A stretch of 64,000 nucleotides of DNA from Leptospiraceae bacterium (GTDB taxonomy: Bacteria > Spirochaetota > Leptospiria > Leptospirales > Leptonemataceae). The translations under genes were made by a program, and so were the position numbers. Where the stretch lies: the NCBI GenBank assembly GCA_026418015.1, contig JAOACE010000026.1, positions 1 through 64,000 of the forward strand. The letters run 5' to 3'. Under the pieces are notes generated by a model. It saw only the letters and a program-made list of their open reading frames with translations, had not been told where the DNA came from and ran no database searches. Positions 1 through 64,000 of this stretch are shown here, piece after piece (positions within the stretch are counted from its first letter, which is position 1; each line of letters starts with the position of its first letter).

Positions 1-539
1 TATATGTTCTTTTTGGATAAAGGTTTGGTACGAAATAATTCTTAAAGGAATTTGTACAGAACCTTGGCTTTTAATTTTAAAAAAGATTTCGTATTCTTGT
101 TGTGGGTTAAAGCTTAAAGGAAATAAAAAATTTCGGTGAGGAATTTCTCTTGTATAGAAATTTCTAAGATCTCCGGTTTCGATTGTTTTTATCATATTAC
201 CAGATTCGAATAAATAAAAATCAATCTCGTCTAATAAAGGATAGTATAGTTCTAATAGAATTTTGCTATTTTGATTCGTAGGATTTTTGATTTTAAAATA
301 AACCCAAAAAGTGCTGTTGGAATAACCAAAGTTGGGGATTTCTTTTTCGGATTTTTTAAATTCAGAAATTTTGGTTTTAATTGTATCGATGGTTTCTTGT
401 TGATTTTTGTCTTCGTATAGATAGAGTTCTTTTCCTATGTATAATTCGTGGAAATTTTCTACTAAAACTGGTGCAATAGTGTTAGCATTAAGAAAAGTAT
501 ACCAAAAAAAAGCTGTAAAAAAAATGATTTTTTTCATAA
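1..539 (-). CDS. 7TMR-DISM sensor protein, N-terminal part (cut by left edge)
   Basis: This open minus-strand frame begins at an ATG at 539 and runs off the left edge; 179 codons are visible. It opens with a signal peptide (MKKIIFFTAFFW, then small residues near 20). The rest is a periplasmic beta-rich domain with the marks of the 7TMR-DISMED2 family: FWVYFKIKN at about residues 78-86, followed by LLELYYPLLDEIDFYL and a GD dipeptide. In this family the domain normally precedes seven membrane helices and a signalling output such as SpoIIE, GGDEF or a histidine kinase; that part lies outside the window. The gene at 32642 has the same kind of sensor followed by 7TM and SpoIIE. No Shine-Dalgarno is visible. 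Family call good; output unknown. Confidence 0.75.
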
Positions 540-631
540 AGAACATAAAATATAGATAGAAAAATTTAGCAATCTTAATTTTTTTTGTGTAAAATTAAAA
601 ATTGATTTCATTTTACCGAAATATTGTTTAG

Positions 632-982
632 ATGAGTAATTGGGCTGTATTATTGATTTCGGGTAGGGGATTGGATCCCAACGAAGTAAATCGAATTTTA
701 AGCATCAAAGCCGATAAGATAAGAACAAATGATATGGACGGAATCGTAATATGGCAATTGAACAGCACATTAGAAGGCAATTCTTCTTTGATGGATCATA
801 TAGAAGATATTCTAAAAAGAATCTACCCTGTAAGAAAACAAATTCATGAACTTTCGACAAAATATCAAATTTCTTTGGTATGTAATGTCGATATAGAAGA
901 ATCCAAAAGAAAGGTTTTAATTCCTCCAAAATACTTAGTCATCTTAGGTTATATAGGTGCACAATTAGAAATCTATGTATAA
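632..982 (+). CDS. DUF4279 family protein
   Basis: This 116-residue cytoplasmic protein has no signal peptide or membrane segment. It matches the layout of the DUF4279 family: a start with a beta strand and GRGLDPNEVNRIL (about residues 11-23), a central strand with DGIVIWQL, an amphipathic helix (DHIEDILKRIYPVRKQIHEL) and a C-terminal strand-helix with LGYIGAQLEIYV. The molecular function of DUF4279 is unknown; no catalytic residues can be named. It lies between divergent and convergent neighbours and is probably transcribed alone. There is no clear Shine-Dalgarno before the ATG. The 11-base gap to the convergent FlaA-like gene shows no hairpin. Confidence 0.75.
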   Translation: MSNWAVLLISGRGLDPNEVNRILSIKADKIRTNDMDGIVIWQLNSTLEGNSSLMDHIEDILKRIYPVRKQIHELSTKYQISLVCNVDIEESKRKVLIPPKYLVILGYIGAQLEIYV

Positions 983-993
983 ATTTATATTAT

Positions 994-1728
994 TTAAAAG
1001 TTATCTAATATCTCTGAACCTGAATATTGTAATTTTTGGGTATTGCTTAAAATTAACAAGTGATCTAATAAAATTTCTCTATTTCCAACAGATGTATTGT
1101 TCGTTGTCTGAATAAAAAATCCGCGAAATTGGTAATAATAAGGCGGTTTATTTAATTTTGGCAGATACGTAAAATTTTTTGGTAGTTGATTTTCGATTCG
1201 CTTCCAACCATTCCAGTTCAATTCTGCAACAAAGATTTTGATTTCTCTACTTCCTACTTTAAAGACGAGAAAGAATTTATCTGGATAGTTTTTGCTGTGT
1301 ATCCATAAAGAATATCGCATAGGTTGACCATAGATATAAATATTTTCTTTTGGGATAATTCGAAAATGCTGTCTTCCAGGTATATCAACGTTGTAATAAA
1401 ACATTAAGGATTTGTCGAAGGTTTTTGTATTTCCCCATCCACTTACTAGTACTTCTTCCAATTCGAAGGCTCTTTTTTGCTCTTTAATAAACGATAATCG
1501 CGGATTTTTATAGACAACCTCTAATTGATGTAAAGGTGTAGGAGGATCATAGACATAGTATTGATTGGTTTCGAAATCGTCTATAACTTGTAATCTTAAA
1601 TTTTCGCTAGTATTTAATAATTGATCCAAAAAATTAACCTGATCGAGTTCTGTTTTTAGAGAATAACGTTCTGCAAAAATACTATTGCTTAGAAATAAAA
1701 TCAACAATAATAGCGAATTTTTTTTCAC
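994..1728 (-). CDS. Flagellar filament outer-layer (FlaA-like) protein
   Basis: The 244-residue product has a cleavable signal peptide (MKKNSLLLLILFLSNSIFA) and no further membrane segment. The body is rich in aromatic beta-strand sequence: VSGWGNTKTF, YNVDIPGRQHFRIIP, IYIYGQPMRYSLWIHSKNYP and ELNWNGWKRIENQLP. This order (an IPG-like turn, a P..I.IYG loop, a SLWVHS-type strand, then a WxGW strand) is what I recall of spirochaetal FlaA sheath proteins, which are exported and coat the periplasmic flagellar core. The length also fits FlaA2-type proteins. The start is GTG at 1728 and the gene follows the unknown gene at 1743-2156 by 14 bases, so the two probably form an operon. The FlaA call rests on remembered similarity, not an alignment. 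Confidence 0.6.
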   Translation of the reverse strand: MKKNSLLLLILFLSNSIFAERYSLKTELDQVNFLDQLLNTSENLRLQVIDDFETNQYYVYDPPTPLHQLEVVYKNPRLSFIKEQKRAFELEEVLVSGWGNTKTFDKSLMFYYNVDIPGRQHFRIIPKENIYIYGQPMRYSLWIHSKNYPDKFFLVFKVGSREIKIFVAELNWNGWKRIENQLPKNFTYLPKLNKPPYYYQFRGFFIQTTNNTSVGNREILLDHLLILSNTQKLQYSGSEILDNF

Positions 1729-1742
1729 TATTTTTATATCGG

Positions 1743-2156
1743 TTAAAAAAGATTTTCGTTAAGATGGTTTTTGATGGTTTGTTTGATAAAATTATGCATT
1801 TCTAAAAAAATTTTATCGTGTTCTTTTAAAATGTCGGGATAATACCATTTGATAATATTCTTATGATAAAAGATTTCGATGTATTCGGTGGGACTTCCCA
1901 TTTTTTTTGATAGTGTATTGATTTGATAGCTTTTGCTTAATTCAATTTTTTCTAAGTAGTGTCGGAATAATAACATTTCGTTTGTGTTTAAATTCAATAG
2001 ATGCTGGAATTGGATTTGATCTTCGTATCCTTTGAGTTTTTTTATTTTGATTAGTCCGTTGGAATAAATTTTAATGACTAATTCTTCGTGATATTCAGGA
2101 GGCAACGTTCCATTATCTTTGTAATAAATGATTTTATAATCTTTATGGGAATCCAT
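1743..2156 (-). CDS. Hypothetical protein, upstream partner of the FlaA-like gene
   Basis: I do not recognise this 137-residue protein. It has no signal peptide, membrane segment or cysteine. It is predicted to begin with beta strands (KIIYYKDNGTLPPEYHEELVIKIYSNGLIKI), then helices including LLLFRHYLEKIEL, and it is lysine- and aromatic-rich at the C-terminus. The layout (opening strand, small-residue turn, long helix, second sheet) resembles small protease-inhibitor-like or immunity-like folds, but no family motif supports that. It lies immediately upstream of the FlaA-like gene on the same strand, so it may be co-expressed with it. The ATG at 2156 has no clear Shine-Dalgarno; a TTGATT box lies about 38 bases upstream. 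Confidence 0.6.
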   Translation of the reverse strand: MDSHKDYKIIYYKDNGTLPPEYHEELVIKIYSNGLIKIKKLKGYEDQIQFQHLLNLNTNEMLLFRHYLEKIELSKSYQINTLSKKMGSPTEYIEIFYHKNIIKWYYPDILKEHDKIFLEMHNFIKQTIKNHLNENLF

Positions 2157-2237
2157 CTTTGGTTATAGATTTAATTTTTTTAAAAATCAATCAAGTTTTT
2201 TTTATCAATCAATAGATTTTTTTGTTAAAGTTTTATT

Positions 2238-4151
2238 TTATATATTTTGGTATTGTGAATTTAGGCGTTCGTATCTTTCTAAATATACTTGAACAACATT
2301 ATCTTCTGGGTTAATTTGATAGATTTCTTTTAATAATACAATCGCATCTTGAATCTTTTTGTTATGGATGAATTCTATGGCTTCTTCGAATTTTTGGAGG
2401 GTTTGAAGTTTTTTTTCGATTTGTTCGTCAGAGTCTACATTAAAGCATTCGTAGATTTGAACGGGTTCTTGTTTTCCTTTAACACGAACTTTTTGGAGTT
2501 TTCTTAAATAATATTTATCTATATTTTTTAATTTTTCTTTAACCGAATCTGTTATTAATATGGGGGTTTTAAAAACTCTGGTAAGTTGTTGAATGCGCGA
2601 AGCTGTGTTTACTGTATCACCAATCACAGTTGTATCGAGTCGTTCTTGCGATCCAACTGTACCTAATATAACTTTATCATAATGGATGCCAATTCCCATA
2701 TCGATGTAAGCAACATTAGGATGCTGAAAAACTTGGTTAAATTCTATCAGTTTTTGTCGCATTTCTATTGCAGAATCCAAAGGAAATGGACAGGCATGTT
2801 CACATTCATAGAGAAAAAAAGCCATAATTTCGTCACCGATAAATTTATCGATAATGCCTCCATTTTTAATGATGATAGGATTCATCATTTCGAAAAATAG
2901 GTTTAAAAATTCGAATGTACCTCTTGGCGACATCATTTCCGAAAGACTAGAAAAATTTACTATATCGCAGAACATAATAGATAATTCTACCTCTTTGGAA
3001 TCCCCTTTGTTTATATCGTATAGATGTTCTTTTTCTAAAAGGGTACCATAATGTAATGGTACAAATCGCGCAAAGGAATCTACAATAAATTCAATCCTTT
3101 CTACATAATTGTTAATTTCTTGAACCATTCGATTAAAATTTTTTGTAAGTATTCCTAATTCGTCATTAGAAAATGTATATAACTTAACATGATAATTTCT
3201 GTTTGCAACTTCTATACTTGCTCTGGTTAATTTTTTTATGGGTTTTAATAGATACGAAGAAATTTCATAAAAAGAAAAAAATATAATTATAGCAATCATT
3301 AAACCTAATAATACAAAATATATTTTGATTTTTTGCAGTTGATTGTATTGGGATTTTGCATCGAAATCCAAAGCTAAAACGCCAAGAAAGTTTTTATCAT
3401 AATCAATAAGATGAATATAACAAGAAAGAAACGTTCCCCATTGATCGCGATAAAAATCTTTGTTACAACCCATCGTTTTGTTTGTAATTGCTTCTTGTAG
3501 GGCGGGCATTTCGGATATGTTATAGATAGCGCCGATAAATTCTCCCTCTTCGTCTTCGTCGATTTTTCCGTTGTTGTTGATGTCTGCTTTTTCCATATCA
3601 GAATCGGATAAAAACATAGCAAAATTCGAGTTTGGATCATTTGGTATGGGAATTAAAATATATGCAAACCTAATCAAGGGAGGATGTTTTATATCATAAA
3701 ATTTGAGTTCGTAAAAATCTTTTAATGGGATATTATCGGGTATACTGCTTGCTTTGATTTTTCTTAAAATTTGAACGACGAATTGAGATTCCTTAGTATA
3801 ATACAATGTTTGGTGTTCTTTTTCTTCTAGAATTTCTTGTTTTTCTCCTGGCGGTATATTTTGGATTTCTTTTAAAAGATTCGGATTGATGTTTAATTTT
3901 TCTTGCCATTTGAATTCTACGTTTTGTTTTAATTTTTTTAAATTTTCCATACCTTGTTTTTGGAAAAAAAGCACACCAGATTTTCCTACATTCAATATTT
4001 GTTGTTGGAGGGATTGTATGATTGTGTTTTTTGCGAAAATATTTAAAGAAAACAATATAAGTGCTGCAAATCCCATTGTAAAAAGACTAAAAATCAAGGC
4101 TACTTTTAGAGAAAAGGAAATCGATAAAAGTTTTTGTTTAAATCTATTCAT
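2238..4151 (-). CDS. Membrane adenylate cyclase (class III) with HAMP and periplasmic sensor
   Basis: The protein has about 637 residues from the ATG at 4151; a TTG nine codons earlier (4178) is possible but lies in a promoter-like region. Counted from the ATG: TM1 about 16-40, a periplasmic sensor about 41-270, TM2 about 275-297, HAMP to about 350, and a class III cyclase domain about 387-570. FCDIVNFSSL and GDEIMAFF supply the two metal-binding aspartates. The lysine in IDKFIGDE is the adenine-specifying position, and NTASR carries the transition-state Asn and Arg. The product should therefore be cAMP. The sensor contains a 12-residue loop fitting the EF-hand consensus (residues 190-201). 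The C-terminal 60 residues are helical and TPR-like. A perfect TTGACA at 4186-4181 is the likely -35 element. Confidence 0.9.
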   Translation of the reverse strand: MNRFKQKLLSISFSLKVALIFSLFTMGFAALILFSLNIFAKNTIIQSLQQQILNVGKSGVLFFQKQGMENLKKLKQNVEFKWQEKLNINPNLLKEIQNIPPGEKQEILEEKEHQTLYYTKESQFVVQILRKIKASSIPDNIPLKDFYELKFYDIKHPPLIRFAYILIPIPNDPNSNFAMFLSDSDMEKADINNNGKIDEDEEGEFIGAIYNISEMPALQEAITNKTMGCNKDFYRDQWGTFLSCYIHLIDYDKNFLGVLALDFDAKSQYNQLQKIKIYFVLLGLMIAIIIFFSFYEISSYLLKPIKKLTRASIEVANRNYHVKLYTFSNDELGILTKNFNRMVQEINNYVERIEFIVDSFARFVPLHYGTLLEKEHLYDINKGDSKEVELSIMFCDIVNFSSLSEMMSPRGTFEFLNLFFEMMNPIIIKNGGIIDKFIGDEIMAFFLYECEHACPFPLDSAIEMRQKLIEFNQVFQHPNVAYIDMGIGIHYDKVILGTVGSQERLDTTVIGDTVNTASRIQQLTRVFKTPILITDSVKEKLKNIDKYYLRKLQKVRVKGKQEPVQIYECFNVDSDEQIEKKLQTLQKFEEAIEFIHNKKIQDAIVLLKEIYQINPEDNVVQVYLERYERLNSQYQNI

Positions 4152-4372
4152 AATGTAAAAAATGACAAAATCAACCAAAATGTCAATCTTAAAAATATTT
4201 TATAAACATAATTGAATAGTATTTTTTTAAATTTAAAATATAAAATATATATAAAATTATTTATTGACTTTTAATCAATTGTAATCTTGTAAGATAAATT
4301 AAAGATAAAATAGATTTTTTAAGTCTTTATTCTAAAATAACTTGAATTGACTTTTATTATTTTACAATTTTT

Positions 4373-5485
4373 ATGGCAGTAATGCCGTATCAGAACAAAA
4401 CAAAAGCTGTTGTGGTTTTAGAAAATGGAGATTTCTACATAGGGAATTTTTTTGGTTATCCCAAAAAGTCCTTAGGGGAGGTTTGTTTTAACACATCGAT
4501 GACGGGGTATCAGGAAATTTTAACCGATCCCTCTTACTATGGGCAGATCGTTGTAATGACCTATCCGATGATTGGTAATTATGGGATTTACGAAGGATAT
4601 TCGCAATCAGAAAAGGTTCAATGCTTTGGTTTTATCGTAAAAAAATACGTCAAACATCCATCGAATTTTATTTCGCAGATAACCCTAGAAGAATTTTTGA
4701 TTCAAAATCAAACGCCTGCAGTAGAAAACATTGATACGCGAAAGTTAGTACTCACATTACGGAATCAAGGTGTAATGAGGGGGGGGATTTTTCCCGATCA
4801 GGCTTCTTTTAAAAAAGAAATGCTCGACGAAGTTCTTTCTATACCACCTATGGCTGGATTAGATTTAGCCTCGAAGGTATCTACGAAAAAATCTTATAGA
4901 TATAGCACAACAGAAAAAAAATATAAAATTGCTGTATTGGATTACGGTGTCAAAAAAAGTATTTTGCGATATTTAGACGAAGCAGGTTTCGAGGTTCATG
5001 TATTTCCTTCGCACACTCATGCAGAAGATATCAAACACTTTGATGCTTTTTTTCTTTCGAATGGTCCTGGTGATCCTGCGGCTACTGTTTATGCCATAGA
5101 AAATGTAAAAATTCTTTTAACGTTTAAAAAACCCATCTTTGGTATTTGTTTAGGGCACCAAATATTAGGATTATCAAGAGGTTGGAAGACGTATAAATTA
5201 AAGTTTGGTCATAGAGGGGGCAATCAACCTGTAATGGATATTCGCACAAAAAAGGTAGAAATTACTGCTCAAAATCATGGATTTGCTGTAGAAACAAAAG
5301 ATCAAGCAGATTTAGAAATTATTTACGTGAATTTAAACGATCAAACCATTGAAGGGTTTAAAGATAAAGAATTTCCCATATTAAGTGTACAACACCATCC
5401 CGAAGCAAGTCCTGGACCAAACGATGCAAAGCATATTTTTAAAGACTTTTATTTAATGGTAGAAAAATTTTATGAAAATCAATAA
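4373..5485 (+). CDS. carA: Carbamoyl-phosphate synthase small (glutaminase) subunit
   Basis: CarA hydrolyses glutamine and channels ammonia to CarB to make carbamoyl phosphate for pyrimidine and arginine synthesis. The 370 residues match the usual length. The N-terminal CPSase domain shows CFNTSMTGYQEILTDPSY (38-55) and ENIDTRKL (118-125). The C-terminal class I glutamine amidotransferase has the nucleophile Cys259 in GICLGHQ and the His342/Glu344 pair in QHHPEASPGP. carB is not in the window. The annotated ATG has no Shine-Dalgarno. A second ATG at 4382 is also possible, since TTGAAT (4342-4347) and TACAAT (4363-4368) form a promoter-like pair directly before it. The 3' end overlaps the next gene by 14 bases. 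Confidence 0.96.
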   Translation: MAVMPYQNKTKAVVVLENGDFYIGNFFGYPKKSLGEVCFNTSMTGYQEILTDPSYYGQIVVMTYPMIGNYGIYEGYSQSEKVQCFGFIVKKYVKHPSNFISQITLEEFLIQNQTPAVENIDTRKLVLTLRNQGVMRGGIFPDQASFKKEMLDEVLSIPPMAGLDLASKVSTKKSYRYSTTEKKYKIAVLDYGVKKSILRYLDEAGFEVHVFPSHTHAEDIKHFDAFFLSNGPGDPAATVYAIENVKILLTFKKPIFGICLGHQILGLSRGWKTYKLKFGHRGGNQPVMDIRTKKVEITAQNHGFAVETKDQADLEIIYVNLNDQTIEGFKDKEFPILSVQHHPEASPGPNDAKHIFKDFYLMVEKFYENQ

Positions 5486-6458
5486 AAATTTTTATATTAT
5501 TATTTTATTATTTTCTATTATTTTTTGTAGTAGCTCAAAAAAAACCAAGAAAATCGAGCAAACACAAATAGACGAAATTCAGTTGGGAGAACAAGTCAAT
5601 TCTATCTACATGGTGGTAGGAAAGAAAGCTATCACTAAGATAGAAATGGAAAGAATGACTAAATTAGTAGGGTTTATCTCCAAAGTAGAAAATCGCAAAA
5701 TAAACTCTGAAGATTTTTTGATAGAGATGCTGATTATAGAACAGATAGCAGAACAAGAATCCATTATTGTAAACGAAGAACGCGTTAATAACGAAATAGA
5801 AAAACGAAGAATTGCAGCGAATTTAAAAACAGTCGATGAATTTAAAAATATCCTAGAAAAAGAGACTGGTCTTCCTTTCGATTTATGGAAAGATGTATTA
5901 AGATATCAATTATTAAAGCAACTGATTATACAAATTCAAATTTCGGTTCCACAACCAACCGATAAAGAAATCGAAGATTTTTACAATAAACACAGAAAAG
6001 ACATTGGAATCGAGGTTTTATACAGAGAAATTGTATTTCCAAAGACCTATACCATTCAAGACGAAAAGAATATCTACGAAATTGTAAAATCTACGTATAA
6101 TCAAATTCAGAGCAACCCCAATGGTTTTGCAGAAATTGCTAAAAATCTAAAAGAAAATGTTTCTCCTTATAAAGCGGGTGGTGGTATACGTTTATGGACA
6201 CCGATTGTAGATATTGCGAGAGAGGATCAAGCAGTGGCAGGTGCATTGTTTCAGCTACCAGTGGGAAGCATTTCTCCTATTTTTAAAAATCAAAGTGGGC
6301 AATATGTAATCCTTAAAATAGAAGGAAAAAGACCAATTCCATTAGAAAAAGTTCAAGAATTAATTCGTTCGCGATTATACTACGATAAAGCAGAAGAAGC
6401 TTTCCAAAATTGGTTAGAACAAAAAAAACGCAATCTTATCATAAAAAAAATTGCATAA
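5472..6458 (+). CDS. SurA/PrsA-like parvulin-type peptidyl-prolyl isomerase, possible lipoprotein
   Basis: The 328-residue exported protein starts with a hydrophobic signal sequence ending in FSIIFCSSS. Cys19 could be a lipidated cysteine of a relaxed spirochaetal lipobox, but Phe at -1 makes this uncertain. The N-terminal half is helical and SurA_N-like (LIEMLIIEQIAEQE, LRYQLLKQLI). A PpiC/parvulin domain follows at about 175-290, with the typical YREIVFP, FAEIAKNL, AGGGIRLW and GSISPIFKNQSGQYVILKI segments. Such proteins help outer-membrane and periplasmic proteins fold by cis-trans isomerising prolyl bonds. It overlaps the end of carA by 14 bases and is followed almost at once by the spiro-SPASM gene, so all may be cotranscribed. 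Confidence 0.85.
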   Translation: MKINKNFYIIILLFSIIFCSSSKKTKKIEQTQIDEIQLGEQVNSIYMVVGKKAITKIEMERMTKLVGFISKVENRKINSEDFLIEMLIIEQIAEQESIIVNEERVNNEIEKRRIAANLKTVDEFKNILEKETGLPFDLWKDVLRYQLLKQLIIQIQISVPQPTDKEIEDFYNKHRKDIGIEVLYREIVFPKTYTIQDEKNIYEIVKSTYNQIQSNPNGFAEIAKNLKENVSPYKAGGGIRLWTPIVDIAREDQAVAGALFQLPVGSISPIFKNQSGQYVILKIEGKRPIPLEKVQELIRSRLYYDKAEEAFQNWLEQKKRNLIIKKIA

Positions 6459-6459
6459 C

Positions 6460-8043
6460 ATGTTAAGTGAACTATCCGACAGAAAGATCGATTTTGCAAT
6501 CATACATTTAAACATAGAAAATTATGATATCAATTTATTTAATTTATTTTTAAATAAATTAAAACAAATTTTATTAGAGGTTTCGAACCAAACTTTTAGA
6601 AATAACCTAAAAATCTTCCTACCCGAAAAATTTCCTCTGTATTTTGTTAGCGAAAATCAAATCAACATAACAAATATAAAGCATGATTTTTTTGAATTTA
6701 ATTTTCTTAAAGCCTTTTCTCTACAAGAGGCAGTATTGAAAATTTCTCCTGCTATACCTAAAAATATCGAAGAACAAATCCACCAACAACAAGAACATAT
6801 CGTTATCCAAGAACAGCATGATTGTTTTTTGTATTTCGAAGCGATTGCACCATTTCTCGACATAGAACATAGTGTAAAGTTGATTTTGGATCATTTTACC
6901 TATTTAGCAGAATATACTTATTCGGATGTGGCAGTTTCTGGTTTTTTACCCATTGTTTGCAACGTAGAACTTGCCAAAAGAATTACCATAAACGAAGAAA
7001 AATATTTTTGGAATTGGTCTGATTTCTTGTTGCGAAATACGCAGACCTTGGATTTAGAAATCTACTATATTGAACCCGATTATAGAAAATATCGCATACG
7101 TTTTGATTTATATAACGATCGATTCCAACAAATCTGTAAAAATATCGTAGAATATAAAAGCGATATTACTTACAGAGAAATTCAATCCATCTTCGAAAAA
7201 AACATCGATTTGATTCGTATTGCTCCTTCGTACATTGAGTTGGAACTTACTACAAGAAATGATTTAAACCCAAAAGTATATCCCAAAAATCCTCAATTTT
7301 ACGAACTTTCGATTATACAGATAAAAAAAATCCTCGAAGATTTAAAAGAATTCCAACTAAAAAGATCGTTTACTTTGTCTTTATCGGGAACAGGGGAACC
7401 CTTTTTATACAAAGAATTAATAAACGTTTTAGAAATGGCAATTGCTTCTGAACTTTTTCATACCATTTATATAGAAACGTTTTTATACGAAATTCAACCC
7501 GAAGTAATCGATTTCATAAAAGATCATCAAAAACAAATCTCATTGATTGTTAAACTTCCTACCTTAAACGAAGAACTTTATCAAGAATTGATGGGGATAA
7601 ATCAAATTCCAAAAATAAAAAAACACTTAGAACAAATCAATTTCTTAAATGTTTATGCAGAGATTCTTCGTATACAACAAGTAGAAGAAGAATTGGATAG
7701 TTATTTTGATTTTTTTAAAAATTCTTCGATAAAACCTTTTGTAGGACGATATAACAGGTATGGCAATTTATTGGAAGATTTTAGTGTGGTGGATTTAGAA
7801 CCATTAGAAAAAGATTATTGTAGAAGTTTGATGTTTCATTTATTTATCAATGCTAATGGTAAAGTTCCCATTTGTAGACAAGATATTTTATGTAATTACA
7901 AAAGTTATGATATAAATCAACTATCTTTAAAAGAAATTTTTGATGATTTAAAAAAATATTATATAGATTTTATTAATAAAAATTATAATCAAATATTACC
8001 TCTTTGTGGAAGCTGTAAAGATTGGTATGTCTTTTTGGGATAA
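6460..8043 (+). CDS. Spiro-SPASM-type protein: radical-SAM-like fold without cluster cysteines, C-terminal SPASM domain
   Basis: From the ATG at 6460 the product has 527 residues; a TTG three codons earlier is less likely. The N-terminal 250 residues have no recognised domain. The second half looks like a radical SAM barrel: ELELTTRNDLNP (about 261-272), then LSGTGEPFL (308-316), equivalent to the GGEP strand. Where the cluster-binding CxxxCxxC should be, the residues are Asn267, Pro271 and Tyr274, so no AdoMet cluster can form there. The C-terminus keeps a SPASM-like set of cysteines (454, 472, 478, 516, 519). This fits the spirochaete-restricted spiro-SPASM family as I recall it. It overlaps the SpsF-like gene by 17 bases, which suggests a sugar- or glycan-related role. 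Function unknown. Confidence 0.7.
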   Translation: MLSELSDRKIDFAIIHLNIENYDINLFNLFLNKLKQILLEVSNQTFRNNLKIFLPEKFPLYFVSENQINITNIKHDFFEFNFLKAFSLQEAVLKISPAIPKNIEEQIHQQQEHIVIQEQHDCFLYFEAIAPFLDIEHSVKLILDHFTYLAEYTYSDVAVSGFLPIVCNVELAKRITINEEKYFWNWSDFLLRNTQTLDLEIYYIEPDYRKYRIRFDLYNDRFQQICKNIVEYKSDITYREIQSIFEKNIDLIRIAPSYIELELTTRNDLNPKVYPKNPQFYELSIIQIKKILEDLKEFQLKRSFTLSLSGTGEPFLYKELINVLEMAIASELFHTIYIETFLYEIQPEVIDFIKDHQKQISLIVKLPTLNEELYQELMGINQIPKIKKHLEQINFLNVYAEILRIQQVEEELDSYFDFFKNSSIKPFVGRYNRYGNLLEDFSVVDLEPLEKDYCRSLMFHLFINANGKVPICRQDILCNYKSYDINQLSLKEIFDDLKKYYIDFINKNYNQILPLCGSCKDWYVFLG

Positions 8044-8794
8044 TTATAACATCGATTCAAGGGTTGCTATATTAATTCAAGCGAGAACTACATCACAACG
8101 TTTACCTAAAAAAGTACTATTGCCATTAAGTTTAGAAGATCAAACCCAAACAGTGATTGAATGGATTTATGAACGTCTAAAAAAAACTCTTCTATCGAAT
8201 ATTTATTTTGTTATACCCGAAGAAGATAGAGATTTAATCGATTTTCTCGAAAAAAAATCCCTTCCTTTTTTTTGTGGACCATTAGAAGATGTAAGAAGAC
8301 GTTATATATTAGCAGCAGAATACTTGAAGGTTGAAATCATCGTTCGGGCAACAGCAGATAATCCTTTTGTAGAACCTTCTTTGGTATTACCAACCATCCG
8401 AGAATTAATCGAAGAAAATTTAGATTTATTTTCTTTTGTTGGACTTCCCATTGGCGTTTCCGTAGAAGCCTTTACTCTTCAATCTTTAAAAAAAGGGGAA
8501 GAAGAATTAAATGATCCCTTATACAAAGAGCATGTAAGCTTGCATATTAAAAAAAATCCTCATCTATTTCGGTTTAATCATAAAGAATATAAGGAATTTA
8601 TAAATTATATTAATAAAAAAAACATAAATGTTCTACCGCGCTTGACATTAGACGAAAAGGAAGATTATCAAGTATTTAAAAATGTTTATAAAAAATTAAA
8701 AAAAGATTTTTCTATATTCAATGTGATGGAATTATATCTTCGAGAACCAGAGATATTTTTAGGCAACATGCATGTCCAACAAAGAAAGTTTTAA
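8027..8794 (+). CDS. SpsF-like nucleotidyltransferase (NTP-sugar transferase family)
   Basis: The 255-residue protein (ATG at 8027; a GTG at 8006 is also in frame) belongs to the CMP-sugar/SpsF cytidylyltransferase group. The N-terminal signature AILIQARTTSQRLPKKVL (about 12-29) is the nucleotide-binding loop, with Arg and Lys contacting the triphosphate. VRATADNPF (about 103-111) carries the metal-binding aspartate. The family activates acidic or amino sugars as CMP or related nucleotides for surface glycans or for flagellin glycosylation. It overlaps both neighbours (17 bases upstream, 23 downstream), so it is translationally coupled to the spiro-SPASM gene and the SpsG-like gene. The exact sugar substrate cannot be told from the sequence. 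Confidence 0.8.
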   Translation: MSFWDNYNIDSRVAILIQARTTSQRLPKKVLLPLSLEDQTQTVIEWIYERLKKTLLSNIYFVIPEEDRDLIDFLEKKSLPFFCGPLEDVRRRYILAAEYLKVEIIVRATADNPFVEPSLVLPTIRELIEENLDLFSFVGLPIGVSVEAFTLQSLKKGEEELNDPLYKEHVSLHIKKNPHLFRFNHKEYKEFINYINKKNINVLPRLTLDEKEDYQVFKNVYKKLKKDFSIFNVMELYLREPEIFLGNMHVQQRKF

Positions 8795-9701
8795 AGATAT
8801 TGTAATCCATCTTTATGCCATTGCAGAAGGAACAGGACATATCCAAAGAATTTATAACATTTATGATTACTTAAATCCAATCTACAAAAACATAGAAATT
8901 TTGATTTGGGATCCCAAGGGCAATCTATCAAATACAATTACTCTTTCTAAAAGCAAAGTTTTTCGTACATGGAAGGAATTAAATTTTCCCCATTTAGAAG
9001 ATAATAAATTTATCATTATTGCAGATATTCGCGACCATAATCCAGAAATATTTATAAAACTTTACAAAAAATTTAAAATAAAAATATTATGTTTGGACAA
9101 CCATTTTAGAATCAAACAACCAGAAATCGAAAATTGGATTACACTGCCATATGGAGATGCAAAAGATTCTCTTACAGAAATTCTAAAAAACCATTTTTGG
9201 AACAAAGAATTCATCGAAGTATTTCTAGAATCCGAAACACAAAACATTGATAACAATGTATTAATATATTCGGGTATTCTGGATCACACTTACAATGCCA
9301 TTTTAAAAGACGAAGAAAACATAAAAACGATTTTAAAAGCTTTTGATCTATCGTACGAAAAGATGGATCTTATCGATAAAAAAAACTATTCTACTCGTTG
9401 GGATTTCTACCAAAAATTCAAACATTCTAATACCATAATTACTTATCCGGGATTATTGTTTTATGAGGCAATGTTTTTAGGCAAAAAAATCATCGCTTAC
9501 GATTTAGGAAGCGTTATCCATAGGAAGATATTAGGTTTAATCAAACATCAATATTCTATGTATTATAAAGGAAATATAAAAATAAATTCTTACGAATTTT
9601 TTTGTTTTGATTTTAAAAATTTTCGAGAAAAAGAGTTAAAAGATGTTAATTTATGGACATCTTACAAAAAATTAAAGAATTGGATCGAAAAAAATCAATA
9701 A
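8772..9701 (+). CDS. SpsG/PseG-like glycosyltransferase-fold protein
   Basis: The 309-residue protein has the GT-B layout of SpsG and PseG, UDP-sugar hydrolases or transferases of the sialic/pseudaminic acid pathways. The N-terminal loop AEGTGHIQRIYNI (about 17-29) matches the GxGHxxR motif that holds the catalytic histidine. A second Rossmann half follows, with SNTIITYPGLLFYEAMFLGKKIIAYDLG (about 217-244), corresponding to the conserved glycine-rich nucleotide-binding segment. There is no membrane segment. The gene overlaps the SpsF-like gene by 23 bases. SpsF plus SpsG pairs make spore-coat polysaccharide in Bacillus; in a spirochaete a cell-surface or flagellar glycan is more likely. Substrate unknown. 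Confidence 0.68.
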   Translation: MSNKESFKDIVIHLYAIAEGTGHIQRIYNIYDYLNPIYKNIEILIWDPKGNLSNTITLSKSKVFRTWKELNFPHLEDNKFIIIADIRDHNPEIFIKLYKKFKIKILCLDNHFRIKQPEIENWITLPYGDAKDSLTEILKNHFWNKEFIEVFLESETQNIDNNVLIYSGILDHTYNAILKDEENIKTILKAFDLSYEKMDLIDKKNYSTRWDFYQKFKHSNTIITYPGLLFYEAMFLGKKIIAYDLGSVIHRKILGLIKHQYSMYYKGNIKINSYEFFCFDFKNFREKELKDVNLWTSYKKLKNWIEKNQ

Positions 9702-9704
9702 ATT

Positions 9705-11171
9705 ATGAAGGAAATAAAAGACTACACTGTTCGTTTTTTTCTGGTAATTTTGCTAACCCTTATTACTGTTTTTACGTTAATTTTTTATCGTGGACAAGAG
9801 AATCAAATTCAGAAATATCAACAAGCTCATAGTGTAAAACTTGCTCTTCTTTACAAAGTGATTTATTTTCAGTTGGTTATTTCTTATCAATTTCCGGATC
9901 AAAACAAAAAATCTATCGAAGAACAAATTCTACAACAAACGATGCTACTCGAAAAAGAATATCCTTCCGATCCCATTGTTTTTCTCGAAAATTTTATCAT
10001 CTTTAACCATCTTTCTGTAAAAAAATCTTACGAGGATTTGAACTTTTTAGAAGAAAAATATAAAGATTATTATAAAATTATTTATAATATTTACAATAAT
10101 CCTTCGTTTAAAATCAATATAGAAACATTAAAAGAAAATCCCTTAAAATTGTCGATGAACAATATTTTAATCTTGGATTATCTAGAAAAAACAGAACCAC
10201 AAAAAGCTAAAGAGTTTTTCGATAAGCTTGCAAAGGATATTTTTCCATTCCAGTTGGGTTTAAGTTTGATTACATTTTTGATGATTTTTTCTTTTTTTGT
10301 GGGTCTTTTTGTTTTGGTTCGGTTCTTTTCTAAGGCTCATATATCTTTTTACGGTAGTTTTATCAGAAATTATGATTTTAAACATAGTTGGGTGTTGTTA
10401 GAAGCTGCGGTAATCTATTTGTTTTTATACATTCCTGTAAATTATTTTGTGTTAGAAATATTCAAGCCTTATATTTCGAATCTCCTGTGGTTCCAGATTA
10501 TTTATATCGTTTTGATTTTTATATTAGCAATAGTTTATGTTTATAACGAAGTTGGTGGGAATTTTATTAAATATTCTTTATGGACACAAGTTTATAGTCA
10601 TCAAGATTTTTATCCTTTTTTAAAAAATTTTCAACAAGAAGAAAGCGAAAACAAAGATTTTAAAGGTTTTCTAGAAAATATGATCATAAACAAAAAAATA
10701 AAGCCATTATCGCCACTATACGATTTATTCTATGGTTTTGTAGCTTTTGTTGCTATTTTTCCAGCTTCGATGATTATTTTACTTTCCAGTGTGTTGATCA
10801 GTGGTAGTCAATACGATGTTGATTCTGCACATCCCATATCATTTCTTATACCAGAACAAATTTTGCCTGTTTTTATCCTTGCTGTGATTATTGCACCTAT
10901 TACAGAAGAAATTGTTTTTAGAAACTGGATTTATGGTTTTTTTAGAAGTCGTTTTTCTACTTTTGCTTCTTCGTTTCTGTCGGCGATGATTTTTGCTAGT
11001 CTTCATCCACAGGGGGTAGTTGCATTTCCTTATTTGATCTTTTTAGGAATGGCTCTTGCCGTTTTAAGAGAATATAGACCAGGAATTATTGCACCAATTG
11101 TTACGCATTTTTGTGTTAATGGACTTGCAGTTTTGATGAACTATCTTTTTTACAAAGTAAATATTTTTTAG
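9705..11171 (+). CDS. CPBP family intramembrane metalloprotease
   Basis: The 488-residue membrane protein begins with a signal-anchor (residues 9-27), then a soluble helical region to about 180 that is probably extracytoplasmic. Several membrane helices follow. The C-terminal CPBP/CAAX-protease (Abi) domain has all three motifs: EEIVFR (about 400-405) with the catalytic glutamates and arginine, FASLH (about 428-432), and THFCVNGL (about 468-475) with a further metal-binding histidine. The family includes CAAX prenyl proteases and bacteriocin self-immunity proteins; the substrate here is unknown. The gene starts 3 bases after the SpsG-like gene, so it probably ends the carA-to-protease transcription unit. 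The 70 bases after it are AT-rich without a clear terminator. Confidence 0.88.
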   Translation: MKEIKDYTVRFFLVILLTLITVFTLIFYRGQENQIQKYQQAHSVKLALLYKVIYFQLVISYQFPDQNKKSIEEQILQQTMLLEKEYPSDPIVFLENFIIFNHLSVKKSYEDLNFLEEKYKDYYKIIYNIYNNPSFKINIETLKENPLKLSMNNILILDYLEKTEPQKAKEFFDKLAKDIFPFQLGLSLITFLMIFSFFVGLFVLVRFFSKAHISFYGSFIRNYDFKHSWVLLEAAVIYLFLYIPVNYFVLEIFKPYISNLLWFQIIYIVLIFILAIVYVYNEVGGNFIKYSLWTQVYSHQDFYPFLKNFQQEESENKDFKGFLENMIINKKIKPLSPLYDLFYGFVAFVAIFPASMIILLSSVLISGSQYDVDSAHPISFLIPEQILPVFILAVIIAPITEEIVFRNWIYGFFRSRFSTFASSFLSAMIFASLHPQGVVAFPYLIFLGMALAVLREYRPGIIAPIVTHFCVNGLAVLMNYLFYKVNIF

Positions 11172-11241
11172 TAGATGAGAGAATTTTTTATAAAAATGTG
11201 TCCATAAAAATTTAATTATAAAATTTTATAAAGGAGTTAAT

Positions 11242-12228
11242 ATGATTCATCCAAACGAAGCCTTATTTCCTGGAGAAAAACCATTCCCCGTTATTCCTAG
11301 CTGTGAACATTTTGCTGGTAACGAAAAAATGATTCTTAAAGCTTTTGGCTTCCAAAAAGAAAAAGGTCCAGTGTTTGATATTACCATGGATTGCGAAGAT
11401 GGTGCACCCAAAGGCCAAGAAAAAGAGCATGCTGAGATGATTGTTCGATTGTTAAATTCGCAAGAAAATGAATTCAAAATGGCTGGTGTTAGAATTCATG
11501 ATTATACACATACAAAATATTGGAAACAAGATGCAGAAATAGTCATAAAAGGTGCAGGTGATGTAGTTACATATATTACTATACCCAAGCCAACTTCTGC
11601 GGATCAAGTAAAAGAAATGATTGAATACATCCAAGAAGTTGCAAGTAAAGCAGGCTTAAAACGCGAAATTCCCATTCATTGCTTGATCGAGACTCATGGT
11701 GCATTACGCGATGTAGAAAAGATTGCACAACTACCTTGGATGCAAGTATTAGATTTTGGGTTGATGGATTTTATTTCTGGCCATTTTGGAGCTATTCCTC
11801 TTTCGAACATGAAAAGTCCTGGCCAATTTGAGCACGAGTTACTTCGAAGAGCAAAAGCACAAGTAGTAGCAACTGCATTAGCTCATGGTTTAGTGCCTGC
11901 TCATAACGTAACATTGGATTTAAAAAACTATGAACAAACGAAAAAAGATGCAGAGATAGCACGTTATCGTTTTGGATTCTTAAGAATGTGGTCGATTTAT
12001 CCTACTCAAATCGATGCAATCGTAGAAGCAATGAAGCCCGATCTTTCCGAAGTAGATAAAGCTGTGAATATTTTGATAGCAGCACAAGATGCAAACTGGG
12101 GACCAATTCAATACGAAGGAGAATTACACGATAGAGCAACATACAGAGGTTTTTGGACATTGGTTCAAAGAGCAAAGGTTTCTGGTATTTCTTTACCACA
12201 AGAAGCAATTAAACGTTGGTTTAGTTAA
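11242..12228 (+). CDS. HpcH/HpaI aldolase / citrate-lyase-beta-like CoA ester lyase
   Basis: The 328-residue TIM-barrel protein has the marks of the CoA ester lyase branch (citrate lyase beta, malyl-CoA lyase). These are TMDCEDGAP (about 49-57), the substrate arginine in AGVRIHD, the Mg-binding glutamate in CLIETHG (about 147-153) and the second acidic ligand in LDFGLMDF (about 170-177). Members split or form bonds next to a CoA thioester, for example malyl-CoA to glyoxylate and acetyl-CoA. The exact substrate cannot be read from the sequence. A good Shine-Dalgarno (AAAGGAG) sits 6-7 bases before the ATG. A strong terminator follows at once, so this is a monocistronic unit. Confidence 0.85.
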   Translation: MIHPNEALFPGEKPFPVIPSCEHFAGNEKMILKAFGFQKEKGPVFDITMDCEDGAPKGQEKEHAEMIVRLLNSQENEFKMAGVRIHDYTHTKYWKQDAEIVIKGAGDVVTYITIPKPTSADQVKEMIEYIQEVASKAGLKREIPIHCLIETHGALRDVEKIAQLPWMQVLDFGLMDFISGHFGAIPLSNMKSPGQFEHELLRRAKAQVVATALAHGLVPAHNVTLDLKNYEQTKKDAEIARYRFGFLRMWSIYPTQIDAIVEAMKPDLSEVDKAVNILIAAQDANWGPIQYEGELHDRATYRGFWTLVQRAKVSGISLPQEAIKRWFS

Positions 12229-12236
12229 TAATCAAC

Positions 12237-12260
12237 CTGGTGCATTTTGCACCAGTTTTT
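12237..12260 (+). terminator. Rho-independent terminator after the aldolase gene
   Basis: A perfect 8-base stem CTGGTGCA / TGCACCAG (12237-12244 and 12248-12255) closes a 3-base loop and is followed by five T residues. It starts 9 bases after the aldolase stop codon and separates that gene from the nuo operon promoter. Confidence 0.9.
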
Positions 12261-12350
12261 ATAAAATTTATATTGAGTATTGATATTATTATAGATTTTT
12301 ATTGGTTAAAATTTTTTAATAAAACTACAATTATAAATATTAAAAAATCC

Positions 12351-12379
12351 TTGTCTTTATAAATAAAATAAATTAAATT
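12351..12379 (+). promoter_or_regulatory. Predicted sigma70-type promoter of the nuo operon
   Basis: TTGTCT (12351-12356) and TAAATT (12374-12379) are separated by 17 bases. The expected start of transcription is near 12386, only about four bases before the nuoA ATG, and no Shine-Dalgarno lies between. This is an inference from box spacing in a very AT-rich region. Confidence 0.5.
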
Positions 12380-12389
12380 GTCAGTCGTT

Positions 12390-12767
12390 ATGACATCCTT
12401 AGATCTTTTGTCCATTTTACCCTTAGTTATCACAATCCTTTTAGCAGTAGCAATACCTGCTGTTTTCTTAGTTTTATCTTATTACTTGGGACCTAAAAAT
12501 AATCATCCAACCAAATTATCGCCTTATGAGTGTGGTATTCCAACCAAAAAAACTGTTGGGGATGCTCGTCATCGCTTTCATGTAAAATTCTACTTAGTTG
12601 CTATGTTCTTTTTGATTTTTGATGTAGAGGTTTTATTTCTATTACCTTGGGCAGTTTGGTTTCAGAATAATCTTCAGTATGCGATTGTTTCTATGTTTAT
12701 CTTTATTGGGGTATTGTTCTTTGGTTGGTATTATTTAATAAAACGAGGAGGTTTAGAATGGGAGTAA
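12390..12767 (+). CDS. nuoA: NADH-quinone oxidoreductase subunit A
   Basis: NuoA is a three-helix membrane subunit of complex I at the base of the quinone channel. The 125-residue product has TM helices at about 8-33, 63-88 and 93-116. It carries the conserved loop [10 protein letters not shown] and the [26 protein letters not shown] region with its acidic membrane residues (D and E in FDVEVLF). ATG at 12390 is chosen over an upstream TTG at 12378 that would overlap the predicted -10 element. The gene overlaps nuoB by 10 bases and is the first of a 14-gene operon. Confidence 0.95.
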
Positions 12768-13279
12768 AAAATGTTAATCCGAATGAACAGTTGCCTTATA
12801 TTACAACGACAAGAGAAGCTGTATTAGCATGGGGAAGAAAAAACTCTCTTTGGCCTATGCCTTTTGGGACAGCTTGTTGTGCGATTGAATTTATGGGAGT
12901 AGTTTCTTCTGTTTTTGATATTTCGCGTTTTGGTGCAGAACTTGTACGATTTTCTCCTAGACAATCCGATTTACTTATTGTTGCAGGAACAATCACCTAT
13001 AAAATGGGACCAATTTTAAAACAAATTTATGATCAAATGTCCGATCCCAAATGGGTGATTTCTATGGGCGTTTGTGCTTCTTCTGGCGGTTTTTATAACA
13101 ATTATTGTACCATGCAAGGTATCGATCATATTATACCTGTTGATGTTTATATCGCTGGTTGTCCACCACGACCAGAAGCTATATTGGATGCTGTTTTAAA
13201 AATTCAAGAAAAAATTGAAAATCCACATAAAACACCACCAGCTCAATTTCAGGTAAAAGAACCCAAATTCGATTATTAA
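12758..13279 (+). CDS. nuoB: NADH-quinone oxidoreductase subunit B
   Basis: NuoB binds cluster N2, the last iron-sulfur centre before quinone. From the ATG at 12758 it has 173 residues. The strong Shine-Dalgarno GAGGAGG at 12745-12751 decides this start over an in-frame upstream one at 12725. The four N2 cysteines are present: the pair in [10 protein letters not shown], one in GVCASSGG and one in AGCPPRPE. The sequence [22 protein letters not shown] is typical. It overlaps nuoA by 10 bases and is followed by nuoC after 18. Confidence 0.96.
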
Positions 13280-13297
13280 TTACAATGGAAGTTTTTT

Positions 13298-13840
13298 ATG
13301 AACAATCAAAATTTGATAGAAACAATTAAGATCAAACATAGCGAAGATATTATTAATTACTACGAAGAATATGGTTATTTAAACGTTGTGATAAAACCAG
13401 AATCAATTAGAAAGATCATCAGCTACTTAAAAACAGACGAAGATTTAAAGTTCGAAATGTTGGTGGATTTAGTTTCTGTCGATTATAGCAAATATCCCGA
13501 AAAAAAACCAAATCGATTTGGATTAGTTTATCATTTAAAGTCTATAACTCATAATCATCGCGTTGCTATTCGCGTATTTTTGGAAGAAAATAACCCGGAA
13601 ATCGATAGCATTCATGATTTTTATAAAAATGCTAATTGGTTAGAAAGAGAAGCATGGGATCAAATGGGAATTAAATTTAAAGGACATCCCAACTTAAAGC
13701 GAATATTGAATCATAAAGAATTTGTTGGACATCCGTTAAGAAAAGATTATCCCATCGATAGAAGACAATGGTTATCTGAACCAGACGATTTAATGGACGA
13801 AATGCAGATGCGCTTAAAAGAAAAAGGTATTATAAAATAA
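13298..13840 (+). CDS. nuoC: NADH-quinone oxidoreductase subunit C (30 kDa)
   Basis: NuoC is a peripheral-arm structural subunit next to NuoD. The 180-residue protein is a stand-alone NuoC, not the NuoCD fusion of enterobacteria. It has the family segments LVDLVSVDY, HRVAIRVF, NWLEREAWDQMGIKFKGHP and LRRILNH-like KRILNHKEFVGHPLRKDYP. A TGGAAG sequence lies before the ATG. It is followed by nuoD after nine bases. Confidence 0.95.
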   Translation: MNNQNLIETIKIKHSEDIINYYEEYGYLNVVIKPESIRKIISYLKTDEDLKFEMLVDLVSVDYSKYPEKKPNRFGLVYHLKSITHNHRVAIRVFLEENNPEIDSIHDFYKNANWLEREAWDQMGIKFKGHPNLKRILNHKEFVGHPLRKDYPIDRRQWLSEPDDLMDEMQMRLKEKGIIK

Positions 13841-13849
13841 GAGGACATT

Positions 13850-15085
13850 ATGGAAACAAAAAAAATTATTACATTAGAAGAAGATTCTAGTGGGATACAA
13901 TTTCCAACAGATTTAGATCCAAAAGAAATTGTTTTTGTAAACATTGGGCCAAGCCATCCAGCAATGCATGGAACTTTGCGTGTGTTGACTGCTTTGGATG
14001 GAGAAACAATCGTTGCTGCTGTAGCAGAAATGGGATATCTCCATCGCGGTTTCGAAAAGGATTGCGAAATTCATCCTTATCAGCAGTGTATTCCTTACAC
14101 AGATAGGTTAAACTATCTTTCTGCTATAATGAATAACATTGGTTTTGCAAAAGCTGTAGAAAAAATGTTGCAAATAACTATCCCCGAAAGAGCAAAGGTA
14201 ATTCGCGTAATCACAGCAGAATTAAACCGAATCATCGATCATTTAGTGTGTGTGGGAACAAACCTTGTGGATATCGGTGCTCTAACAAATTTCTGGTATT
14301 CTTTTAATGTCCGGGAAAAGGTTTACGACATTCTCGAAAAACTCTGTGGTGCTCGTTTAACGTCTAACTACATTCGAATTGGTGGACTATCAAGAGATAC
14401 TTATCCGGGTTTCGAGGAAGAAGTATTACATGTATGCGACGAAATATTAGAATCTGTGGGAGAAATTGAACGATTGACAGAAAAAAATCGTATCTTTTTA
14501 GATAGAACTCAAAATGTTGCTGTAATCAGTCTCGAAGATGCTATCTCTTATGGCTGGACTGGTCCTACATTAAGGGCATGTGGTATCGACTATGATTTAA
14601 GAAAAGTAGAGCCCTATTACGATTACGAAACTTATGATTTTGATGTGATCGTAGGAACAAAAGGCGACAATTTCGACAGAATCTATGTAAGGCTTTACGA
14701 AATTCGCGAATCAATTAAAATCATCAAGCAAGCGTTAAAGCGTTTAGCACCTGGACCAATTATGACAGATGATAAACGTGTAGCATTACCACCGAAAATT
14801 CATACATATGGTGATATAGAAGGTTTGATGAACCATTTTAAAATCATCATGCATGGGATTCAACCTCCTTTAAGCGAAGTCTATGATTATACAGAAGCTT
14901 CTAATGGAGAATTGGGTTTCCATATAATATCTGATGGTGGTAAATATCCTTATAGAGTAAAATGTCGTCCTCCTTCTTTTATGAATTATTCTGCATTTCC
15001 TCAATTAATCGAAGGTGGTATGATTGCAGATGCGATTGCAACCTTAGGTACAATTAACATCATAGCTGGTGAATTAGATAGATAA
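13850..15085 (+). CDS. nuoD: NADH-quinone oxidoreductase subunit D (49 kDa)
   Basis: NuoD (411 residues) forms the quinone-binding pocket with NuoB and is related to the large subunit of NiFe hydrogenases without the metal-binding cysteines. Recognised segments are IGPSHPAMHGTLRV (about 32-45), with the quinone-contacting histidine, MGYLHRGFEK, PYTDRLNYLS, and the C-terminal ISDGGKYPYRVKCRPPSF. Translation starts at an ATG with GAGG about seven bases upstream. The spacing to nuoE is 11 bases. Confidence 0.96.
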   Translation: METKKIITLEEDSSGIQFPTDLDPKEIVFVNIGPSHPAMHGTLRVLTALDGETIVAAVAEMGYLHRGFEKDCEIHPYQQCIPYTDRLNYLSAIMNNIGFAKAVEKMLQITIPERAKVIRVITAELNRIIDHLVCVGTNLVDIGALTNFWYSFNVREKVYDILEKLCGARLTSNYIRIGGLSRDTYPGFEEEVLHVCDEILESVGEIERLTEKNRIFLDRTQNVAVISLEDAISYGWTGPTLRACGIDYDLRKVEPYYDYETYDFDVIVGTKGDNFDRIYVRLYEIRESIKIIKQALKRLAPGPIMTDDKRVALPPKIHTYGDIEGLMNHFKIIMHGIQPPLSEVYDYTEASNGELGFHIISDGGKYPYRVKCRPPSFMNYSAFPQLIEGGMIADAIATLGTINIIAGELDR

Positions 15086-15096
15086 AAGGAGCATAT

Positions 15097-15579
15097 ATGG
15101 CAGTTCAATTTTCTGAAGAAGTACTAAAAGAATACGAAGAAATAGCTTCTCATTATCCCGATAGAAAAGCATCCTTATTACCTGCATTATGGTTAGCACA
15201 AAGAGAATTTGGTTATATATCCCAAGAAACGATGGAATATATCGCGCAATTGGTAGGTGTTCCCTATACGCGAGTTTACGAGGTTGTAGAATTCTACACA
15301 ATGTATCAAAAGAAAAAGCCGGGGAAATATCATTTGCAATTATGTCAAACTCTTTCTTGTTATTTAGTAGGTGCAGAAGAAATTCGAAAATACATCGAAG
15401 AAAAACTAAACCTTAAACCAGGAGAAGTAACTTCCGATGGGATGTTTAGTTTTCAGCTAGTAGAGTGTTTGGGCTCTTGTCATACAGCGCCTGTTGTACA
15501 AATCAACGATGATTATTACGAAAATTTAAACGTAGAAAAATTCGATCAAATTATTAATGAATTAAAAAATAAAGGTTAA
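15097..15579 (+). CDS. nuoE: NADH-quinone oxidoreductase subunit E (24 kDa)
   Basis: NuoE (160 residues) binds the off-path 2Fe-2S cluster N1a. The four ligands are visible as LCQTLSC (C-x4-C, about 88-94) and ECLGSC (C-x3-C, about 128-133). The thioredoxin-like domain is preceded by a helical region with LPALWLAQREFGYIS. An AAAGGAG Shine-Dalgarno precedes the ATG. It is followed by nuoF after four bases. Together with NuoF and NuoG it forms the NADH-oxidising module, so this complex I uses NADH and not ferredoxin alone. Confidence 0.95.
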   Translation: MAVQFSEEVLKEYEEIASHYPDRKASLLPALWLAQREFGYISQETMEYIAQLVGVPYTRVYEVVEFYTMYQKKKPGKYHLQLCQTLSCYLVGAEEIRKYIEEKLNLKPGEVTSDGMFSFQLVECLGSCHTAPVVQINDDYYENLNVEKFDQIINELKNKG

Positions 15580-15583
15580 AGCT

Positions 15584-16888
15584 ATGGACTTTCCATTAAT
15601 ACTAACAAAACGGTTTAATATACCCAATAATCATAGATTAGAAGTTGCGTTAAAGCAAGGTGCTTATTCCACGTTAAAAAAACTATTTTCCATGAAGCCA
15701 GAAGAAGTAGTAGAAGAAGTAAAAAAATCTGGCTTAAAAGGTCGAGGTGGAGCTGCCTTCCCAACAGGAGTTAAGTGGGGCTTTTTACCCAAAGATACAA
15801 ACAAACCCATCTATCTATGTATAAATGCAGACGAAAGCGAGCCCGGAACCTTTACGGATAGATACATCATGGAATATGATCCTCATCTTTTAATAGAAGG
15901 AATTATTTGCTCTGCATATGCGATAAAAAGTCATGTTGCCTATATTTATATTCGCGGAGAATATGTAAAACAATATAAAATATTAAACGAGGCTTTAGAC
16001 GAAGCGCGAAAAGCAGGTTATATCGGAAAAAATATCTTAGGTTCTGGTTATGATTTAGATGTATGGATCCACCGCGGAGCTGGTGCTTATATTTGTGGCG
16101 AAGAAACTGGTTTAATTGAATCCATCGAAGGAAAAAAAGGTCAGCCACGAATTAAACCCCCGTTCCCAGCAGTAGAAGGGTTGTTCGGTTGTCCTACAAT
16201 TGTTAACAATGTTAAAACTATTGCACAAGTTCCTTGGATTGTAGAAAACGGTGGAGAAGCTTTTGCAAAAATTGGAACAAAAGAATCCACGGGAACCAAC
16301 ATTTTTGGTGTTTCGGGACATGTGAATCATCCAGGTTATTGGGAATTGCCTTTTGGTATGCATGTTTTGGAATTTTTAGAAAAATATGCAAAAGGAGTAA
16401 AAGGTGGTAAGTTAAAGGCTTTGATTCCTGGTGGTTCTTCTACACCTGTTTTAACTGCAAAAGAATGCGAAGATTTGTATTTAACTTACGAAAGTATGCG
16501 AGAACATGGAACATTTCTTGGTACTGGTGGAATGATTGTAATGAATGAACATACGGATATGGTAAAAGCATTGCGAACACTTACACGATTTTATTCCGAA
16601 GAATCCTGTGGACAATGTACACCTTGTAGAGAAGGTACTTCTTGGTTGGATAGGTTATTAAAACGAATTTTAGCTGGCGAAGCGACCATGAAGGAATTAG
16701 ATCTATTAGTCGAAATATCCGATAATATGGAAGGTAGAACGATATGTGCATTGGCTGCTGCTTGTGCAATGCCTGTTCGAAGTTTTGTCACAAAATTTAG
16801 GGCAGATTTTGAAAAATACGTAAAACCAGTCTCTATACCTGTTAATAAAGTAGCAGAGAAGATTTTAACTCATGAACCCGTAGCATAA
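15584..16888 (+). CDS. nuoF: NADH-quinone oxidoreductase subunit F (51 kDa, FMN/NADH-binding)
   Basis: NuoF (434 residues) oxidises NADH through FMN and passes electrons to cluster N3. The nucleotide-binding glycine-rich loop is KGRGGAAFPTGVKW (about 51-64). The FMN region includes NADESEPGTF and GAGAYICGEETGL. The N3 ligands are the cysteines in ESCGQCTPC (about 343-351) and the later one in TICALAAAC. The gene sits four bases after nuoE and 14 bases before nuoG with good Shine-Dalgarno signals. Confidence 0.96.
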   Translation: MDFPLILTKRFNIPNNHRLEVALKQGAYSTLKKLFSMKPEEVVEEVKKSGLKGRGGAAFPTGVKWGFLPKDTNKPIYLCINADESEPGTFTDRYIMEYDPHLLIEGIICSAYAIKSHVAYIYIRGEYVKQYKILNEALDEARKAGYIGKNILGSGYDLDVWIHRGAGAYICGEETGLIESIEGKKGQPRIKPPFPAVEGLFGCPTIVNNVKTIAQVPWIVENGGEAFAKIGTKESTGTNIFGVSGHVNHPGYWELPFGMHVLEFLEKYAKGVKGGKLKALIPGGSSTPVLTAKECEDLYLTYESMREHGTFLGTGGMIVMNEHTDMVKALRTLTRFYSEESCGQCTPCREGTSWLDRLLKRILAGEATMKELDLLVEISDNMEGRTICALAAACAMPVRSFVTKFRADFEKYVKPVSIPVNKVAEKILTHEPVA

Positions 16889-16902
16889 CGAGGAGTGCAA
16901 TA

Positions 16903-18543
16903 ATGGAACAAAAAATGATTAAAATTAAGATTAACGACAAAGAATACCAAGTACCAGATGGAACAAATATTGTAGAAGCATGCGATGCATACAACATTCC
17001 TTTAGAAAGATTTTGCTATCATAGATATTTGCCAGTAGATGGAAATTGCCGTACTTGCATGGTGGAAATAGAAACACCACGCGGACGAATGTTAACCATT
17101 GGTTGTAATACAAAAGTTCAAGAAGGAATGGTAATTTACACCAACTCCGAAAATGCTGTTAGGGCACAAAAGGCAAGTCTTGAATTTTTATTATTAGATC
17201 ATCCTTTGGATTGTCCCATATGCGATAAAGCGGGTGAATGCTATCTACAAGATAATTACTACAATTTTGGAAGATATGATTATCGCAGAATTGTTCCAAG
17301 ATATTTTAAAGGTGGAAAAGCTCTCGATGCTGGTGATCATATTGTTTTAGATCAAGAGCGATGTATATTGTGCACTCGTTGCATTCGTTTTCTCGATAAC
17401 ATTCCAGGAACATCCGAATTGGGAATTATTCATCGCGGGCATGAATCAAAAATCACTACCTTTCCCAATAAACCAATTCGAAACGATTATTCTGGAAACA
17501 TTACAGATATTTGTCCAGTTGGCGCTTTAACGTTAAAAGAGTTTCGTTTTAAACAAAGGGTTTGGTTTTTAAAGAAAACACCTTCGATTTGTACAGAATG
17601 CGCCAGAGGATGTTCAATTAATATAGAACATAACAGAGGAAAAATTTGGCGATTTATGCCAAGAGAAAATCCTAAACTAAATCGCGTATGGCTCTGCGAT
17701 AAAGGAAGATTTTCTTTTAAAAAGAACCACGAAAATAGAGTATTCGAACCAATCAAAGACAATCAAAACATCGATTTTAACCAAGCTACGTTAGAAATTG
17801 AATCTATTCTACAAAATTATTCCTGGAACGAGATCGCTTGGTTATCTGGTCCATATTCTTCCAACGAAACCTTGTATGTGCTTAAAACCTATTATGGAGA
17901 AAACGTATTTGCTTATATTCCACCAGCAACAGGTAAAAAAGATGATTTATTAATGTTAGCAGAAGAATATCCTAATGAACAAGGAATTCGCTTTTTTGGA
18001 ATCAATACAGATACAAAATCCCTGGTAAATAAAATCAAAAATAAACAAATCAAAGTTCTATTTATCCTCGAAAATAATTTGGCAAAATTTAAAGAAGCAA
18101 AAGAATTGATGGATGCTCTAAAAATGTTAGAAAAAATTGTTTATTTTACTTCTTTCCAAGACGAAACTGCAAAAAATGTTTCTATCATCATACCCATTAG
18201 AACCTTTGCAGAAACGAATGGAACTTATATCAATGCAACATCATTGCTACAAAAAGCTGAACAAGCATTTGAACCAGAAAACCAAGATATAGTTTCTTTA
18301 CCATTAGCTTTGGCTCAGATCGTTTATTATTTAAACAAAACTCAAAAACGATATAGCGACCCATCAGAAATCTTTAATGAATATAAAAATCAATTCCAAG
18401 AATTAAAAGACTATATGTTTTCGAATATACCTACTATGGGTATACAACTTAGTTTACCAAAAATTGCAGATGAACCATTCAAAAACAAGAAAGTTGATTT
18501 TAATGTATTTATGTTGAACGATTATGTAAGTGTAACGAGGTAG
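16903..18543 (+). CDS. nuoG: NADH-quinone oxidoreductase subunit G (short form)
   Basis: NuoG carries several electron-transfer clusters. All N-terminal ligands are here: 2Fe-2S N1b (Cys38, 49, 52, 68), a His100/Cys104/107/113 4Fe-4S site, a second 4Fe-4S site (Cys154, 157, 160, 204), and the N7-type motif CxxCxxxC...C (Cys230, 233, 237, 265). N7 is kept in only some bacteria. At 546 residues the protein is much shorter than E. coli NuoG (about 900); the molybdopterin-like domain is reduced to about 280 residues. The reading frame is intact and nuoH follows after three bases, so this is a short natural form, not a frameshift. Confidence 0.93.
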   Translation: MEQKMIKIKINDKEYQVPDGTNIVEACDAYNIPLERFCYHRYLPVDGNCRTCMVEIETPRGRMLTIGCNTKVQEGMVIYTNSENAVRAQKASLEFLLLDHPLDCPICDKAGECYLQDNYYNFGRYDYRRIVPRYFKGGKALDAGDHIVLDQERCILCTRCIRFLDNIPGTSELGIIHRGHESKITTFPNKPIRNDYSGNITDICPVGALTLKEFRFKQRVWFLKKTPSICTECARGCSINIEHNRGKIWRFMPRENPKLNRVWLCDKGRFSFKKNHENRVFEPIKDNQNIDFNQATLEIESILQNYSWNEIAWLSGPYSSNETLYVLKTYYGENVFAYIPPATGKKDDLLMLAEEYPNEQGIRFFGINTDTKSLVNKIKNKQIKVLFILENNLAKFKEAKELMDALKMLEKIVYFTSFQDETAKNVSIIIPIRTFAETNGTYINATSLLQKAEQAFEPENQDIVSLPLALAQIVYYLNKTQKRYSDPSEIFNEYKNQFQELKDYMFSNIPTMGIQLSLPKIADEPFKNKKVDFNVFMLNDYVSVTR

Positions 18544-18546
18544 AAA

Positions 18547-19848
18547 ATGGATCCAGTAACATTCGAAGTTATTAATATTATTGTGATGGCTATTATTGTT
18601 TGGAATATACCACTTCAATTTATTCCCTTGATGATTTGGTTGGAAAGAAAGGGTGCAGCAATCATTCAAGATAGGATTGGACCCATTAGAGCAAACATTG
18701 GTGGAATTCGTTTATTTGGAATGTTGCATAACATCGCGGATGTAATCAAACTTCTCTTTAAAGAAGATATTGTACCTAATCATGTTCATAAATTTTATTA
18801 TATATTAGCTCCCTTCTGGTCGATGACTATCTCTCTAATTCCATTGATGCTTGTGCCAATAGCAGCGCCCATACAAATTGGGGAGTATGTTTTTCGCTTT
18901 CAGGTTGCTACGTATTCTTCTGGGATAATTTTATTTTTTGCGATTACTGGATTAGGAGTATACGGAATCATATTAGCTGGATGGGCTTCGAATAATAAGT
19001 TTTCTCTTTTGGGTGGTCTACGTTCTTCTGCTCAAATGATTTCTTATGAATTGGGAATGGGATTATCCATCGTTGCAGTTCTTATGACTTATCAAGATGT
19101 TCATATTCAAAACATTGTAGAAGCTCAAAGTGGATTTTTAAAAATCTTTGGAACTACTTTACCATTACCCAATTGGGGATTATTCTTACAACCAATTGCA
19201 TTTATAACTTTTGTTGTGGCAGCGTTTGCAGAGACAAACAGAACACCTTTTGATTTAGCCGAAGGAGAAGCAGAGATTGTGGCTGGGTATCATACTGAAT
19301 ATTCTAGTATGAAGTTCGCATTATTCTTTATGGCAGAATATGCTAATATGGTAGTGGCATCTGTTATTATTGCAACACTATTTTTAGGTGGATACCAAGT
19401 TCCTTTTGTAACAACAGAAATGCTTAGAGCAAATCCCCATTATACCTTAACTGCAATCTTGGTATTAACAGCTCTTACATTTTTGGTTTTTAGTTGGATT
19501 GTTTATAAACGAGCAAAAACTTATGGTAAATACTTTAAAGAACCCTTAGGGCAAAAAGAATATTTTATTTTAACTTATCTATTTTTAGGGATTGCGATTT
19601 TGGCAATCGTTTTAATCCCTGTTGCTCTTAATTTAGAATATGGTGTATTAGCTTCTCAGATTATTGCTGCATTGTTTCAAATCTCTATGCTTTTTGCGAA
19701 GGCAATGATATTTTTATGGCTGTATGTACATGCAAGATGGACTTTGCCAAGATTTCGTTATGATCAACTTATGAACATGGGATGGAAGTTGATGTTACCT
19801 ATATCATTATTAAACATTGTTCTTACGGGCATCATAAAAGCTTTATAA
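18547..19848 (+). CDS. nuoH: NADH-quinone oxidoreductase subunit H
   Basis: NuoH is the membrane subunit that shapes the quinone chamber and links it to the proton path. The 433-residue product has the typical segments WLERKGAAIIQDRIGP (about 29-44), FAETNRTPFDLAEGEAEIVAGYHTEYSS (about 227-254) and the C-terminal LPRFRYDQLMNMGWKLMLP. It is about 80-100 residues longer than E. coli NuoH. The extra length is a hydrophobic stretch between about residues 300 and 385, before the conserved PRFRYDQ motif, with room for two added helices. The start is ATG with GAGGT before it. Confidence 0.94.
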   Translation: MDPVTFEVINIIVMAIIVWNIPLQFIPLMIWLERKGAAIIQDRIGPIRANIGGIRLFGMLHNIADVIKLLFKEDIVPNHVHKFYYILAPFWSMTISLIPLMLVPIAAPIQIGEYVFRFQVATYSSGIILFFAITGLGVYGIILAGWASNNKFSLLGGLRSSAQMISYELGMGLSIVAVLMTYQDVHIQNIVEAQSGFLKIFGTTLPLPNWGLFLQPIAFITFVVAAFAETNRTPFDLAEGEAEIVAGYHTEYSSMKFALFFMAEYANMVVASVIIATLFLGGYQVPFVTTEMLRANPHYTLTAILVLTALTFLVFSWIVYKRAKTYGKYFKEPLGQKEYFILTYLFLGIAILAIVLIPVALNLEYGVLASQIIAALFQISMLFAKAMIFLWLYVHARWTLPRFRYDQLMNMGWKLMLPISLLNIVLTGIIKAL

Positions 19849-19863
19849 TTTAAGGAGTAATCG

Positions 19864-20448
19864 ATGGTTAAAGTTGTAAGAAGACCAGAAGTAAAAGGGT
19901 TGCGAAAGTTTTATTTGATAGAGATATTAGGTGGGTTAATTGTTACAATGAAACATGTGATTCGAAATCTTTTTAAACCAGAAAAATTACCCACTGTTAT
20001 GTATCCAGAACAAACAAAGCCAATTCCTGCTGCAACAAGAGGTCGCCATAGGTTGATGAAAAGAGAAAATGGTTCTCCTAGATGTACAGCATGTATGCTT
20101 TGTGCTACGAATTGTCCAGCGTTTTGTATCCATATCAAAGCAGCAGAAACCGATGATCCTTACATAGAAAAATATCCAGAACGATTCGATATTGATCTAC
20201 TTCGATGCGTCTTTTGCGGTTTATGTGTAGAAGCATGTCCCTTAGATGCAATTCGTATGGATATGCCATTAGTGACGTTTGCAGGATATACCCGACAAGA
20301 TTTTGTTTTAACAAAAGAAATACTTTTGGATCACGATAATAGTGATTATCCACATGCACCTGGCTATAATCCACCAAAACCATTGGATATAACCCATGGT
20401 CCACATTATGTTAAGTTTTTAGAAAAAGTAAAAACTCAAAAACAATAA
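19864..20448 (+). CDS. nuoI: NADH-quinone oxidoreductase subunit I (2x 4Fe-4S ferredoxin type)
   Basis: NuoI (194 residues) holds clusters N6a and N6b, which pass electrons to N2. Two ferredoxin motifs are clear: CTACMLCATNC (about 77-87) and CVFCGLCVEAC (about 117-127), each followed by proline. The N-terminus has an amphipathic region that lies on the membrane. TAAGGAG is the Shine-Dalgarno. A 73-base AT-rich gap follows before nuoJ, the largest inside the operon. Confidence 0.95.
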   Translation: MVKVVRRPEVKGLRKFYLIEILGGLIVTMKHVIRNLFKPEKLPTVMYPEQTKPIPAATRGRHRLMKRENGSPRCTACMLCATNCPAFCIHIKAAETDDPYIEKYPERFDIDLLRCVFCGLCVEACPLDAIRMDMPLVTFAGYTRQDFVLTKEILLDHDNSDYPHAPGYNPPKPLDITHGPHYVKFLEKVKTQKQ

Positions 20449-20460
20449 TTCTATATGAAA

Positions 20461-20501
20461 TTTATAAATAATAAAAATTTACTTTATTTTATAAATAATA
20501 A
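20461..20501. repeat. 14-base direct repeat in the nuoI-nuoJ gap
   Basis: The sequence TTTATAAATAATAA occurs twice, at 20461-20474 and 20488-20501, with start points 27 bases apart. It lies in the only sizeable gap of the nuo operon. It may be an mRNA processing or protein-binding site, or chance in AT-rich DNA. Confidence 0.4.
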
Positions 20502-20521
20502 GAAAAAATAGGTAATAGCAT

Positions 20522-21025
20522 ATGTTCGAATTTAGTTTATTTATTTTACTAGCTATTGTTCTGGTAATAACATCCATTTTGGTTATAACAAGGGTAAATC
20601 CCATTTCATCTGCCTTATATTTAGTTTTCGCCTTTTTAGCATTGGCTTCTCTTTATGGTATGTTAAGTGCAAGCTTTGTTGCTGCGATACAAATCCTTGT
20701 TTACTCTGGTGGAATCTTAGTCTTAATCATTTTTGTGATCATGATTATGAACCTAACAATGGAAGATTTGTTGCCCTTACGAGCAGACTATCTTCTTATT
20801 GTTTCTTTGGCATTGATCATTATAGGGGGTTCTTTACTACCTGCATTGTTTATAATCTCGAATTATTTGAATTTTGATACAATAAAAATATCCGAAAATT
20901 TTGGTTCAATCAAAGAAATAGCAAATGTATTGTTCAATAAATATGTATTTGCTTTCGAAATGCTTTCTTTACTACTATTAACTGCAATTATTGGTGCATT
21001 AGTAATAGCAAAAAGAAAAATATAG
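20522..21025 (+). CDS. nuoJ: NADH-quinone oxidoreductase subunit J
   Basis: NuoJ is a five-helix membrane subunit of complex I. The 167-residue protein shows the conserved opening NPISSALYLVFAFLALASLYG and the glycine-containing kinked helix AAIQILVYSGGILVLIIFVIMIMNL, which is the hallmark of the family. The last helix ends GALVIAKRKI. The ATG is preceded by an AGG-containing stretch. nuoK follows after nine bases. Confidence 0.94.
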   Translation: MFEFSLFILLAIVLVITSILVITRVNPISSALYLVFAFLALASLYGMLSASFVAAIQILVYSGGILVLIIFVIMIMNLTMEDLLPLRADYLLIVSLALIIIGGSLLPALFIISNYLNFDTIKISENFGSIKEIANVLFNKYVFAFEMLSLLLLTAIIGALVIAKRKI

Positions 21026-21034
21026 GAGATTAAA

Positions 21035-21340
21035 ATGCAACTGTTACCATATCATTTTATCATATTAGCTGTTATTATATTTTCTATCGGTTTAATTGGG
21101 GTATTGTCGCGAAAAAATATCTTTATCGTTTTGATGTCTGTTGAGTTGATGTTAAATGCAGCAAACTTAGCTATTATAGCATTTTCCAGAATGAACGCGG
21201 ATATGTCTGGTCATATATTAGTGCTTTTTGTTATAGCGATTGCTGCTGCGGAAGTAAGCGTTGGATTAGCACTAGTTATTGCAATGTATCGATTGCGCGA
21301 AGAAATAAACATTGATTTATTCACAAGGTTGAGAGGTTGA
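21035..21340 (+). CDS. nuoK: NADH-quinone oxidoreductase subunit K
   Basis: NuoK is the MrpC-like membrane subunit with two conserved intramembrane glutamates in the proton path. Both are seen, in VLMSVELMLNAANLA (about 30-44) and in AIAAAEVSVGLAL (about 68-80). The length of 101 residues is standard. AGGAG lies before the ATG, and nuoL starts two bases after the stop codon with its Shine-Dalgarno (GAGAGG) inside nuoK. Confidence 0.95.
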   Translation: MQLLPYHFIILAVIIFSIGLIGVLSRKNIFIVLMSVELMLNAANLAIIAFSRMNADMSGHILVLFVIAIAAAEVSVGLALVIAMYRLREEINIDLFTRLRG

Positions 21341-21341
21341 T

Positions 21342-23318
21342 ATGCAAAATATAATTCAGAATGATTTGTTGGGATATATCGTACTACCTCCTTTAATCGG
21401 TGCATTTCTTAATGGTATAATTCATTTGATTTATGTAAACAAAGAAGAAAAACCAAAAACCATCAGTGCTTTGATTGCAATTATTGCATCTGCTACGACA
21501 TTTGTTTTGTCTGGTTATGTATGGTATCTGTTGATTCAACTTCCCGAGGGAACAATCTTAAAACAAAAATTGTGGGATTGGATAGCAGTAGGCGATTTTA
21601 ATATATCGTTGGCATTTCAGTTCGATGCATTAAGCGCGGTAATGCTTCTATTTATTACTTTTGTTGCAACATTGATTCATATCTATTCCGTAGGTTATAT
21701 GCACGAAGACGAAGGTTTTATTAAGTTCTTTTCGTATTTGAATTTATTCTTGTTTTCTATGTTGACCCTTGTATTAGGGGATAACCTAATCGTTTTATTT
21801 ATTGGTTGGGAAGGTGTTGGATTATGTTCATATCTTTTGATTTCCTTTTGGAATACAGATAAAGAAAAAGCAGAAGCAGGAAAGAAAGCATTTATTACAA
21901 ATAGGATTGGAGATGCAGGATTTTTAGTGGGGATATTTATCTTGTTAAAAATATTGGGAACTGTAACATTTACCGATTTGATGATGCAAAAAGAGGTTTT
22001 GGCTTCTATTGCAACAATAGCAGGAATTGCTTTATTTATCGGTGCAACTGGTAAATCTGCTCAAATACCTTTGTATGTTTGGCTGCCGGATGCAATGGCT
22101 GGTCCAACACCTGTGTCTGCATTAATCCATGCTGCAACGATGGTAACAGCAGGGGTGTATTTAGTTGCAAGGATGAACTTTTTGTATGCATTATCGCCAT
22201 TAGCTTCTACAATTGTTGCAACGATTGGAATTATCACTGCTTTTTTTGCAGCAACTATTGCGATTGCTCAATACGATATAAAAAAGGTATTGGCTTATTC
22301 CACAGTTTCTCAGTTAGGTTATATGTTTTTAGGGGTAGGTGTAGGTGCATACAATGCAGGGATCTTTCATGTTATGACTCATGCTTTTTTTAAAGCATTG
22401 CTCTTTTTAGGAGCTGGATCGGTTATCCATGCATTACACCACGAACAAGACATAAGAAATATGGGAGGACTACTAAAAAAAATCCCCATAACAGGTTGGA
22501 CCTTTATCATTGCTTGGCTTGCAATAGCTGGGATTCCTCCTTTTGCAGGTTTTTTTAGTAAAGACGAAATTTTATGGAAAGCAATTTCGATAGAGAACCC
22601 TGTTGTACCTTGGCTTCCAACGTTTTATTATACATTAGGAATCATCACTGCATTGTTGACAGCATTCTACATGACTCGTCTAGTAGTCTTAACATTTTTT
22701 GGAGAATACAGAGGAAATCATTCTCATCATAATCATCACAACGAACATCATGATCATCATCACGAAATAAAAGAATATCCTATCATGTATATTCCATTGA
22801 TAATTTTAGCAATCTTTTCTGCTGTTGTTGGATTTTTAGGTGTACCACATGCATTAGGTGGTCATAATATCATCGAACATTTTCTTGCTCCTGTTGTATC
22901 GATAAAAGAAGGTCATAATATACCCCACGAATACGAAATTCCTTTAATGATCTTATCTGTTATAATCGCCATCGTTGGAATTGTATCTGCATTTTGGGTA
23001 TTCTTATGGAAAGAGGATATTTCTAATTATTTTGCAAATCGATATAAAACATTCAAACAACTTCTCGAAAACAAATATTATGTAGACGAAATCTACGAAG
23101 CTGTAATATTAAAACCTATCCGAGCATTTGCAGATCAAGTGGCATATAAAATCGTTGATTTTTTTATCATCGACGGATTTGCTAATGGATTAGGTCCATT
23201 TTTATATGATGTAGGAAATCGATTAAAAATTATTCATAATGGAAAAATTCAAACCTATGTATTGTTAATCTATTTAGGTTTTGTTATGTTAGTTTATTTA
23301 TTTTTGTTTCAAATTTAA
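21342..23318 (+). CDS. nuoL: NADH-quinone oxidoreductase subunit L (antiporter-like)
   Basis: NuoL (658 residues) is the distal antiporter-like proton pump subunit with the long lateral helix. Recognised segments include the helix with the conserved glutamate in FIGWEGVGLCSYLLI (about 150-164), PLYVWLPDAMAGPTPVSALIHAATMVTAGVYL split over about 245-276, and the histidine-containing GIFHVMTHAFFKALLFLGAGSVIHA region. An insertion at residues 460-474 holds ten histidines in 15 positions. The C-terminal 170 residues form the amphipathic connecting helix and the final TM. Translation is coupled to nuoK. Confidence 0.95.
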   Translation: MQNIIQNDLLGYIVLPPLIGAFLNGIIHLIYVNKEEKPKTISALIAIIASATTFVLSGYVWYLLIQLPEGTILKQKLWDWIAVGDFNISLAFQFDALSAVMLLFITFVATLIHIYSVGYMHEDEGFIKFFSYLNLFLFSMLTLVLGDNLIVLFIGWEGVGLCSYLLISFWNTDKEKAEAGKKAFITNRIGDAGFLVGIFILLKILGTVTFTDLMMQKEVLASIATIAGIALFIGATGKSAQIPLYVWLPDAMAGPTPVSALIHAATMVTAGVYLVARMNFLYALSPLASTIVATIGIITAFFAATIAIAQYDIKKVLAYSTVSQLGYMFLGVGVGAYNAGIFHVMTHAFFKALLFLGAGSVIHALHHEQDIRNMGGLLKKIPITGWTFIIAWLAIAGIPPFAGFFSKDEILWKAISIENPVVPWLPTFYYTLGIITALLTAFYMTRLVVLTFFGEYRGNHSHHNHHNEHHDHHHEIKEYPIMYIPLIILAIFSAVVGFLGVPHALGGHNIIEHFLAPVVSIKEGHNIPHEYEIPLMILSVIIAIVGIVSAFWVFLWKEDISNYFANRYKTFKQLLENKYYVDEIYEAVILKPIRAFADQVAYKIVDFFIIDGFANGLGPFLYDVGNRLKIIHNGKIQTYVLLIYLGFVMLVYLFLFQI

Positions 23319-23342
23319 AATTTCTATAAAAAGAGGTGGAGT

Positions 23343-24797
23343 GTGATAACAACAATCATATTGATTCCTTTGTTAAGTATATTGATACTTTTGTTCATTA
23401 AGGATAGAAAAATATTAGCCATCGTTTCGTTTTTGGTAACATTAATCACATTTTTGGTTTCTTTACAGCTTTATTTCAACTTTGATTTTAATAAAATTGG
23501 ATTTCAACACAAAGAAAGCGTTCCTGTAATTAGTTCTTTTGGGTTTTATTATAAAGTTGGTGTAGATGCAATTTCTCTATGGATGATTTTATTAACAACA
23601 TTTTTATTCCCATTAGTGGTTGCAGGAGCTTATACAAGTATAAACGATAAATTTCGCGGTTATTATATTTCATTGATGATATTAGAATCTTCTATCATTG
23701 GTGCTTTTGCTGCATTGGACTTATTTTTATTCTATATCTTCTGGGAATTGATGTTAATTCCAATGTTTTTTATCATTGGTTTATGGGGTGGAAAAAACCG
23801 TATTTATGCAACCATTAAGTTTGTTTTGTTTACCATGCTTGGTTCTTTGTTAATGTTAGTTGCTATCATTTATATTGGCATGTTCTATAAAACTTTTGAT
23901 TACGAAAAATTGGTTCAAACAGGATTTTCCATCCAAGAACAAATTTACCTTTTTTGGGCTTTCGCGTTAGCATTTTTGATTAAAGTGCCGGTGGTTCCAG
24001 TACATACATGGTTGCCAGATGCACATACCGAAGCACCAGCAGGTGGTAGTGTAATATTGGCAGGTGTTTTGTTAAAGTTAGGTACTTATGGTTTGATTCG
24101 TTATAATTTGCCCTTATTCCCCAATGCATCGATAGAATTTGCTTATTTGATTTCCATCATTGCTGTGATTGGTATTGTTCATGGTGCTTTAACAGCAGCG
24201 GTTCAACCTGATATGAAGCGTTTAATCGCCTATTCTTCTGTTTCGCACATGGGATACATTGTATTAGGAATTTTTTCGTTCACCTTAGGTGGATTGCAAG
24301 GTAGCTATATCCAAATGATCAACCATGCATTATCCACTGGTGCCTTATTCTTTCTTGTGGGTATGATCTATGATCAAACGCATACAAGAAAAATCGAAGA
24401 TTATGGTGGCATTGCGAAAATTGTTCCTTTATTTGCAGTTGCCTTTATGATTTCTACTCTTTCTTCCGCAGGTTTACCGGGGCTTAATGGATTTATTGGG
24501 GAATTTACTATATTAGCATCTTCTTTTAAGGTTTATCCCTTACTTACCATCATTGGTGTTTCTGGTGTAATACTTGGTGCATGGTATCTCTTAAAACTGT
24601 ATGGTAATGTATTCTACGGCGAATTAAAAAACGTACATTTAAAAGAACATCTAAAAGATATGAATTTACGCGAAGTTTTAGTTTTAATTCCTATGGTGAT
24701 TTTAATGTTTTACTTAGGAGTTTATCCTAAACCATTATTTCAATCCATAGAAAAATCCTTACAATATCATTTAGAATTTATTCATAAAGCTAAATAA
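23343..24797 (+). CDS. nuoM: NADH-quinone oxidoreductase subunit M (antiporter-like)
   Basis: NuoM (484 residues) is the second antiporter-like proton-translocating subunit. It has the conserved lysine and glutamate helices: FYIFWELMLIPMFFIIGLWG with the key glutamate (about 130-149), KVPVVPVHTWLPDAHTEAPAGGSVILA split over about 218-244, and IAYSSVSHMGYIVLGIF (about 300-316). About 14 membrane helices are expected. The start codon is GTG with an AGAGGTGG Shine-Dalgarno seven bases upstream, which fixes it. Confidence 0.95.
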   Translation: MITTIILIPLLSILILLFIKDRKILAIVSFLVTLITFLVSLQLYFNFDFNKIGFQHKESVPVISSFGFYYKVGVDAISLWMILLTTFLFPLVVAGAYTSINDKFRGYYISLMILESSIIGAFAALDLFLFYIFWELMLIPMFFIIGLWGGKNRIYATIKFVLFTMLGSLLMLVAIIYIGMFYKTFDYEKLVQTGFSIQEQIYLFWAFALAFLIKVPVVPVHTWLPDAHTEAPAGGSVILAGVLLKLGTYGLIRYNLPLFPNASIEFAYLISIIAVIGIVHGALTAAVQPDMKRLIAYSSVSHMGYIVLGIFSFTLGGLQGSYIQMINHALSTGALFFLVGMIYDQTHTRKIEDYGGIAKIVPLFAVAFMISTLSSAGLPGLNGFIGEFTILASSFKVYPLLTIIGVSGVILGAWYLLKLYGNVFYGELKNVHLKEHLKDMNLREVLVLIPMVILMFYLGVYPKPLFQSIEKSLQYHLEFIHKAK

Positions 24798-24806
24798 GGA
24801 GTATAT

Positions 24807-26231
24807 ATGTCGAACGAATTTGTATATCTATTACCATTGTGGAGCGTTATCTTTGGAGCTATCTTAGTACTTTTTATAGAAATGATTTTTCACGAAAAGG
24901 GAAGAGATGTTATTCCTTATGTTTCTATTGTGTTTATTTTGATTGCTTTATTTGGAACGATTAGAAATTACATAGATTTTCTTGCAACAAAAGATTCTGT
25001 GTTGCTGTTTCAGAATACGGCAAAAATAGACATTCTAACAAATTTGTTTATTATTGGAGCGCTTCTTTCTGGGCTTCTTGCAATTTTGTATTCTGTTCAA
25101 TATTTAGTAGAACATCGGGCAATCACCGGAGAATATTATGCTTTAATTTTGTTAGTAGTTAGTGGTATGATCAACTTGATTGTTTCTAACGAACTTATTA
25201 CGTTTTTCGTTGGTTTAGAGTTGATGTCGATTGGAAGCTATGTATTAGCTGGTTATTTTCGGGTAAGAGAAAAATCTATCGAAGCAGCAATGAAATATTA
25301 TTTACCAGGTGTATTTTCTACTGCGATTATATTAATGGGTATTGCCTTTATCTATGGAATTGCAGGAAATACTTATTTTAACACAATCAAAGCTATCCTT
25401 CCGTTAAAAATAACAGCACTATATAGCTTTTATTTTGGAGTACTTTTATTATTAGTTGGGTTAGGTTTTAAGATAGCACTTGTTCCGTTCCATGCATATG
25501 CTCCCGATGTCTATGATGGTTCTTCTGCACCAATATCTGCATTTTTATCCACAGGTGTTAAAGTTGCAGCCTTTGCGATTTTAATTCGACTTATGGGAGA
25601 AGTTTTTTCTATTTCGGGAGATTGGCTTAACATTATTCCTATATTATCGATATTAACCATGTTTGTTGGAAACATCATGGCATTTAACCAAGATAGCATT
25701 AAACGCATGCTTGCATATTCAAGTGTTGCTCATGCAGGTTATATATTACTTGCAATTGTTACTATCGATAAAGCTCCTTTAAGCGAAGTTTATTTCTCTG
25801 TTGCATTTTATTTAATCGCGTATACCTTTATGACGGCTGGTGCTTTTGGTCTATTAGGCTGGTTATCTCGAAAAGAAGAAAAACTCGTCAATTATGATGA
25901 TCTTTCTGGAATAGCTAAAAAACATCCCTGGTTTGCTGTTTTTATGGCTGTTTTTATGTTTTCTTTGGCTGGCTTCCCACCAACAGCAGGTTTCTTCGGA
26001 AAATATTATGTTTTTCGGTTAGCAATCGTAGAAGGATATTATGGTTTAGCAATCCTTGGGATATTGAATAGTTTTATGTCTGCTTATTATTATTTAAAAG
26101 TTATTATCTATATGTTTATGAAAAAAGAACAAGATTTCGAATTACCAGAACCTTTTGTTGCGTTGCGTTTTGGAATTCTTATTAGTGTATTAGGAACTCT
26201 AATTATAGGTTTCGTTCCCTTTTATTATTAA
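24807..26231 (+). CDS. nuoN: NADH-quinone oxidoreductase subunit N (antiporter-like)
   Basis: NuoN (474 residues) is the third antiporter-like subunit and ends the nuo set. Typical segments are FVGLELMSIGSYVLAGY with the conserved glutamate (about 134-150), KIALVPFHAYAPDVYDGSSAP (split around 222-242), AYSSVAHAGYILLAIV and the C-terminal SLAGFPPTAGFFGKYYVF. An AAGGAG Shine-Dalgarno precedes the ATG. The acyltransferase gene starts two bases after its stop codon, so transcription probably continues beyond the nuo genes. Confidence 0.95.
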   Translation: MSNEFVYLLPLWSVIFGAILVLFIEMIFHEKGRDVIPYVSIVFILIALFGTIRNYIDFLATKDSVLLFQNTAKIDILTNLFIIGALLSGLLAILYSVQYLVEHRAITGEYYALILLVVSGMINLIVSNELITFFVGLELMSIGSYVLAGYFRVREKSIEAAMKYYLPGVFSTAIILMGIAFIYGIAGNTYFNTIKAILPLKITALYSFYFGVLLLLVGLGFKIALVPFHAYAPDVYDGSSAPISAFLSTGVKVAAFAILIRLMGEVFSISGDWLNIIPILSILTMFVGNIMAFNQDSIKRMLAYSSVAHAGYILLAIVTIDKAPLSEVYFSVAFYLIAYTFMTAGAFGLLGWLSRKEEKLVNYDDLSGIAKKHPWFAVFMAVFMFSLAGFPPTAGFFGKYYVFRLAIVEGYYGLAILGILNSFMSAYYYLKVIIYMFMKKEQDFELPEPFVALRFGILISVLGTLIIGFVPFYY

Positions 26232-26233
26232 AG

Positions 26234-26989
26234 ATGTATGACGTATCTTTTTTTACAAAAGTTAAAGTTTTTTTACAACGTTTACTAGGACATATTGGGT
26301 TTATCGTTATAGGATTGTTGGTTGTTTTTATTTTAAAATATTATTTTCGATTTAAAATAAAAGATCATCCTCTACACAAAAGATTCTACCGAGAATTATT
26401 AAAGCAAAAACAACCACTGTTGATTTGTTCTAACCATTTGACGATGATTGATTCTGTAATCCTACAATACGCATTTGGTAGTTATTTTTATTATTTGCTA
26501 AATTATAAAGCATTTCCTTGGAATGTTCCAGCGAAAGAGGTTTTTGCAAAAAACTTTTTTGCAGAAATATTCTTATTTTTGACAAAATGCATTCCTCTGG
26601 ATCGAAAAGGTAGTCTAGAGTATCACGAAAGGATGTTGAATCAAATCAAATATATACTCTATTTAAGAGAGCCTTTTATTATATTTCCCGAGGGAGGAAG
26701 AAGCCGAAAAGGTACATTTGATTTAGAAAACCTCACTTATGGAGTGGGACGAATTGTTTACGATTTAAGAGAGATTCAAGTACTGTGTGTATATTTAAGA
26801 GGCGATAAACAAAAAACTTTTACGAATTTTCCCGAAAAAGATTCCGAATTTTACTTATCTTATAAAGTTATCCAACCAAAAACAGAAGAAAAAAAACGAT
26901 TAGCTGCAGAAAAGGATTTGGCAATACAAATCGGAAAAACCATCAAGCAATTAGAAGAAGAATATTTTAAATCAAAGGAAATCTTATGA
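26234..26989 (+). CDS. PlsC-like 1-acyl-glycerol-3-phosphate acyltransferase
   Basis: The 251-residue protein has one N-terminal membrane helix (about 17-36) and a PlsC/LPLAT domain. Motif I is SNHLTMID (NHxxxxD, about 62-69), where His and Asp form the catalytic dyad. The glycerol-phosphate-binding motif is [12 protein letters not shown] (about 152-163). Such enzymes put the second acyl chain on lysophosphatidate in phospholipid synthesis, but other acyl acceptors are possible. It starts two bases after nuoN and ends in an ATGA overlap with the chemoreceptor gene, so it is part of the same run. Confidence 0.85.
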
Positions 26990-28536
26990 AGATAGAAAAA
27001 CTAGGTGGTATAAAATACTATACTTACGTAAAGTTATTTATTTCTTTTTTATTTATTTTTGGAATTATTATTACCTGGAAAAATAACACAAGTATAGAAA
27101 ACATAACATATTTATTAGGAACCAGTGCAGTAATAATTGCTACTATTTTGTTGTATTATTTACACCAAAAAGATAAACTGTCAGAAAAATTGATAATATT
27201 TTTTATCTATTTAGATATAATTTTGCTCAATTCGATGTTGATTGGAATTAATTTTCAGGATCCTTCCCATATATATATAAACTGGCGTTATCCCTTTTTG
27301 TTTATTGTTCCCATATTTTTTATGATGTCTATATTGTATTTTAGTGTTAGTAATATCCACATATTGTACATAACTGCTATTAACATAATTACAGTTTTTA
27401 TTAGGATGTATGTTTCTTATTCAATGGGGATGAATTTTACAACAGATAAATCGCAGTTTTTGAATCAAACAACCATTGATTTAAATATTCCTTTACTTGT
27501 GATTGTTTCTTACGCTTTAATCGGTTTTATTCTATATACTTCGAAAAATCTTATGTATAGATTAGGGGAGTACGCCCAAAATTATCAAAAGGATTTGGAA
27601 AAAACACTAGAAAAAATCCAGGCTATTCAGAACGAAAATAAAGTTACTGCAAAATTGTTAGAAACGTCTTCGAAAACAATTTTAGCTTTTATAGAAAATT
27701 TTCATAACGAAGCATTAGAACAAAGTAGTGCAACAGAAGAAATTTCTGCATCCCTGGAACAATTATTATCAACTCTAACAAAAGAATCGGAACTAATAAC
27801 AAATCAATATATGCATATAAAAGATTTAACGAACGAAAATCATTCTATCAATCGATTATTGGAAGAAATCAAAATTTCTGTAAGTGAATTATCCACAGAA
27901 ATACGCAATACAAAAAAACAATCCGAAGAAACACAAAATATAATTAAATCGTTGAATGACCATGTTCAGAAGCTTTCCGAAACCTCCAACAAAATCAACG
28001 AAATCAACTTGATTATGACAGAGATTGCAGATAAGACCAATTTACTTGCTTTGAATGCATCTATCGAAGCAGCACGCGCAGGGGAACATGGAAAAGGTTT
28101 TGCCGTAGTAGCACAAGAGGTAAGTAAACTAGCAGATAGTAGTGCAAAGAATGCAAAAAATATTTCGCAAATCATCAAAGAAGAAAATAAAATCATTAAA
28201 GAAAGTTTAAAGATTACAGAAGATGTAAACAAATACTTCGAAAATCAAATACAGAGTCTATCGCGTCTAATTGAATTTTTTAACAATTTTGAACAAAAAC
28301 ATAAAAGCCAAATATTATCAAATCAAAATTTAGATATGCTAATAAATAAAGTTTATAATATAAGTAAAGAAATCGAAGTTTTAGCAAAAGAACAAACACA
28401 AAGTGCAAAATACATTAGCGAAACCATGGGACAAATCGAAAAAGGAATCTCGAATTTAGTAGAAAAAAGTAATACGATTAACGAAGATGTTAGATTATTA
28501 AAACAACTTGCAGAAAAGATAACTACTATTACATAG
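26986..28536 (+). CDS. Methyl-accepting chemotaxis protein with polytopic membrane sensor
   Basis: The 516-residue chemoreceptor has about six membrane helices in the first 190 residues and no large periplasmic domain. It sends signals to CheA/CheW. No HAMP domain is evident after the last helix; a coiled coil starts directly (about 192 on). The invariant hairpin tip is present: [22 protein letters not shown] with [16 protein letters not shown] (about 345-386). The start overlaps the acyltransferase stop as ATGA. The second receptor at 44250 has the same architecture and a similar C-terminal half, so the two are paralogues. The stimulus is unknown; membrane-embedded sensors often read lipid, redox or small hydrophobic signals. 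Confidence 0.93.
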
Positions 28537-28546
28537 GAAGGATAAA

Positions 28547-29713
28547 ATGTCATCGAACTTACTTAAACTTAGTTTTACCAGTTTTTTTACAGATATAAGC
28601 TCAGAGATGATTTATCCCTTTTTAGGGATCTATTTTGCAACGATTGGTGCAACACCCGTCCTCATTGGAATTATCGAAGGTATAGCAGAAGGATTAGCTT
28701 ACATTTTAAGAATATTTTCTGGTTTTATTTCGGATTATCTTCAAAAAAGAAAAAACTTAACCATTGTAGGTTATAGTCTTTCTGCATTAGGAAAGGTTTT
28801 TTTGTATGTATTTGAACTGATTTTTTTGGTTTCTTTTGGACGATGGTTAGATAGAATCGGTAAAGGGATTCGTAATGCTCCCCGCGATGCATTAATTTCT
28901 GAGTCTGTTCCTTCAGAACAAAAAGGAAGGGCATTTGGATTCCATCGCTTTATGGATACCCTTGGTGCTGCGTTAGGAGTACTTCTGTCTTTTTTTGTAT
29001 TAGTATTTTATTTTAACGATGGAAGCACGAGCAAAGAAATCATCAAATTCTTGATACTATTAAGTATTATACCAGCTGTTATTGGCGTTATATTTTTATT
29101 TTTTGTTCAAGAAACTCCCACTACAACAAAAAAAGAATCGGTAAAAGAATTTTTCTTACAGGGATATTGGGAGATCAAACAAAACAAAAATTTGCAAGCC
29201 TTTTTCGTGTTGAATTTTCTTTTCGCTCTGTCTAATTCCTCGGATCAATTTATTTTTCTAAAAGCAAGCGACGAAAAGTTAAAATTACAAGACATTGTTC
29301 TTAGTTATTTTTTCTATAACATAACCTATGTAATTTTTTCTTATCCAGCAGGAAAGCTTTCGGATAAAATACCCAGAAAAATCTTGATTGGTATTGGATA
29401 CATCATCTATGCATTAACGTATTTTCTTATTCCAAATATTGATAATTTGGCATCGCTTTTAATGATTTTTTCTTTGTATGGTATCTATAAAGGTGTTTCG
29501 GAAGGGGTAGAAAAAGCATTTTTAACAGATTATTCTTTAAAATATAAAGCAAGTATTTTAGGACTGCAATCCACTTTATATGGTATTGCTATGATATTAG
29601 CATCGAGTATTGGTGGTTGGATTTGGTATAATTTTGGCTCAACAACAATGTTTTATTTCGATGCAGCTTTGGCTTTTATTGCGGGAATTTCTATATTGAT
29701 TTTTATAAAATAA
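28547..29713 (+). CDS. MFS transporter
   Basis: The 388-residue membrane protein has about 12 predicted helices. The first part, FFTDISSEMIYPFLGIYFATIG split over about 12-33, and the loop DRIGKGIRNAPRDALISES (about 102-120) are typical of a bacterial MFS branch with unknown substrates, often annotated as drug or sugar efflux. The second half has the symmetric PAGKLSDKIPRK loop. A GAAGGA sequence lies before the ATG, ten bases after the chemoreceptor gene. The stop codon lies two bases from the convergent DUF1574 gene, with no hairpin between. Confidence 0.88.
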   Translation: MSSNLLKLSFTSFFTDISSEMIYPFLGIYFATIGATPVLIGIIEGIAEGLAYILRIFSGFISDYLQKRKNLTIVGYSLSALGKVFLYVFELIFLVSFGRWLDRIGKGIRNAPRDALISESVPSEQKGRAFGFHRFMDTLGAALGVLLSFFVLVFYFNDGSTSKEIIKFLILLSIIPAVIGVIFLFFVQETPTTTKKESVKEFFLQGYWEIKQNKNLQAFFVLNFLFALSNSSDQFIFLKASDEKLKLQDIVLSYFFYNITYVIFSYPAGKLSDKIPRKILIGIGYIIYALTYFLIPNIDNLASLLMIFSLYGIYKGVSEGVEKAFLTDYSLKYKASILGLQSTLYGIAMILASSIGGWIWYNFGSTTMFYFDAALAFIAGISILIFIK

Positions 29714-29715
29714 TT

Positions 29716-30978
29716 TTATTTAAATTTATAAGATTCTACAAATTGAATTATTTGAGGAAGTACAACATTTTGGAATTCATCGTTGAGTTTTTTTGCACCT
29801 TCGCAGTTTAAGTGTACCATATCGGAGTAATATTTAGCATCGTAATACATGGTGGGAAAATAAAACATCTTTGTGTTCGGGAATTTTGACAAGAATTTTT
29901 CGAATTCTTTATGAAACGTTGGAATAAGCTTTCCATTGTTGTAAATATCTGGATATGGCATTGCAAGATAGATGTATAGAATCTTTTGTTGATTTAGATT
30001 TTTTATAAATTCTTCTGTATAAGAAAAATCATAATTAAAGGTAATTTCTGAATGTTGTTTTAATCTTTTTATCGTATTTTCTTTTTCTAATTCATAGGCA
30101 TTCAACAATTTTGGACTTAAACGATCACTAATATTATAATAACCTTGATGTTTTTTTCTAAATTCTTCTATGATACGATTGTCTTGGTATTGTGATGTTG
30201 GAGGAAGACATACTTTTTCTTTTAATTTTTCGCAAGTACAATATTCGGTTCCATAAAGGTTTTTTTCGAATTTATAAGAATCGATGTTAAAAATATTTTT
30301 TATGGATTTTCTAAACATATAGGTTTTATACAGTAATGGAACACTCTGAGACATTAAATAAAACCATTCAGCACCTCTATAGTAGGAATTGATTTCGAAA
30401 GCAGAAAAAAAGGTGAAATATCTATGTGAGAAGAATTCCCATTCTAGGTTTGCTTCTCTTGTAATTGGAACGTTATTATATTTTGTATTATTATTGATGA
30501 TATCTCTAATTCTTCTAACGCTTCTATTATAGAGGTATTCGAATAAGCTTATATCTGGATATGCATAATTTGATAAGGATTGATCTACTAAAGGCGAACC
30601 TTTACCATTACTCACTAACAAAAAAGAACCAGACATTACAATAGCTTTCGGATTTTTATTCAGAAATTTCTGATATTTATCAAGGAATTGAGGATAATAT
30701 CGCACCCCCATGCCAGGCATAGAAAAATTATAAACATTTTTATGATTACTTGGATCTAACGACATAGATGTCGAATCACCTAATATGATTATATTATAAT
30801 CATTGTTGCCATTTTCTATCTGCTTTCTAGTATGATAGATTAAAAATTTTTCTGGATTATCGAAATAATATACAGGAAAAACCGAAACCAATATTTCTAC
30901 AAGTAAAATAAAACTTATAAAAAAAATCAACAATTTTTTAAAATGCGAAGTAGATAACATCTTTTCCAAACACTCCAT
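29716..30978 (-). CDS. DUF1574-like SGNH-type protein, partner of the MBOAT acyltransferase
   Basis: The 420-residue protein has one N-terminal membrane anchor (about 14-34) and a periplasmic SGNH-hydrolase-like domain. The GDS block is IIILGDSTSMSLDPSN (about 60-75) with the candidate nucleophile serine. The C-terminal DMVHLNCEGAKKL (about 390-402) supplies the Asp/His pair. The overall form fits DUF1574, a family known mainly from Leptospira and found next to MBOAT proteins, similar to AlgJ/AlgX-type partners in O-acetylation. It overlaps the MBOAT gene by 41 bases; a later ATG at 30960 is an alternative start with a 23-base overlap. It probably moves acyl groups onto a surface polysaccharide. 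Confidence 0.75.
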   Translation of the reverse strand: MECLEKMLSTSHFKKLLIFFISFILLVEILVSVFPVYYFDNPEKFLIYHTRKQIENGNNDYNIIILGDSTSMSLDPSNHKNVYNFSMPGMGVRYYPQFLDKYQKFLNKNPKAIVMSGSFLLVSNGKGSPLVDQSLSNYAYPDISLFEYLYNRSVRRIRDIINNNTKYNNVPITREANLEWEFFSHRYFTFFSAFEINSYYRGAEWFYLMSQSVPLLYKTYMFRKSIKNIFNIDSYKFEKNLYGTEYCTCEKLKEKVCLPPTSQYQDNRIIEEFRKKHQGYYNISDRLSPKLLNAYELEKENTIKRLKQHSEITFNYDFSYTEEFIKNLNQQKILYIYLAMPYPDIYNNGKLIPTFHKEFEKFLSKFPNTKMFYFPTMYYDAKYYSDMVHLNCEGAKKLNDEFQNVVLPQIIQFVESYKFK

Positions 30979-32464
30979 TGATAATAATTATATAATACAA
31001 TAATAAAAATACAAATAGTTGTACCCAGAAGGGCGTTTTAAAAATCCATTCGGGGTCATCATTTTTCCACCTAAAATAATCTAATATTAAAACTGGAAAG
31101 ACAATTCGTAAAATATCTATTCCGTAAGTAAGTAAATCAGGGGTAAGTTTGCCTGCTACATTCCATACCCAATTGGTAAAAATATCTTTGTATAAAATGT
31201 AGGAGTGATCAAAATTATATGCGCGAAAAGATATTGCAGCAAAACTAAAAAGAAAATAAGTAAAGAATATCGATAAAAAGATTCTAACAGGAGAAGGAAT
31301 TATCGGATATTGTTGAAAAAAATTCGATACATTATCTTTTAAATGTTTACGATAGAATACATAAAATACTGCGTAAATTCCATTCATAATCCCCCAATTG
31401 ATAAAGGTCCAGTTCGCTCCATGCCATACACCAGAAATAAAAAATACAATCAAAATATTTCTGTATTGATAGAGTTCTCCTAATCGATTCCCTCCTAAGG
31501 GAATGTAAACATAATCTGTAAACCAGCGATTTAAGGTAATATGCCAGCGATTATAAAGCTCTACGGGATTTTTCGAAAATTCAGGACAGTGAAAGTTTTC
31601 GCTCAGTTCGAACCCTAAAAATTTTGCAGAACCTTTTGCAATGTTAGAATATCCCGCAAAATCGCAATATACCTGAAACGCAAAAGCCATACCAGCTAAA
31701 AGAATATGCCCACTGCCATTTCCTACTGCAAGTTCAGGATTTTTTAAATAGATATAGATGTTATCCAAAAAGACCTTGCTAACATGTTCGCTAAGATGAT
31801 CTGCTACACCAACTTTTAGATAATATCCATACAATAAATACCAAATCCCTTTTACAAGATTTTCGATGGTTATAGTTCTTTTTCGATTAACTTGTGGAAG
31901 AAGATCTTGTGCTCTTTCGATGGGTCCTGCAACTAATTGAGGGAAAAAACAAACAAACAAAGCAAAACTAATTAAATCCTTTTCTGCTTTGATAACTCTT
32001 CTGTAAACATCGATAGTATAAGACATGGTTTGAAATGTATAAAAACTAATTCCCACAGGTAAAATAACATTTAGTAATATTTTATTTTTATCATACAAAA
32101 AGATATCCAAATGAGTTAAACTATAAAGTACGTTTAAAACTTCTATAAAATTATTTATAAAGAAATTATAATATTTAAACGTAAACAGAATCGTTAGGTT
32201 CCCAATTACAGAAATACTAAGTAAAATTTTTCGTCTTTTTTCTGATTCGGATTTTTCGATTAAAATAGAAACTACATAATCCAAAAATGTGCTTATAAAT
32301 ATCAAAGTAAGATATAACCAATCCCACCAACCATAAAAAAAGTAAGAAGCAATGAGTAAAAAAAGATTTTGATAGCGAAGTTTAGCATTTGTAAAAAGCA
32401 ATAACCAGTATATTATTATAACAAAAATAAAAAAATAAAGATAAACATTCGAATTAAAAATCAT
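30938..32464 (-). CDS. MBOAT family O-acyltransferase (AlgI-like)
   Basis: The 508-residue polytopic protein belongs to the membrane-bound O-acyltransferase family, AlgI branch. Clear marks are GISFYTFQTMSYTIDVYR (about 138-155), AGPIERAQDLLPQ (about 181-193), FHCPEFSKNPVELYNRWHITLNRWF split over about 288-312, and the catalytic histidine in SGVWHGANWTFINWG (about 336-350). The enzyme carries acyl groups across the membrane for O-acetylation of an exopolysaccharide or similar. It is the first gene of a two-gene operon with the DUF1574 gene. A -35/-10 pair ends six bases before the ATG. Confidence 0.92.
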   Translation of the reverse strand: MIFNSNVYLYFFIFVIIIYWLLLFTNAKLRYQNLFLLIASYFFYGWWDWLYLTLIFISTFLDYVVSILIEKSESEKRRKILLSISVIGNLTILFTFKYYNFFINNFIEVLNVLYSLTHLDIFLYDKNKILLNVILPVGISFYTFQTMSYTIDVYRRVIKAEKDLISFALFVCFFPQLVAGPIERAQDLLPQVNRKRTITIENLVKGIWYLLYGYYLKVGVADHLSEHVSKVFLDNIYIYLKNPELAVGNGSGHILLAGMAFAFQVYCDFAGYSNIAKGSAKFLGFELSENFHCPEFSKNPVELYNRWHITLNRWFTDYVYIPLGGNRLGELYQYRNILIVFFISGVWHGANWTFINWGIMNGIYAVFYVFYRKHLKDNVSNFFQQYPIIPSPVRIFLSIFFTYFLFSFAAISFRAYNFDHSYILYKDIFTNWVWNVAGKLTPDLLTYGIDILRIVFPVLILDYFRWKNDDPEWIFKTPFWVQLFVFLLLYYIIIINGVFGKDVIYFAF

Positions 32465-32470
32465 TTTTGG

Positions 32471-32500
32471 TTATCAAAAATTTGTAATTTTTTAAGTCAA
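32471..32500 (-). promoter_or_regulatory. Predicted near-leaderless promoter of the MBOAT operon
   Basis: On the minus strand TTGACT (32500-32495) and TGATAA (32476-32471) are 18 bases apart. The ATG at 32464 starts seven bases after the -10 element, so transcription would start at or next to the start codon. No Shine-Dalgarno is present. Confidence 0.45.
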
Positions 32501-32607
32501 TTATTTTTGTATGACATAATGATTGTGGTTTTAATTCGATTATTTTCGTTATTATATGCGTTCTTTAATACGAAATTTACGAATTTGTAAGTTGATGCAT
32601 TCTTTTA

Positions 32608-32637
32608 TTGACGTTTAGATATCATTATAAATATTAA
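32608..32637 (+). promoter_or_regulatory. Predicted near-leaderless promoter of the 7TMR-DISM/SpoIIE gene
   Basis: TTGACG (32608-32613) and TATTAA (32632-32637) are 18 bases apart and end five bases before the GTG start at 32642. There is no Shine-Dalgarno. The -10 match is moderate and the region is AT-rich. Confidence 0.4.
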
Positions 32638-32641
32638 AAAT

Positions 32642-34522
32642 GTGCGTAAAATATTTATTTTTTTATTTTTTTCTAAAATCATTTTTGCTAATGATTTTAC
32701 GAATGTATTAGTGATAAACGAAGATTTAACATCAATTAGTTTTGAACAATACGTTTCGTTTCTAGGAATCGATCAAGAAATTCCTTTCGAAGAAATTTTA
32801 AACAAAAACTTTCTTCCAGTAGAAAATAATCCTTTCTATAAGGGATATACCAAAAAGATTTATTGGTTTAGGTTTAAAATCAGAAATGATTCCAAAAAAA
32901 TCATGACGATATATTTTCGATGCTGTCATTATAACACCGATATTGCATATTTATATATTATATCAAATGATCAATTCCTTCAAATAATAAAAATGGGGGA
33001 TAAATTTCCTATTGAACAATGGATATTTCCTTCTAGAGAAATTCTATTTCCTTTAACGTTAGAACCACAACAAGAATATACTTATTATTTAAAAATTCAA
33101 ACTACGAGTAAATTAGAAATCAGTTTTTATCTATATAATAGCCTTATATTTAAAAAACTTTATTCGCAAGAATATTTAATCATAGGAATATTCTTAGGTT
33201 TTATTTTTTTAATTATATTGATGACTTTGTATTTAAATTTTTCTGTAAAGACTCAAACTACGATTTATTTAATTTTATTTATGATTTTTTATTATTTAGG
33301 TTTAATTAGTATACTAGGGTTAGGATGGGAATTTTTATGGGGTTTTTTCCCTTATTGGAACGATAGAGCACATTTATTTTTTATGAATTTGGCATTGATA
33401 TTCTCTTATAAATTTATGGCTTTATTTTATAAAAATTATAAAAATATTTATAAATATAAATTAATATTTCGAATTCTTTCTTTCGTAAATATAATCATTA
33501 TTTTGATTTCCTTTTTTGGTTTTACTGCTTACATGAATAGATTGACATTTTTGGTTGTTATATTAGTTTTTTTTACTTCTTTTGTTTTGTCGCTTCAATC
33601 CGTGCGTTATAAAATTATTGTAGAACAAGAAATTACTTATGGTTGGCTCATTTTAATTGTATCGATTCTTTTGTATGTAATCAATCAATTAAACATTTTA
33701 CCGAAAAATTATACTTATTTTTTTAATGAAGATTTTCTTCTATTTACCTCTACAATCTTTTTTTTATTTCTTGTAATAGGTGTTCTAAAAGAATATAGTC
33801 TATTTCGATTAACATTTTTTGAATATGATGCGCAATTAAAAATAACAGAAAGTTTACAAAAAGCATTTTTACCAAAAGATACTCCAAGTAATTTTTATTA
33901 TATATACATACCACTCTTTAAAGTAAGTGGTGATTTTATTTATTATAAAAAAAATGATCAAAATTTATTTGTTATCGTTGCTGATGTACAAGGTCATGGT
34001 ATTGGATCTTCGGTTATTGTGGGTATGTTAAAAATTATTTTGGATTTTTTAAAAGAATGGAATGAATTGGATCAAATCTTAAATTATCTTTATAAAAACA
34101 TCAAAAATTATTTATCCGAAATATCTATTAGTCTTAATTTATTAAAAATTGATGAATCTAATGGAAATGTGGAAATCTTACGTTGTGGTGGAGAATACCC
34201 AATCATCATAAAAAATAACAAAAAAATTATAACAATAACATCTAAGGGAACTTTAATCCATTCCACATTTTTTATTTTTCCAGAGAAAGAAAATATAACC
34301 TTAGAAAAAAACGATTTAATTCTTCTTTTTACGGATGGTTTAAGAAATTTTTTGAACTATTATCCTTATATTAAACCAGAAGAGTTTTATGAATTTATTT
34401 ATGATCTTTTTTTTATGAAGAAAGATAAAAATGAAATTTATTCTGTCCTTTACCAATATTTTAAAGAATCCAAAAAATATCAGGATGATGATTTAAGCCT
34501 TGTAATTTATAAATATGATTAA
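32642..34522 (+). CDS. 7TMR-DISM receptor with SpoIIE-type PP2C phosphatase
   Basis: The 626-residue protein has a signal peptide (1-17), a periplasmic 7TMR-DISMED2 domain (about 20-165, with YWFRFKIRNDSKK), seven membrane helices (about 178-385) and a cytoplasmic SpoIIE/PP2C domain (about 415-626). The phosphatase motifs are SGDFIYY, VADVQGHGIGSS with metal-binding Asp and Gly, RCGGEYP, LLFTDGL and DDDLSLVIY. Such receptors bind an external ligand, perhaps a carbohydrate, and dephosphorylate a target such as an anti-sigma-factor antagonist. The start is GTG; the ATG two bases earlier is out of frame. A long hairpin covers the stop codon. No partner kinase is nearby. Confidence 0.9.
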   Translation: MRKIFIFLFFSKIIFANDFTNVLVINEDLTSISFEQYVSFLGIDQEIPFEEILNKNFLPVENNPFYKGYTKKIYWFRFKIRNDSKKIMTIYFRCCHYNTDIAYLYIISNDQFLQIIKMGDKFPIEQWIFPSREILFPLTLEPQQEYTYYLKIQTTSKLEISFYLYNSLIFKKLYSQEYLIIGIFLGFIFLIILMTLYLNFSVKTQTTIYLILFMIFYYLGLISILGLGWEFLWGFFPYWNDRAHLFFMNLALIFSYKFMALFYKNYKNIYKYKLIFRILSFVNIIIILISFFGFTAYMNRLTFLVVILVFFTSFVLSLQSVRYKIIVEQEITYGWLILIVSILLYVINQLNILPKNYTYFFNEDFLLFTSTIFFLFLVIGVLKEYSLFRLTFFEYDAQLKITESLQKAFLPKDTPSNFYYIYIPLFKVSGDFIYYKKNDQNLFVIVADVQGHGIGSSVIVGMLKIILDFLKEWNELDQILNYLYKNIKNYLSEISISLNLLKIDESNGNVEILRCGGEYPIIIKNNKKIITITSKGTLIHSTFFIFPEKENITLEKNDLILLFTDGLRNFLNYYPYIKPEEFYEFIYDLFFMKKDKNEIYSVLYQYFKESKKYQDDDLSLVIYKYD

Positions 34523-34548
34523 TCTCCTGATGATTCAGGAGATTAATC
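34517..34548. terminator. Perfect 14-base hairpin shared by two convergent stop codons
   Basis: GATTAATCTCCTGA (34517-34530) pairs perfectly with TCAGGAGATTAATC (34535-34548) around a TGAT loop. It contains the stop codons of both the SpoIIE receptor gene and trxB. Neither side has a T-run, so it may act as a bidirectional terminator needing little or no U-tract, or as an mRNA 3'-end stabiliser. Confidence 0.7.
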
Positions 34549-35511
34549 GTTGATGCTTTCTAAAAATTTTTCGCATTCGAGAGCTGCCATGCAACCGGTA
34601 CCAGCTGCGGTAATTGCTTGACGATACCTTTTATCTTGAACATCACCAGCAGCAAAGACACCAGCAATATTGGTTTGAGTTGTTCCTGGTTTGGTTATAA
34701 TATATCCATCTTCGTCGAGTTCAATTTGTCCTACGAAGGGATCTGTATTTGGTTTATGACCAATTGCGTAGAATAATCCATTAGCTTCTAATTCTTGTAC
34801 TTGATTGGTTTTTAAGTTTTGGACTTTTACTTTTTGTAGAACGTTATCGCCCAATGCTTCTATTACAGCAGAATCCCAGATAATTTTAATTTTTGGGTTT
34901 TTCATCACCCTTTCTTGCATGATTTTGGATGCTCTTAATTTATCTCTTCGATGAATCAGATAAACCACTGAGCCAAATTTTGTAAGATAGGTTGCTTCTT
35001 CGCATGCAGAATCGCCACCACCTACAACAACTAATGGTTTGTTTCGAAAGATGGGTAAAGCACCGTCACATACAGCACAAGCAGAAATACCTCTTTGCCA
35101 GAATAAATCTTCGCCTTTGATGTTTAGTCTTTTTGCAGTTGCACCAGTTGCAATAATCACAGAATGGGCTAAAACTGGCTCTTCGTCTTCGAATCCTTCT
35201 CTCCATAGTTTAAAGGGTCTAGTAGAAAAATCCACTTTGGAAATCGTTTCTGTTATGATGGTTGTTCCAAATTTAAGGGATTGTTTGCGCATCTTTTCCA
35301 TTAGCTCTGGACCAGAAATACCTTCGGGAAAACCTGGAAAGTTTTCTACTTCTGTGGTTGTTGTTAATTGGCCTCCCGCAGCAATGCCTCCGGCCATAAA
35401 ACCTTCGAACATCACTGGTTCTAAGTTGGCTCTTGCTGCATAGATTGCTGCTGTATGTGCAGCGGGGCCACTTCCAATGATAACTACTTTATGAATTTTG
35501 TTTTTTTCCAT
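34543..35511 (-). CDS. trxB: Thioredoxin reductase
   Basis: TrxB passes electrons from NADPH through FAD to thioredoxin. From the ATG at 35511 the protein has 322 residues, the normal length; an upstream in-frame start at 35541 adds ten unlikely residues. Residues 11-20 ([10 protein letters not shown]) bind FAD. The redox-active pair is Cys145/Cys148 in [18 protein letters not shown] binds NADPH, and [18 protein letters not shown] is the C-terminal FAD motif. It fits with the peroxiredoxin at 36079, which needs thioredoxin. No Shine-Dalgarno is visible. Confidence 0.95.
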
Positions 35512-35698
35512 AATAGTTAAAATAATCGAAATTTTTATCATGTCATTCTTTTATTTTTTTTATGAATAAAAATTTGAATCTTTTTTTATACTTATACATT
35601 GTATATGTATATGATTTTTGCAAATTGATTTTATAAACAATTTCTACAAAATCATTAATAAAATCATCTTTTTAAAATCTCTTGTTTTTTTGTAATAT

Positions 35699-36061
35699 TT
35701 GATTAAATTGGATATTGTGGAATCTAAACGCAAGATTTGGACATTAGAAGATGCAAGAAAAATATTCCCACAAATTTATAAAATAACCGAAAAGTATTAT
35801 CATCAGGTAGAAGCTTTAAGAGCAAGAATGGAAGCGATTATTCCCGAAAATGAACAAGAAACGTTAGAAGACGAAGTTTCTAAACTGATTCAACTATGGG
35901 CTTTTTCGATGTTTGAATTTGGAGTAGAAGTAAAAGGATTATGGCTGATCGATTTTGATAACGGAAAAGGATATTATTGTTGGAAATACGATGAACCAGA
36001 TATTTTATACGAACATGATTATTTTTCTGGTTATCAAGGGCGAAAATTAATCCAAGAGTAA
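35699..36061 (+). CDS. DUF2203 family protein
   Basis: The protein of up to 120 residues fits DUF2203: an N-terminal TLEDARKIFPQIYKITEKY helix region (about 16-34), a coiled helix VEALRARMEAI, and the conserved C-terminal FGVEVKGLWLIDFDNGKGYYC with WKYDEPDILYEHDYFSGYQGR. Function is unknown. The start is unclear: TTG at 35699 or GTG at 35717 are in frame, and no ATG lies before the conserved part. It precedes the peroxiredoxin gene by 17 bases and is probably cotranscribed with it. Confidence 0.8.
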   Translation: MIKLDIVESKRKIWTLEDARKIFPQIYKITEKYYHQVEALRARMEAIIPENEQETLEDEVSKLIQLWAFSMFEFGVEVKGLWLIDFDNGKGYYCWKYDEPDILYEHDYFSGYQGRKLIQE

Positions 36062-36078
36062 TACATAGAGGAAATATT

Positions 36079-36552
36079 ATGGAACTATTAAAAGAAAACG
36101 AAAAAGTAAAAAATTTTAAAGTTTTGTTAGACGACGGTAAAAAGGTTTCGTTAAAAGATTTGCTAGGTGCTAATGGTTTGATTTTATATTTTTATCCGAA
36201 AGATAATACACCTGGATGCACAAAAGAAGCATGTGCATTTCGTGATAACTTTTTGGAATTCCAAAAATTGGGTTATAATGTTGTAGGAGTTTCTGCGGAT
36301 TCTTTGGAATCTCATCAAAAATTCAAGTCGAAACATAATTTAAATTTCCCTTTAATTGTTGATGATTCCCAAGAACTTTGTAAATACTTTGGTGTTTGGG
36401 GCGAAAAAAAGATGTATGGTAAAACCTACGAAGGCATCAACAGAACTACTTTTATCTTAAACAAAGATTTAAAAATTATCAAGGTCTATCCCAAAGTAAA
36501 GGTAGAAGAGCATGCAACCGAAATAATTAAAGATATTACTCAGAATCAATAA
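36079..36552 (+). CDS. bcp: Thioredoxin-dependent peroxiredoxin (BCP type)
   Basis: The 157-residue protein reduces hydrogen peroxide and organic peroxides with thioredoxin. The active-site segment YPKDNTPGCTKEAC (39-52) has the peroxidatic Cys47 and a resolving Cys52 in the usual C-x4-C spacing of BCP/PrxQ. INRTTFILN holds the conserved arginine. It lies between DUF2203 and the aminopeptidase with short gaps, and the thioredoxin reductase gene is just upstream on the other strand. AGAGGAA is the Shine-Dalgarno. Confidence 0.94.
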   Translation: MELLKENEKVKNFKVLLDDGKKVSLKDLLGANGLILYFYPKDNTPGCTKEACAFRDNFLEFQKLGYNVVGVSADSLESHQKFKSKHNLNFPLIVDDSQELCKYFGVWGEKKMYGKTYEGINRTTFILNKDLKIIKVYPKVKVEEHATEIIKDITQNQ

Positions 36553-36564
36553 AGAGAGGATATT

Positions 36565-38169
36565 ATGGCGCAGAAAAAAAAAGATTTAAACTTCGAAATA
36601 CCTAATTCTATTTTTAACTTTCATCCGAACGAAATCAAAGATTCTTATGTTTTGCTTCCAGTGTTTCAAGATACAACGAACGAAGAATTACAATCTATCT
36701 TAAACATCAACCAAGCGATTTTTCATGAAGAATTATTTTTTAGTAAAAAGTTGGGAGAGATCTATCAAACAGCAAATTTTATTTTTTTGGGTTTAGGAGA
36801 AAAAAAGAAATTTCATCCAGAAAATATCATAAACGTTTTTAAAGCATTGGGAAATTATTTAACTCTTTCTGGTCCAACAAAAATTACTATTAAAATTCCC
36901 CTTTATTTAGAAGAAGTCCTTTTAAACTGGGTGAACTTATACAAAGAAAATAAAAACGATCCATGGAATAGAAAAGATCAAACTAAAACAACCAGCGACA
37001 ATATATATTTTGATTATGTAAGTGACTATAATTTAGAAGAATTAATTAAAACGATGATTTATAGCATAGAATTAGGTGGGTTTAGTTTAGCAATCTATAA
37101 AAATCAGAAAAATCATAAAAAAAGTCGAGTGGAAATTGGATTTGATACATCGATAAAAACAAAGGATCTATCGAAGATTATCGACGAAGCAAAAAATATT
37201 TCTCTTTTAACGAATGCATATCGTTATATTGCATCATTACCTGCTAATGTGTTAAACCCAGAAACCTACGAAGAATATATAAAAAAATTTATAAAAAATT
37301 ATAAAATAAATTTTAAAGTAATCAAAGATAAAGAACTAGAAAAGCAAGGATTTAATGGTGTAATATCCGTAGGAAAGGGATCAAAAACTAGTCCAAGAGT
37401 CATTATATTAGAATACAAACCAGAAAAAAGTAAAGATAAAAAACCATTACTTCTAGTGGGTAAAGGTATAACCTTCGATACAGGAGGCATTTCTCTAAAA
37501 CCACCTGCAGATATGCACGAAATGAAATATGATATGTGTGGTAGTGCATTAGTGGTACACTCTGTTGCATTGGCTTCTTTGTTAAAGTTAGATTATCCAG
37601 TAATTGGTATAGTTGGGCTTGCAGAAAATATACCCGATGCCAATGCTTCTCGTCCTGGGGATGTTTATAAAGCTTGGAATGGAGTTACTGTCGAAATACA
37701 AAATACCGATGCAGAAGGTAGGCTTGTATTAGGAGATATTCTATCTTATGGTGCAAAAACCTACAATCCCGAAGTGATTTTGGACTTTGCAACCTTGACT
37801 GGTGCATGTATCATCGCATTAGGACATCATGCAACAGGGGTTATGTCAACCTCCGATAAATTATACCAAAAGATTGAGCAGGCAAGTAGAATTTCGTTAG
37901 AAAGGGTATGGCGATTGCCTCATTGGTCCATCTATGATGATCAATTAAAATCAGACATTGCAGATGTAAAAAACATTGGTGGAAGACCAGCTGGAACTAT
38001 TACAGGAATGAGGTTTTTGGCAAAGTTTGTACCAGAAAATATTCCTTGGGCTCATTTTGATATTGCGGGTACAGCTTGGCTAAGTAATGGAGCAGACTAT
38101 ATAAAAGGTGCAACAGGTTGGGGTATAAAATTTATGAATACTTTTTTTAAGATAGTCAAAGATTCTTGA
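36565..38169 (+). CDS. pepA: Leucyl aminopeptidase (M17 family)
   Basis: The 534-residue cytosolic enzyme removes N-terminal amino acids and uses two metal ions. The catalytic C-terminal domain has VGKGITFDTGGISLKPP (about 298-314), with metal-binding Lys and Asp, MKYDMCGSALV with a third ligand, and the signature NTDAEGRLVLGD (about 380-391) with Asp, Glu and the catalytic Arg. The N-terminal macro-like domain is present. The Shine-Dalgarno GAGAGGA precedes the ATG. The gene ends in a hairpin shared with the convergent unknown gene. Confidence 0.93.
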   Translation: MAQKKKDLNFEIPNSIFNFHPNEIKDSYVLLPVFQDTTNEELQSILNINQAIFHEELFFSKKLGEIYQTANFIFLGLGEKKKFHPENIINVFKALGNYLTLSGPTKITIKIPLYLEEVLLNWVNLYKENKNDPWNRKDQTKTTSDNIYFDYVSDYNLEELIKTMIYSIELGGFSLAIYKNQKNHKKSRVEIGFDTSIKTKDLSKIIDEAKNISLLTNAYRYIASLPANVLNPETYEEYIKKFIKNYKINFKVIKDKELEKQGFNGVISVGKGSKTSPRVIILEYKPEKSKDKKPLLLVGKGITFDTGGISLKPPADMHEMKYDMCGSALVVHSVALASLLKLDYPVIGIVGLAENIPDANASRPGDVYKAWNGVTVEIQNTDAEGRLVLGDILSYGAKTYNPEVILDFATLTGACIIALGHHATGVMSTSDKLYQKIEQASRISLERVWRLPHWSIYDDQLKSDIADVKNIGGRPAGTITGMRFLAKFVPENIPWAHFDIAGTAWLSNGADYIKGATGWGIKFMNTFFKIVKDS

Positions 38170-38170
38170 T

Positions 38171-38809
38171 TTAGGGGTTAAAGTACCCCTTATTTTGTAA
38201 TTCTTTGGTTAATTCATAAGTAAATTCTTGGGAATGTTTGTCCATTTGTTCGGACGTTTCTCTTAGAATAGAACTTAAAAATTCGTAAATTTTTTCTGGT
38301 TCTTCGTCTGTACCAATGATTTTACTGGAAATTTCTTGGATTAGTTTATATTCTGCATCGTTTAAGATACGTTTTAAACTTTTTTGGGGATATTGTTTTT
38401 TTAATTCTATGATTCTATCTGCTAATTGGGATGGTGAAAGTCTTTGAAGAATCTTTTTTACAAAACTGATTTTATTCAATTTTAATTCTGGTAGTATAAG
38501 TTGTAATTTTAGATGAAAGTGCGAATCTTCGAAATGTTTCGATAATATAGATTGATTATTAGGTCCAATGGGAACCAAGATCTTTTTTTCTGCATCATAG
38601 AAATGGGTAATTTTTTTGGAAATCTTTATAGTGATTCTTTTTAAATTTTCTTTCTCCATTGCATTAATATTACTTATAATATTTTTATCGTCAATAATAT
38701 TTTGATGATTGAGTTTTTTAATATTAAAATAAACAATTCGAAATCGTTGTAATTCATAGCATTCTTCAAGTGGATTGACATTAAAAGCAAATTTAAAAAA
38801 ATCAAACAT
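38171..38809 (-). CDS. Hypothetical protein, divergent from the lipoyl-domain gene
   Basis: I do not recognise this 212-residue protein. It has no signal peptide or membrane segment. The N-terminal half is mixed strand and helix (RFRIVYFNIKKL; THFYDAEKKILVPIGPNN at about 69-86). The C-terminal half is strongly helical (LSPSQLADRIIELKKQYP; IYEFLSSILRETSEQMDKH). The one striking point is the start codon, which lies one base from the divergent lipoyl-protein start codon. The 3' end is one base from pepA and shares its hairpin. It may be spirochaete-specific. Confidence 0.65.
   Translation of the reverse strand: MFDFFKFAFNVNPLEECYELQRFRIVYFNIKKLNHQNIIDDKNIISNINAMEKENLKRITIKISKKITHFYDAEKKILVPIGPNNQSILSKHFEDSHFHLKLQLILPELKLNKISFVKKILQRLSPSQLADRIIELKKQYPQKSLKRILNDAEYKLIQEISSKIIGTDEEPEKIYEFLSSILRETSEQMDKHSQEFTYELTKELQNKGYFNP
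38173..38196. terminator. Hairpin between the convergent pepA and unknown genes
   Basis: AGGGGT (38173-38178) pairs with ACCCCT (38185-38190) around a 6-base loop; TATTTT follows on the plus strand. The hairpin starts four bases after the pepA stop and contains the last codons of the opposite gene. On the minus strand it lacks a T-run, so it mainly suits the pepA side. Confidence 0.6.
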
Positions 38810-38810
38810 T

Positions 38811-39062
38811 ATGCTACAAGAAAAAAAACATATACCGTTGTTAGTGCCAGATATTGGCGATGCAGAAAAGATTGAGCTTGTTCAATGGAATATCCAAGAA
38901 GGAGAATTGGTAGAGGAAGGCAGTGAATTATGTGAACTAGTAACATCCAAGGCAACATTTCCTTTAGAGTCTCCGTTTAAGGGAAGAATTATTAAAATTT
39001 TAAAAGGAGCTGGTTCGACTGTTAAAGTGGGAGAAGAACTTGCAATTATTGAAGTATCTTAG
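38811..39062 (+). CDS. Stand-alone lipoyl (biotinyl-lipoyl type) domain protein
   Basis: From the ATG at 38811 the product is an 83-residue protein that is nothing but a lipoyl domain. VPDIGDAEKIELVQWNI (about 10-26) and GELVEEGSELCELVTSKATFPL (split over about 29-50) match the E2 lipoyl domain. Lys45 in TSKAT corresponds to the lipoylated lysine of TDKAT. PFKGRIIKIL and VGEELAIIEV complete the fold. No E2 acyltransferase, E1 or E3 gene is adjacent. It could be a swinging-arm carrier for a complex encoded elsewhere. The ATG is one base from the divergent gene start; no Shine-Dalgarno; a perfect TTGACA lies 36 bases upstream. Confidence 0.82.
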   Translation: MLQEKKHIPLLVPDIGDAEKIELVQWNIQEGELVEEGSELCELVTSKATFPLESPFKGRIIKILKGAGSTVKVGEELAIIEVS

Positions 39063-39100
39063 TTTACTTCTTTTCTTGATTTTTTTTTTGTAATAAGGAA

Positions 39101-39667
39101 ATGAGAACAAAATATATTTTTTTTCTGGGAGATAGTTTAACGTATGGATATTTAGTACCATCGAATCGTTCCTTTCCTTCGGTTATCGAAAAAAAATTAA
39201 GAGAAAAAAAACTTATAGATAAAGATGTTCAAATCATCAATGCAGGGAATCCAGGCGATACCACAGAAATGGCATTATTTCGGTTAAAATATTATTTATC
39301 TCAGTATAAAAATATCTTTATCGCAGTAATATATCTTGGTGCCAACGACTATTTAATGGGAGAATCTGTAAATCAGGTTCATAATAATTTAACAGAAATC
39401 ATCCAGCAGTTAAAAAATTATAATAAAAATATAAAAATTATTTTAATATCGTTTATGCCATTTGATCCTAGTTTAGAAAAAGAATACCAAAAAATGTATG
39501 ATCAAATAAAGAATCAATACCCAGAAATCGTAATCATAACAGATGTCCTACAAGAAATTCTTCGCGATCCATCATTAGTTATGAGTGATGGAATTCATCC
39601 AAACGAAAAAGGATACGAAATTATTGCGAATAAAATCCTGCCTTATATTGAAGGGTTGTTAAAGTAA
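39101..39667 (+). CDS. SGNH/GDSL-type esterase (TesA-like)
   Basis: The 188-residue protein has the GDSL-family blocks: FFLGDSLTYGY (about 6-16) with the nucleophile serine, AGNPGDTT with the oxyanion glycine, YLGANDYL (block III asparagine, about 81-88), and DGIHPNEKGYE (about 165-175) with the catalytic Asp/His. These enzymes hydrolyse lysophospholipids, thioesters or acetyl groups. There is no signal peptide, so a cytosolic role is likely. AAGGAA is its Shine-Dalgarno. The stop codon overlaps the start of the SRAP gene by one base. Confidence 0.88.
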   Translation: MRTKYIFFLGDSLTYGYLVPSNRSFPSVIEKKLREKKLIDKDVQIINAGNPGDTTEMALFRLKYYLSQYKNIFIAVIYLGANDYLMGESVNQVHNNLTEIIQQLKNYNKNIKIILISFMPFDPSLEKEYQKMYDQIKNQYPEIVIITDVLQEILRDPSLVMSDGIHPNEKGYEIIANKILPYIEGLLK

Positions 39668-40281
39668 TGTGCTTTCATATACGTGTTTCGAGCAGTTTAG
39701 ACGAGATTACCCAACGATTTAATGTCTTCATAGAAGATAATACCTTTTCTTTTCGCGGTGGGGATTTTTCTGCTTTTACATTTCCACGTATTCCAGTAAT
39801 AACAAACCAAAACCCTGAAAGATTACAGTTTTTTCAGTGGGGCTTAATTCCACCTTGGTCCAAAGAAGAAGAAATAAAAAAATTCACCCTAAATGCAAGG
39901 TGGGAAACTTTAAACGAAAAACCAGCCTTTAAGCATTCTATCAATAAGAAATGTCTTGTAATTGTAGATGGATTTTATGAATGGAAATGGTTGGATCCCC
40001 ATGGAAAAAAGAAAAAAAAATATTTTATCACAGTTGATAATTCCTTAAAAAAACCTTTTGCATTAGGTGGATTGTATAGTCAGTGGATCAACCCAGATAC
40101 TGGCGAAATTTTAGATACTTTTACGATTATTACGATTCAAGCAAAAGGTATAATGGAAGAAATTCATAATTCTAAAAAGCGAATGCCTTTGATTTTGCGC
40201 GAAGATGTAGAAAAATCTTGGTTAGAAAATCAATTGAATGATTTTCCAGACGTCCCCCTTAACGTAGAAGTCGTTGAATAA
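39667..40281 (+). CDS. SRAP domain protein (HMCES/YedK-like DNA-protein crosslink factor)
   Basis: The 204-residue protein fits the SRAP family, which protects abasic sites in single-stranded DNA by forming a thiazolidine crosslink through Cys2. Cys2 is directly after the start Met (MCFHIRV), which supports this start. FFQWGLIPPW, NARWETLNEKPAFKHS (about 77-92), CLVIVDGFYEWKW with the conserved glutamate (about 98-110), and IHNSKKRMPLIL with the catalytic histidine (about 162-173) are all present. It is translationally coupled to the GDSL esterase gene. No SOS box was recognised. Confidence 0.93.
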   Translation: MCFHIRVSSSLDEITQRFNVFIEDNTFSFRGGDFSAFTFPRIPVITNQNPERLQFFQWGLIPPWSKEEEIKKFTLNARWETLNEKPAFKHSINKKCLVIVDGFYEWKWLDPHGKKKKKYFITVDNSLKKPFALGGLYSQWINPDTGEILDTFTIITIQAKGIMEEIHNSKKRMPLILREDVEKSWLENQLNDFPDVPLNVEVVE

Positions 40282-40415
40282 TTTATATTTTAAAGTAAAT
40301 TCTAAAAAATCAAATAATAATTTTGTAAAATTTTGGTTAAATTTATTTAAAATACTCTTTCTGTCAAGAAATATTATTTATGTAGAAAATCTGAAAAACA
40401 GACATTTTATTTTAT

Positions 40416-40925
40416 ATGAACATAGAAGATCGATATTATACACTGGATTTATATAGAGTAGGGATAAACCTAACGCAACTACATTATGATTTCTTACGAG
40501 AATTAGCCAATACGAAATTCAATAGAAATATCACAGAGACCATTTTTTATCTTTTGAGCAAGTATATGGTTTATTTGTATCAGATAAGAATAACACCCAC
40601 AAAACGAACAGAGACAGCGACCTATCAGCCCAAGACAAAAGAATACAAAAGATATAGTCTAAGGCTGAATCCTACCTTATGGAGTAAGTTATTCGATTGT
40701 CGACGTTTTATTGGGTATTCCATCAGTGCAATGCTAAGGATAATGTTAGACTGGGAGATGCAAGAACAAGGTAGGGAAATCATACCGATGGTAGAGAAGC
40801 CTGATTTACCCGTAGGGGATGACTCGTATATTTCAAGCCAATGGATAGAGAATTATGTCTATACAAAGACGGCGGATTATCATACAAGAAGAATTTTTAG
40901 CTTTTTTTGGGATCAATTTTATTGA
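40416..40925 (+). CDS. DUF1564-like protein (Leptospira-type), higher G+C than its surroundings
   Basis: The 169-residue protein has the layout I recall for DUF1564, a family expanded in Leptospira: an LLSKYMVYLYQ helix (about 47-57), a basic linker with YQPKTKEYKRYSLRLN (about 69-84), TLWSKL, then GYSISAMLRIMLDW (about 99-112), like a ribbon-helix-helix or helix-turn-helix region. It may therefore bind DNA. G+C is about 39% over 40561-40860 against about 30% around it, and codons such as AGG, GGG and GAC are commoner. The gene lies alone with AT-rich gaps on both sides. These points suggest recent transfer. The family call is moderate. Confidence 0.5.
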   Translation: MNIEDRYYTLDLYRVGINLTQLHYDFLRELANTKFNRNITETIFYLLSKYMVYLYQIRITPTKRTETATYQPKTKEYKRYSLRLNPTLWSKLFDCRRFIGYSISAMLRIMLDWEMQEQGREIIPMVEKPDLPVGDDSYISSQWIENYVYTKTADYHTRRIFSFFWDQFY

Positions 40926-41026
40926 TAATAAATAAATATTATTAAAAAAATATATCATTATTTTGTATTTTTATTATTTAGTCATTTTTAACAAAATTAT
41001 ATTATAAAATTTAATTTTTAATTTTT

Positions 41027-41788
41027 TTATGATTCATTACTTATCATTATAAATGAAAAGTTGTCAGATGGGTTGAGTTCAAAACTTTTGTGAATAATTT
41101 TTTCTGCTTTTTTTTCTAATTCTTGTTCTTTTGTAAGTATTTGTTTTAGTTTTTTATCAGGTATAAGCTCCCAAATGCCATCGCTACACAAAAAAAAATT
41201 TTTGTTTTCTGTATTTATTTTATTGGATTGGAATTCTAACTTGTGTATATCAATATTGGTTGTTATAGCTGATTTTAAATAATTTCTCATAGGATGTTGA
41301 TTGATATCTTCGTGCTTTAAGAATCCTTTTTCTACTAATTCTTGTACATGGGAATGATCGCGTGTTAGTAATTCAAAACTAGAATCCTTCCAAGTATAAA
41401 TTCGCGAATCACCTACGTGAAAAATATATCCTGTATTATTACGAATAGCAAGCAAAGAAATGGTTGTTCCCATACCTTCTAAGTCAGGTTCTTTTTTCTG
41501 ATAGTTTATTAAATTTATAAAAATTTTTTCTAATAATTGTTGATATTTTTCTTCAAAAATATAATGATTATATCTTTTGATTGTTTGTAGAGTGATTGAG
41601 CTTGCTATTTCGCCTGCTGGTCTTCCTCCTATACCATCTGCAACGGCAAAGATTAAATCATTTTTATTTTTTATTTCTTTTACTTGAAATTTTTCAAAAC
41701 TTACAGATGTAAAAAGTTCCTCTTGCACCAAAAGGCTATCTTCGTTTTTTTTTCGAGAACCGGCATTTGTAAAGTATATAACTTTCAT
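41027..41788 (-). CDS. PP2C-family protein serine/threonine phosphatase
   Basis: The 253-residue cytosolic enzyme is a PrpC/Stp-type PPM phosphatase. Metal-binding residues are seen in AVADGIGGRPAGEIASS (about 49-65), GMGTTISLLAI (about 105-115), HVGDSRIYTW (about 121-130), LTRDHSHVQELVEKG (about 137-151) and CSDGIWEL (about 205-212). Such phosphatases reverse phosphorylation by Hanks-type kinases; no such kinase is in the window. The gene overlaps the upstream acylase gene by four bases, so both come from one mRNA. Confidence 0.92.
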   Translation of the reverse strand: MKVIYFTNAGSRKKNEDSLLVQEELFTSVSFEKFQVKEIKNKNDLIFAVADGIGGRPAGEIASSITLQTIKRYNHYIFEEKYQQLLEKIFINLINYQKKEPDLEGMGTTISLLAIRNNTGYIFHVGDSRIYTWKDSSFELLTRDHSHVQELVEKGFLKHEDINQHPMRNYLKSAITTNIDIHKLEFQSNKINTENKNFFLCSDGIWELIPDKKLKQILTKEQELEKKAEKIIHKSFELNPSDNFSFIMISNES

Positions 41789-44166
41789 TGATTTATAGGT
41801 AAAATTTGCAACTTGGATTTATAAGTAAAATCTTTTTTTTCTTCTGGTTTGTATAAGTTAAATTTTCTATATTCATAATTCAAAAATTTTTTTATTTGGT
41901 TTCCGTAAGATGGGCTTAAAGGATTACCATTAATTCCCGTAGGTATGATTCTTAGAGATTCATTGATTTTACCTGGTAATAATATATATCGTTCTGATGC
42001 GCCAGATCGTACATAAAAAGGCAGCTTTTGATCCAAGCTAAAATCCATCGGCGATACTGTGGCAATAGAACCTTCGACTTCGTAAGGTCCGCGATCAAAG
42101 ATTTTTTTTAAAAAAGGATTTCTTCCAAAGGGATGTTTGTATTCTAATAAATGGATTTTTCCCCATTGCCAATCATTTTTATTGTTAGAAATGTCTTTTA
42201 ATGCTTGAATGGTTTCTACAAAACTTTTGTATATCACTTCTTTTCGCGTTTCTTTTTGAGGTGTGTTTGGGTCGTCGAACCAGGAGGAATCTTTGTTTTT
42301 TAGTTGAATTCTTAAGGCATTGACTGCAATGTATTGTTTTTTTAGATATTGTTTGTATAAATCTTCGCCTAAATGGGGATAAAATGTATTATAGAGTAAT
42401 CTTTGCAACAATAAATGAAAAACACTCGAAACAACACTTGTTTTTTCTGTAAGATAATTCCAATGTTTTAATTCATTGATAATTTCTAATGCTTCTTGAT
42501 TGTTAGAAAAATTCTCACTCGAAAGATCGTCCATGATCACTTTAAAAAAATCCTCTGCCAAAAGAAGTTTGATATCTCTTTGTAAAGTCATCATATCTTC
42601 TATAGAAAATTTTTCCTTGGAGTTTAAGAATTCTTTGATTCGTTCATAACGATCGGGATAGTGATAATAATTCGAAATTGTATAAGGATATTTAGAAGAA
42701 TGTTTGTTGTTCGCTGTTGCAATCCAACCATTTTTGGGGTTTCTTAATCTTGGTTGCAAATTTGTTGGAACATAGCCAGCCCATTCATAAGTTCCTGTCC
42801 ACCCAGGCATGGGTAAAAGACCATTGAATCCATTTCTAATGGGAATGCCAACTGCTGCGGTATATCCAATGTTTCCCTCTTTATCGGCATAGACCCAGTT
42901 TTGTCCTGGGGTCTTAAAATATTCTATGGCTTTTTCTATATCATCAATATTTTTTGCTCGATTGGCTAAATACAACGCGATTGCAGCAAGGTAATGATCA
43001 TAAGCAGTCCATCTTAAACTAAATACCTCTTGTGTTTTTAATGGATAGATAGAATTGATGATAGGACCATGAATAGTTTTTTTGATTTCGAATACTTCTT
43101 CTTTGGATTTCGTTTTAAAAATCTTTTTTTCTATTTCTATGTTGAGATATTGACCCCTATATAAATACTGATTTTCGTTTTGTGGATTTAATGTTTCGAC
43201 GTAAAAATCAGCATCATCTGCCATAACATTCGTAAATGCCCAAGCAACGTTTTCATTTGCACCTACTACAACTACTGGTATACCGGGTAAGAGTAATCCC
43301 GATACATTCATTTCTGGTGTTATAAGCTGAGCCTCGTACCAAATACCTGGTAAACCAAAACCTAAATGCATATCGCTTGCAACGATGGGGGTTCCTGTTA
43401 AGGATTTATCTTTGGATATCACCCAATTATTCGAAGCACCTGTTCGTTCTGATCCAGTCAATTCTTTGATATCATCGATGGTTTTTAAAAAAGAAAGTAG
43501 TTGATCTTCTAATTCTTTATTTTTTGCTATTTCTAGGATTTCTCCTTTTTGTGGTACATAGTCGGGGAATAATTCTTTTGCTTTTGCCAAACCAAATTTT
43601 TGATTCAACAAATAAAACAAAATTTCTGTATCGAATGCTGTGTTTAAGTCAAAAGCCATATAATAAAAAATCGATAAACTATCTGTTGGTTTCCATTCTT
43701 GTGGTTTATAACCAAGAAGATAGAACTCTATGGGGAATCGATTTTGTTTGATAAAATGATTGATGCCATCAGAATAACTTTGTAGAATCTTTTTGATATT
43801 TTCTGGGTAGTCTTGGTAGATTTTATCGAGGGATCGTCCAGCTGTAATCGTTAAAAAAAATTTATCGGTAGGGATTAAAGATTCGCCCAATATTTCCGAA
43901 AGTTTTCCTTGTATGGCTCTTCGGATTAAATCCATCTGAAAAAGGCGATCTTGTGCCATTGCATAACCAATGCCAAAAGCTAAATCTTCTTCGTTTTCCG
44001 CTTTTATTATGGGCATATCGTAATCATCGCGAAAGATTTGAACTGTGCTTTTAATTTTAGGAGAATAGATTTTCCCATCGTAATTCGGTAGACTGAATTT
44101 AATCAAGACGCCTAATAAAACAAAAAGAAATAGCAAAAAAATCAATAAGTATTTAACAAACTTCAT
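41785..44166 (-). CDS. Penicillin acylase family Ntn-hydrolase
   Basis: From the ATG at 44166 the product has 793 residues; an earlier in-frame TTG (44187) lies inside the promoter. A membrane anchor or signal sequence (about 6-25) precedes an alpha-chain region starting at VQIFRDDYDMPII. The autocatalytic cleavage site is in TGASNNWVIS: the serine (about residue 245) becomes the N-terminal nucleophile of the beta chain. PGIPVVVVGANENVAWAFTNVMAD follows (split over about 303-326) with the oxyanion elements. The family cleaves amide-linked acyl groups of beta-lactams, N-acyl-homoserine lactones or lipopeptides. The PP2C gene follows it. No quorum-sensing genes are seen nearby. Confidence 0.92.
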   Translation of the reverse strand: MKFVKYLLIFLLFLFVLLGVLIKFSLPNYDGKIYSPKIKSTVQIFRDDYDMPIIKAENEEDLAFGIGYAMAQDRLFQMDLIRRAIQGKLSEILGESLIPTDKFFLTITAGRSLDKIYQDYPENIKKILQSYSDGINHFIKQNRFPIEFYLLGYKPQEWKPTDSLSIFYYMAFDLNTAFDTEILFYLLNQKFGLAKAKELFPDYVPQKGEILEIAKNKELEDQLLSFLKTIDDIKELTGSERTGASNNWVISKDKSLTGTPIVASDMHLGFGLPGIWYEAQLITPEMNVSGLLLPGIPVVVVGANENVAWAFTNVMADDADFYVETLNPQNENQYLYRGQYLNIEIEKKIFKTKSKEEVFEIKKTIHGPIINSIYPLKTQEVFSLRWTAYDHYLAAIALYLANRAKNIDDIEKAIEYFKTPGQNWVYADKEGNIGYTAAVGIPIRNGFNGLLPMPGWTGTYEWAGYVPTNLQPRLRNPKNGWIATANNKHSSKYPYTISNYYHYPDRYERIKEFLNSKEKFSIEDMMTLQRDIKLLLAEDFFKVIMDDLSSENFSNNQEALEIINELKHWNYLTEKTSVVSSVFHLLLQRLLYNTFYPHLGEDLYKQYLKKQYIAVNALRIQLKNKDSSWFDDPNTPQKETRKEVIYKSFVETIQALKDISNNKNDWQWGKIHLLEYKHPFGRNPFLKKIFDRGPYEVEGSIATVSPMDFSLDQKLPFYVRSGASERYILLPGKINESLRIIPTGINGNPLSPSYGNQIKKFLNYEYRKFNLYKPEEKKDFTYKSKLQILPINQ

Positions 44167-44174
44167 CAATTTGT

Positions 44175-44203
44175 TATATAAAATCAAATTATTTAGTTGT
44201 CAA
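44175..44203 (-). promoter_or_regulatory. Predicted promoter of the acylase-PP2C operon (near-leaderless)
   Basis: On the minus strand a perfect TTGACA (44203-44198), a 17-base spacer and TATATA (44180-44175) lie just before the ATG at 44166. The expected transcription start (about 44168) leaves a leader of only a few bases. This is the clearest such case in the window. Confidence 0.65.
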
Positions 44204-44249
44204 TAATAAGTAATCAAAATAATTCAATTTTCGTATAGGGAGGTATTCT

Positions 44250-45860
44250 ATGGAAAATTATCCTTCAAAAACTAGTATCGATGCACTGATCGAAGAGAAA
44301 ATCCTAAGGACATTCTTGAATTTACGTTATTTTTTAATTTTTTTGTATTATGCTGGTGCTACGTTAAACCTAAAAGTATCTTCGAATTTGCAAACCTTAG
44401 GGTATTATTTAGGTGCCAGTTTAATGCTTTTATGGGGTTTCTACTTCGAGTTTTGGTTAAGAAAATTGTCTAAAAAAGTTGATAAAAATCAAATTTTACA
44501 CAGAATGAATTTATTTACGTTGTTTTTGGATTTAACGGTTGTTATCGGTGTTTTTATCCCCAATGTAATAGAAACCAAATCAATGGCAGGGAATTTTTGG
44601 AAAAACCCTGTACTTTTACTTATACCCTTATTTTATGTTGTTTTTGCAAGCTTTTTGTCACATAGAAGACGTGAGTCTTATTTTTTTGGTTTTTATGCTG
44701 TTTTTGGTTTAATTTTATGTTGGGTTTTATCTTTTAGAACCGGAGTAGAATTCGTGAACGAGTTTACGTTTATTGTCGAAAAAGTCAATTATTCTACTCC
44801 TATATTAGTAATTTTGTTTTATATAGTGTTTACGATAATTGCTAGTAGTTTTGTCGAATATATAAGACAAATCTTTACCATAAGTGAGGAAAGACAAAAT
44901 CAAGCCGAAAAACTGAATCAAAATTTAAATACCATCAACCAAGAAATCCTTCAAATCACAAAAGAAATGGGGGTATACATAGATTTTATTGCACAGTTTT
45001 CGAATCGATTTTTAGGGGAAGTGCAAGATCAAAGTGCAGCCATAGAACAAATATCTGCAACGATGGAAGAGATTGCTCAGAATTCTTTAAAAACAACCGA
45101 AATGGTATCCAACGAATACAAAATGATCGAAGAAATTCAGCAAGAAACGAAACGTTTAGCAGAACTTTTAAAAGTGATCGAAAAAGACTCCCAACATTTA
45201 CACGAAGAATTGCAAAAAACAAAAAATCAATCTAACGAAGCAATTCAAGCATCGGATAATTTAAAAAAAGTTATGGAATCTTTAAAAGTTTCTTTTCAGA
45301 GTGTAAGTGAGGTCACAAACATTATGACCGACATTGCCGATAGAACCAATCTATTATCTCTTAATGCTTCTATCGAAGCAGCTAGAGCAGGAGAACATGG
45401 AAAAGGATTTGCAGTAGTAGCACAAGAGGTAAGTAAATTAGCCGATAATAGTATAGAAAATGCAAAAAATATTAATAGAATCATCAAAGACAGTAATAAA
45501 ATTTTATTAAACGGCGAAAATAGTGTAGGTATTACAACCCGTTTAATTGAATTACAAAATGTGAACATAGAATCTGCATTAAAATTTTTCGAAGAATTAA
45601 AAATCAAAATCCAAAACCAAATCGAAGTAAACCATAAATTCATTCAATATTTAGAAGAGTTGTACAAAATTAGTAAAGAGATCGAAGGATATTCCAAAGA
45701 GCAAACCCTTGGAATCGAAGAAATATCCAAAACCATCTCTCAGATGGAAAAATCCATCCAAAAAATTGTACAAAAATTTTTGAATTTGAATGACCAGATA
45801 ACTGGCTTAAAAAATTTATCAGAAGGATTAAGAAACATTGTTCAATTCGAATCCAATTAA
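44250..45860 (+). CDS. Methyl-accepting chemotaxis protein with polytopic membrane sensor
   Basis: The 536-residue receptor has about six membrane helices in the first 210 residues, no large periplasmic domain and no evident HAMP. A long coiled coil follows, with the hairpin tip [22 protein letters not shown] and [16 protein letters not shown] (about 359-400). It resembles the receptor at 26986 in layout and in the C-terminal half ([21 protein letters not shown] here, [21 protein letters not shown] there). GGGAGG eight bases before the ATG is a strong Shine-Dalgarno, unlike the divergent acylase gene. Its 3' end is followed by purL after ten bases. Confidence 0.93.
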
Positions 45861-45870
45861 AGGAGTAGCA

Positions 45871-48234
45871 ATGCGCGATACCTTAGATTTATACACAGAA
45901 AAAGAAATCACTCTACAAGATGCTTTAGAGCACAACCTAACAGAAGAAGAATTCCATAAGATTTGCCAAATTTTAGGTAGAAAACCCACTGTTACAGAAC
46001 TGGGAATGTTTTCGGGAATGTGGTCCGAACACTGTAGTTATAAAAATTCTATTTTGCTATTAAAAGATTTACCCAAAGAATCTCCGCGAGCAGTTGCAAA
46101 AGCTGGCGAAGAAAATGCTGGTGCCTTAGATATCGGGGATGATTTGGTGGTTGTATTTAAAATCGAATCCCATAACCATCCTACTGCTGTGGAGCCTTTC
46201 CAAGGTGCTGCAACAGGCGTTGGTGGAATTATGCGGGATATATTTACGATGGGGGCAAGACCTATTTGTTCTTTGAATTCTTTAAGGTTTGGTCCCATGG
46301 ATCAATCGCGCAATCGTTATTTATTTCGTCGGGCAGTGGAAGGAATTGCCTTCTATGGGAATTGTTTAGGTGTCGCTGTTGCTGGTGGTGAGGTATTTTT
46401 CGATCCCTCTTATACGAAAAACTGTCTTGTAAACGCGATGACGGTTGGGGTTGCTTTTAAAAATCAGTTAGCAAAGGCAAAAGCAACAGGTATAGGAAAC
46501 ATTGTTTTTTATGTAGGAGCAGATACAGGTAGAGATGGAATCCATGGGGCAAGTTTTGCTTCTCAGGATCTAACAGAAAAAACTCAGTCCCAACGAAGTG
46601 CCGTACAAGTAGGAGACCCTTTTAAAGAAAAATTATTGTTAGAAGCAACATTAGAAGCAATTCGAAGTGGTGCAGTTGTAGGAATTCAAGATATGGGAGC
46701 TGCGGGACTGACTTCTAGTACATCCGAGATGGCATATAAAGGTGGTGTGGGAATTGATCTTTTTTTAGATAAAGTTCCTTTAAGAGAGAAGGGAATGAAT
46801 CCCTACGAAATTATGTTGTCCGAATCTCAAGAACGAATGCTCGTTATCGTCGATAAAAATAAAACAGAACTCGTAAAAGAAATCTTTTCGAAATGGGATT
46901 TGCATGCAGAAATGATTGGGGTTGTAACCGATACAAAAAGAATTCGCGTATTTTTTAAAAATACCTTATATGCTGATGTTCCCGCAGAAGCACTAGCAGC
47001 AGGTGCACCACGTTATAAACGCGATGTTCGAGAACCAGAGCATATACAAAAAGCTATCCAATGGAATAGTAGAGAACTAGAAGAACCTAAAACAGAAGAG
47101 TTGGAATCTTGGTTCTATGAATTACTCAAAAGTCCGAATATTGCTTCTAAAAGGCCAGTGTACGAACAATACGATCAAGAAGTGGGATTGGTAAGAGTGC
47201 AAAGTCCCGGAGGGCAAGGAGGGATTGTTCGTATTCCAGTAAACTTAATCGAAGACTTAGAATTAGCAAACGAAAAATATATTCGTTCTATTAGTTTAAC
47301 AGAAAAACAAAAAGAAAAGATTCTTAAAAAAGGGATTGCTGTAAGTGTAGATTGCAACCCGCGATATGTTTATTTAAATCCTTACCAAGGTTCACAGCTT
47401 GCAGTATTTGAGTCTGCAAGAAACATTGCTGTATTAGGTGCTGAACCAATTGGTATTACAAACAACCTAAACTTTGCAAATCCTTATAATCCAGAAAACT
47501 ATTTTATGTTTGAACAAAGTGTTAAAGGGATGGGAGATGCTTGTAGAATGTTAAACATTCCTGTTACAGGTGGAAATGTTTCTTTTTATAACGAAAGCGA
47601 AGATGGACCCATTTTACCCACACCTACTATAGGTATGCTCGGCATTATAGAAGATGTAACAAAAGCGATTTCTCCTTTTTTTGCAGAAAATCAAGTTCAA
47701 GAAATCTATCTTGTAGGAAATTTTTCTCCTACGTTTGGTGGCAGCGAATACCTTTGGTTAAGAAAAAAAATGCTTACGGGAAAAATTCCTCTTGTAGATC
47801 CTCAAACCGAAATTCAATTATTAAAATTTTTAAAATATTCTTACGAAAAGGAATTGATCTTATCCGCAGCCGATCTTTCCCTTGGTGGATTAGCAATTCT
47901 CTTATTCCGGATGGCATACAATAGTTGGACAAGAAAATTTATGTCTTTTAAATTAGATCAAGAGTCTCTTATCAAATTAAAAGAACAATACGAAAGATGG
48001 GATTTGATTTTTTTTGGAGAAAGTAGCGCTTCTTTAATCATAACCATCGATAAAAGCAAAAAAGAAGAGTTTTTAAGAGAAATTTCGAATTTTCAGTTGC
48101 CCTATAATTATCTTGGCGAAGTAGTGAAGGATTCTTGGTTTGATTTTTCTGTTTTTAGAGCAAATATAAAAAATGCAATTGATTTTTACGAAAATGCTTT
48201 ACGCCCTGTGTTCGAAAGACATTTTAATGGTTGA
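45871..48234 (+). CDS. purL: Phosphoribosylformylglycinamidine synthase subunit PurL (small type)
   Basis: PurL makes FGAM from FGAR, ATP and ammonia in purine synthesis. The 787-residue protein is the Bacillus-type form without a glutaminase domain, so it needs PurQ and PurS, not in this window. Marks: GMFSGMWSEHCSYKNS (about 49-64), KIESHNHPTAVEPFQGAATGVGG (split over about 96-118) with ATP/Mg ligands, GASFASQDL, LSESQERML, and GGNVSFYNES. AAAGGAG before the ATG at 45871 fixes this start over an in-frame one at 45838 inside the chemoreceptor gene. A small antisense ORF overlaps its end by 11 bases. Confidence 0.95.
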   Translation: MRDTLDLYTEKEITLQDALEHNLTEEEFHKICQILGRKPTVTELGMFSGMWSEHCSYKNSILLLKDLPKESPRAVAKAGEENAGALDIGDDLVVVFKIESHNHPTAVEPFQGAATGVGGIMRDIFTMGARPICSLNSLRFGPMDQSRNRYLFRRAVEGIAFYGNCLGVAVAGGEVFFDPSYTKNCLVNAMTVGVAFKNQLAKAKATGIGNIVFYVGADTGRDGIHGASFASQDLTEKTQSQRSAVQVGDPFKEKLLLEATLEAIRSGAVVGIQDMGAAGLTSSTSEMAYKGGVGIDLFLDKVPLREKGMNPYEIMLSESQERMLVIVDKNKTELVKEIFSKWDLHAEMIGVVTDTKRIRVFFKNTLYADVPAEALAAGAPRYKRDVREPEHIQKAIQWNSRELEEPKTEELESWFYELLKSPNIASKRPVYEQYDQEVGLVRVQSPGGQGGIVRIPVNLIEDLELANEKYIRSISLTEKQKEKILKKGIAVSVDCNPRYVYLNPYQGSQLAVFESARNIAVLGAEPIGITNNLNFANPYNPENYFMFEQSVKGMGDACRMLNIPVTGGNVSFYNESEDGPILPTPTIGMLGIIEDVTKAISPFFAENQVQEIYLVGNFSPTFGGSEYLWLRKKMLTGKIPLVDPQTEIQLLKFLKYSYEKELILSAADLSLGGLAILLFRMAYNSWTRKFMSFKLDQESLIKLKEQYERWDLIFFGESSASLIITIDKSKKEEFLREISNFQLPYNYLGEVVKDSWFDFSVFRANIKNAIDFYENALRPVFERHFNG

Positions 48235-48394
48235 TGGTTATTTTTAACAAAAGTTGTGATTCTTCTTCTAAAACTATAATACTTATATGGGGATTTTCTT
48301 TAGCTAATTGATAAAATTCTTTTAACAATTGATACTCTTTTAGAGAAAGAACGTTTTGTTTTTTGTATTGATTTATATAATGGATTAATTGCAT
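48224..48394 (-). CDS. Possible small protein (56 aa), antisense end overlap with purL
   Basis: A 56-residue ATG frame fills most of the 235-base space between purL and the S41 protease gene, on the opposite strand. The product is MQLIHYINQY at the start, then a helix (LLKEFYQLAKENP) and a strand-rich end (ISIIVLEEESQLLLKITI). Codon and amino-acid use look like those of real genes here (many GAA and AAA codons, no odd repeats). There is no Shine-Dalgarno and no recognised family. It could be a chance ORF. Confidence 0.4.
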   Translation of the reverse strand: MQLIHYINQYKKQNVLSLKEYQLLKEFYQLAKENPHISIIVLEEESQLLLKITINH

Positions 48395-48469
48395 TTTATA
48401 TAAAAATCGATTTTTTTTTGTTGAAAATTCAATAAGCCAAATTTTTTTTTAAAATTATAAGGAAATTCT

Positions 48470-50323
48470 ATGAAAAATCAAACAAGATTCAGTTTCATTT
48501 TATTCTTTTTATTGAGTATAAGCATTTATTTTGGATTTTGTGGATGTAATAATGCACAAAGTAGAAGTTTACCAAAAAATTTTGGACAACGAGAATTCGA
48601 CGAAATTATCAATTATGCAATTGCTAATTATTACGATCCCAAAATGATTAACGTAAAAAGGGCTTATATCAATGCTACGGAGTATGCTCTAAAATCCTTA
48701 CATTACAGTTTGCTTATTTATCCCGAAGATTTTTATAACGAGATTCAAAAATATGTCCATCCAGATAGAATTATTCCAGGTAAAGTAATTAAGTTAAACC
48801 CCGAAGATCGTTATGTTATATTAGAACCTAATTATCAGGAGCTCGAAAAAAAATCCAAGATTAAAGAAGAAGAATTAAAAAAGCTTTCTTCGAAAGAACG
48901 AATAGAGTTATCGAAAAAAATACAAGAAGAAATAAAAAACGAACAAAAAACATTGGAACAATTCTGGGATAAAACAGATTTTTCTAGGAATGACTTTTTA
49001 AAAGTGATTCAATTCATCGAAAATAATCTAGATAAATACAAACAACCACCTTTAACAGAAAAAAATAAACAAAAACAAACAGAGGAAATCAAAGATTTTG
49101 GAATGAACTATGTTTATTTCTTTGCTGCGAATGGTTTTTTATCTTCTTTCGATCCGCATAGTGGTTTAATTGACCTCGAAAGTTGGGATAAAATGCGAAA
49201 AGAATCCGAAGATTCTTCTTTCGAAGGAATTGGAGCATTGTTGCGTGGTGGTGGCACATCAGAAGTTGTTGTAGAAACACCTTTACCTGGTTCACCCGCT
49301 GTTAAAGCTGGTTTAAGGGCGGGAGATGTTATCAAAAAAGTCAACGGAGAAAGTATTGAAAATTTACCTCTAAACGAAGTGGTAAAAAAAATCCGTGGTC
49401 CGAAGGATACGATGGTAGAATTAGAAATCCATCGACCAGTAGAAATGAGAACGTTAACAATCAAAATTAAAAGAGGTGTGATCGAACAAAAAGCAGTTTC
49501 TTCTGTATATTTACCCGAAAGTCCATATAAAGATTATTTACCGGGTTTTCGAATTGGTATCATTAAAATTACCTCATTTTTATACGATAAAATTCCCCAA
49601 TCAGAGATGATTCGAAAAGAATATTATAATCTGATAGAAAAATCCGAAGGAAAACTAGAAGGTTTGATTATCGATCTTAGAAACAATCCAGGGGGCGATT
49701 TAGACGAAGCGATAAAAGTTGCAGGACTATTTTTACCAGAAAATGCTGTTGTGGTAGAAATTCGAGGTAAAGGTGGATATTCTGAAAAAAGACGAAATTC
49801 TACATCTCCATTAATTTCTGCTAATTCTCATATACCTATTATTGTATTAGTAAATGCTGGATCTGCCTCTGCTAGTGAGATTTTTGCTTCTGCTTTAATG
49901 GATCATAATGTGTCATTGATTGTAGGTGAACGTACATTTGGTAAAGCCACAGTTCAAGGTTTAAGAAAAATTGGTGATGTGATCATTAAATTAACTACTG
50001 CTCGATATTATGCACCGAAAGGTTATACGATTCAAGTATATGGTGTAGAACCAGACATAAAAATATCTGACGAAATTGATGGTTCTTTTCCACCTCGTTT
50101 TCGCGAAGAAGATATGTGGAAACATTTTCCCGAATTGGAAAAACGTCCAGAGGATCCCAAGCGAAGTGAATGGGTAAAAAAATTGATCAGTTTAAACGAA
50201 CCAAATTCTAAAAAGGCAGAAGAATATTTAAAAACGCACGAAAGGGATGCAATTCGTCCTGATGCAATGCTTATTCGCGCTTTGGGATACATCAAAGCTA
50301 TGAAGATCTACCCAAAACCATAG
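48470..50323 (+). CDS. S41 C-terminal processing protease (CtpA/Prc-like) with PDZ domain
   Basis: The 617-residue exported protease has an N-terminal signal with possible lipobox cysteines (Cys24, Cys26). A helical charged region (about 120-170) follows, then a PDZ domain (about 250-330; GLRAGDVIKKVNGESI) and the S41 catalytic core. The nucleophile serine is in NAGSASASE (462-470) and the general-base lysine is Lys492 in FGKATVQ. LIIDLRNNPGGDLDEA (399-414) is typical. It likely trims periplasmic or cell-wall proteins. AAGGAA lies before the ATG. nadB starts two bases after its stop codon. Confidence 0.93.
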   Translation: MKNQTRFSFILFFLLSISIYFGFCGCNNAQSRSLPKNFGQREFDEIINYAIANYYDPKMINVKRAYINATEYALKSLHYSLLIYPEDFYNEIQKYVHPDRIIPGKVIKLNPEDRYVILEPNYQELEKKSKIKEEELKKLSSKERIELSKKIQEEIKNEQKTLEQFWDKTDFSRNDFLKVIQFIENNLDKYKQPPLTEKNKQKQTEEIKDFGMNYVYFFAANGFLSSFDPHSGLIDLESWDKMRKESEDSSFEGIGALLRGGGTSEVVVETPLPGSPAVKAGLRAGDVIKKVNGESIENLPLNEVVKKIRGPKDTMVELEIHRPVEMRTLTIKIKRGVIEQKAVSSVYLPESPYKDYLPGFRIGIIKITSFLYDKIPQSEMIRKEYYNLIEKSEGKLEGLIIDLRNNPGGDLDEAIKVAGLFLPENAVVVEIRGKGGYSEKRRNSTSPLISANSHIPIIVLVNAGSASASEIFASALMDHNVSLIVGERTFGKATVQGLRKIGDVIIKLTTARYYAPKGYTIQVYGVEPDIKISDEIDGSFPPRFREEDMWKHFPELEKRPEDPKRSEWVKKLISLNEPNSKKAEEYLKTHERDAIRPDAMLIRALGYIKAMKIYPKP

Positions 50324-50325
50324 AC

Positions 50326-51954
50326 ATGCAAGAAAAACTTCATTGCGATTTTCTTATTATTGGAAGCGGTATTGCTGGTCTTTATACCGCTTATCATTTA
50401 GCAGATTTAGGTAGTGTGGTTTTAATTACAAAATCATCTCTGTTAGAATCCAATACCTCGTATGCACAAGGGGGAATTGCAGGTGTATTGGATGAACATG
50501 ATTCTTACGAAAGCCACATTCAAGATACTTTAAAAGCTGGGGCAGGATTATGCGACGAAGAAGCAGTAAAAATTCTTGTTTACGAAGGTCCTAAACACAT
50601 AAAAAAGCTTATAGAATTGGGGGCAAAGTTTAAGACTACACCCGAAGGTAATTTGGATTTACATAGAGAAGGTGGACATAGCTTTAATCGAATTGTACAT
50701 GCTGGCGATTTAACAGGAAAAGAAGTTGCCGAAGTACTCATCAATTCTATAAAAAATAAAAATATACAAGTTCTGGAAAATACTTCTGCGGTTGAACTAA
50801 TTACACAATTTCATCTAGACGAACCAGGAGATCCTATCTTAAAAGAACCAGTTTGTTATGGAGCTTATGTATATTCTAGAAAGACTTGGGAAATTTTTAA
50901 GATTATTTCAAAAGCTACTATATTAGCAACGGGTGGAGCTGGTCAGGTTTATCTACACAATACCAATCCAGAAGTTTCTACGGGAGATGGCGTTGCCTTA
51001 GCATATAAAGCTGGTGCGATTATAACAAACATGGAGTTTTATCAGTTTCATCCAACGGTATTATACAATCCCAATCAATCATCGTTCTTGATTACAGAAG
51101 CATTAAGGGGTTATGGCGCGAAATTATTAGATTACGAAGGCAAACCATTCATGCATAAATATGATCAAAGAAAAGAATTAGCCCCCAGGGATATCGTAGC
51201 AAGAGCCATTGATGCAGAAATGAAAAAAAGTGGTTCTCCTCATGTGTATTTAGACATTACTCATAAAAACCCAGAAGAAACAAAAGAACAATTTCCCCAT
51301 ATTTATCAAACTTGTCTAAGAATGGGCATCGATGTTACAAAACAATGGATCCCTGTTGTGCCAGCAGCTCATTATATGTGTGGTGGTGTAGAAGTCGATT
51401 ATTGGGGAAGAACGCGATTAAAAGGATTGTTTGCAGTAGGAGAAGTAGCTTATACAGGAGTTCATGGGGGCAATCGATTAGCTTCGAATAGTCTTTTAGA
51501 AGGTTTGGTGTTTGGTTATAGAATTTACGAATATCTTAAAAACAACTTCATAGAAAAAGCTTCTAAATCCATCAAACCATGGTACAAAGAAGGATTGAAT
51601 AACCCAGAAGAATGGATTTTAGTTCAGCACAACTTTCAGGAAATAAAAAACATTATGTGGAATTATGTGGGAATAGTAAGATCCAACCTAAGATTAGAAA
51701 GAGCACTAAGGCGAATCAACCTATTGTACGACGAAGTAATAGACTTTTACAGAAGAACAGTGATACAAAATAAAATCTTAGAACTTCGCAATATTACCCT
51801 CGTTGCAAAGATTATCATTCTTTCTGCATTAAACCGAAAAGAAAGTAGAGGACTCCATTACTCTACGGATTATCCAGAAAACCGAAATCCCTCAAAACAA
51901 TATACAAGAGTTATGCGAACTGTTGGTAAAGAATTTTATTTGTTAAAATCGTAA
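50326..51954 (+). CDS. nadB: L-aspartate oxidase
   Basis: NadB oxidises aspartate to iminoaspartate in NAD synthesis. The 542-residue FAD enzyme opens with FLIIGSGIAGLYTAYHLADLG (split over about 9-29) for FAD binding. It has SYAQGGIAGV (about 45-54), the HREGGHSFNRIVHAGDLTG region with the active-site residues (about 115-133), QFHPTVLY, RGYGAKL, and APRDIVARAI. The long C-terminal helical domain starts with GVHGGNRLASNSLLEGLVFG. These features separate it from succinate dehydrogenase flavoproteins only by degree, but the sequence order and length suit NadB best. Its end overlaps the convergent ABC ATPase gene by 19 bases. Confidence 0.92.
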   Translation: MQEKLHCDFLIIGSGIAGLYTAYHLADLGSVVLITKSSLLESNTSYAQGGIAGVLDEHDSYESHIQDTLKAGAGLCDEEAVKILVYEGPKHIKKLIELGAKFKTTPEGNLDLHREGGHSFNRIVHAGDLTGKEVAEVLINSIKNKNIQVLENTSAVELITQFHLDEPGDPILKEPVCYGAYVYSRKTWEIFKIISKATILATGGAGQVYLHNTNPEVSTGDGVALAYKAGAIITNMEFYQFHPTVLYNPNQSSFLITEALRGYGAKLLDYEGKPFMHKYDQRKELAPRDIVARAIDAEMKKSGSPHVYLDITHKNPEETKEQFPHIYQTCLRMGIDVTKQWIPVVPAAHYMCGGVEVDYWGRTRLKGLFAVGEVAYTGVHGGNRLASNSLLEGLVFGYRIYEYLKNNFIEKASKSIKPWYKEGLNNPEEWILVQHNFQEIKNIMWNYVGIVRSNLRLERALRRINLLYDEVIDFYRRTVIQNKILELRNITLVAKIIILSALNRKESRGLHYSTDYPENRNPSKQYTRVMRTVGKEFYLLKS

Positions 51955-52901
51955 AAAAAACATTTTGTATAATGGTTGTTCAAATTATATAAAGGCGGTT
52001 TCTCCAATTTACATCGATCTTCTCTTATGGGACAACGTTCATAAAAAATACAGTGATGATACAATTGATTAGTTTTAGGCGGTTCTCCTTTTAAGATGTA
52101 GGGTTTTTTCTTTCTGTTAAGAGTAGGAATAGCACTTAGCAGAGCTTTTGTATAAGGATGTTTGGGATTACTAAAAATGTCTTTTGTATTTCCTAATTCC
52201 ATGATTTCTCCCCCATACATCACGCATACTTTTGAACTAATATGTCTTACCAAAGAAAGATCATGAGTAATAAACAATATGGTTAGGTTTAATTTTTGTT
52301 TTAATTCGAAGAGTAAATCGATGATAAATGCTTGTACAGAAACATCCAATGCTGATGTTATTTCATCGCATATTAGGATTTCTGGTTCTAATGCAATTGC
52401 TTTTGCTATTCCTACTCTTTGTCTTTGTCCTCCCGAAAGTTCTGATGGTTTTCGATCTATTAGATTTTTGTCTAAATGAACTAAGGATAGATAATATTCT
52501 ACTTTTTCTTTGTAGTTTTTAGAATTTGCTAATTTGTGGATGAGTAAAGGTGAACCAATAATTCTTTTTATCGTATGTTTCGGATTTAATGAGGAATAGG
52601 GGTCCTGAAATATCACCTGTATTTTTCGTCTAAGTTGTTTGTTTGTTTTTAGTACATTTTTTGTGGGTGTGATAATCTCTTCGTTTCTATATTCGATGGA
52701 TCCACTAAAAGGCGAAATAAGTCCAGCGATGGTATTTCCAAGTGTACTTTTTCCACAGCCAGATTCTCCTACAATTGCAAAAACCTCTCCTTCCTGTAAT
52801 TCTAGAGATACATCTTTTATTGCATAATTCCAGGAAGGTTTGGTAAAGAGTTTTTTTTCGCTTTTATAAAAAGTCGATAGCTGATTGATCTTTAAAACCA
52901 T
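51936..52901 (-). CDS. Oligopeptide/dipeptide-type ABC transporter ATP-binding protein (OppF-like)
   Basis: The 321-residue ATPase has a Walker A GESGCGKST (about 43-51), a Q-loop FQDPYSSLNPKH (about 98-109), the signature LSGGQRQRVGIAKAIA (about 159-174), Walker B ILICDEITSALD (about 180-191) and the H-loop ITHD. The C-terminal extension with spaced cysteines (CIFYERCP, DRCKLEKPP, then KC) is typical of OppD/OppF, where it can bind an iron-sulfur cluster. It overlaps the htrA stop codon by one base. No permease or binding-protein gene is in the window, so its transporter partners lie elsewhere. Confidence 0.9.
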   Translation of the reverse strand: MVLKINQLSTFYKSEKKLFTKPSWNYAIKDVSLELQEGEVFAIVGESGCGKSTLGNTIAGLISPFSGSIEYRNEEIITPTKNVLKTNKQLRRKIQVIFQDPYSSLNPKHTIKRIIGSPLLIHKLANSKNYKEKVEYYLSLVHLDKNLIDRKPSELSGGQRQRVGIAKAIALEPEILICDEITSALDVSVQAFIIDLLFELKQKLNLTILFITHDLSLVRHISSKVCVMYGGEIMELGNTKDIFSNPKHPYTKALLSAIPTLNRKKKPYILKGEPPKTNQLYHHCIFYERCPIREDRCKLEKPPLYNLNNHYTKCFFYDFNK

Positions 52902-54076
52902 TAGTCTTGTGGTCTTTCTGCTATAATTACAAGCACTTCGAGAGTAGATTTTCCTCGATGAATCTTTAACTTAATGCCTTTACCAATGGGTGTTTCGTTT
53001 ACTATACGAATCAACTCGTCTGGTTCGTTGATTTCTTTTCCATTTGCTTCTAAAATAACATCACCGATTCTTAAACCTGCTTTGGCTGCTGGACTACCTT
53101 CCATTATACCGATAATAACAATTCCTTTTTTGTCTTGGATTTTTAATTCTTGAGCAATTTCTTGTGTAATCGGAGCAATATGAATACCAATATAACCGCG
53201 TTTTACTCTACCATGTTTTTTTAGTTCTTCTAGTACATATTTTGCTGTGTTAATAGGAATCGCAAAACCTATTCCTAAATTTCCACCCGTTTGCGAATAA
53301 ATCATACGATTAACGCCAATCACTTCGCCATCGATGTTGATAAGTGGTCCACCAGAATTCCCTGGGTTTATCGACGCATCAGTTTGAAGATGAGAATTCC
53401 CCATCTGATCCACATCTTTTCTTGCAACAGCACTAATTACACCGACTGTAAATGTTCTATCTAATCCAAATGGGTTACCTATTGCTATCGCCCAATCACC
53501 AATTCTTACCTTATCGGAATCACCAAAATAGACAGGTTTTAAATCTCTTACTCCATCAATCTTTAAAAGAGCAATATCGACAAATTTATCGGAACCAACT
53601 ATCTTCGCATTGTATTCTTTTCCGTTAATTTTTACTTTTACAACATCCATTCCTGCAACAACATGATGATTGGTGCAAATATATCCATCGCTAGAAATAA
53701 TAAATCCTGTTCCAAGACCTCTTTGCTTTTGTGTGTCTGGTAAGTTGGGAATATCAAAAAAACGTCTTAAAAAAGGATCATTATAAAAGGGATTTTCTAT
53801 TCGAACAGTTTTTTCTGTACTAATAAATACAACCGAATCTTTGTATAATTCGTAGATCTCTCTGAATGTATCTTGTAATTCGTAAACCGTTCTATTTTTG
53901 TTTTTTTCTTTTATAGGAGATTCTGCATAAACTTCTTTTAGAAAGGAATTATCTTTAAAGGCACAATAAAATAAAATAGAAAGAGAAACAATGGAAACCA
54001 AAAAATACAAGAGTATCTTTAAAGAACTTTTTTTGATTTGAATGCTAACGTAGCTATTGGAATTCATAGAATCCAT
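52901..54076 (-). CDS. HtrA/DegP-family serine protease with one PDZ domain
   Basis: The 391-residue protein is anchored by an N-terminal membrane helix (about 17-38) and works in the periplasm. The trypsin-like triad is His138 (TNHHVV), Asp167 (FVDIALLK) and Ser241 (NPGNSGGPL). One PDZ domain follows (about 290-385; SPAAKAGLRIGDVILEANG), so it is closer to DegS or single-PDZ HtrA than to DegP. It is the first gene of an operon with the OppF-like ATPase. The start may be ATG 54076 or ATG 54067. A palindromic ATTGCAAT at about 54096-54103 lies between it and the divergent Mut7-C gene. Confidence 0.93.
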   Translation of the reverse strand: MDSMNSNSYVSIQIKKSSLKILLYFLVSIVSLSILFYCAFKDNSFLKEVYAESPIKEKNKNRTVYELQDTFREIYELYKDSVVFISTEKTVRIENPFYNDPFLRRFFDIPNLPDTQKQRGLGTGFIISSDGYICTNHHVVAGMDVVKVKINGKEYNAKIVGSDKFVDIALLKIDGVRDLKPVYFGDSDKVRIGDWAIAIGNPFGLDRTFTVGVISAVARKDVDQMGNSHLQTDASINPGNSGGPLINIDGEVIGVNRMIYSQTGGNLGIGFAIPINTAKYVLEELKKHGRVKRGYIGIHIAPITQEIAQELKIQDKKGIVIIGIMEGSPAAKAGLRIGDVILEANGKEINEPDELIRIVNETPIGKGIKLKIHRGKSTLEVLVIIAERPQD

Positions 54077-54138
54077 AAAAACATTCCATAAACCGATTGC
54101 AATAGTTTTTTAAAGATTTATTTTTGTCCAAGAACCTT

Positions 54139-54927
54139 ATGAAGAAGTTCTGCTACATTCGTTTTTATGATCGTTTAAAATCAATTTCCAACAAGGAACG
54201 TTGCATTTTTTATTTTAATGGAAAACCAGCCATTATAGATATTGTAGAATCTTTGGGCGTTCCTCATACAGAAGTTTATCTTATCCTAAAAAATCAAACT
54301 ATTGTCAGTATTTATGATTGGGTTTATCCAGGAGATTTTATTTCTGTATTTCCTAGAATGCATACTTTCTTTTTTGATTTATACAAACAAGTCTTGTTAG
54401 ATCCAGCTTATCCCAAAAAAATCAAAAAAGAGTTTTGGAATAGATACCAGAACTATCGCATTCGTCAATTTGTCGCAGATGTTCATTTAGGAAAACTCGT
54501 AAAATATTTACGATTTTTAGGAATTGATGTTCTATACAATCCCTCTTGGGATGATGATGAATTAATCGAAATTTCTGTTTCCAATAAAAGGATTTTATTA
54601 ACACAAGATAAAGGAATCCTAAAAAATAAGCGTGTACAACATGGTTTTTATATAATCCATCGCGATCCTGAAAAACAATTAGAAGAATTTTTAAATTATT
54701 TTCAAATAGATTTTAAACCTTTTACGCGATGTTCTTTATGTAATGATCTACTTATTCCTATAACAAAACAAGATTTAGACAACTTTCCAATCGAGATACC
54801 AGAATCCATCAAACAATCTTATAGCGAATTTTGTTATTGTAAATCTTGTTATAAAGTTTATTGGGAAGGTTCACACTATGAACGCTTATCAAACTTTTTT
54901 AACAAAATTTTCGGTAATACTACTTAA
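54139..54927 (+). CDS. Ub-Mut7C / Mut7-C PIN-like RNase protein
   Basis: From the ATG at 54139 the protein has 262 residues; the upstream TTG at 54124 is less likely. The N-terminal 85 residues form a ubiquitin-like (Ub-Mut7C) domain (YIRFYDRL; IIDIVESLGVPHTEVYLILKN). The Mut7-C domain follows: FVADVHLGKLVKYLRFLGIDVLY (split over about 116-138) with the PIN-type aspartate, DDDELIEIS, and RILLTQDKGILKNK (about 153-166) with further acidic residues. A C-terminal zinc ribbon has CSLC and CKSC pairs and WEGSHYERL. The family is predicted to cut RNA. Its 3' end overlaps the convergent ptsI-like gene by 39 bases. Confidence 0.88.
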   Translation: MKKFCYIRFYDRLKSISNKERCIFYFNGKPAIIDIVESLGVPHTEVYLILKNQTIVSIYDWVYPGDFISVFPRMHTFFFDLYKQVLLDPAYPKKIKKEFWNRYQNYRIRQFVADVHLGKLVKYLRFLGIDVLYNPSWDDDELIEISVSNKRILLTQDKGILKNKRVQHGFYIIHRDPEKQLEEFLNYFQIDFKPFTRCSLCNDLLIPITKQDLDNFPIEIPESIKQSYSEFCYCKSCYKVYWEGSHYERLSNFFNKIFGNTT

Positions 54928-56613
54928 AGCTTCTTTAAATTCGGTTTTGGTTTTTTTTAAGAGCAATTCTTTTAAAATTTGCTTGTCGAATTTGGATTTG
55001 TCATTAAAATTTATAAAATATTCATATATTTTAGGATATATGCCATAAGGAACACTAAAATTACGGATTCCTATAAAATACAATAAATTGATAAATTCAA
55101 TGTATGTTGCCAAGTTTCCACAGATAGAGATTTCTTTTTTTACGTTTTTTAAGCTTAAATAGAGCATGCGATAAAATGCTGGTTCATAATAATCTTCTTT
55201 GGTAAGTTGATATCGTTTTTTTCCTAAAAAGTTTGATAAAAGATCGTTTGTTCCAATACTCAAAAAATCTACTTCTTGTTCTAATGTTTGTACACAAAAC
55301 ATAATCGATGGAACTTCTAACATCACACCTAATTTAACGAATCTTTTTTTGTTCGGATCAAGATCTTCCATTTCGTTTAGAATCAATTCTTTAACAAAAA
55401 CCCAATCTTCATAATCAGAAACCATTGGTACTAATAAGCGAAGTTCCCAGTTCATTTCTTTAAGGTTTTTGAGAGATAAAAAAATACTTTTGATTTGATT
55501 TTGAAGGATTTTTCTTTCTGCTCTGTAATATTCTACACCTCTTTTACCACGGTTTTCTGGCGATGAATAGAAATAATACGAGAATTTATCTTCGTCAACA
55601 TCGATTAGGCGTAGAGTTAAAATTTCTTGTTCTTTCATTTCCTGGTAGATTTTACTGTATTCCATAGTAGATTCTTCTACGTCGAACAACAATTTAGGGT
55701 TTTTTAGATAAATAAATTCTGTGCGAAATAAACCAATGGATAGTCGATAAAATTTATGATGTTCTTTTATGATTTCTAAATCGTCAGCATTAAGAGAAAT
55801 TGTAACATTACTTGATAAAATTTTATAATCTTTGTAACAAGCATTAATTTGAATTTGTTCTTTTTTGGATGGGATAGATTCTTTATAAATCGTTGCTTTT
55901 GCTTTATTGGTATCGATAACAATCCATTGTCCATCTTGAATCTTTTCAAAATTTTCTTCTGGAAATGCTCGAATTAAAATAGGAATTCCTTGATTCGCAG
56001 CAAGAAGTGTTAAGTGCCCGGATAAACTTCCTTTCTTTAATAAAATTCCCTTTGGTTTTGGAATCTTTAAATATAATAGTGGACTTAGATCTTCTGCAAC
56101 AAGAATATAGTTCGCATGATTCAATAGATTTTGATTAATTTTGTTAATACATAAGTCTATATAAGAAATTCCCAAAACCTCGTCTAATAATTGATAGATA
56201 GCATCCTGAAAATCGATCCAACGTTGACTGATAAAATCTGTTGCATGCTCTTCGAAAAAGTTTTTTAATTTTAACGAGCCTAAATAGATTGCATAACTTA
56301 GGTTATTTCCTTCTATGTATATATTTTCTTGTACAGCTTTATGAAAAATCGGATCTTCTAAAAAATAAATTTGTATTTCTAATAATTCGCGAAATGATTC
56401 GGGAAAATCTTCTTGTATCTTTTTTATTTTTTTGATGGTTTTTTTTACATAGTATTGGAATTTTTCGAATTCTTTTTTTTTCTCGTTTTTATTGATTAAT
56501 TTTTCGTTAGAAAAATAGAACTGATACGAATAAAGAACGATGGATTTGCCTTCTCCAAAACCGGGGGAGGCAATTTCTCCATAGATTTCTATTTTATCGC
56601 TTTTTTTTGTCAT
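54889..56613 (-). CDS. PTS enzyme I-like phosphoenolpyruvate-protein phosphotransferase
   Basis: The 574-residue protein is a divergent enzyme I, which transfers phosphate from phosphoenolpyruvate to HPr. It starts in the normal way (EIYGEIASPGFGEGKSIVL). The phospho-histidine is His200 in LSGHLTLLA. The C-terminal barrel keeps the residues matching the E. coli catalytic set: Arg297 (GLFRTEF), Arg335, Glu433 (MLEVPS), Asn456/Asp457 (IGTNDL), Arg467 and Cys498 (SICGN). Several usual segments are changed, for example IDVDEDK where IGGDK is normal and CGN for CGE. No HPr or EII gene is in the window, so a regulatory role is likely. It overlaps the SpoIIE phosphatase gene by 20 bases and the convergent Mut7-C gene by 39. 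Confidence 0.82.
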   Translation of the reverse strand: MTKKSDKIEIYGEIASPGFGEGKSIVLYSYQFYFSNEKLINKNEKKKEFEKFQYYVKKTIKKIKKIQEDFPESFRELLEIQIYFLEDPIFHKAVQENIYIEGNNLSYAIYLGSLKLKNFFEEHATDFISQRWIDFQDAIYQLLDEVLGISYIDLCINKINQNLLNHANYILVAEDLSPLLYLKIPKPKGILLKKGSLSGHLTLLAANQGIPILIRAFPEENFEKIQDGQWIVIDTNKAKATIYKESIPSKKEQIQINACYKDYKILSSNVTISLNADDLEIIKEHHKFYRLSIGLFRTEFIYLKNPKLLFDVEESTMEYSKIYQEMKEQEILTLRLIDVDEDKFSYYFYSSPENRGKRGVEYYRAERKILQNQIKSIFLSLKNLKEMNWELRLLVPMVSDYEDWVFVKELILNEMEDLDPNKKRFVKLGVMLEVPSIMFCVQTLEQEVDFLSIGTNDLLSNFLGKKRYQLTKEDYYEPAFYRMLYLSLKNVKKEISICGNLATYIEFINLLYFIGIRNFSVPYGIYPKIYEYFINFNDKSKFDKQILKELLLKKTKTEFKEALSSITENFVKKV

Positions 56614-57472
56614 ATTTTATTATGATGTAGGTGGTGTCGTCAGCTGGTTGTTTGAACAAACTAAATAACCTTAAATCGAAATATAAGGATCGAACAATAT
56701 TCTTCGGAGATTTATGCGAATGTTTTAAGAATGCTTTTTTTAATCGATTAATACCATATTGAACACCTTTACGATTTTCTTGTTCAAATGCTCCATCGGT
56801 ATATATCAAAATGATTTCGCCAGGGTTAAAATCGATCTTTGTACCTTTGTAGATAAAATCATTATCAATTCCAAGGGGAATGTTGATAGTATCCCTTTCT
56901 TCGATAATTTTTTCTTTATCTTCTAACCGTAGATAAAGTAATGGAGGACAACCAGCACCTGCATATTCAATCGTTCCTGATAGTAAGTCTAAAATCATCA
57001 AAGAGAAGGTGGTAAATTTAATGTCATCAAAAATTTCTAAACAAATTAAATTAATTTTTTTTAATAATGCTTGTGGAGCCAAGCTACTCATGTTTAATTT
57101 AAAGTTAATGTAATAAGAGATCATAAAACCTAATATACCTGCTTCTAAACCTTTTCCACTTACATCGAAAAGAATTATCACAATTCGACTGTCTTTTAGA
57201 GGAAAAACACCGAAAACATCACCACTAGTAAAAAATTTTGGATAAGTTTTTGGATAAATCGTAAAATTTTTAAATTGATATACTTTTGATTGATTGAGCT
57301 TTAATGTATGTTGGTTCAATTTATTGAGTTTTTTTTCGTCAATCAGGTTATTTTCGTATAGATATGCAGGAAGTAATTTCTTACTCTGAATAAAATCGTC
57401 GACAAATTCTTGATAGGGTTTTTTTAGGACTTCGTATTCATCCAATATTTTTAAGATTTCGATAGATTCCAT
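56594..57472 (-). CDS. SpoIIE/PP2C-type serine phosphatase (cytosolic)
   Basis: The open frame extends to 57685, but that part runs through the fliI gene and promoter on the other strand. The ATG at 57472 gives a 292-residue protein (MESIEILKILDEY) that is more likely. The N-terminal 80 residues are helical, with no membrane segment. The phosphatase core has SGDVFGVFPL, LFDVSGKGLEAGILGF with metal-binding residues, AGAGCPPLLYL, ILIYTDGAFEQ and DDTTYIIIKY. RsbU- and SpoIIE-type enzymes usually dephosphorylate STAS-domain anti-anti-sigma proteins. It is the first gene of an overlapping pair with the enzyme I gene and diverges from fliI. Confidence 0.85.
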   Translation of the reverse strand: MESIEILKILDEYEVLKKPYQEFVDDFIQSKKLLPAYLYENNLIDEKKLNKLNQHTLKLNQSKVYQFKNFTIYPKTYPKFFTSGDVFGVFPLKDSRIVIILFDVSGKGLEAGILGFMISYYINFKLNMSSLAPQALLKKINLICLEIFDDIKFTTFSLMILDLLSGTIEYAGAGCPPLLYLRLEDKEKIIEERDTINIPLGIDNDFIYKGTKIDFNPGEIILIYTDGAFEQENRKGVQYGINRLKKAFLKHSHKSPKNIVRSLYFDLRLFSLFKQPADDTTYIIIKYDKKKR

Positions 57473-57516
57473 TGAATTCAGTTTTATTTTTATTGAATAA
57501 TCCTGCAAGTAAATAT

Positions 57517-57544
57517 TTGACAAAATTCTGACTGGTTGTAATAT
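57517..57544 (+). promoter_or_regulatory. Predicted promoter of the fliI operon
   Basis: A perfect TTGACA (57517-57522), a 16-base spacer and TAATAT (57539-57544) precede the fliI ATG at 57558. The expected mRNA leader is about seven bases, without a Shine-Dalgarno. The -35 is a sigma70 type, not a sigma28 or sigma54 flagellar signature. Confidence 0.55.
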
Positions 57545-57557
57545 TAGATTTATACCT

Positions 57558-58865
57558 ATGGCAAACGATATACTAGATAAATATTTTAAAATTGTCAATG
57601 CAACAAACACAATTCTACCGTTAGGAAAGGTTGTAGAAATCAGCGGATTTACTATTATTACAGAAGGTCCTCCTGATACTGCCATAAAAGATATATGTAG
57701 AATCGAAAAAGAAGATGGCGAATATGTCTATTGTGAGGTTATTGGCTTTCGCGGAAAGTATTTAATTTTACTTCCTTTTGGTAGTCCAGATGGTATTTAT
57801 CCTAATGCCACAGTGCATAATACCAACCAAAAAATTCGTATCCTTGTTTCGGAAAAGATGATAGGTAGGGTTTTTGATGGATTAGGTAATCCCATTGATG
57901 GAGAATTTCCTATTTACGAAGGAGAATATAAAGATGCAGATAATTCTCCACCAAATCCAATGGATCGAGATCCGATTAATAGCGTATTAGTAACTGGGAT
58001 AAAAGCCATCGATGGTTTATTAACAGTTGGACGTGGACAAAGAATTGGTATATTTGCTGGAACTGGTGTTGGTAAATCGACTCTGCTCGGAATGATTGCA
58101 CGATACACAAAAGCAGATGTAAACGTAATTTGTCTTGTAGGAGAACGAGGAAGAGAAGTGCGTGAATTTATCGAAAGAGATTTAGGTAGAGAAGGTTTGC
58201 AACGTTCTGTTGTAATTGTTGCAACGAGCGATAAAAGTGCACTAGAAAAAATGTATGCTGCATATTTTGCAACAAGTATTGCAGAATATTTTCGAGATAA
58301 AGGAAATCATGTAAATTTGTTTATGGATTCTGTTACGCGATTTTGTATGGCACTGCGAGAAATAGGCATTGCAGTTGGAGATCCCTTAGGTCCTGGTGGT
58401 TATCCACAGAGTACTTGGTATCGATTAAGTCGATTAGTTGAACGTTCAGGTGTCGGTAAAACAGGTACAATTACGGGGTTCTATAGTGTATTAGTAGAAG
58501 CCGACGACATGACTGATCCTGTGGCAGATGCTACAAGGGGAATATTAGATGGACATATTATTCTAAGTAGAAGATTGGCTCATAAAAATCACTATCCAGC
58601 CATAGAAATTACGGAATCTATTTCTCGGGTTATGCCGAATATTATCTCGATGGAGCATTTCGAAATAGCATCAAAAATCAAATCCTTACTAGCAGTTTAT
58701 CAACAAAACGAGGATTTAATACAGCTTGGAGCTTATGCAAAAGGAAGTAATCCACAGTTGGATTTAGCAATAGAAAAAATGCCAGCGATTCAGGAATTTC
58801 TAAAGCAACCTGTAACGCGAGGTTATACATTCGAAGAAACATTGGAACTATTAAAGAAAATTTAG
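57558..58865 (+). CDS. fliI: Flagellum-specific ATP synthase FliI
   Basis: FliI is the ATPase of the flagellar type III export apparatus. The 435-residue protein has the F1-beta-like core: Walker A GIFAGTGVGKSTLLG (about 166-180), LVGERGREVREFIE (about 192-205), Walker B in HVNLFMDSVTRF (about 252-263), and YPQSTWYRLSRLVERSG. It includes the FliI/YscN-type VLVEADDMTDPVAD segment. It leads a small flagellar operon with fliJ and flbB, as in Borrelia, but here fliG and fliH are not directly upstream; a divergent phosphatase gene is. Confidence 0.96.
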   Translation: MANDILDKYFKIVNATNTILPLGKVVEISGFTIITEGPPDTAIKDICRIEKEDGEYVYCEVIGFRGKYLILLPFGSPDGIYPNATVHNTNQKIRILVSEKMIGRVFDGLGNPIDGEFPIYEGEYKDADNSPPNPMDRDPINSVLVTGIKAIDGLLTVGRGQRIGIFAGTGVGKSTLLGMIARYTKADVNVICLVGERGREVREFIERDLGREGLQRSVVIVATSDKSALEKMYAAYFATSIAEYFRDKGNHVNLFMDSVTRFCMALREIGIAVGDPLGPGGYPQSTWYRLSRLVERSGVGKTGTITGFYSVLVEADDMTDPVADATRGILDGHIILSRRLAHKNHYPAIEITESISRVMPNIISMEHFEIASKIKSLLAVYQQNEDLIQLGAYAKGSNPQLDLAIEKMPAIQEFLKQPVTRGYTFEETLELLKKI

Positions 58866-58875
58866 ATAATTGTCT

Positions 58876-59457
58876 ATGGCTAAAAAGTTTCGTTTTTCGT
58901 TAGAAGCATTGTTAAAATTACGGACATTAGAAGAAGAGCGAGCAATGCAGGAATTAGGCAAAGTAATAGAAAAAATGAATCAAGCAAAACAAAAAGTAAA
59001 AGAATTGGAAGATCAATATAATGCCGAAGTAAAAAAATTTTCTGAATATTCACGAATGGCAACCTATACGTTGTTTTATCAATCCTTCGAAAGATTCTTA
59101 AACCGTATAGAAAACCTAAAAAAACAAACAGAAGTTTATGTACAATCCTTGCAACCAGAATTAGAAGAAAAGCGTCAAAAGCTCATAGAAGCAAGAAAAA
59201 ACAAAAAAATTTTAGAAATTTTAAAAGAAAAACGTTGGGAAGAATATAAAAATAAATTGAAAAAACAAGAAACCAAAGAATTGTTTGAATTAAACCAAAA
59301 ACTTTTAAAGGAAACCAAAGATTATGAGCATTTGGAACAAACTCAAACAGTATATACAGACTTCGAAGACGAATCCAAAGAAGATCTTAAATCTAGAAGA
59401 GAACGAGAATTACGCGAATATTATAGAAAGCAAGGAATTCCCTTTACAGAAATCTGA
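58876..59457 (+). CDS. fliJ: Flagellar export protein FliJ
   Basis: FliJ is the coiled-coil stalk protein of the export ATPase. From the ATG at 58876 it has 193 residues, longer than the usual 147 or so; the upstream TTG at 58870 is less likely. FRFSLEALLKLRTLEEERAM (split over about 5-24) is the family hallmark, followed by continuous coiled coil to about 150. The acidic C-terminal tail (about 150-193) is coded by DNA that also carries an overlapping ORF in another frame. It starts ten bases after fliI. Confidence 0.85.
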   Translation: MAKKFRFSLEALLKLRTLEEERAMQELGKVIEKMNQAKQKVKELEDQYNAEVKKFSEYSRMATYTLFYQSFERFLNRIENLKKQTEVYVQSLQPELEEKRQKLIEARKNKKILEILKEKRWEEYKNKLKKQETKELFELNQKLLKETKDYEHLEQTQTVYTDFEDESKEDLKSRRERELREYYRKQGIPFTEI

Positions 59458-59614
59458 TGTGATAGAAACAGAAGAAAACAAAAAACCAACGGAAAATTAT
59501 TATAGAGATCAAGAGTATTATACAAAACTACTTAAAAAAAAGGTGGTGGAAAAGATCTTAACCATAGAAAGAATTACCAAAAAATGGGAAGATAAAGATG
59601 GTAATATCACCTAA
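59324..59614 (+). CDS. Small protein overlapping the end of fliJ
   Basis: This 96-residue frame begins at an ATG inside fliJ and shares 134 bases with it in a different frame, then ends 17 bases into flbB. The part beyond fliJ (about 45 residues: TENYYRDQEYYTKLLKKK, IERITKKWEDKDGN) has normal composition for this genome and fills the otherwise empty 140 bases between fliJ and flbB. It is charged and helical with no recognised domain. If the ATG is wrong, a GTG at 59459 could start a 51-residue protein. An AAGGA lies 12 bases before the ATG. Possibly a FliJ-FlbB linker or export factor; this is a guess. Confidence 0.5.
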   Translation: MSIWNKLKQYIQTSKTNPKKILNLEENENYANIIESKEFPLQKSDVIETEENKKPTENYYRDQEYYTKLLKKKVVEKILTIERITKKWEDKDGNIT

Positions 59615-60215
59615 AGTAAAACTTTTTTATATTATTTTTTTGATATTTTTTTTGATTGGTATTTATTTGTATTTATTAGATAGCTGGGGAATTATAAGTC
59701 TTAAAAATTATCTACCTTTTTTGGAAAAAGAACCGCCGGTAGTAGATCAAACACAAGCGAATCAACTTCTTTTAGAAAAAGAAAGATTAGAAAAAGAAAA
59801 AGAAATCTTAGAAGAAGAAAAGCTTAAAGTAAATGAATTAAAATTAAAATTGGATGAACACCAAAAGAATTTGCAAGATAAAGAAAAAGAACTCCAAGAG
59901 CAAAACGCGAACTTAGAAAAACAAAAACAAAAACTCCAAGAAGTAGAAAATGCACGAAAAGAAAGAAATAAGATGATAGAAGATATGGCAAGAAGGTTAA
60001 ACGCAATGCCTCCTGCCAACGTTATTGAAATCATTCAAGGTTGGAAGAATATCGATATTGTGGATGTATTTTTAAAAATGGAACAAATTGCAGAAGAAGA
60101 AGGTACACCCTCTATTGTTCCGTATTTGATTTCTCAGCTTCCACCAGAAAGAGCAAGCGTTATTACATCTTTGATGCTCGATGAAGGAATACGCGAAAAT
60201 ATTTTTAAAGAATAA
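59598..60215 (+). CDS. flbB: Periplasmic flagellar collar protein FlbB (MotE-like)
   Basis: The 205-residue protein has one N-terminal membrane helix (about 9-28), a charged coiled coil (about 60-125) and a C-terminal MotE-like domain: MARRLNAMPPANVIEIIQGW (130-149) and YLISQLPPERASVITSLML. Borrelia FlbB has the same length and the same place after fliI-fliJ; there it forms the base of the spirochaetal collar and helps to place stators. The start overlaps the small upstream ORF. The stop codon is one base from the convergent zinc-finger microprotein gene. Confidence 0.85.
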   Translation: MVISPKVKLFYIIFLIFFLIGIYLYLLDSWGIISLKNYLPFLEKEPPVVDQTQANQLLLEKERLEKEKEILEEEKLKVNELKLKLDEHQKNLQDKEKELQEQNANLEKQKQKLQEVENARKERNKMIEDMARRLNAMPPANVIEIIQGWKNIDIVDVFLKMEQIAEEEGTPSIVPYLISQLPPERASVITSLMLDEGIRENIFKE

Positions 60216-60216
60216 T

Positions 60217-60426
60217 TTATGGGAATTTCTTTTGATTGATTTGATGCTCGAAAGAATAGCTAAATTTATCGAGAGTGTTTTTTAATATTTCTTCTTCGAT
60301 TTCTTGAATTTTTTTTAAACAACTTTTACATTTTTTTAAATGTAGAATTAGGGATTCCTCATAATAGATCCCTAATTGATAGTTCATGATTTCTACGAGA
60401 GAAGGATGCTTATTCGTCTTCTTCAT
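60217..60426 (-). CDS. Small zinc-finger (ZAS/zf-HC2-like) protein
   Basis: The 69-residue protein fits the N-terminal zinc-binding module of anti-sigma factors: an HPSLVEIMNYQLG helix (about 7-19) followed by the HLKKCKSCLKK motif (His-x3-Cys-x2-Cys, about 29-39). There is no membrane helix or further domain, and no ECF sigma-factor gene next to it. It may act as a free anti-sigma or redox-sensing protein. It overlaps the upstream 53-residue gene by 17 bases, and the stop codon lies one base from flbB on the other strand. Confidence 0.65.
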   Translation of the reverse strand: MKKTNKHPSLVEIMNYQLGIYYEESLILHLKKCKSCLKKIQEIEEEILKNTLDKFSYSFEHQINQKKFP

Positions 60427-60571
60427 TAAACCAATCTTCTAAATCCTTTACGAGATTTTCAATCTCTTTTTCTAACTCATTCGAAGGAATATCTTTTTTG
60501 ATTTCGTTGTATTCTTTATACATCATAATCTCTATCAATATGGGTTTTTCGTGATTTAAATGGTCATCCAT
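60410..60571 (-). CDS. Small acidic protein upstream of the zinc-finger gene
   Basis: From the ATG at 60571 this is a 53-residue protein, MDDHLNHEKP at the start, ending DLEDWFNEEDE. An AGAGGT Shine-Dalgarno eight to ten bases upstream supports this start over an earlier in-frame one at 60610. Near the N-terminus KPILIEIMMYKE resembles HPSLVEIMNYQL of the following gene, so the two may be related, but this one lacks the cysteines. No family recognised. The two genes overlap by 17 bases and are probably coupled. Confidence 0.5.
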   Translation of the reverse strand: MDDHLNHEKPILIEIMMYKEYNEIKKDIPSNELEKEIENLVKDLEDWFNEEDE

Positions 60572-60853
60572 ATTTTTATACCTCTTAATATTGTGACGAT
60601 ATATTTTCAATAAAATTAAAAAAAATTTCTATGCAATCATTTTTTTTGTAGGTCTAAATTTTAATACTATATAAGAAACAATTATTTTTTTATTGAATTA
60701 GATTCTAGTAAAAAAGAATGTATAAAAAAATTTATATAAAATTATCATTACAATATTGTATTTTTATTAAAAAATAATATTGATATTTAAATAAAATATG
60801 ATTAACAATTTGGTTGAACAAAAATTAATTTAAAAAAAAATGATAATATCCAT

Positions 60854-63121
60854 ATGAAGTTTTTAAAAAAAAGAGGGTTAGTCCTTCGTTATAGGACAAA
60901 AAACAACTTAGTTTTTGATGGGAGGATTCCTGAGTATTTGGTGAATGTAATCAAAAACCTTAAAGAAGGGATTTTTAACGTTAATTTACTCAATCATTTG
61001 TTTGAAAACTTGAATGAATCTCAACAAGAAGATTTGAATTTAGTATTAACGGAATTTGTCAGTCATTTTACTCAAAATTCTAATCAAATTAACTTAAAAA
61101 AGAAAGGGCGATTCTACGAGGATTCGGAATCTTCTTTATCCACAAAAACCATCGAAAATCTTGTTTTTTCCCTTTCTAAAAAGGAACGAAGTCATTTTTT
61201 TGATCTTCTTGTAAATTTTATCGAACAGCAAAATAAAAGCATCAAAAAAAATGTTTATTCGAGGATAAGGAAATCCAAACAAAACGAAGAAAAGATATTT
61301 AAATCCAAGTTAGAAAACCTAAAAAAATTCTTGAATTTAGACGAAATCGAAATTCAGGTTGTGGAATTTGTATATTACATTACTTCGAACGAATTTTTTT
61401 TAACGTTATTCCAAGATACATTAAGATATTATAATTTATCTTTGATGATTTCGCTTTTTTTAGATGAGGATGAATATAAAATCAAAAGTGTTCTGCAAAA
61501 AAAATCTAAACTCATTCAATATGGTGTAATCGATATTATCGATGTAAATGAATTACAATTAAACGAAGAGATTTATGAATATTTAATCGATATATCCAGC
61601 TTCGATTTTACCGATAAATTTTTTAAGGTAATTGATCCCAACGACCCGCAAAATAATGTATTGGATTTAAGCCTTTTTAATTTCTACAAAGATAAAATTA
61701 AAATTTTGCAAGCATTGTTAAAAAGCGAAGGAAAGACGAACATATTGTTTTATGGACAATCTGGAACAGGAAAGACTTCTTTAGCAAAGAGTGTAATCGC
61801 GTCTTTAAATAAAAAAATCATTTATGTATCGAATTCACCAGATGTTTCTTCCGATAAAGACAATCATTTTAGCAACAGAATCACTAGTTTAATCATTACT
61901 TGCAATTATGCCAAAGATAATGATGGAATTGTGATAATGGACGAAGCAGATGATTTTTTGAATTCTCATTTCTCTGTGAATAATCTCTTTTTTCGCAATG
62001 CAAAGGGTTCTGATTCTATCCAAAAAAATTGGTTGAATGATTTTTTGGAAAGCCATGACTATAAAATTATCTGGATTACCAATCATACCATGTTGATGGA
62101 CGAATCTGTTAAAAGACGATTTGATTATTCTATACATTTTAACACCTTTAACGGAGAAACAAGAGAGTACATCATTAAAAAAATACTAAAAAAATACGAA
62201 TTAGAAAAATCCATTGAACTACAAGACTTAAAAGAATATTTTTTCGATCTATCGATTCCCATTGGAATTATAGAAAATGCACTTTATCAGGTCCATCAGA
62301 TTTTAAAAGTAAATCTATTGACTAAAAGCGAAATGATCCAAATAGCAAGAGAATTACTCAATAGTAGCTACGAATTAGTCTATAACAATCGCTTAAAAAC
62401 CATTAGCTACGATAGAACCTATTACGATATTGATTTTATCCATGCTGCACCAGAACCTTATCGCGTTCTAAATCAAATAGAAAATTTTATAAAAAACAAC
62501 AAAAATAAACAAAAAAACTTAAACTGCTTATTCTATGGTTTACCTGGCACTGGAAAAACAGAATTTGCACGATATATTGCACAAAAAATCAATTATCGCG
62601 TAATAGAAATTCAACCATCCGATATCAAACATCCTTTATTTGGTGTTTCCGAGCAACTTTTAGGTGATTACTTTCGTAAAGCAAGTAAAGGAAACATTAT
62701 CCTCATTGTAAACGAGATCGATGTGTTTTTATCCAAAGATCTGCAACACGAGGTAAATCATTCTATCCAGCAGCAGTTTATTCAAGAAATGGAAAATTTT
62801 AAAGGAATCTTGATCGGAACAACAAATTCAATCGATCGAATTCCTCTTCGAGCAAAAAGAAGGTTTCATTTAAAAGTAGAATTTTTGCCCATAAAAAAAG
62901 AAAAATTAACCAAAGTGTTTTTAAGGTTTTTTTCGGAACATTTACCAACTCTACAATTATCTCCAGAACAACTAAAAAAATTAGAACAATTAGAAAACCT
63001 AACAATCGGAGATTTCTACATAGTAAAACGTCAGATCGAATACGAAGGAGAACTCTATTTCGAAGAGATTTATCAGAAGTTATCCGAAGAGAACTATTAT
63101 AAATTGCATGATAAAAATTAG
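60854..63121 (+). CDS. Tandem AAA+ ATPase of unknown role
   Basis: The 755-residue cytosolic protein has an N-terminal helical region (1-150), a winged-helix-like middle (about 160-290) and two AAA+ modules. Module 1 has Walker A GQSGTGKTS (301-309), Walker B IVIMDEADDF (359-368) and sensor-1 TNHT (about 409-412). Module 2 has Walker A GLPGTGKTE (562-570), Walker B-like IILIVNEIDVF (615-625, Asn620 in place of Asp), sensor-1 GTTN (655-658) and arginine-finger-like RAKRRF (666-671). Membrane segments and protease domains are absent. The layout recalls COG0464-type ATPases with an extra upstream domain. Partner and substrate are unknown. No Shine-Dalgarno. Confidence 0.85.
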   Translation: MKFLKKRGLVLRYRTKNNLVFDGRIPEYLVNVIKNLKEGIFNVNLLNHLFENLNESQQEDLNLVLTEFVSHFTQNSNQINLKKKGRFYEDSESSLSTKTIENLVFSLSKKERSHFFDLLVNFIEQQNKSIKKNVYSRIRKSKQNEEKIFKSKLENLKKFLNLDEIEIQVVEFVYYITSNEFFLTLFQDTLRYYNLSLMISLFLDEDEYKIKSVLQKKSKLIQYGVIDIIDVNELQLNEEIYEYLIDISSFDFTDKFFKVIDPNDPQNNVLDLSLFNFYKDKIKILQALLKSEGKTNILFYGQSGTGKTSLAKSVIASLNKKIIYVSNSPDVSSDKDNHFSNRITSLIITCNYAKDNDGIVIMDEADDFLNSHFSVNNLFFRNAKGSDSIQKNWLNDFLESHDYKIIWITNHTMLMDESVKRRFDYSIHFNTFNGETREYIIKKILKKYELEKSIELQDLKEYFFDLSIPIGIIENALYQVHQILKVNLLTKSEMIQIARELLNSSYELVYNNRLKTISYDRTYYDIDFIHAAPEPYRVLNQIENFIKNNKNKQKNLNCLFYGLPGTGKTEFARYIAQKINYRVIEIQPSDIKHPLFGVSEQLLGDYFRKASKGNIILIVNEIDVFLSKDLQHEVNHSIQQQFIQEMENFKGILIGTTNSIDRIPLRAKRRFHLKVEFLPIKKEKLTKVFLRFFSEHLPTLQLSPEQLKKLEQLENLTIGDFYIVKRQIEYEGELYFEEIYQKLSEENYYKLHDKN

Positions 63122-63155
63122 TTGTAAAGATTAGAAATATTTTTTGTTTATCTTT

Positions 63156-64000
63156 ATGCATCATCACCACTCCCATTCCCATAATAAGATTTTTTTTATT
63201 GGTATATTACTCAATTTTATTTATGTAATCGTAGAATTTATCTTTGGAATTTACTTAAATTCGCTTTCATTAATTTCGGATTCCATCCATAACCTAAGTG
63301 ATGTGTTGAGTTTAATCATATCGTGGTTGGGATTGTATTTTTCTACAAGAAAACCTACTTATAAAAGGACTTATGGATTTCGTAGGGCAAGCATTTTCTC
63401 TGCTTTTTTGAATGCAGTTATTTTGATGATGGCAATCGGTGGTATTCTTGTAGAAGCAATACAAAGATTGCTGAATCCAATCAGTATTCTTAATACAGAT
63501 TTAATATGGAAGGTGGCAATGTTTGGTATTTTGGTAAATTTTGGAACAGCATTGTTATTCTACAAAGATCAACACCATGATCTAAACATCAAAAGTGCCT
63601 TTTTGCATATGATGGCAGATGGGCTTATCACAGTGGGAGTAATTATTTCTGCTTGGATGATTTCTTTTACTCAATTCTATTGGATCGATCCTTTGTTGAG
63701 TATAGTTATTTCTATCGTAATACTGTGGAGTACCTGGAAGTTGTTCTATCAATCCTTTAACCTAATGATGGACGCTGTGCCCGAAAACATCAATTTAAAC
63801 GAAATTAAACAATATTTAGAAAATTTACCCGGAATAGAAGACGTACACGATTTACATGTCTGGGCAATGAGTACAACAGAAATTGCCTTAACAGTACACA
63901 TGGTTAAACCGGATCACAAAAACGATGATGAGTTGTTGATTAAAATATGTAGAGAGCTCGAAACGAAATTTAACATTCACCATTCAACGATACAATTCGA
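63156..64000 (+). CDS. Cation diffusion facilitator (CDF) metal efflux protein, cut by right edge
   Basis: The ATG at 63156 opens a frame that runs off the right edge with 281 codons visible. The start MHHHHSHSHNK is a histidine-rich metal-binding tail. The CDF transport sites are in SLISDSIHNLSDVLS (His and Asp in TM2, about 40-54) and AFLHMMADGLITVG (TM5, about 148-161). YGFRRASIFSAFLNA is the usual TM3 entrance. The cytoplasmic C-terminal domain has GIEDVHDLHVWAMS (about 227-240). It belongs near the CzcD/ZitB group, which expels zinc or cadmium by proton exchange. It starts 34 bases after the AAA+ gene. Confidence 0.93.
   Translation, partial: MHHHHSHSHNKIFFIGILLNFIYVIVEFIFGIYLNSLSLISDSIHNLSDVLSLIISWLGLYFSTRKPTYKRTYGFRRASIFSAFLNAVILMMAIGGILVEAIQRLLNPISILNTDLIWKVAMFGILVNFGTALLFYKDQHHDLNIKSAFLHMMADGLITVGVIISAWMISFTQFYWIDPLLSIVISIVILWSTWKLFYQSFNLMMDAVPENINLNEIKQYLENLPGIEDVHDLHVWAMSTTEIALTVHMVKPDHKNDDELLIKICRELETKFNIHHSTIQF

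Follow-up and report, generated by a model that had tools for sequence, protein, structure and literature searches.

A TTGAC box positioned on the start codon points to leaderless transcripts in Leptospirae

Introduction

The promoters of Leptospira have long been undefined, with many leaderless mRNAs mapped and no housekeeping motif to accompany them: in the dRNA-seq of L. interrogans, about 440 mRNAs had leaders shorter than 10 nt, about half of these shorter than 2 nt, Shine-Dalgarno (SD)-led genes coexisted with them, and no sigma-70-type or housekeeping promoter motif was found (PMC5243855). The leaderless genes that a -10 box at about 12 bp identifies occur widely among bacteria, and archaea are known to show a split between first and distal genes (PMC3160421).

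Here we analyse a stretch of 64,000 nucleotides (the window) from a Leptospiraceae MAG (GCA_026418015.1, contig JAOACE010000026.1), referred to below as the host, in which a sequence-only reading had proposed near-leaderless promoters at the first genes of transcription units and SD-led initiation inside operons. What we add is a positioned TTGAC -35 signal; leaderless mRNAs of Leptospira were already known, and the open-licence literature yielded no account of a -35 box placed at a set distance from Leptospira start codons.

Materials and methods

The host MAG comprises 2.9 Mb in 28 contigs, and the window lies on a contig of 65,353 bases. The sequence scanned was 1.19 Mb of the host, together with 0.23-0.40 Mb from each of four relatives. 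In the 1.19 Mb of host sequence 1,059 genes were called on coding composition alone, upstream signals being unused; first genes were those at least 40 bases from their upstream neighbour (n=616), and internal genes those at most 25 bases behind a gene on the same strand (n=375). Every 5-mer and 6-mer upstream of the 616 first genes was scanned without bias. All distances run, in bases, from the first base of the -35 box to the start codon.

For whole genomes, TTGACA-N(28-31)-ATG was counted against the same pattern at +8 spacing in 28 Leptospirae and 63 other Spirochaetota genomes; such spacing-shifted patterns replaced a reversed-pattern control, which was confounded by its ATG content. Distances in congeners were counted by eye from the sequence for the MBOAT, fliI, SpoIIE and nuoA genes, and some of the 35 orthologue comparisons reported below share a gene.

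Results

All of the promoter sites listed by the sequence-only reading were present at their positions in the window, with the box at nuoA reading TTGTCT, and two further boxes, at carA and at an unassigned reading frame, were absent from its list. The sites, with an operon-internal gene for contrast, are as follows.

4151..4186, minus strand: adenylate/guanylate cyclase (Guanylate_cyc domain) promoter; TTGACA at 35 from ATG 4151, no SD.
4347..4382, plus strand: carA promoter; TTGACT at 35 from ATG 4382.
12351..12390, plus strand: nuoA promoter; TTGTCT (not TTGACA) at 39 from ATG 12390, no SD.
12741..12757, plus strand: nuoB, an internal operon gene, with the Shine-Dalgarno sequence cgaggagg, conserved in congeners.
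32464..32500, minus strand: MBOAT gene promoter; TTGACT at 36 from ATG 32464, no SD.
32608..32642, plus strand: 7TMR-DISM/SpoIIE gene promoter; TTGACG at 34 from GTG 32642, no SD.
38659..38694, minus strand: upstream region of an ORF of 162 aa with no Pfam family; TTGACG at 35 from ATG 38659.
38775..38811, plus strand: biotin/lipoyl-domain gene promoter; TTGACA at 36 from ATG 38811, no SD.
44166..44203, minus strand: acylase (penicillin amidase, Pfam PF01804) promoter; TTGACA at 44203-44198, a 17-base spacer, TATATA at 44180-44175 and 8 bases before ATG 44166, placing the box at 37; no SD hexamer.
57517..57558, plus strand: fliI promoter; TTGACA at 41 from ATG 57558, no SD.

The arrangement described at the acylase gene is exact in the sequence, and an in-frame TTG lies there 34 bases past the start of the box. 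The same arrangement had been claimed for nuoA, the MBOAT gene, the SpoIIE gene and fliI, and this held for the -35 boxes (at 34-41) and not for the -10 elements: among these five main sites the exact TTGACA is found at the acylase gene and fliI only, and the -10 is clean at the acylase gene only, with weak -10 calls at the other window sites. The TTGACA boxes noted at 35 and 36 before the cyclase and lipoyl-protein starts are likewise present, and an SD hexamer was found at none of the first genes listed in the sequence-only reading. A strong SD precedes the gene at 44250, which runs divergently from the acylase gene. Inside the nuo operon, SD sequences were seen at most of the genes that the reading had named. 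At fliI, the distance of 41 predicts a leader of about 6 nt. A second in-frame ATG of carA lies upstream at 4373, just 26 bases past the TTGACT box, and 4382 is favoured as the true start because the leaderless spacing (35 against 26) fits it. The ORF at 38659 is a weaker case, since its reading frame is open further upstream (38809).

Besides A and T runs, two sharply positioned families emerged from the k-mer scan of the 616 host first genes, SD and TTGAC. The SD family (AGGAG, AAGGAG) ends 5-8 bases before the start; a search for a 16S gene, aimed at its anti-SD tail, found none in this MAG, and a working anti-SD is indicated by the strong positioned AAGGAG signal. TTGAC began at 34-37 in 64 first genes where 4 were expected (p 5e-53), with counts per position of 1 at 33, 22 at 34, 15 at 35, 14 at 36, 13 at 37, 5 at 38 and 3 at 39. 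The lower edge was sharp, with 73 boxes at 34-40 and 3 at 27-33. The enrichment beyond shuffled sequence that the sequence-only reading had called for was evident, shuffled upstream regions giving a mean of 1.5 boxes at 34-37 and a maximum of 7 in 200 shuffles. The same five bases in other orders reached at most 13 at these positions, some of them overlapping the TTGAC box itself, and the box was almost absent from internal genes (5/375, against 69/616 first genes). The exact box is carried by about 12% of host first genes; when boxes with one mismatch are included, the excess is, by a rough estimate, some 125 of the 616 (20%).

Chance matches are to be expected in AT-rich DNA, and it speaks for such an origin that TAWWWT is not position-enriched and that individual sites match the -10 no better than background does. 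For the -35 box, the k-mer scan and the shuffles exclude this explanation; the spike is missing in shuffles, other base orderings and internal genes, as it is in E. coli K-12 (250 kb; 1/130 at 33-38) and in pooled Fibrobacter loci (1/240), and we regard the probability of a chance origin as negligible.

The -10 element is a different matter. The TAWWWT or -10 hexamer alone showed no positional enrichment in the AT-rich host genome, and the emphasis on TATATA/TATAAT as the key signal was dropped on this account. A mixture model of the sequence following the host boxes favoured a 16-base spacer (weight 0.69) and a weak hexamer with T as its last base, with a log-likelihood of 27.3 against 12.7 +/- 3.0 for shuffles. 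The -10 is degenerate at most boxes and visible at some as TATATA, TACAAT or TATTAT; in the GC-rich relatives, with only 10-16 sites each, it was inseparable from shuffles. Full -35/-10/ATG matches numbered 5 against 0 in the reversed control, a control confounded by ATG content. Set beside the sigma-70 pattern, in which 16-18 bp separate TTGACA from TATAAT, the host promoters match clearly in their -35 half, and most of their -10s are degenerate. It is conceivable, if rather doubtful, that Leptospirae possess a -35-led class of promoter in which the selected feature is the distance from TTGAC to the start and the -10 is largely dispensable, even in genomes of 53% GC; RNA polymerase would then be leaning unusually on -35 contacts for leaderless genes.

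Box and SD tended to exclude one another in the host, an SD being found in 2/69 box genes against 129/547 other first genes (p 8e-6). The median anti-SD energy of box genes was +0.6 kcal/mol, compared to +0.4 for background and -2.9 for internal genes. Start codons of box genes were ATG in 71 cases, GTG in 4 and TTG in 0 (TTG depletion, p 0.004). The division into two initiation modes, leaderless for first genes and SD-led inside operons, stands as a tendency and does not extend to a general rule: strong anti-SD pairing was seen in 25% of the first genes lacking the box and in 34% of the internal ones, and many host genes have neither a TTGAC box nor strong SD pairing.

The positioned box was retained among congeners. 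In three congeners, with proteins at 66-73% identity, TTGACA or TTGACG precedes the acylase ATG at exactly 34; the spacers differ, and there is no SD. TTGAC lies at 35-38 before the MBOAT gene in the host and three congeners, with no SD, and in all four this protein is conserved from residue 1 onwards, which fixes its start codon. Before fliI, TTGACA is found at 35-43 in the host and three congeners, again with no SD, and in two species a leader of 6-9 nt is predicted. A 53% identical orthologue of the SpoIIE gene in the genome of Leptospiraceae bacterium KatS3mg129 (G013) has TTGACA 34 before a GTG and no SD, and nuoA has TTGTCT or TTGCTA at 37-39 in three species (the host and two congeners), also with no SD. 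In 35 comparisons of first-gene orthologues, a host box was present in 3 and kept in all 3, the other 32 being boxless in both.

Two further observations concern nuo. The window NuoD is 96% identical to that of KatS3mg129, and the closest NuoD outside Leptospirae to the product of nuoD (window 13850-15085) is found in candidate division FCPU426 (70-74% identity) and in Fibrobacter, which hints that the nuo cluster may have been acquired by lateral transfer. The sequence BPGB01000021.1 (L025), labelled Woesearchaeota archaeon KatS3mg002, carries a nuo locus as in KatS3mg129 with an identical nuoA upstream region, and is probably a mislabelled bin.

These spacings would be deceptive if the boxes belonged to ordinary leadered promoters and the true start codons lay further downstream than the called ones. 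Start codons are often miscalled in AT-rich MAGs, and the gene caller used here did pick some wrong starts, for example that of the MBOAT gene. Boxes could not, however, keep so constant a distance from the called start, nor show so sharp an edge, unless that start were real; the gene starts were computed without upstream signals, the MBOAT protein is conserved from its first residue, and the annotated starts of L. biflexa p74 agree, giving the same spacing, with only four TTGAC boxes within 22-59 bases of RefSeq starts, at 33, 34, 36 and 37. We consider miscalled starts a very unlikely source of the pattern.

Across whole genomes, the start-codon spacing was counted 3,840 times in Leptospirae against 2,742 at +8 spacing (ratio above 1 in 27/28 genomes), and 8,168 against 8,201 times in other Spirochaetota (ratio above 1 in 30/63 genomes), a difference between the two groups with p 6e-7. 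A control at -8 spacing gave the same class picture, G003 being among the few exceptions. In gene-based samples, one genome (G041) had TTGAC at 33-36 in 14/134 first genes (p 3e-15), and three others (G013, G011 and G026) showed the same spacing in smaller numbers; from G013 the TTGAC profile alone was taken, since repeated elements swamped its k-mer scan. Pooled Leptospira plasmid and phage sequence held 6 positioned boxes against 0.4 expected (p 3e-6), with none among the 21 first genes of a Leptospira phage stretch.

Outside Leptospirae, ratios of about 1.5-1.8 were seen in G048 and G107 (f7 g29), G052 and G091 (f11 g33), and G064, G075 and G154 (f22 g45), which are possible independent cases of leaderless promoters. 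Separately, about 9-13 first genes of G013 have many unrelated 5- and 6-mers in the same positions, which suggests a repeated element or a family of genes that share their upstream sequence.

A dyad, TTGAY-N6-RTCAA, is also enriched in host intergenic sequence, with about 13 sites at N6 and no more than 4 at each of the other spacings between 2 and 11 (examples are G000:C17 near 245380, and G000:C16 near 132504 and 248119); it may be an operator, spaced like those of CRP/FNR, at some of the leaderless promoters. As this dyad overlaps some boxes, TTGAC could be thought a regulator binding site held at a fixed distance from the start codon and not a -35 box. Such dyad sites number only about 13 against the 64 positioned boxes; the TTGAC signal is directional and lies where a -35 box would if its start point were at the ATG, a weak -10 follows it at 16 bases, and it recurs across the class in unrelated genes. 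A regulator site is a very unlikely account of the box.

Discussion

The reading that we prefer, with a probability of roughly 0.88, is that the boxes belong to sigma-70-type promoters from which transcription would begin on the start codon itself or a few bases ahead of it, so that the mRNAs would be leaderless or nearly so. The leaderless interpretation first offered for the window is upheld by position, SD exclusion, conservation and class-wide occurrence; its stress on the -10 was misplaced, the positioned signal being the -35 box. From these sequence patterns we infer the sigma factor, the exact 5' ends and the SD-independent initiation.

In the proposed arrangement, the TTGAC -35 box would begin 34-37 bases ahead of the start codon, and in occasional cases as many as about 43. 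A box of 6, a spacer of 16, a hexamer of 6 and the usual discriminator of 6 sum to 34, which would place +1 on the A of the ATG, and the edge at 34 would be sharp because a shorter distance would truncate the start codon. A ribosome, probably a 70S, would initiate on the 5'-terminal AUG or GUG independently of the SD, which would go unused. Where boxes lie at 38-43, as they do at some sites, leaders as long as 9 nt are likely. Roughly 1/8 to 1/5 of host first genes would have a promoter that predicts an RNA 5' end at or near the start codon.

TTGAC at a fixed start-codon distance across the class offers a simple and testable promoter rule. The spacing also aids the choice between alternative start codons, as at carA, and leaderless genes of this kind would escape surveys that look no further than 20 bases upstream of the start codon.

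The closest known system is that of L. interrogans, whose leaderless mRNAs occur, as those predicted in the host, within class Leptospirae and alongside SD-led genes (PMC5243855); 5' ends were mapped in that study and no motif accompanied them, whereas here there is a positioned TTGAC and the 5' ends are predicted. The short leaders mapped there agree with this prediction. Mycobacterium and Deinococcus (cited in PMC5243855) resemble the host in having a large leaderless minority in an SD-using bacterium, but belong to unrelated phyla and have measured 5' ends. The TA-led genes of Zheng et al. 2011 (PMC3160421) share with the host a promoter element at a fixed start-codon distance that marks leaderless genes, as well as the tendency of distal operon genes towards SD; the element used there was a -10-like box no more than 20 bp upstream of the start, whereas in the host the signal resides in the -35 and the -10 is degenerate.
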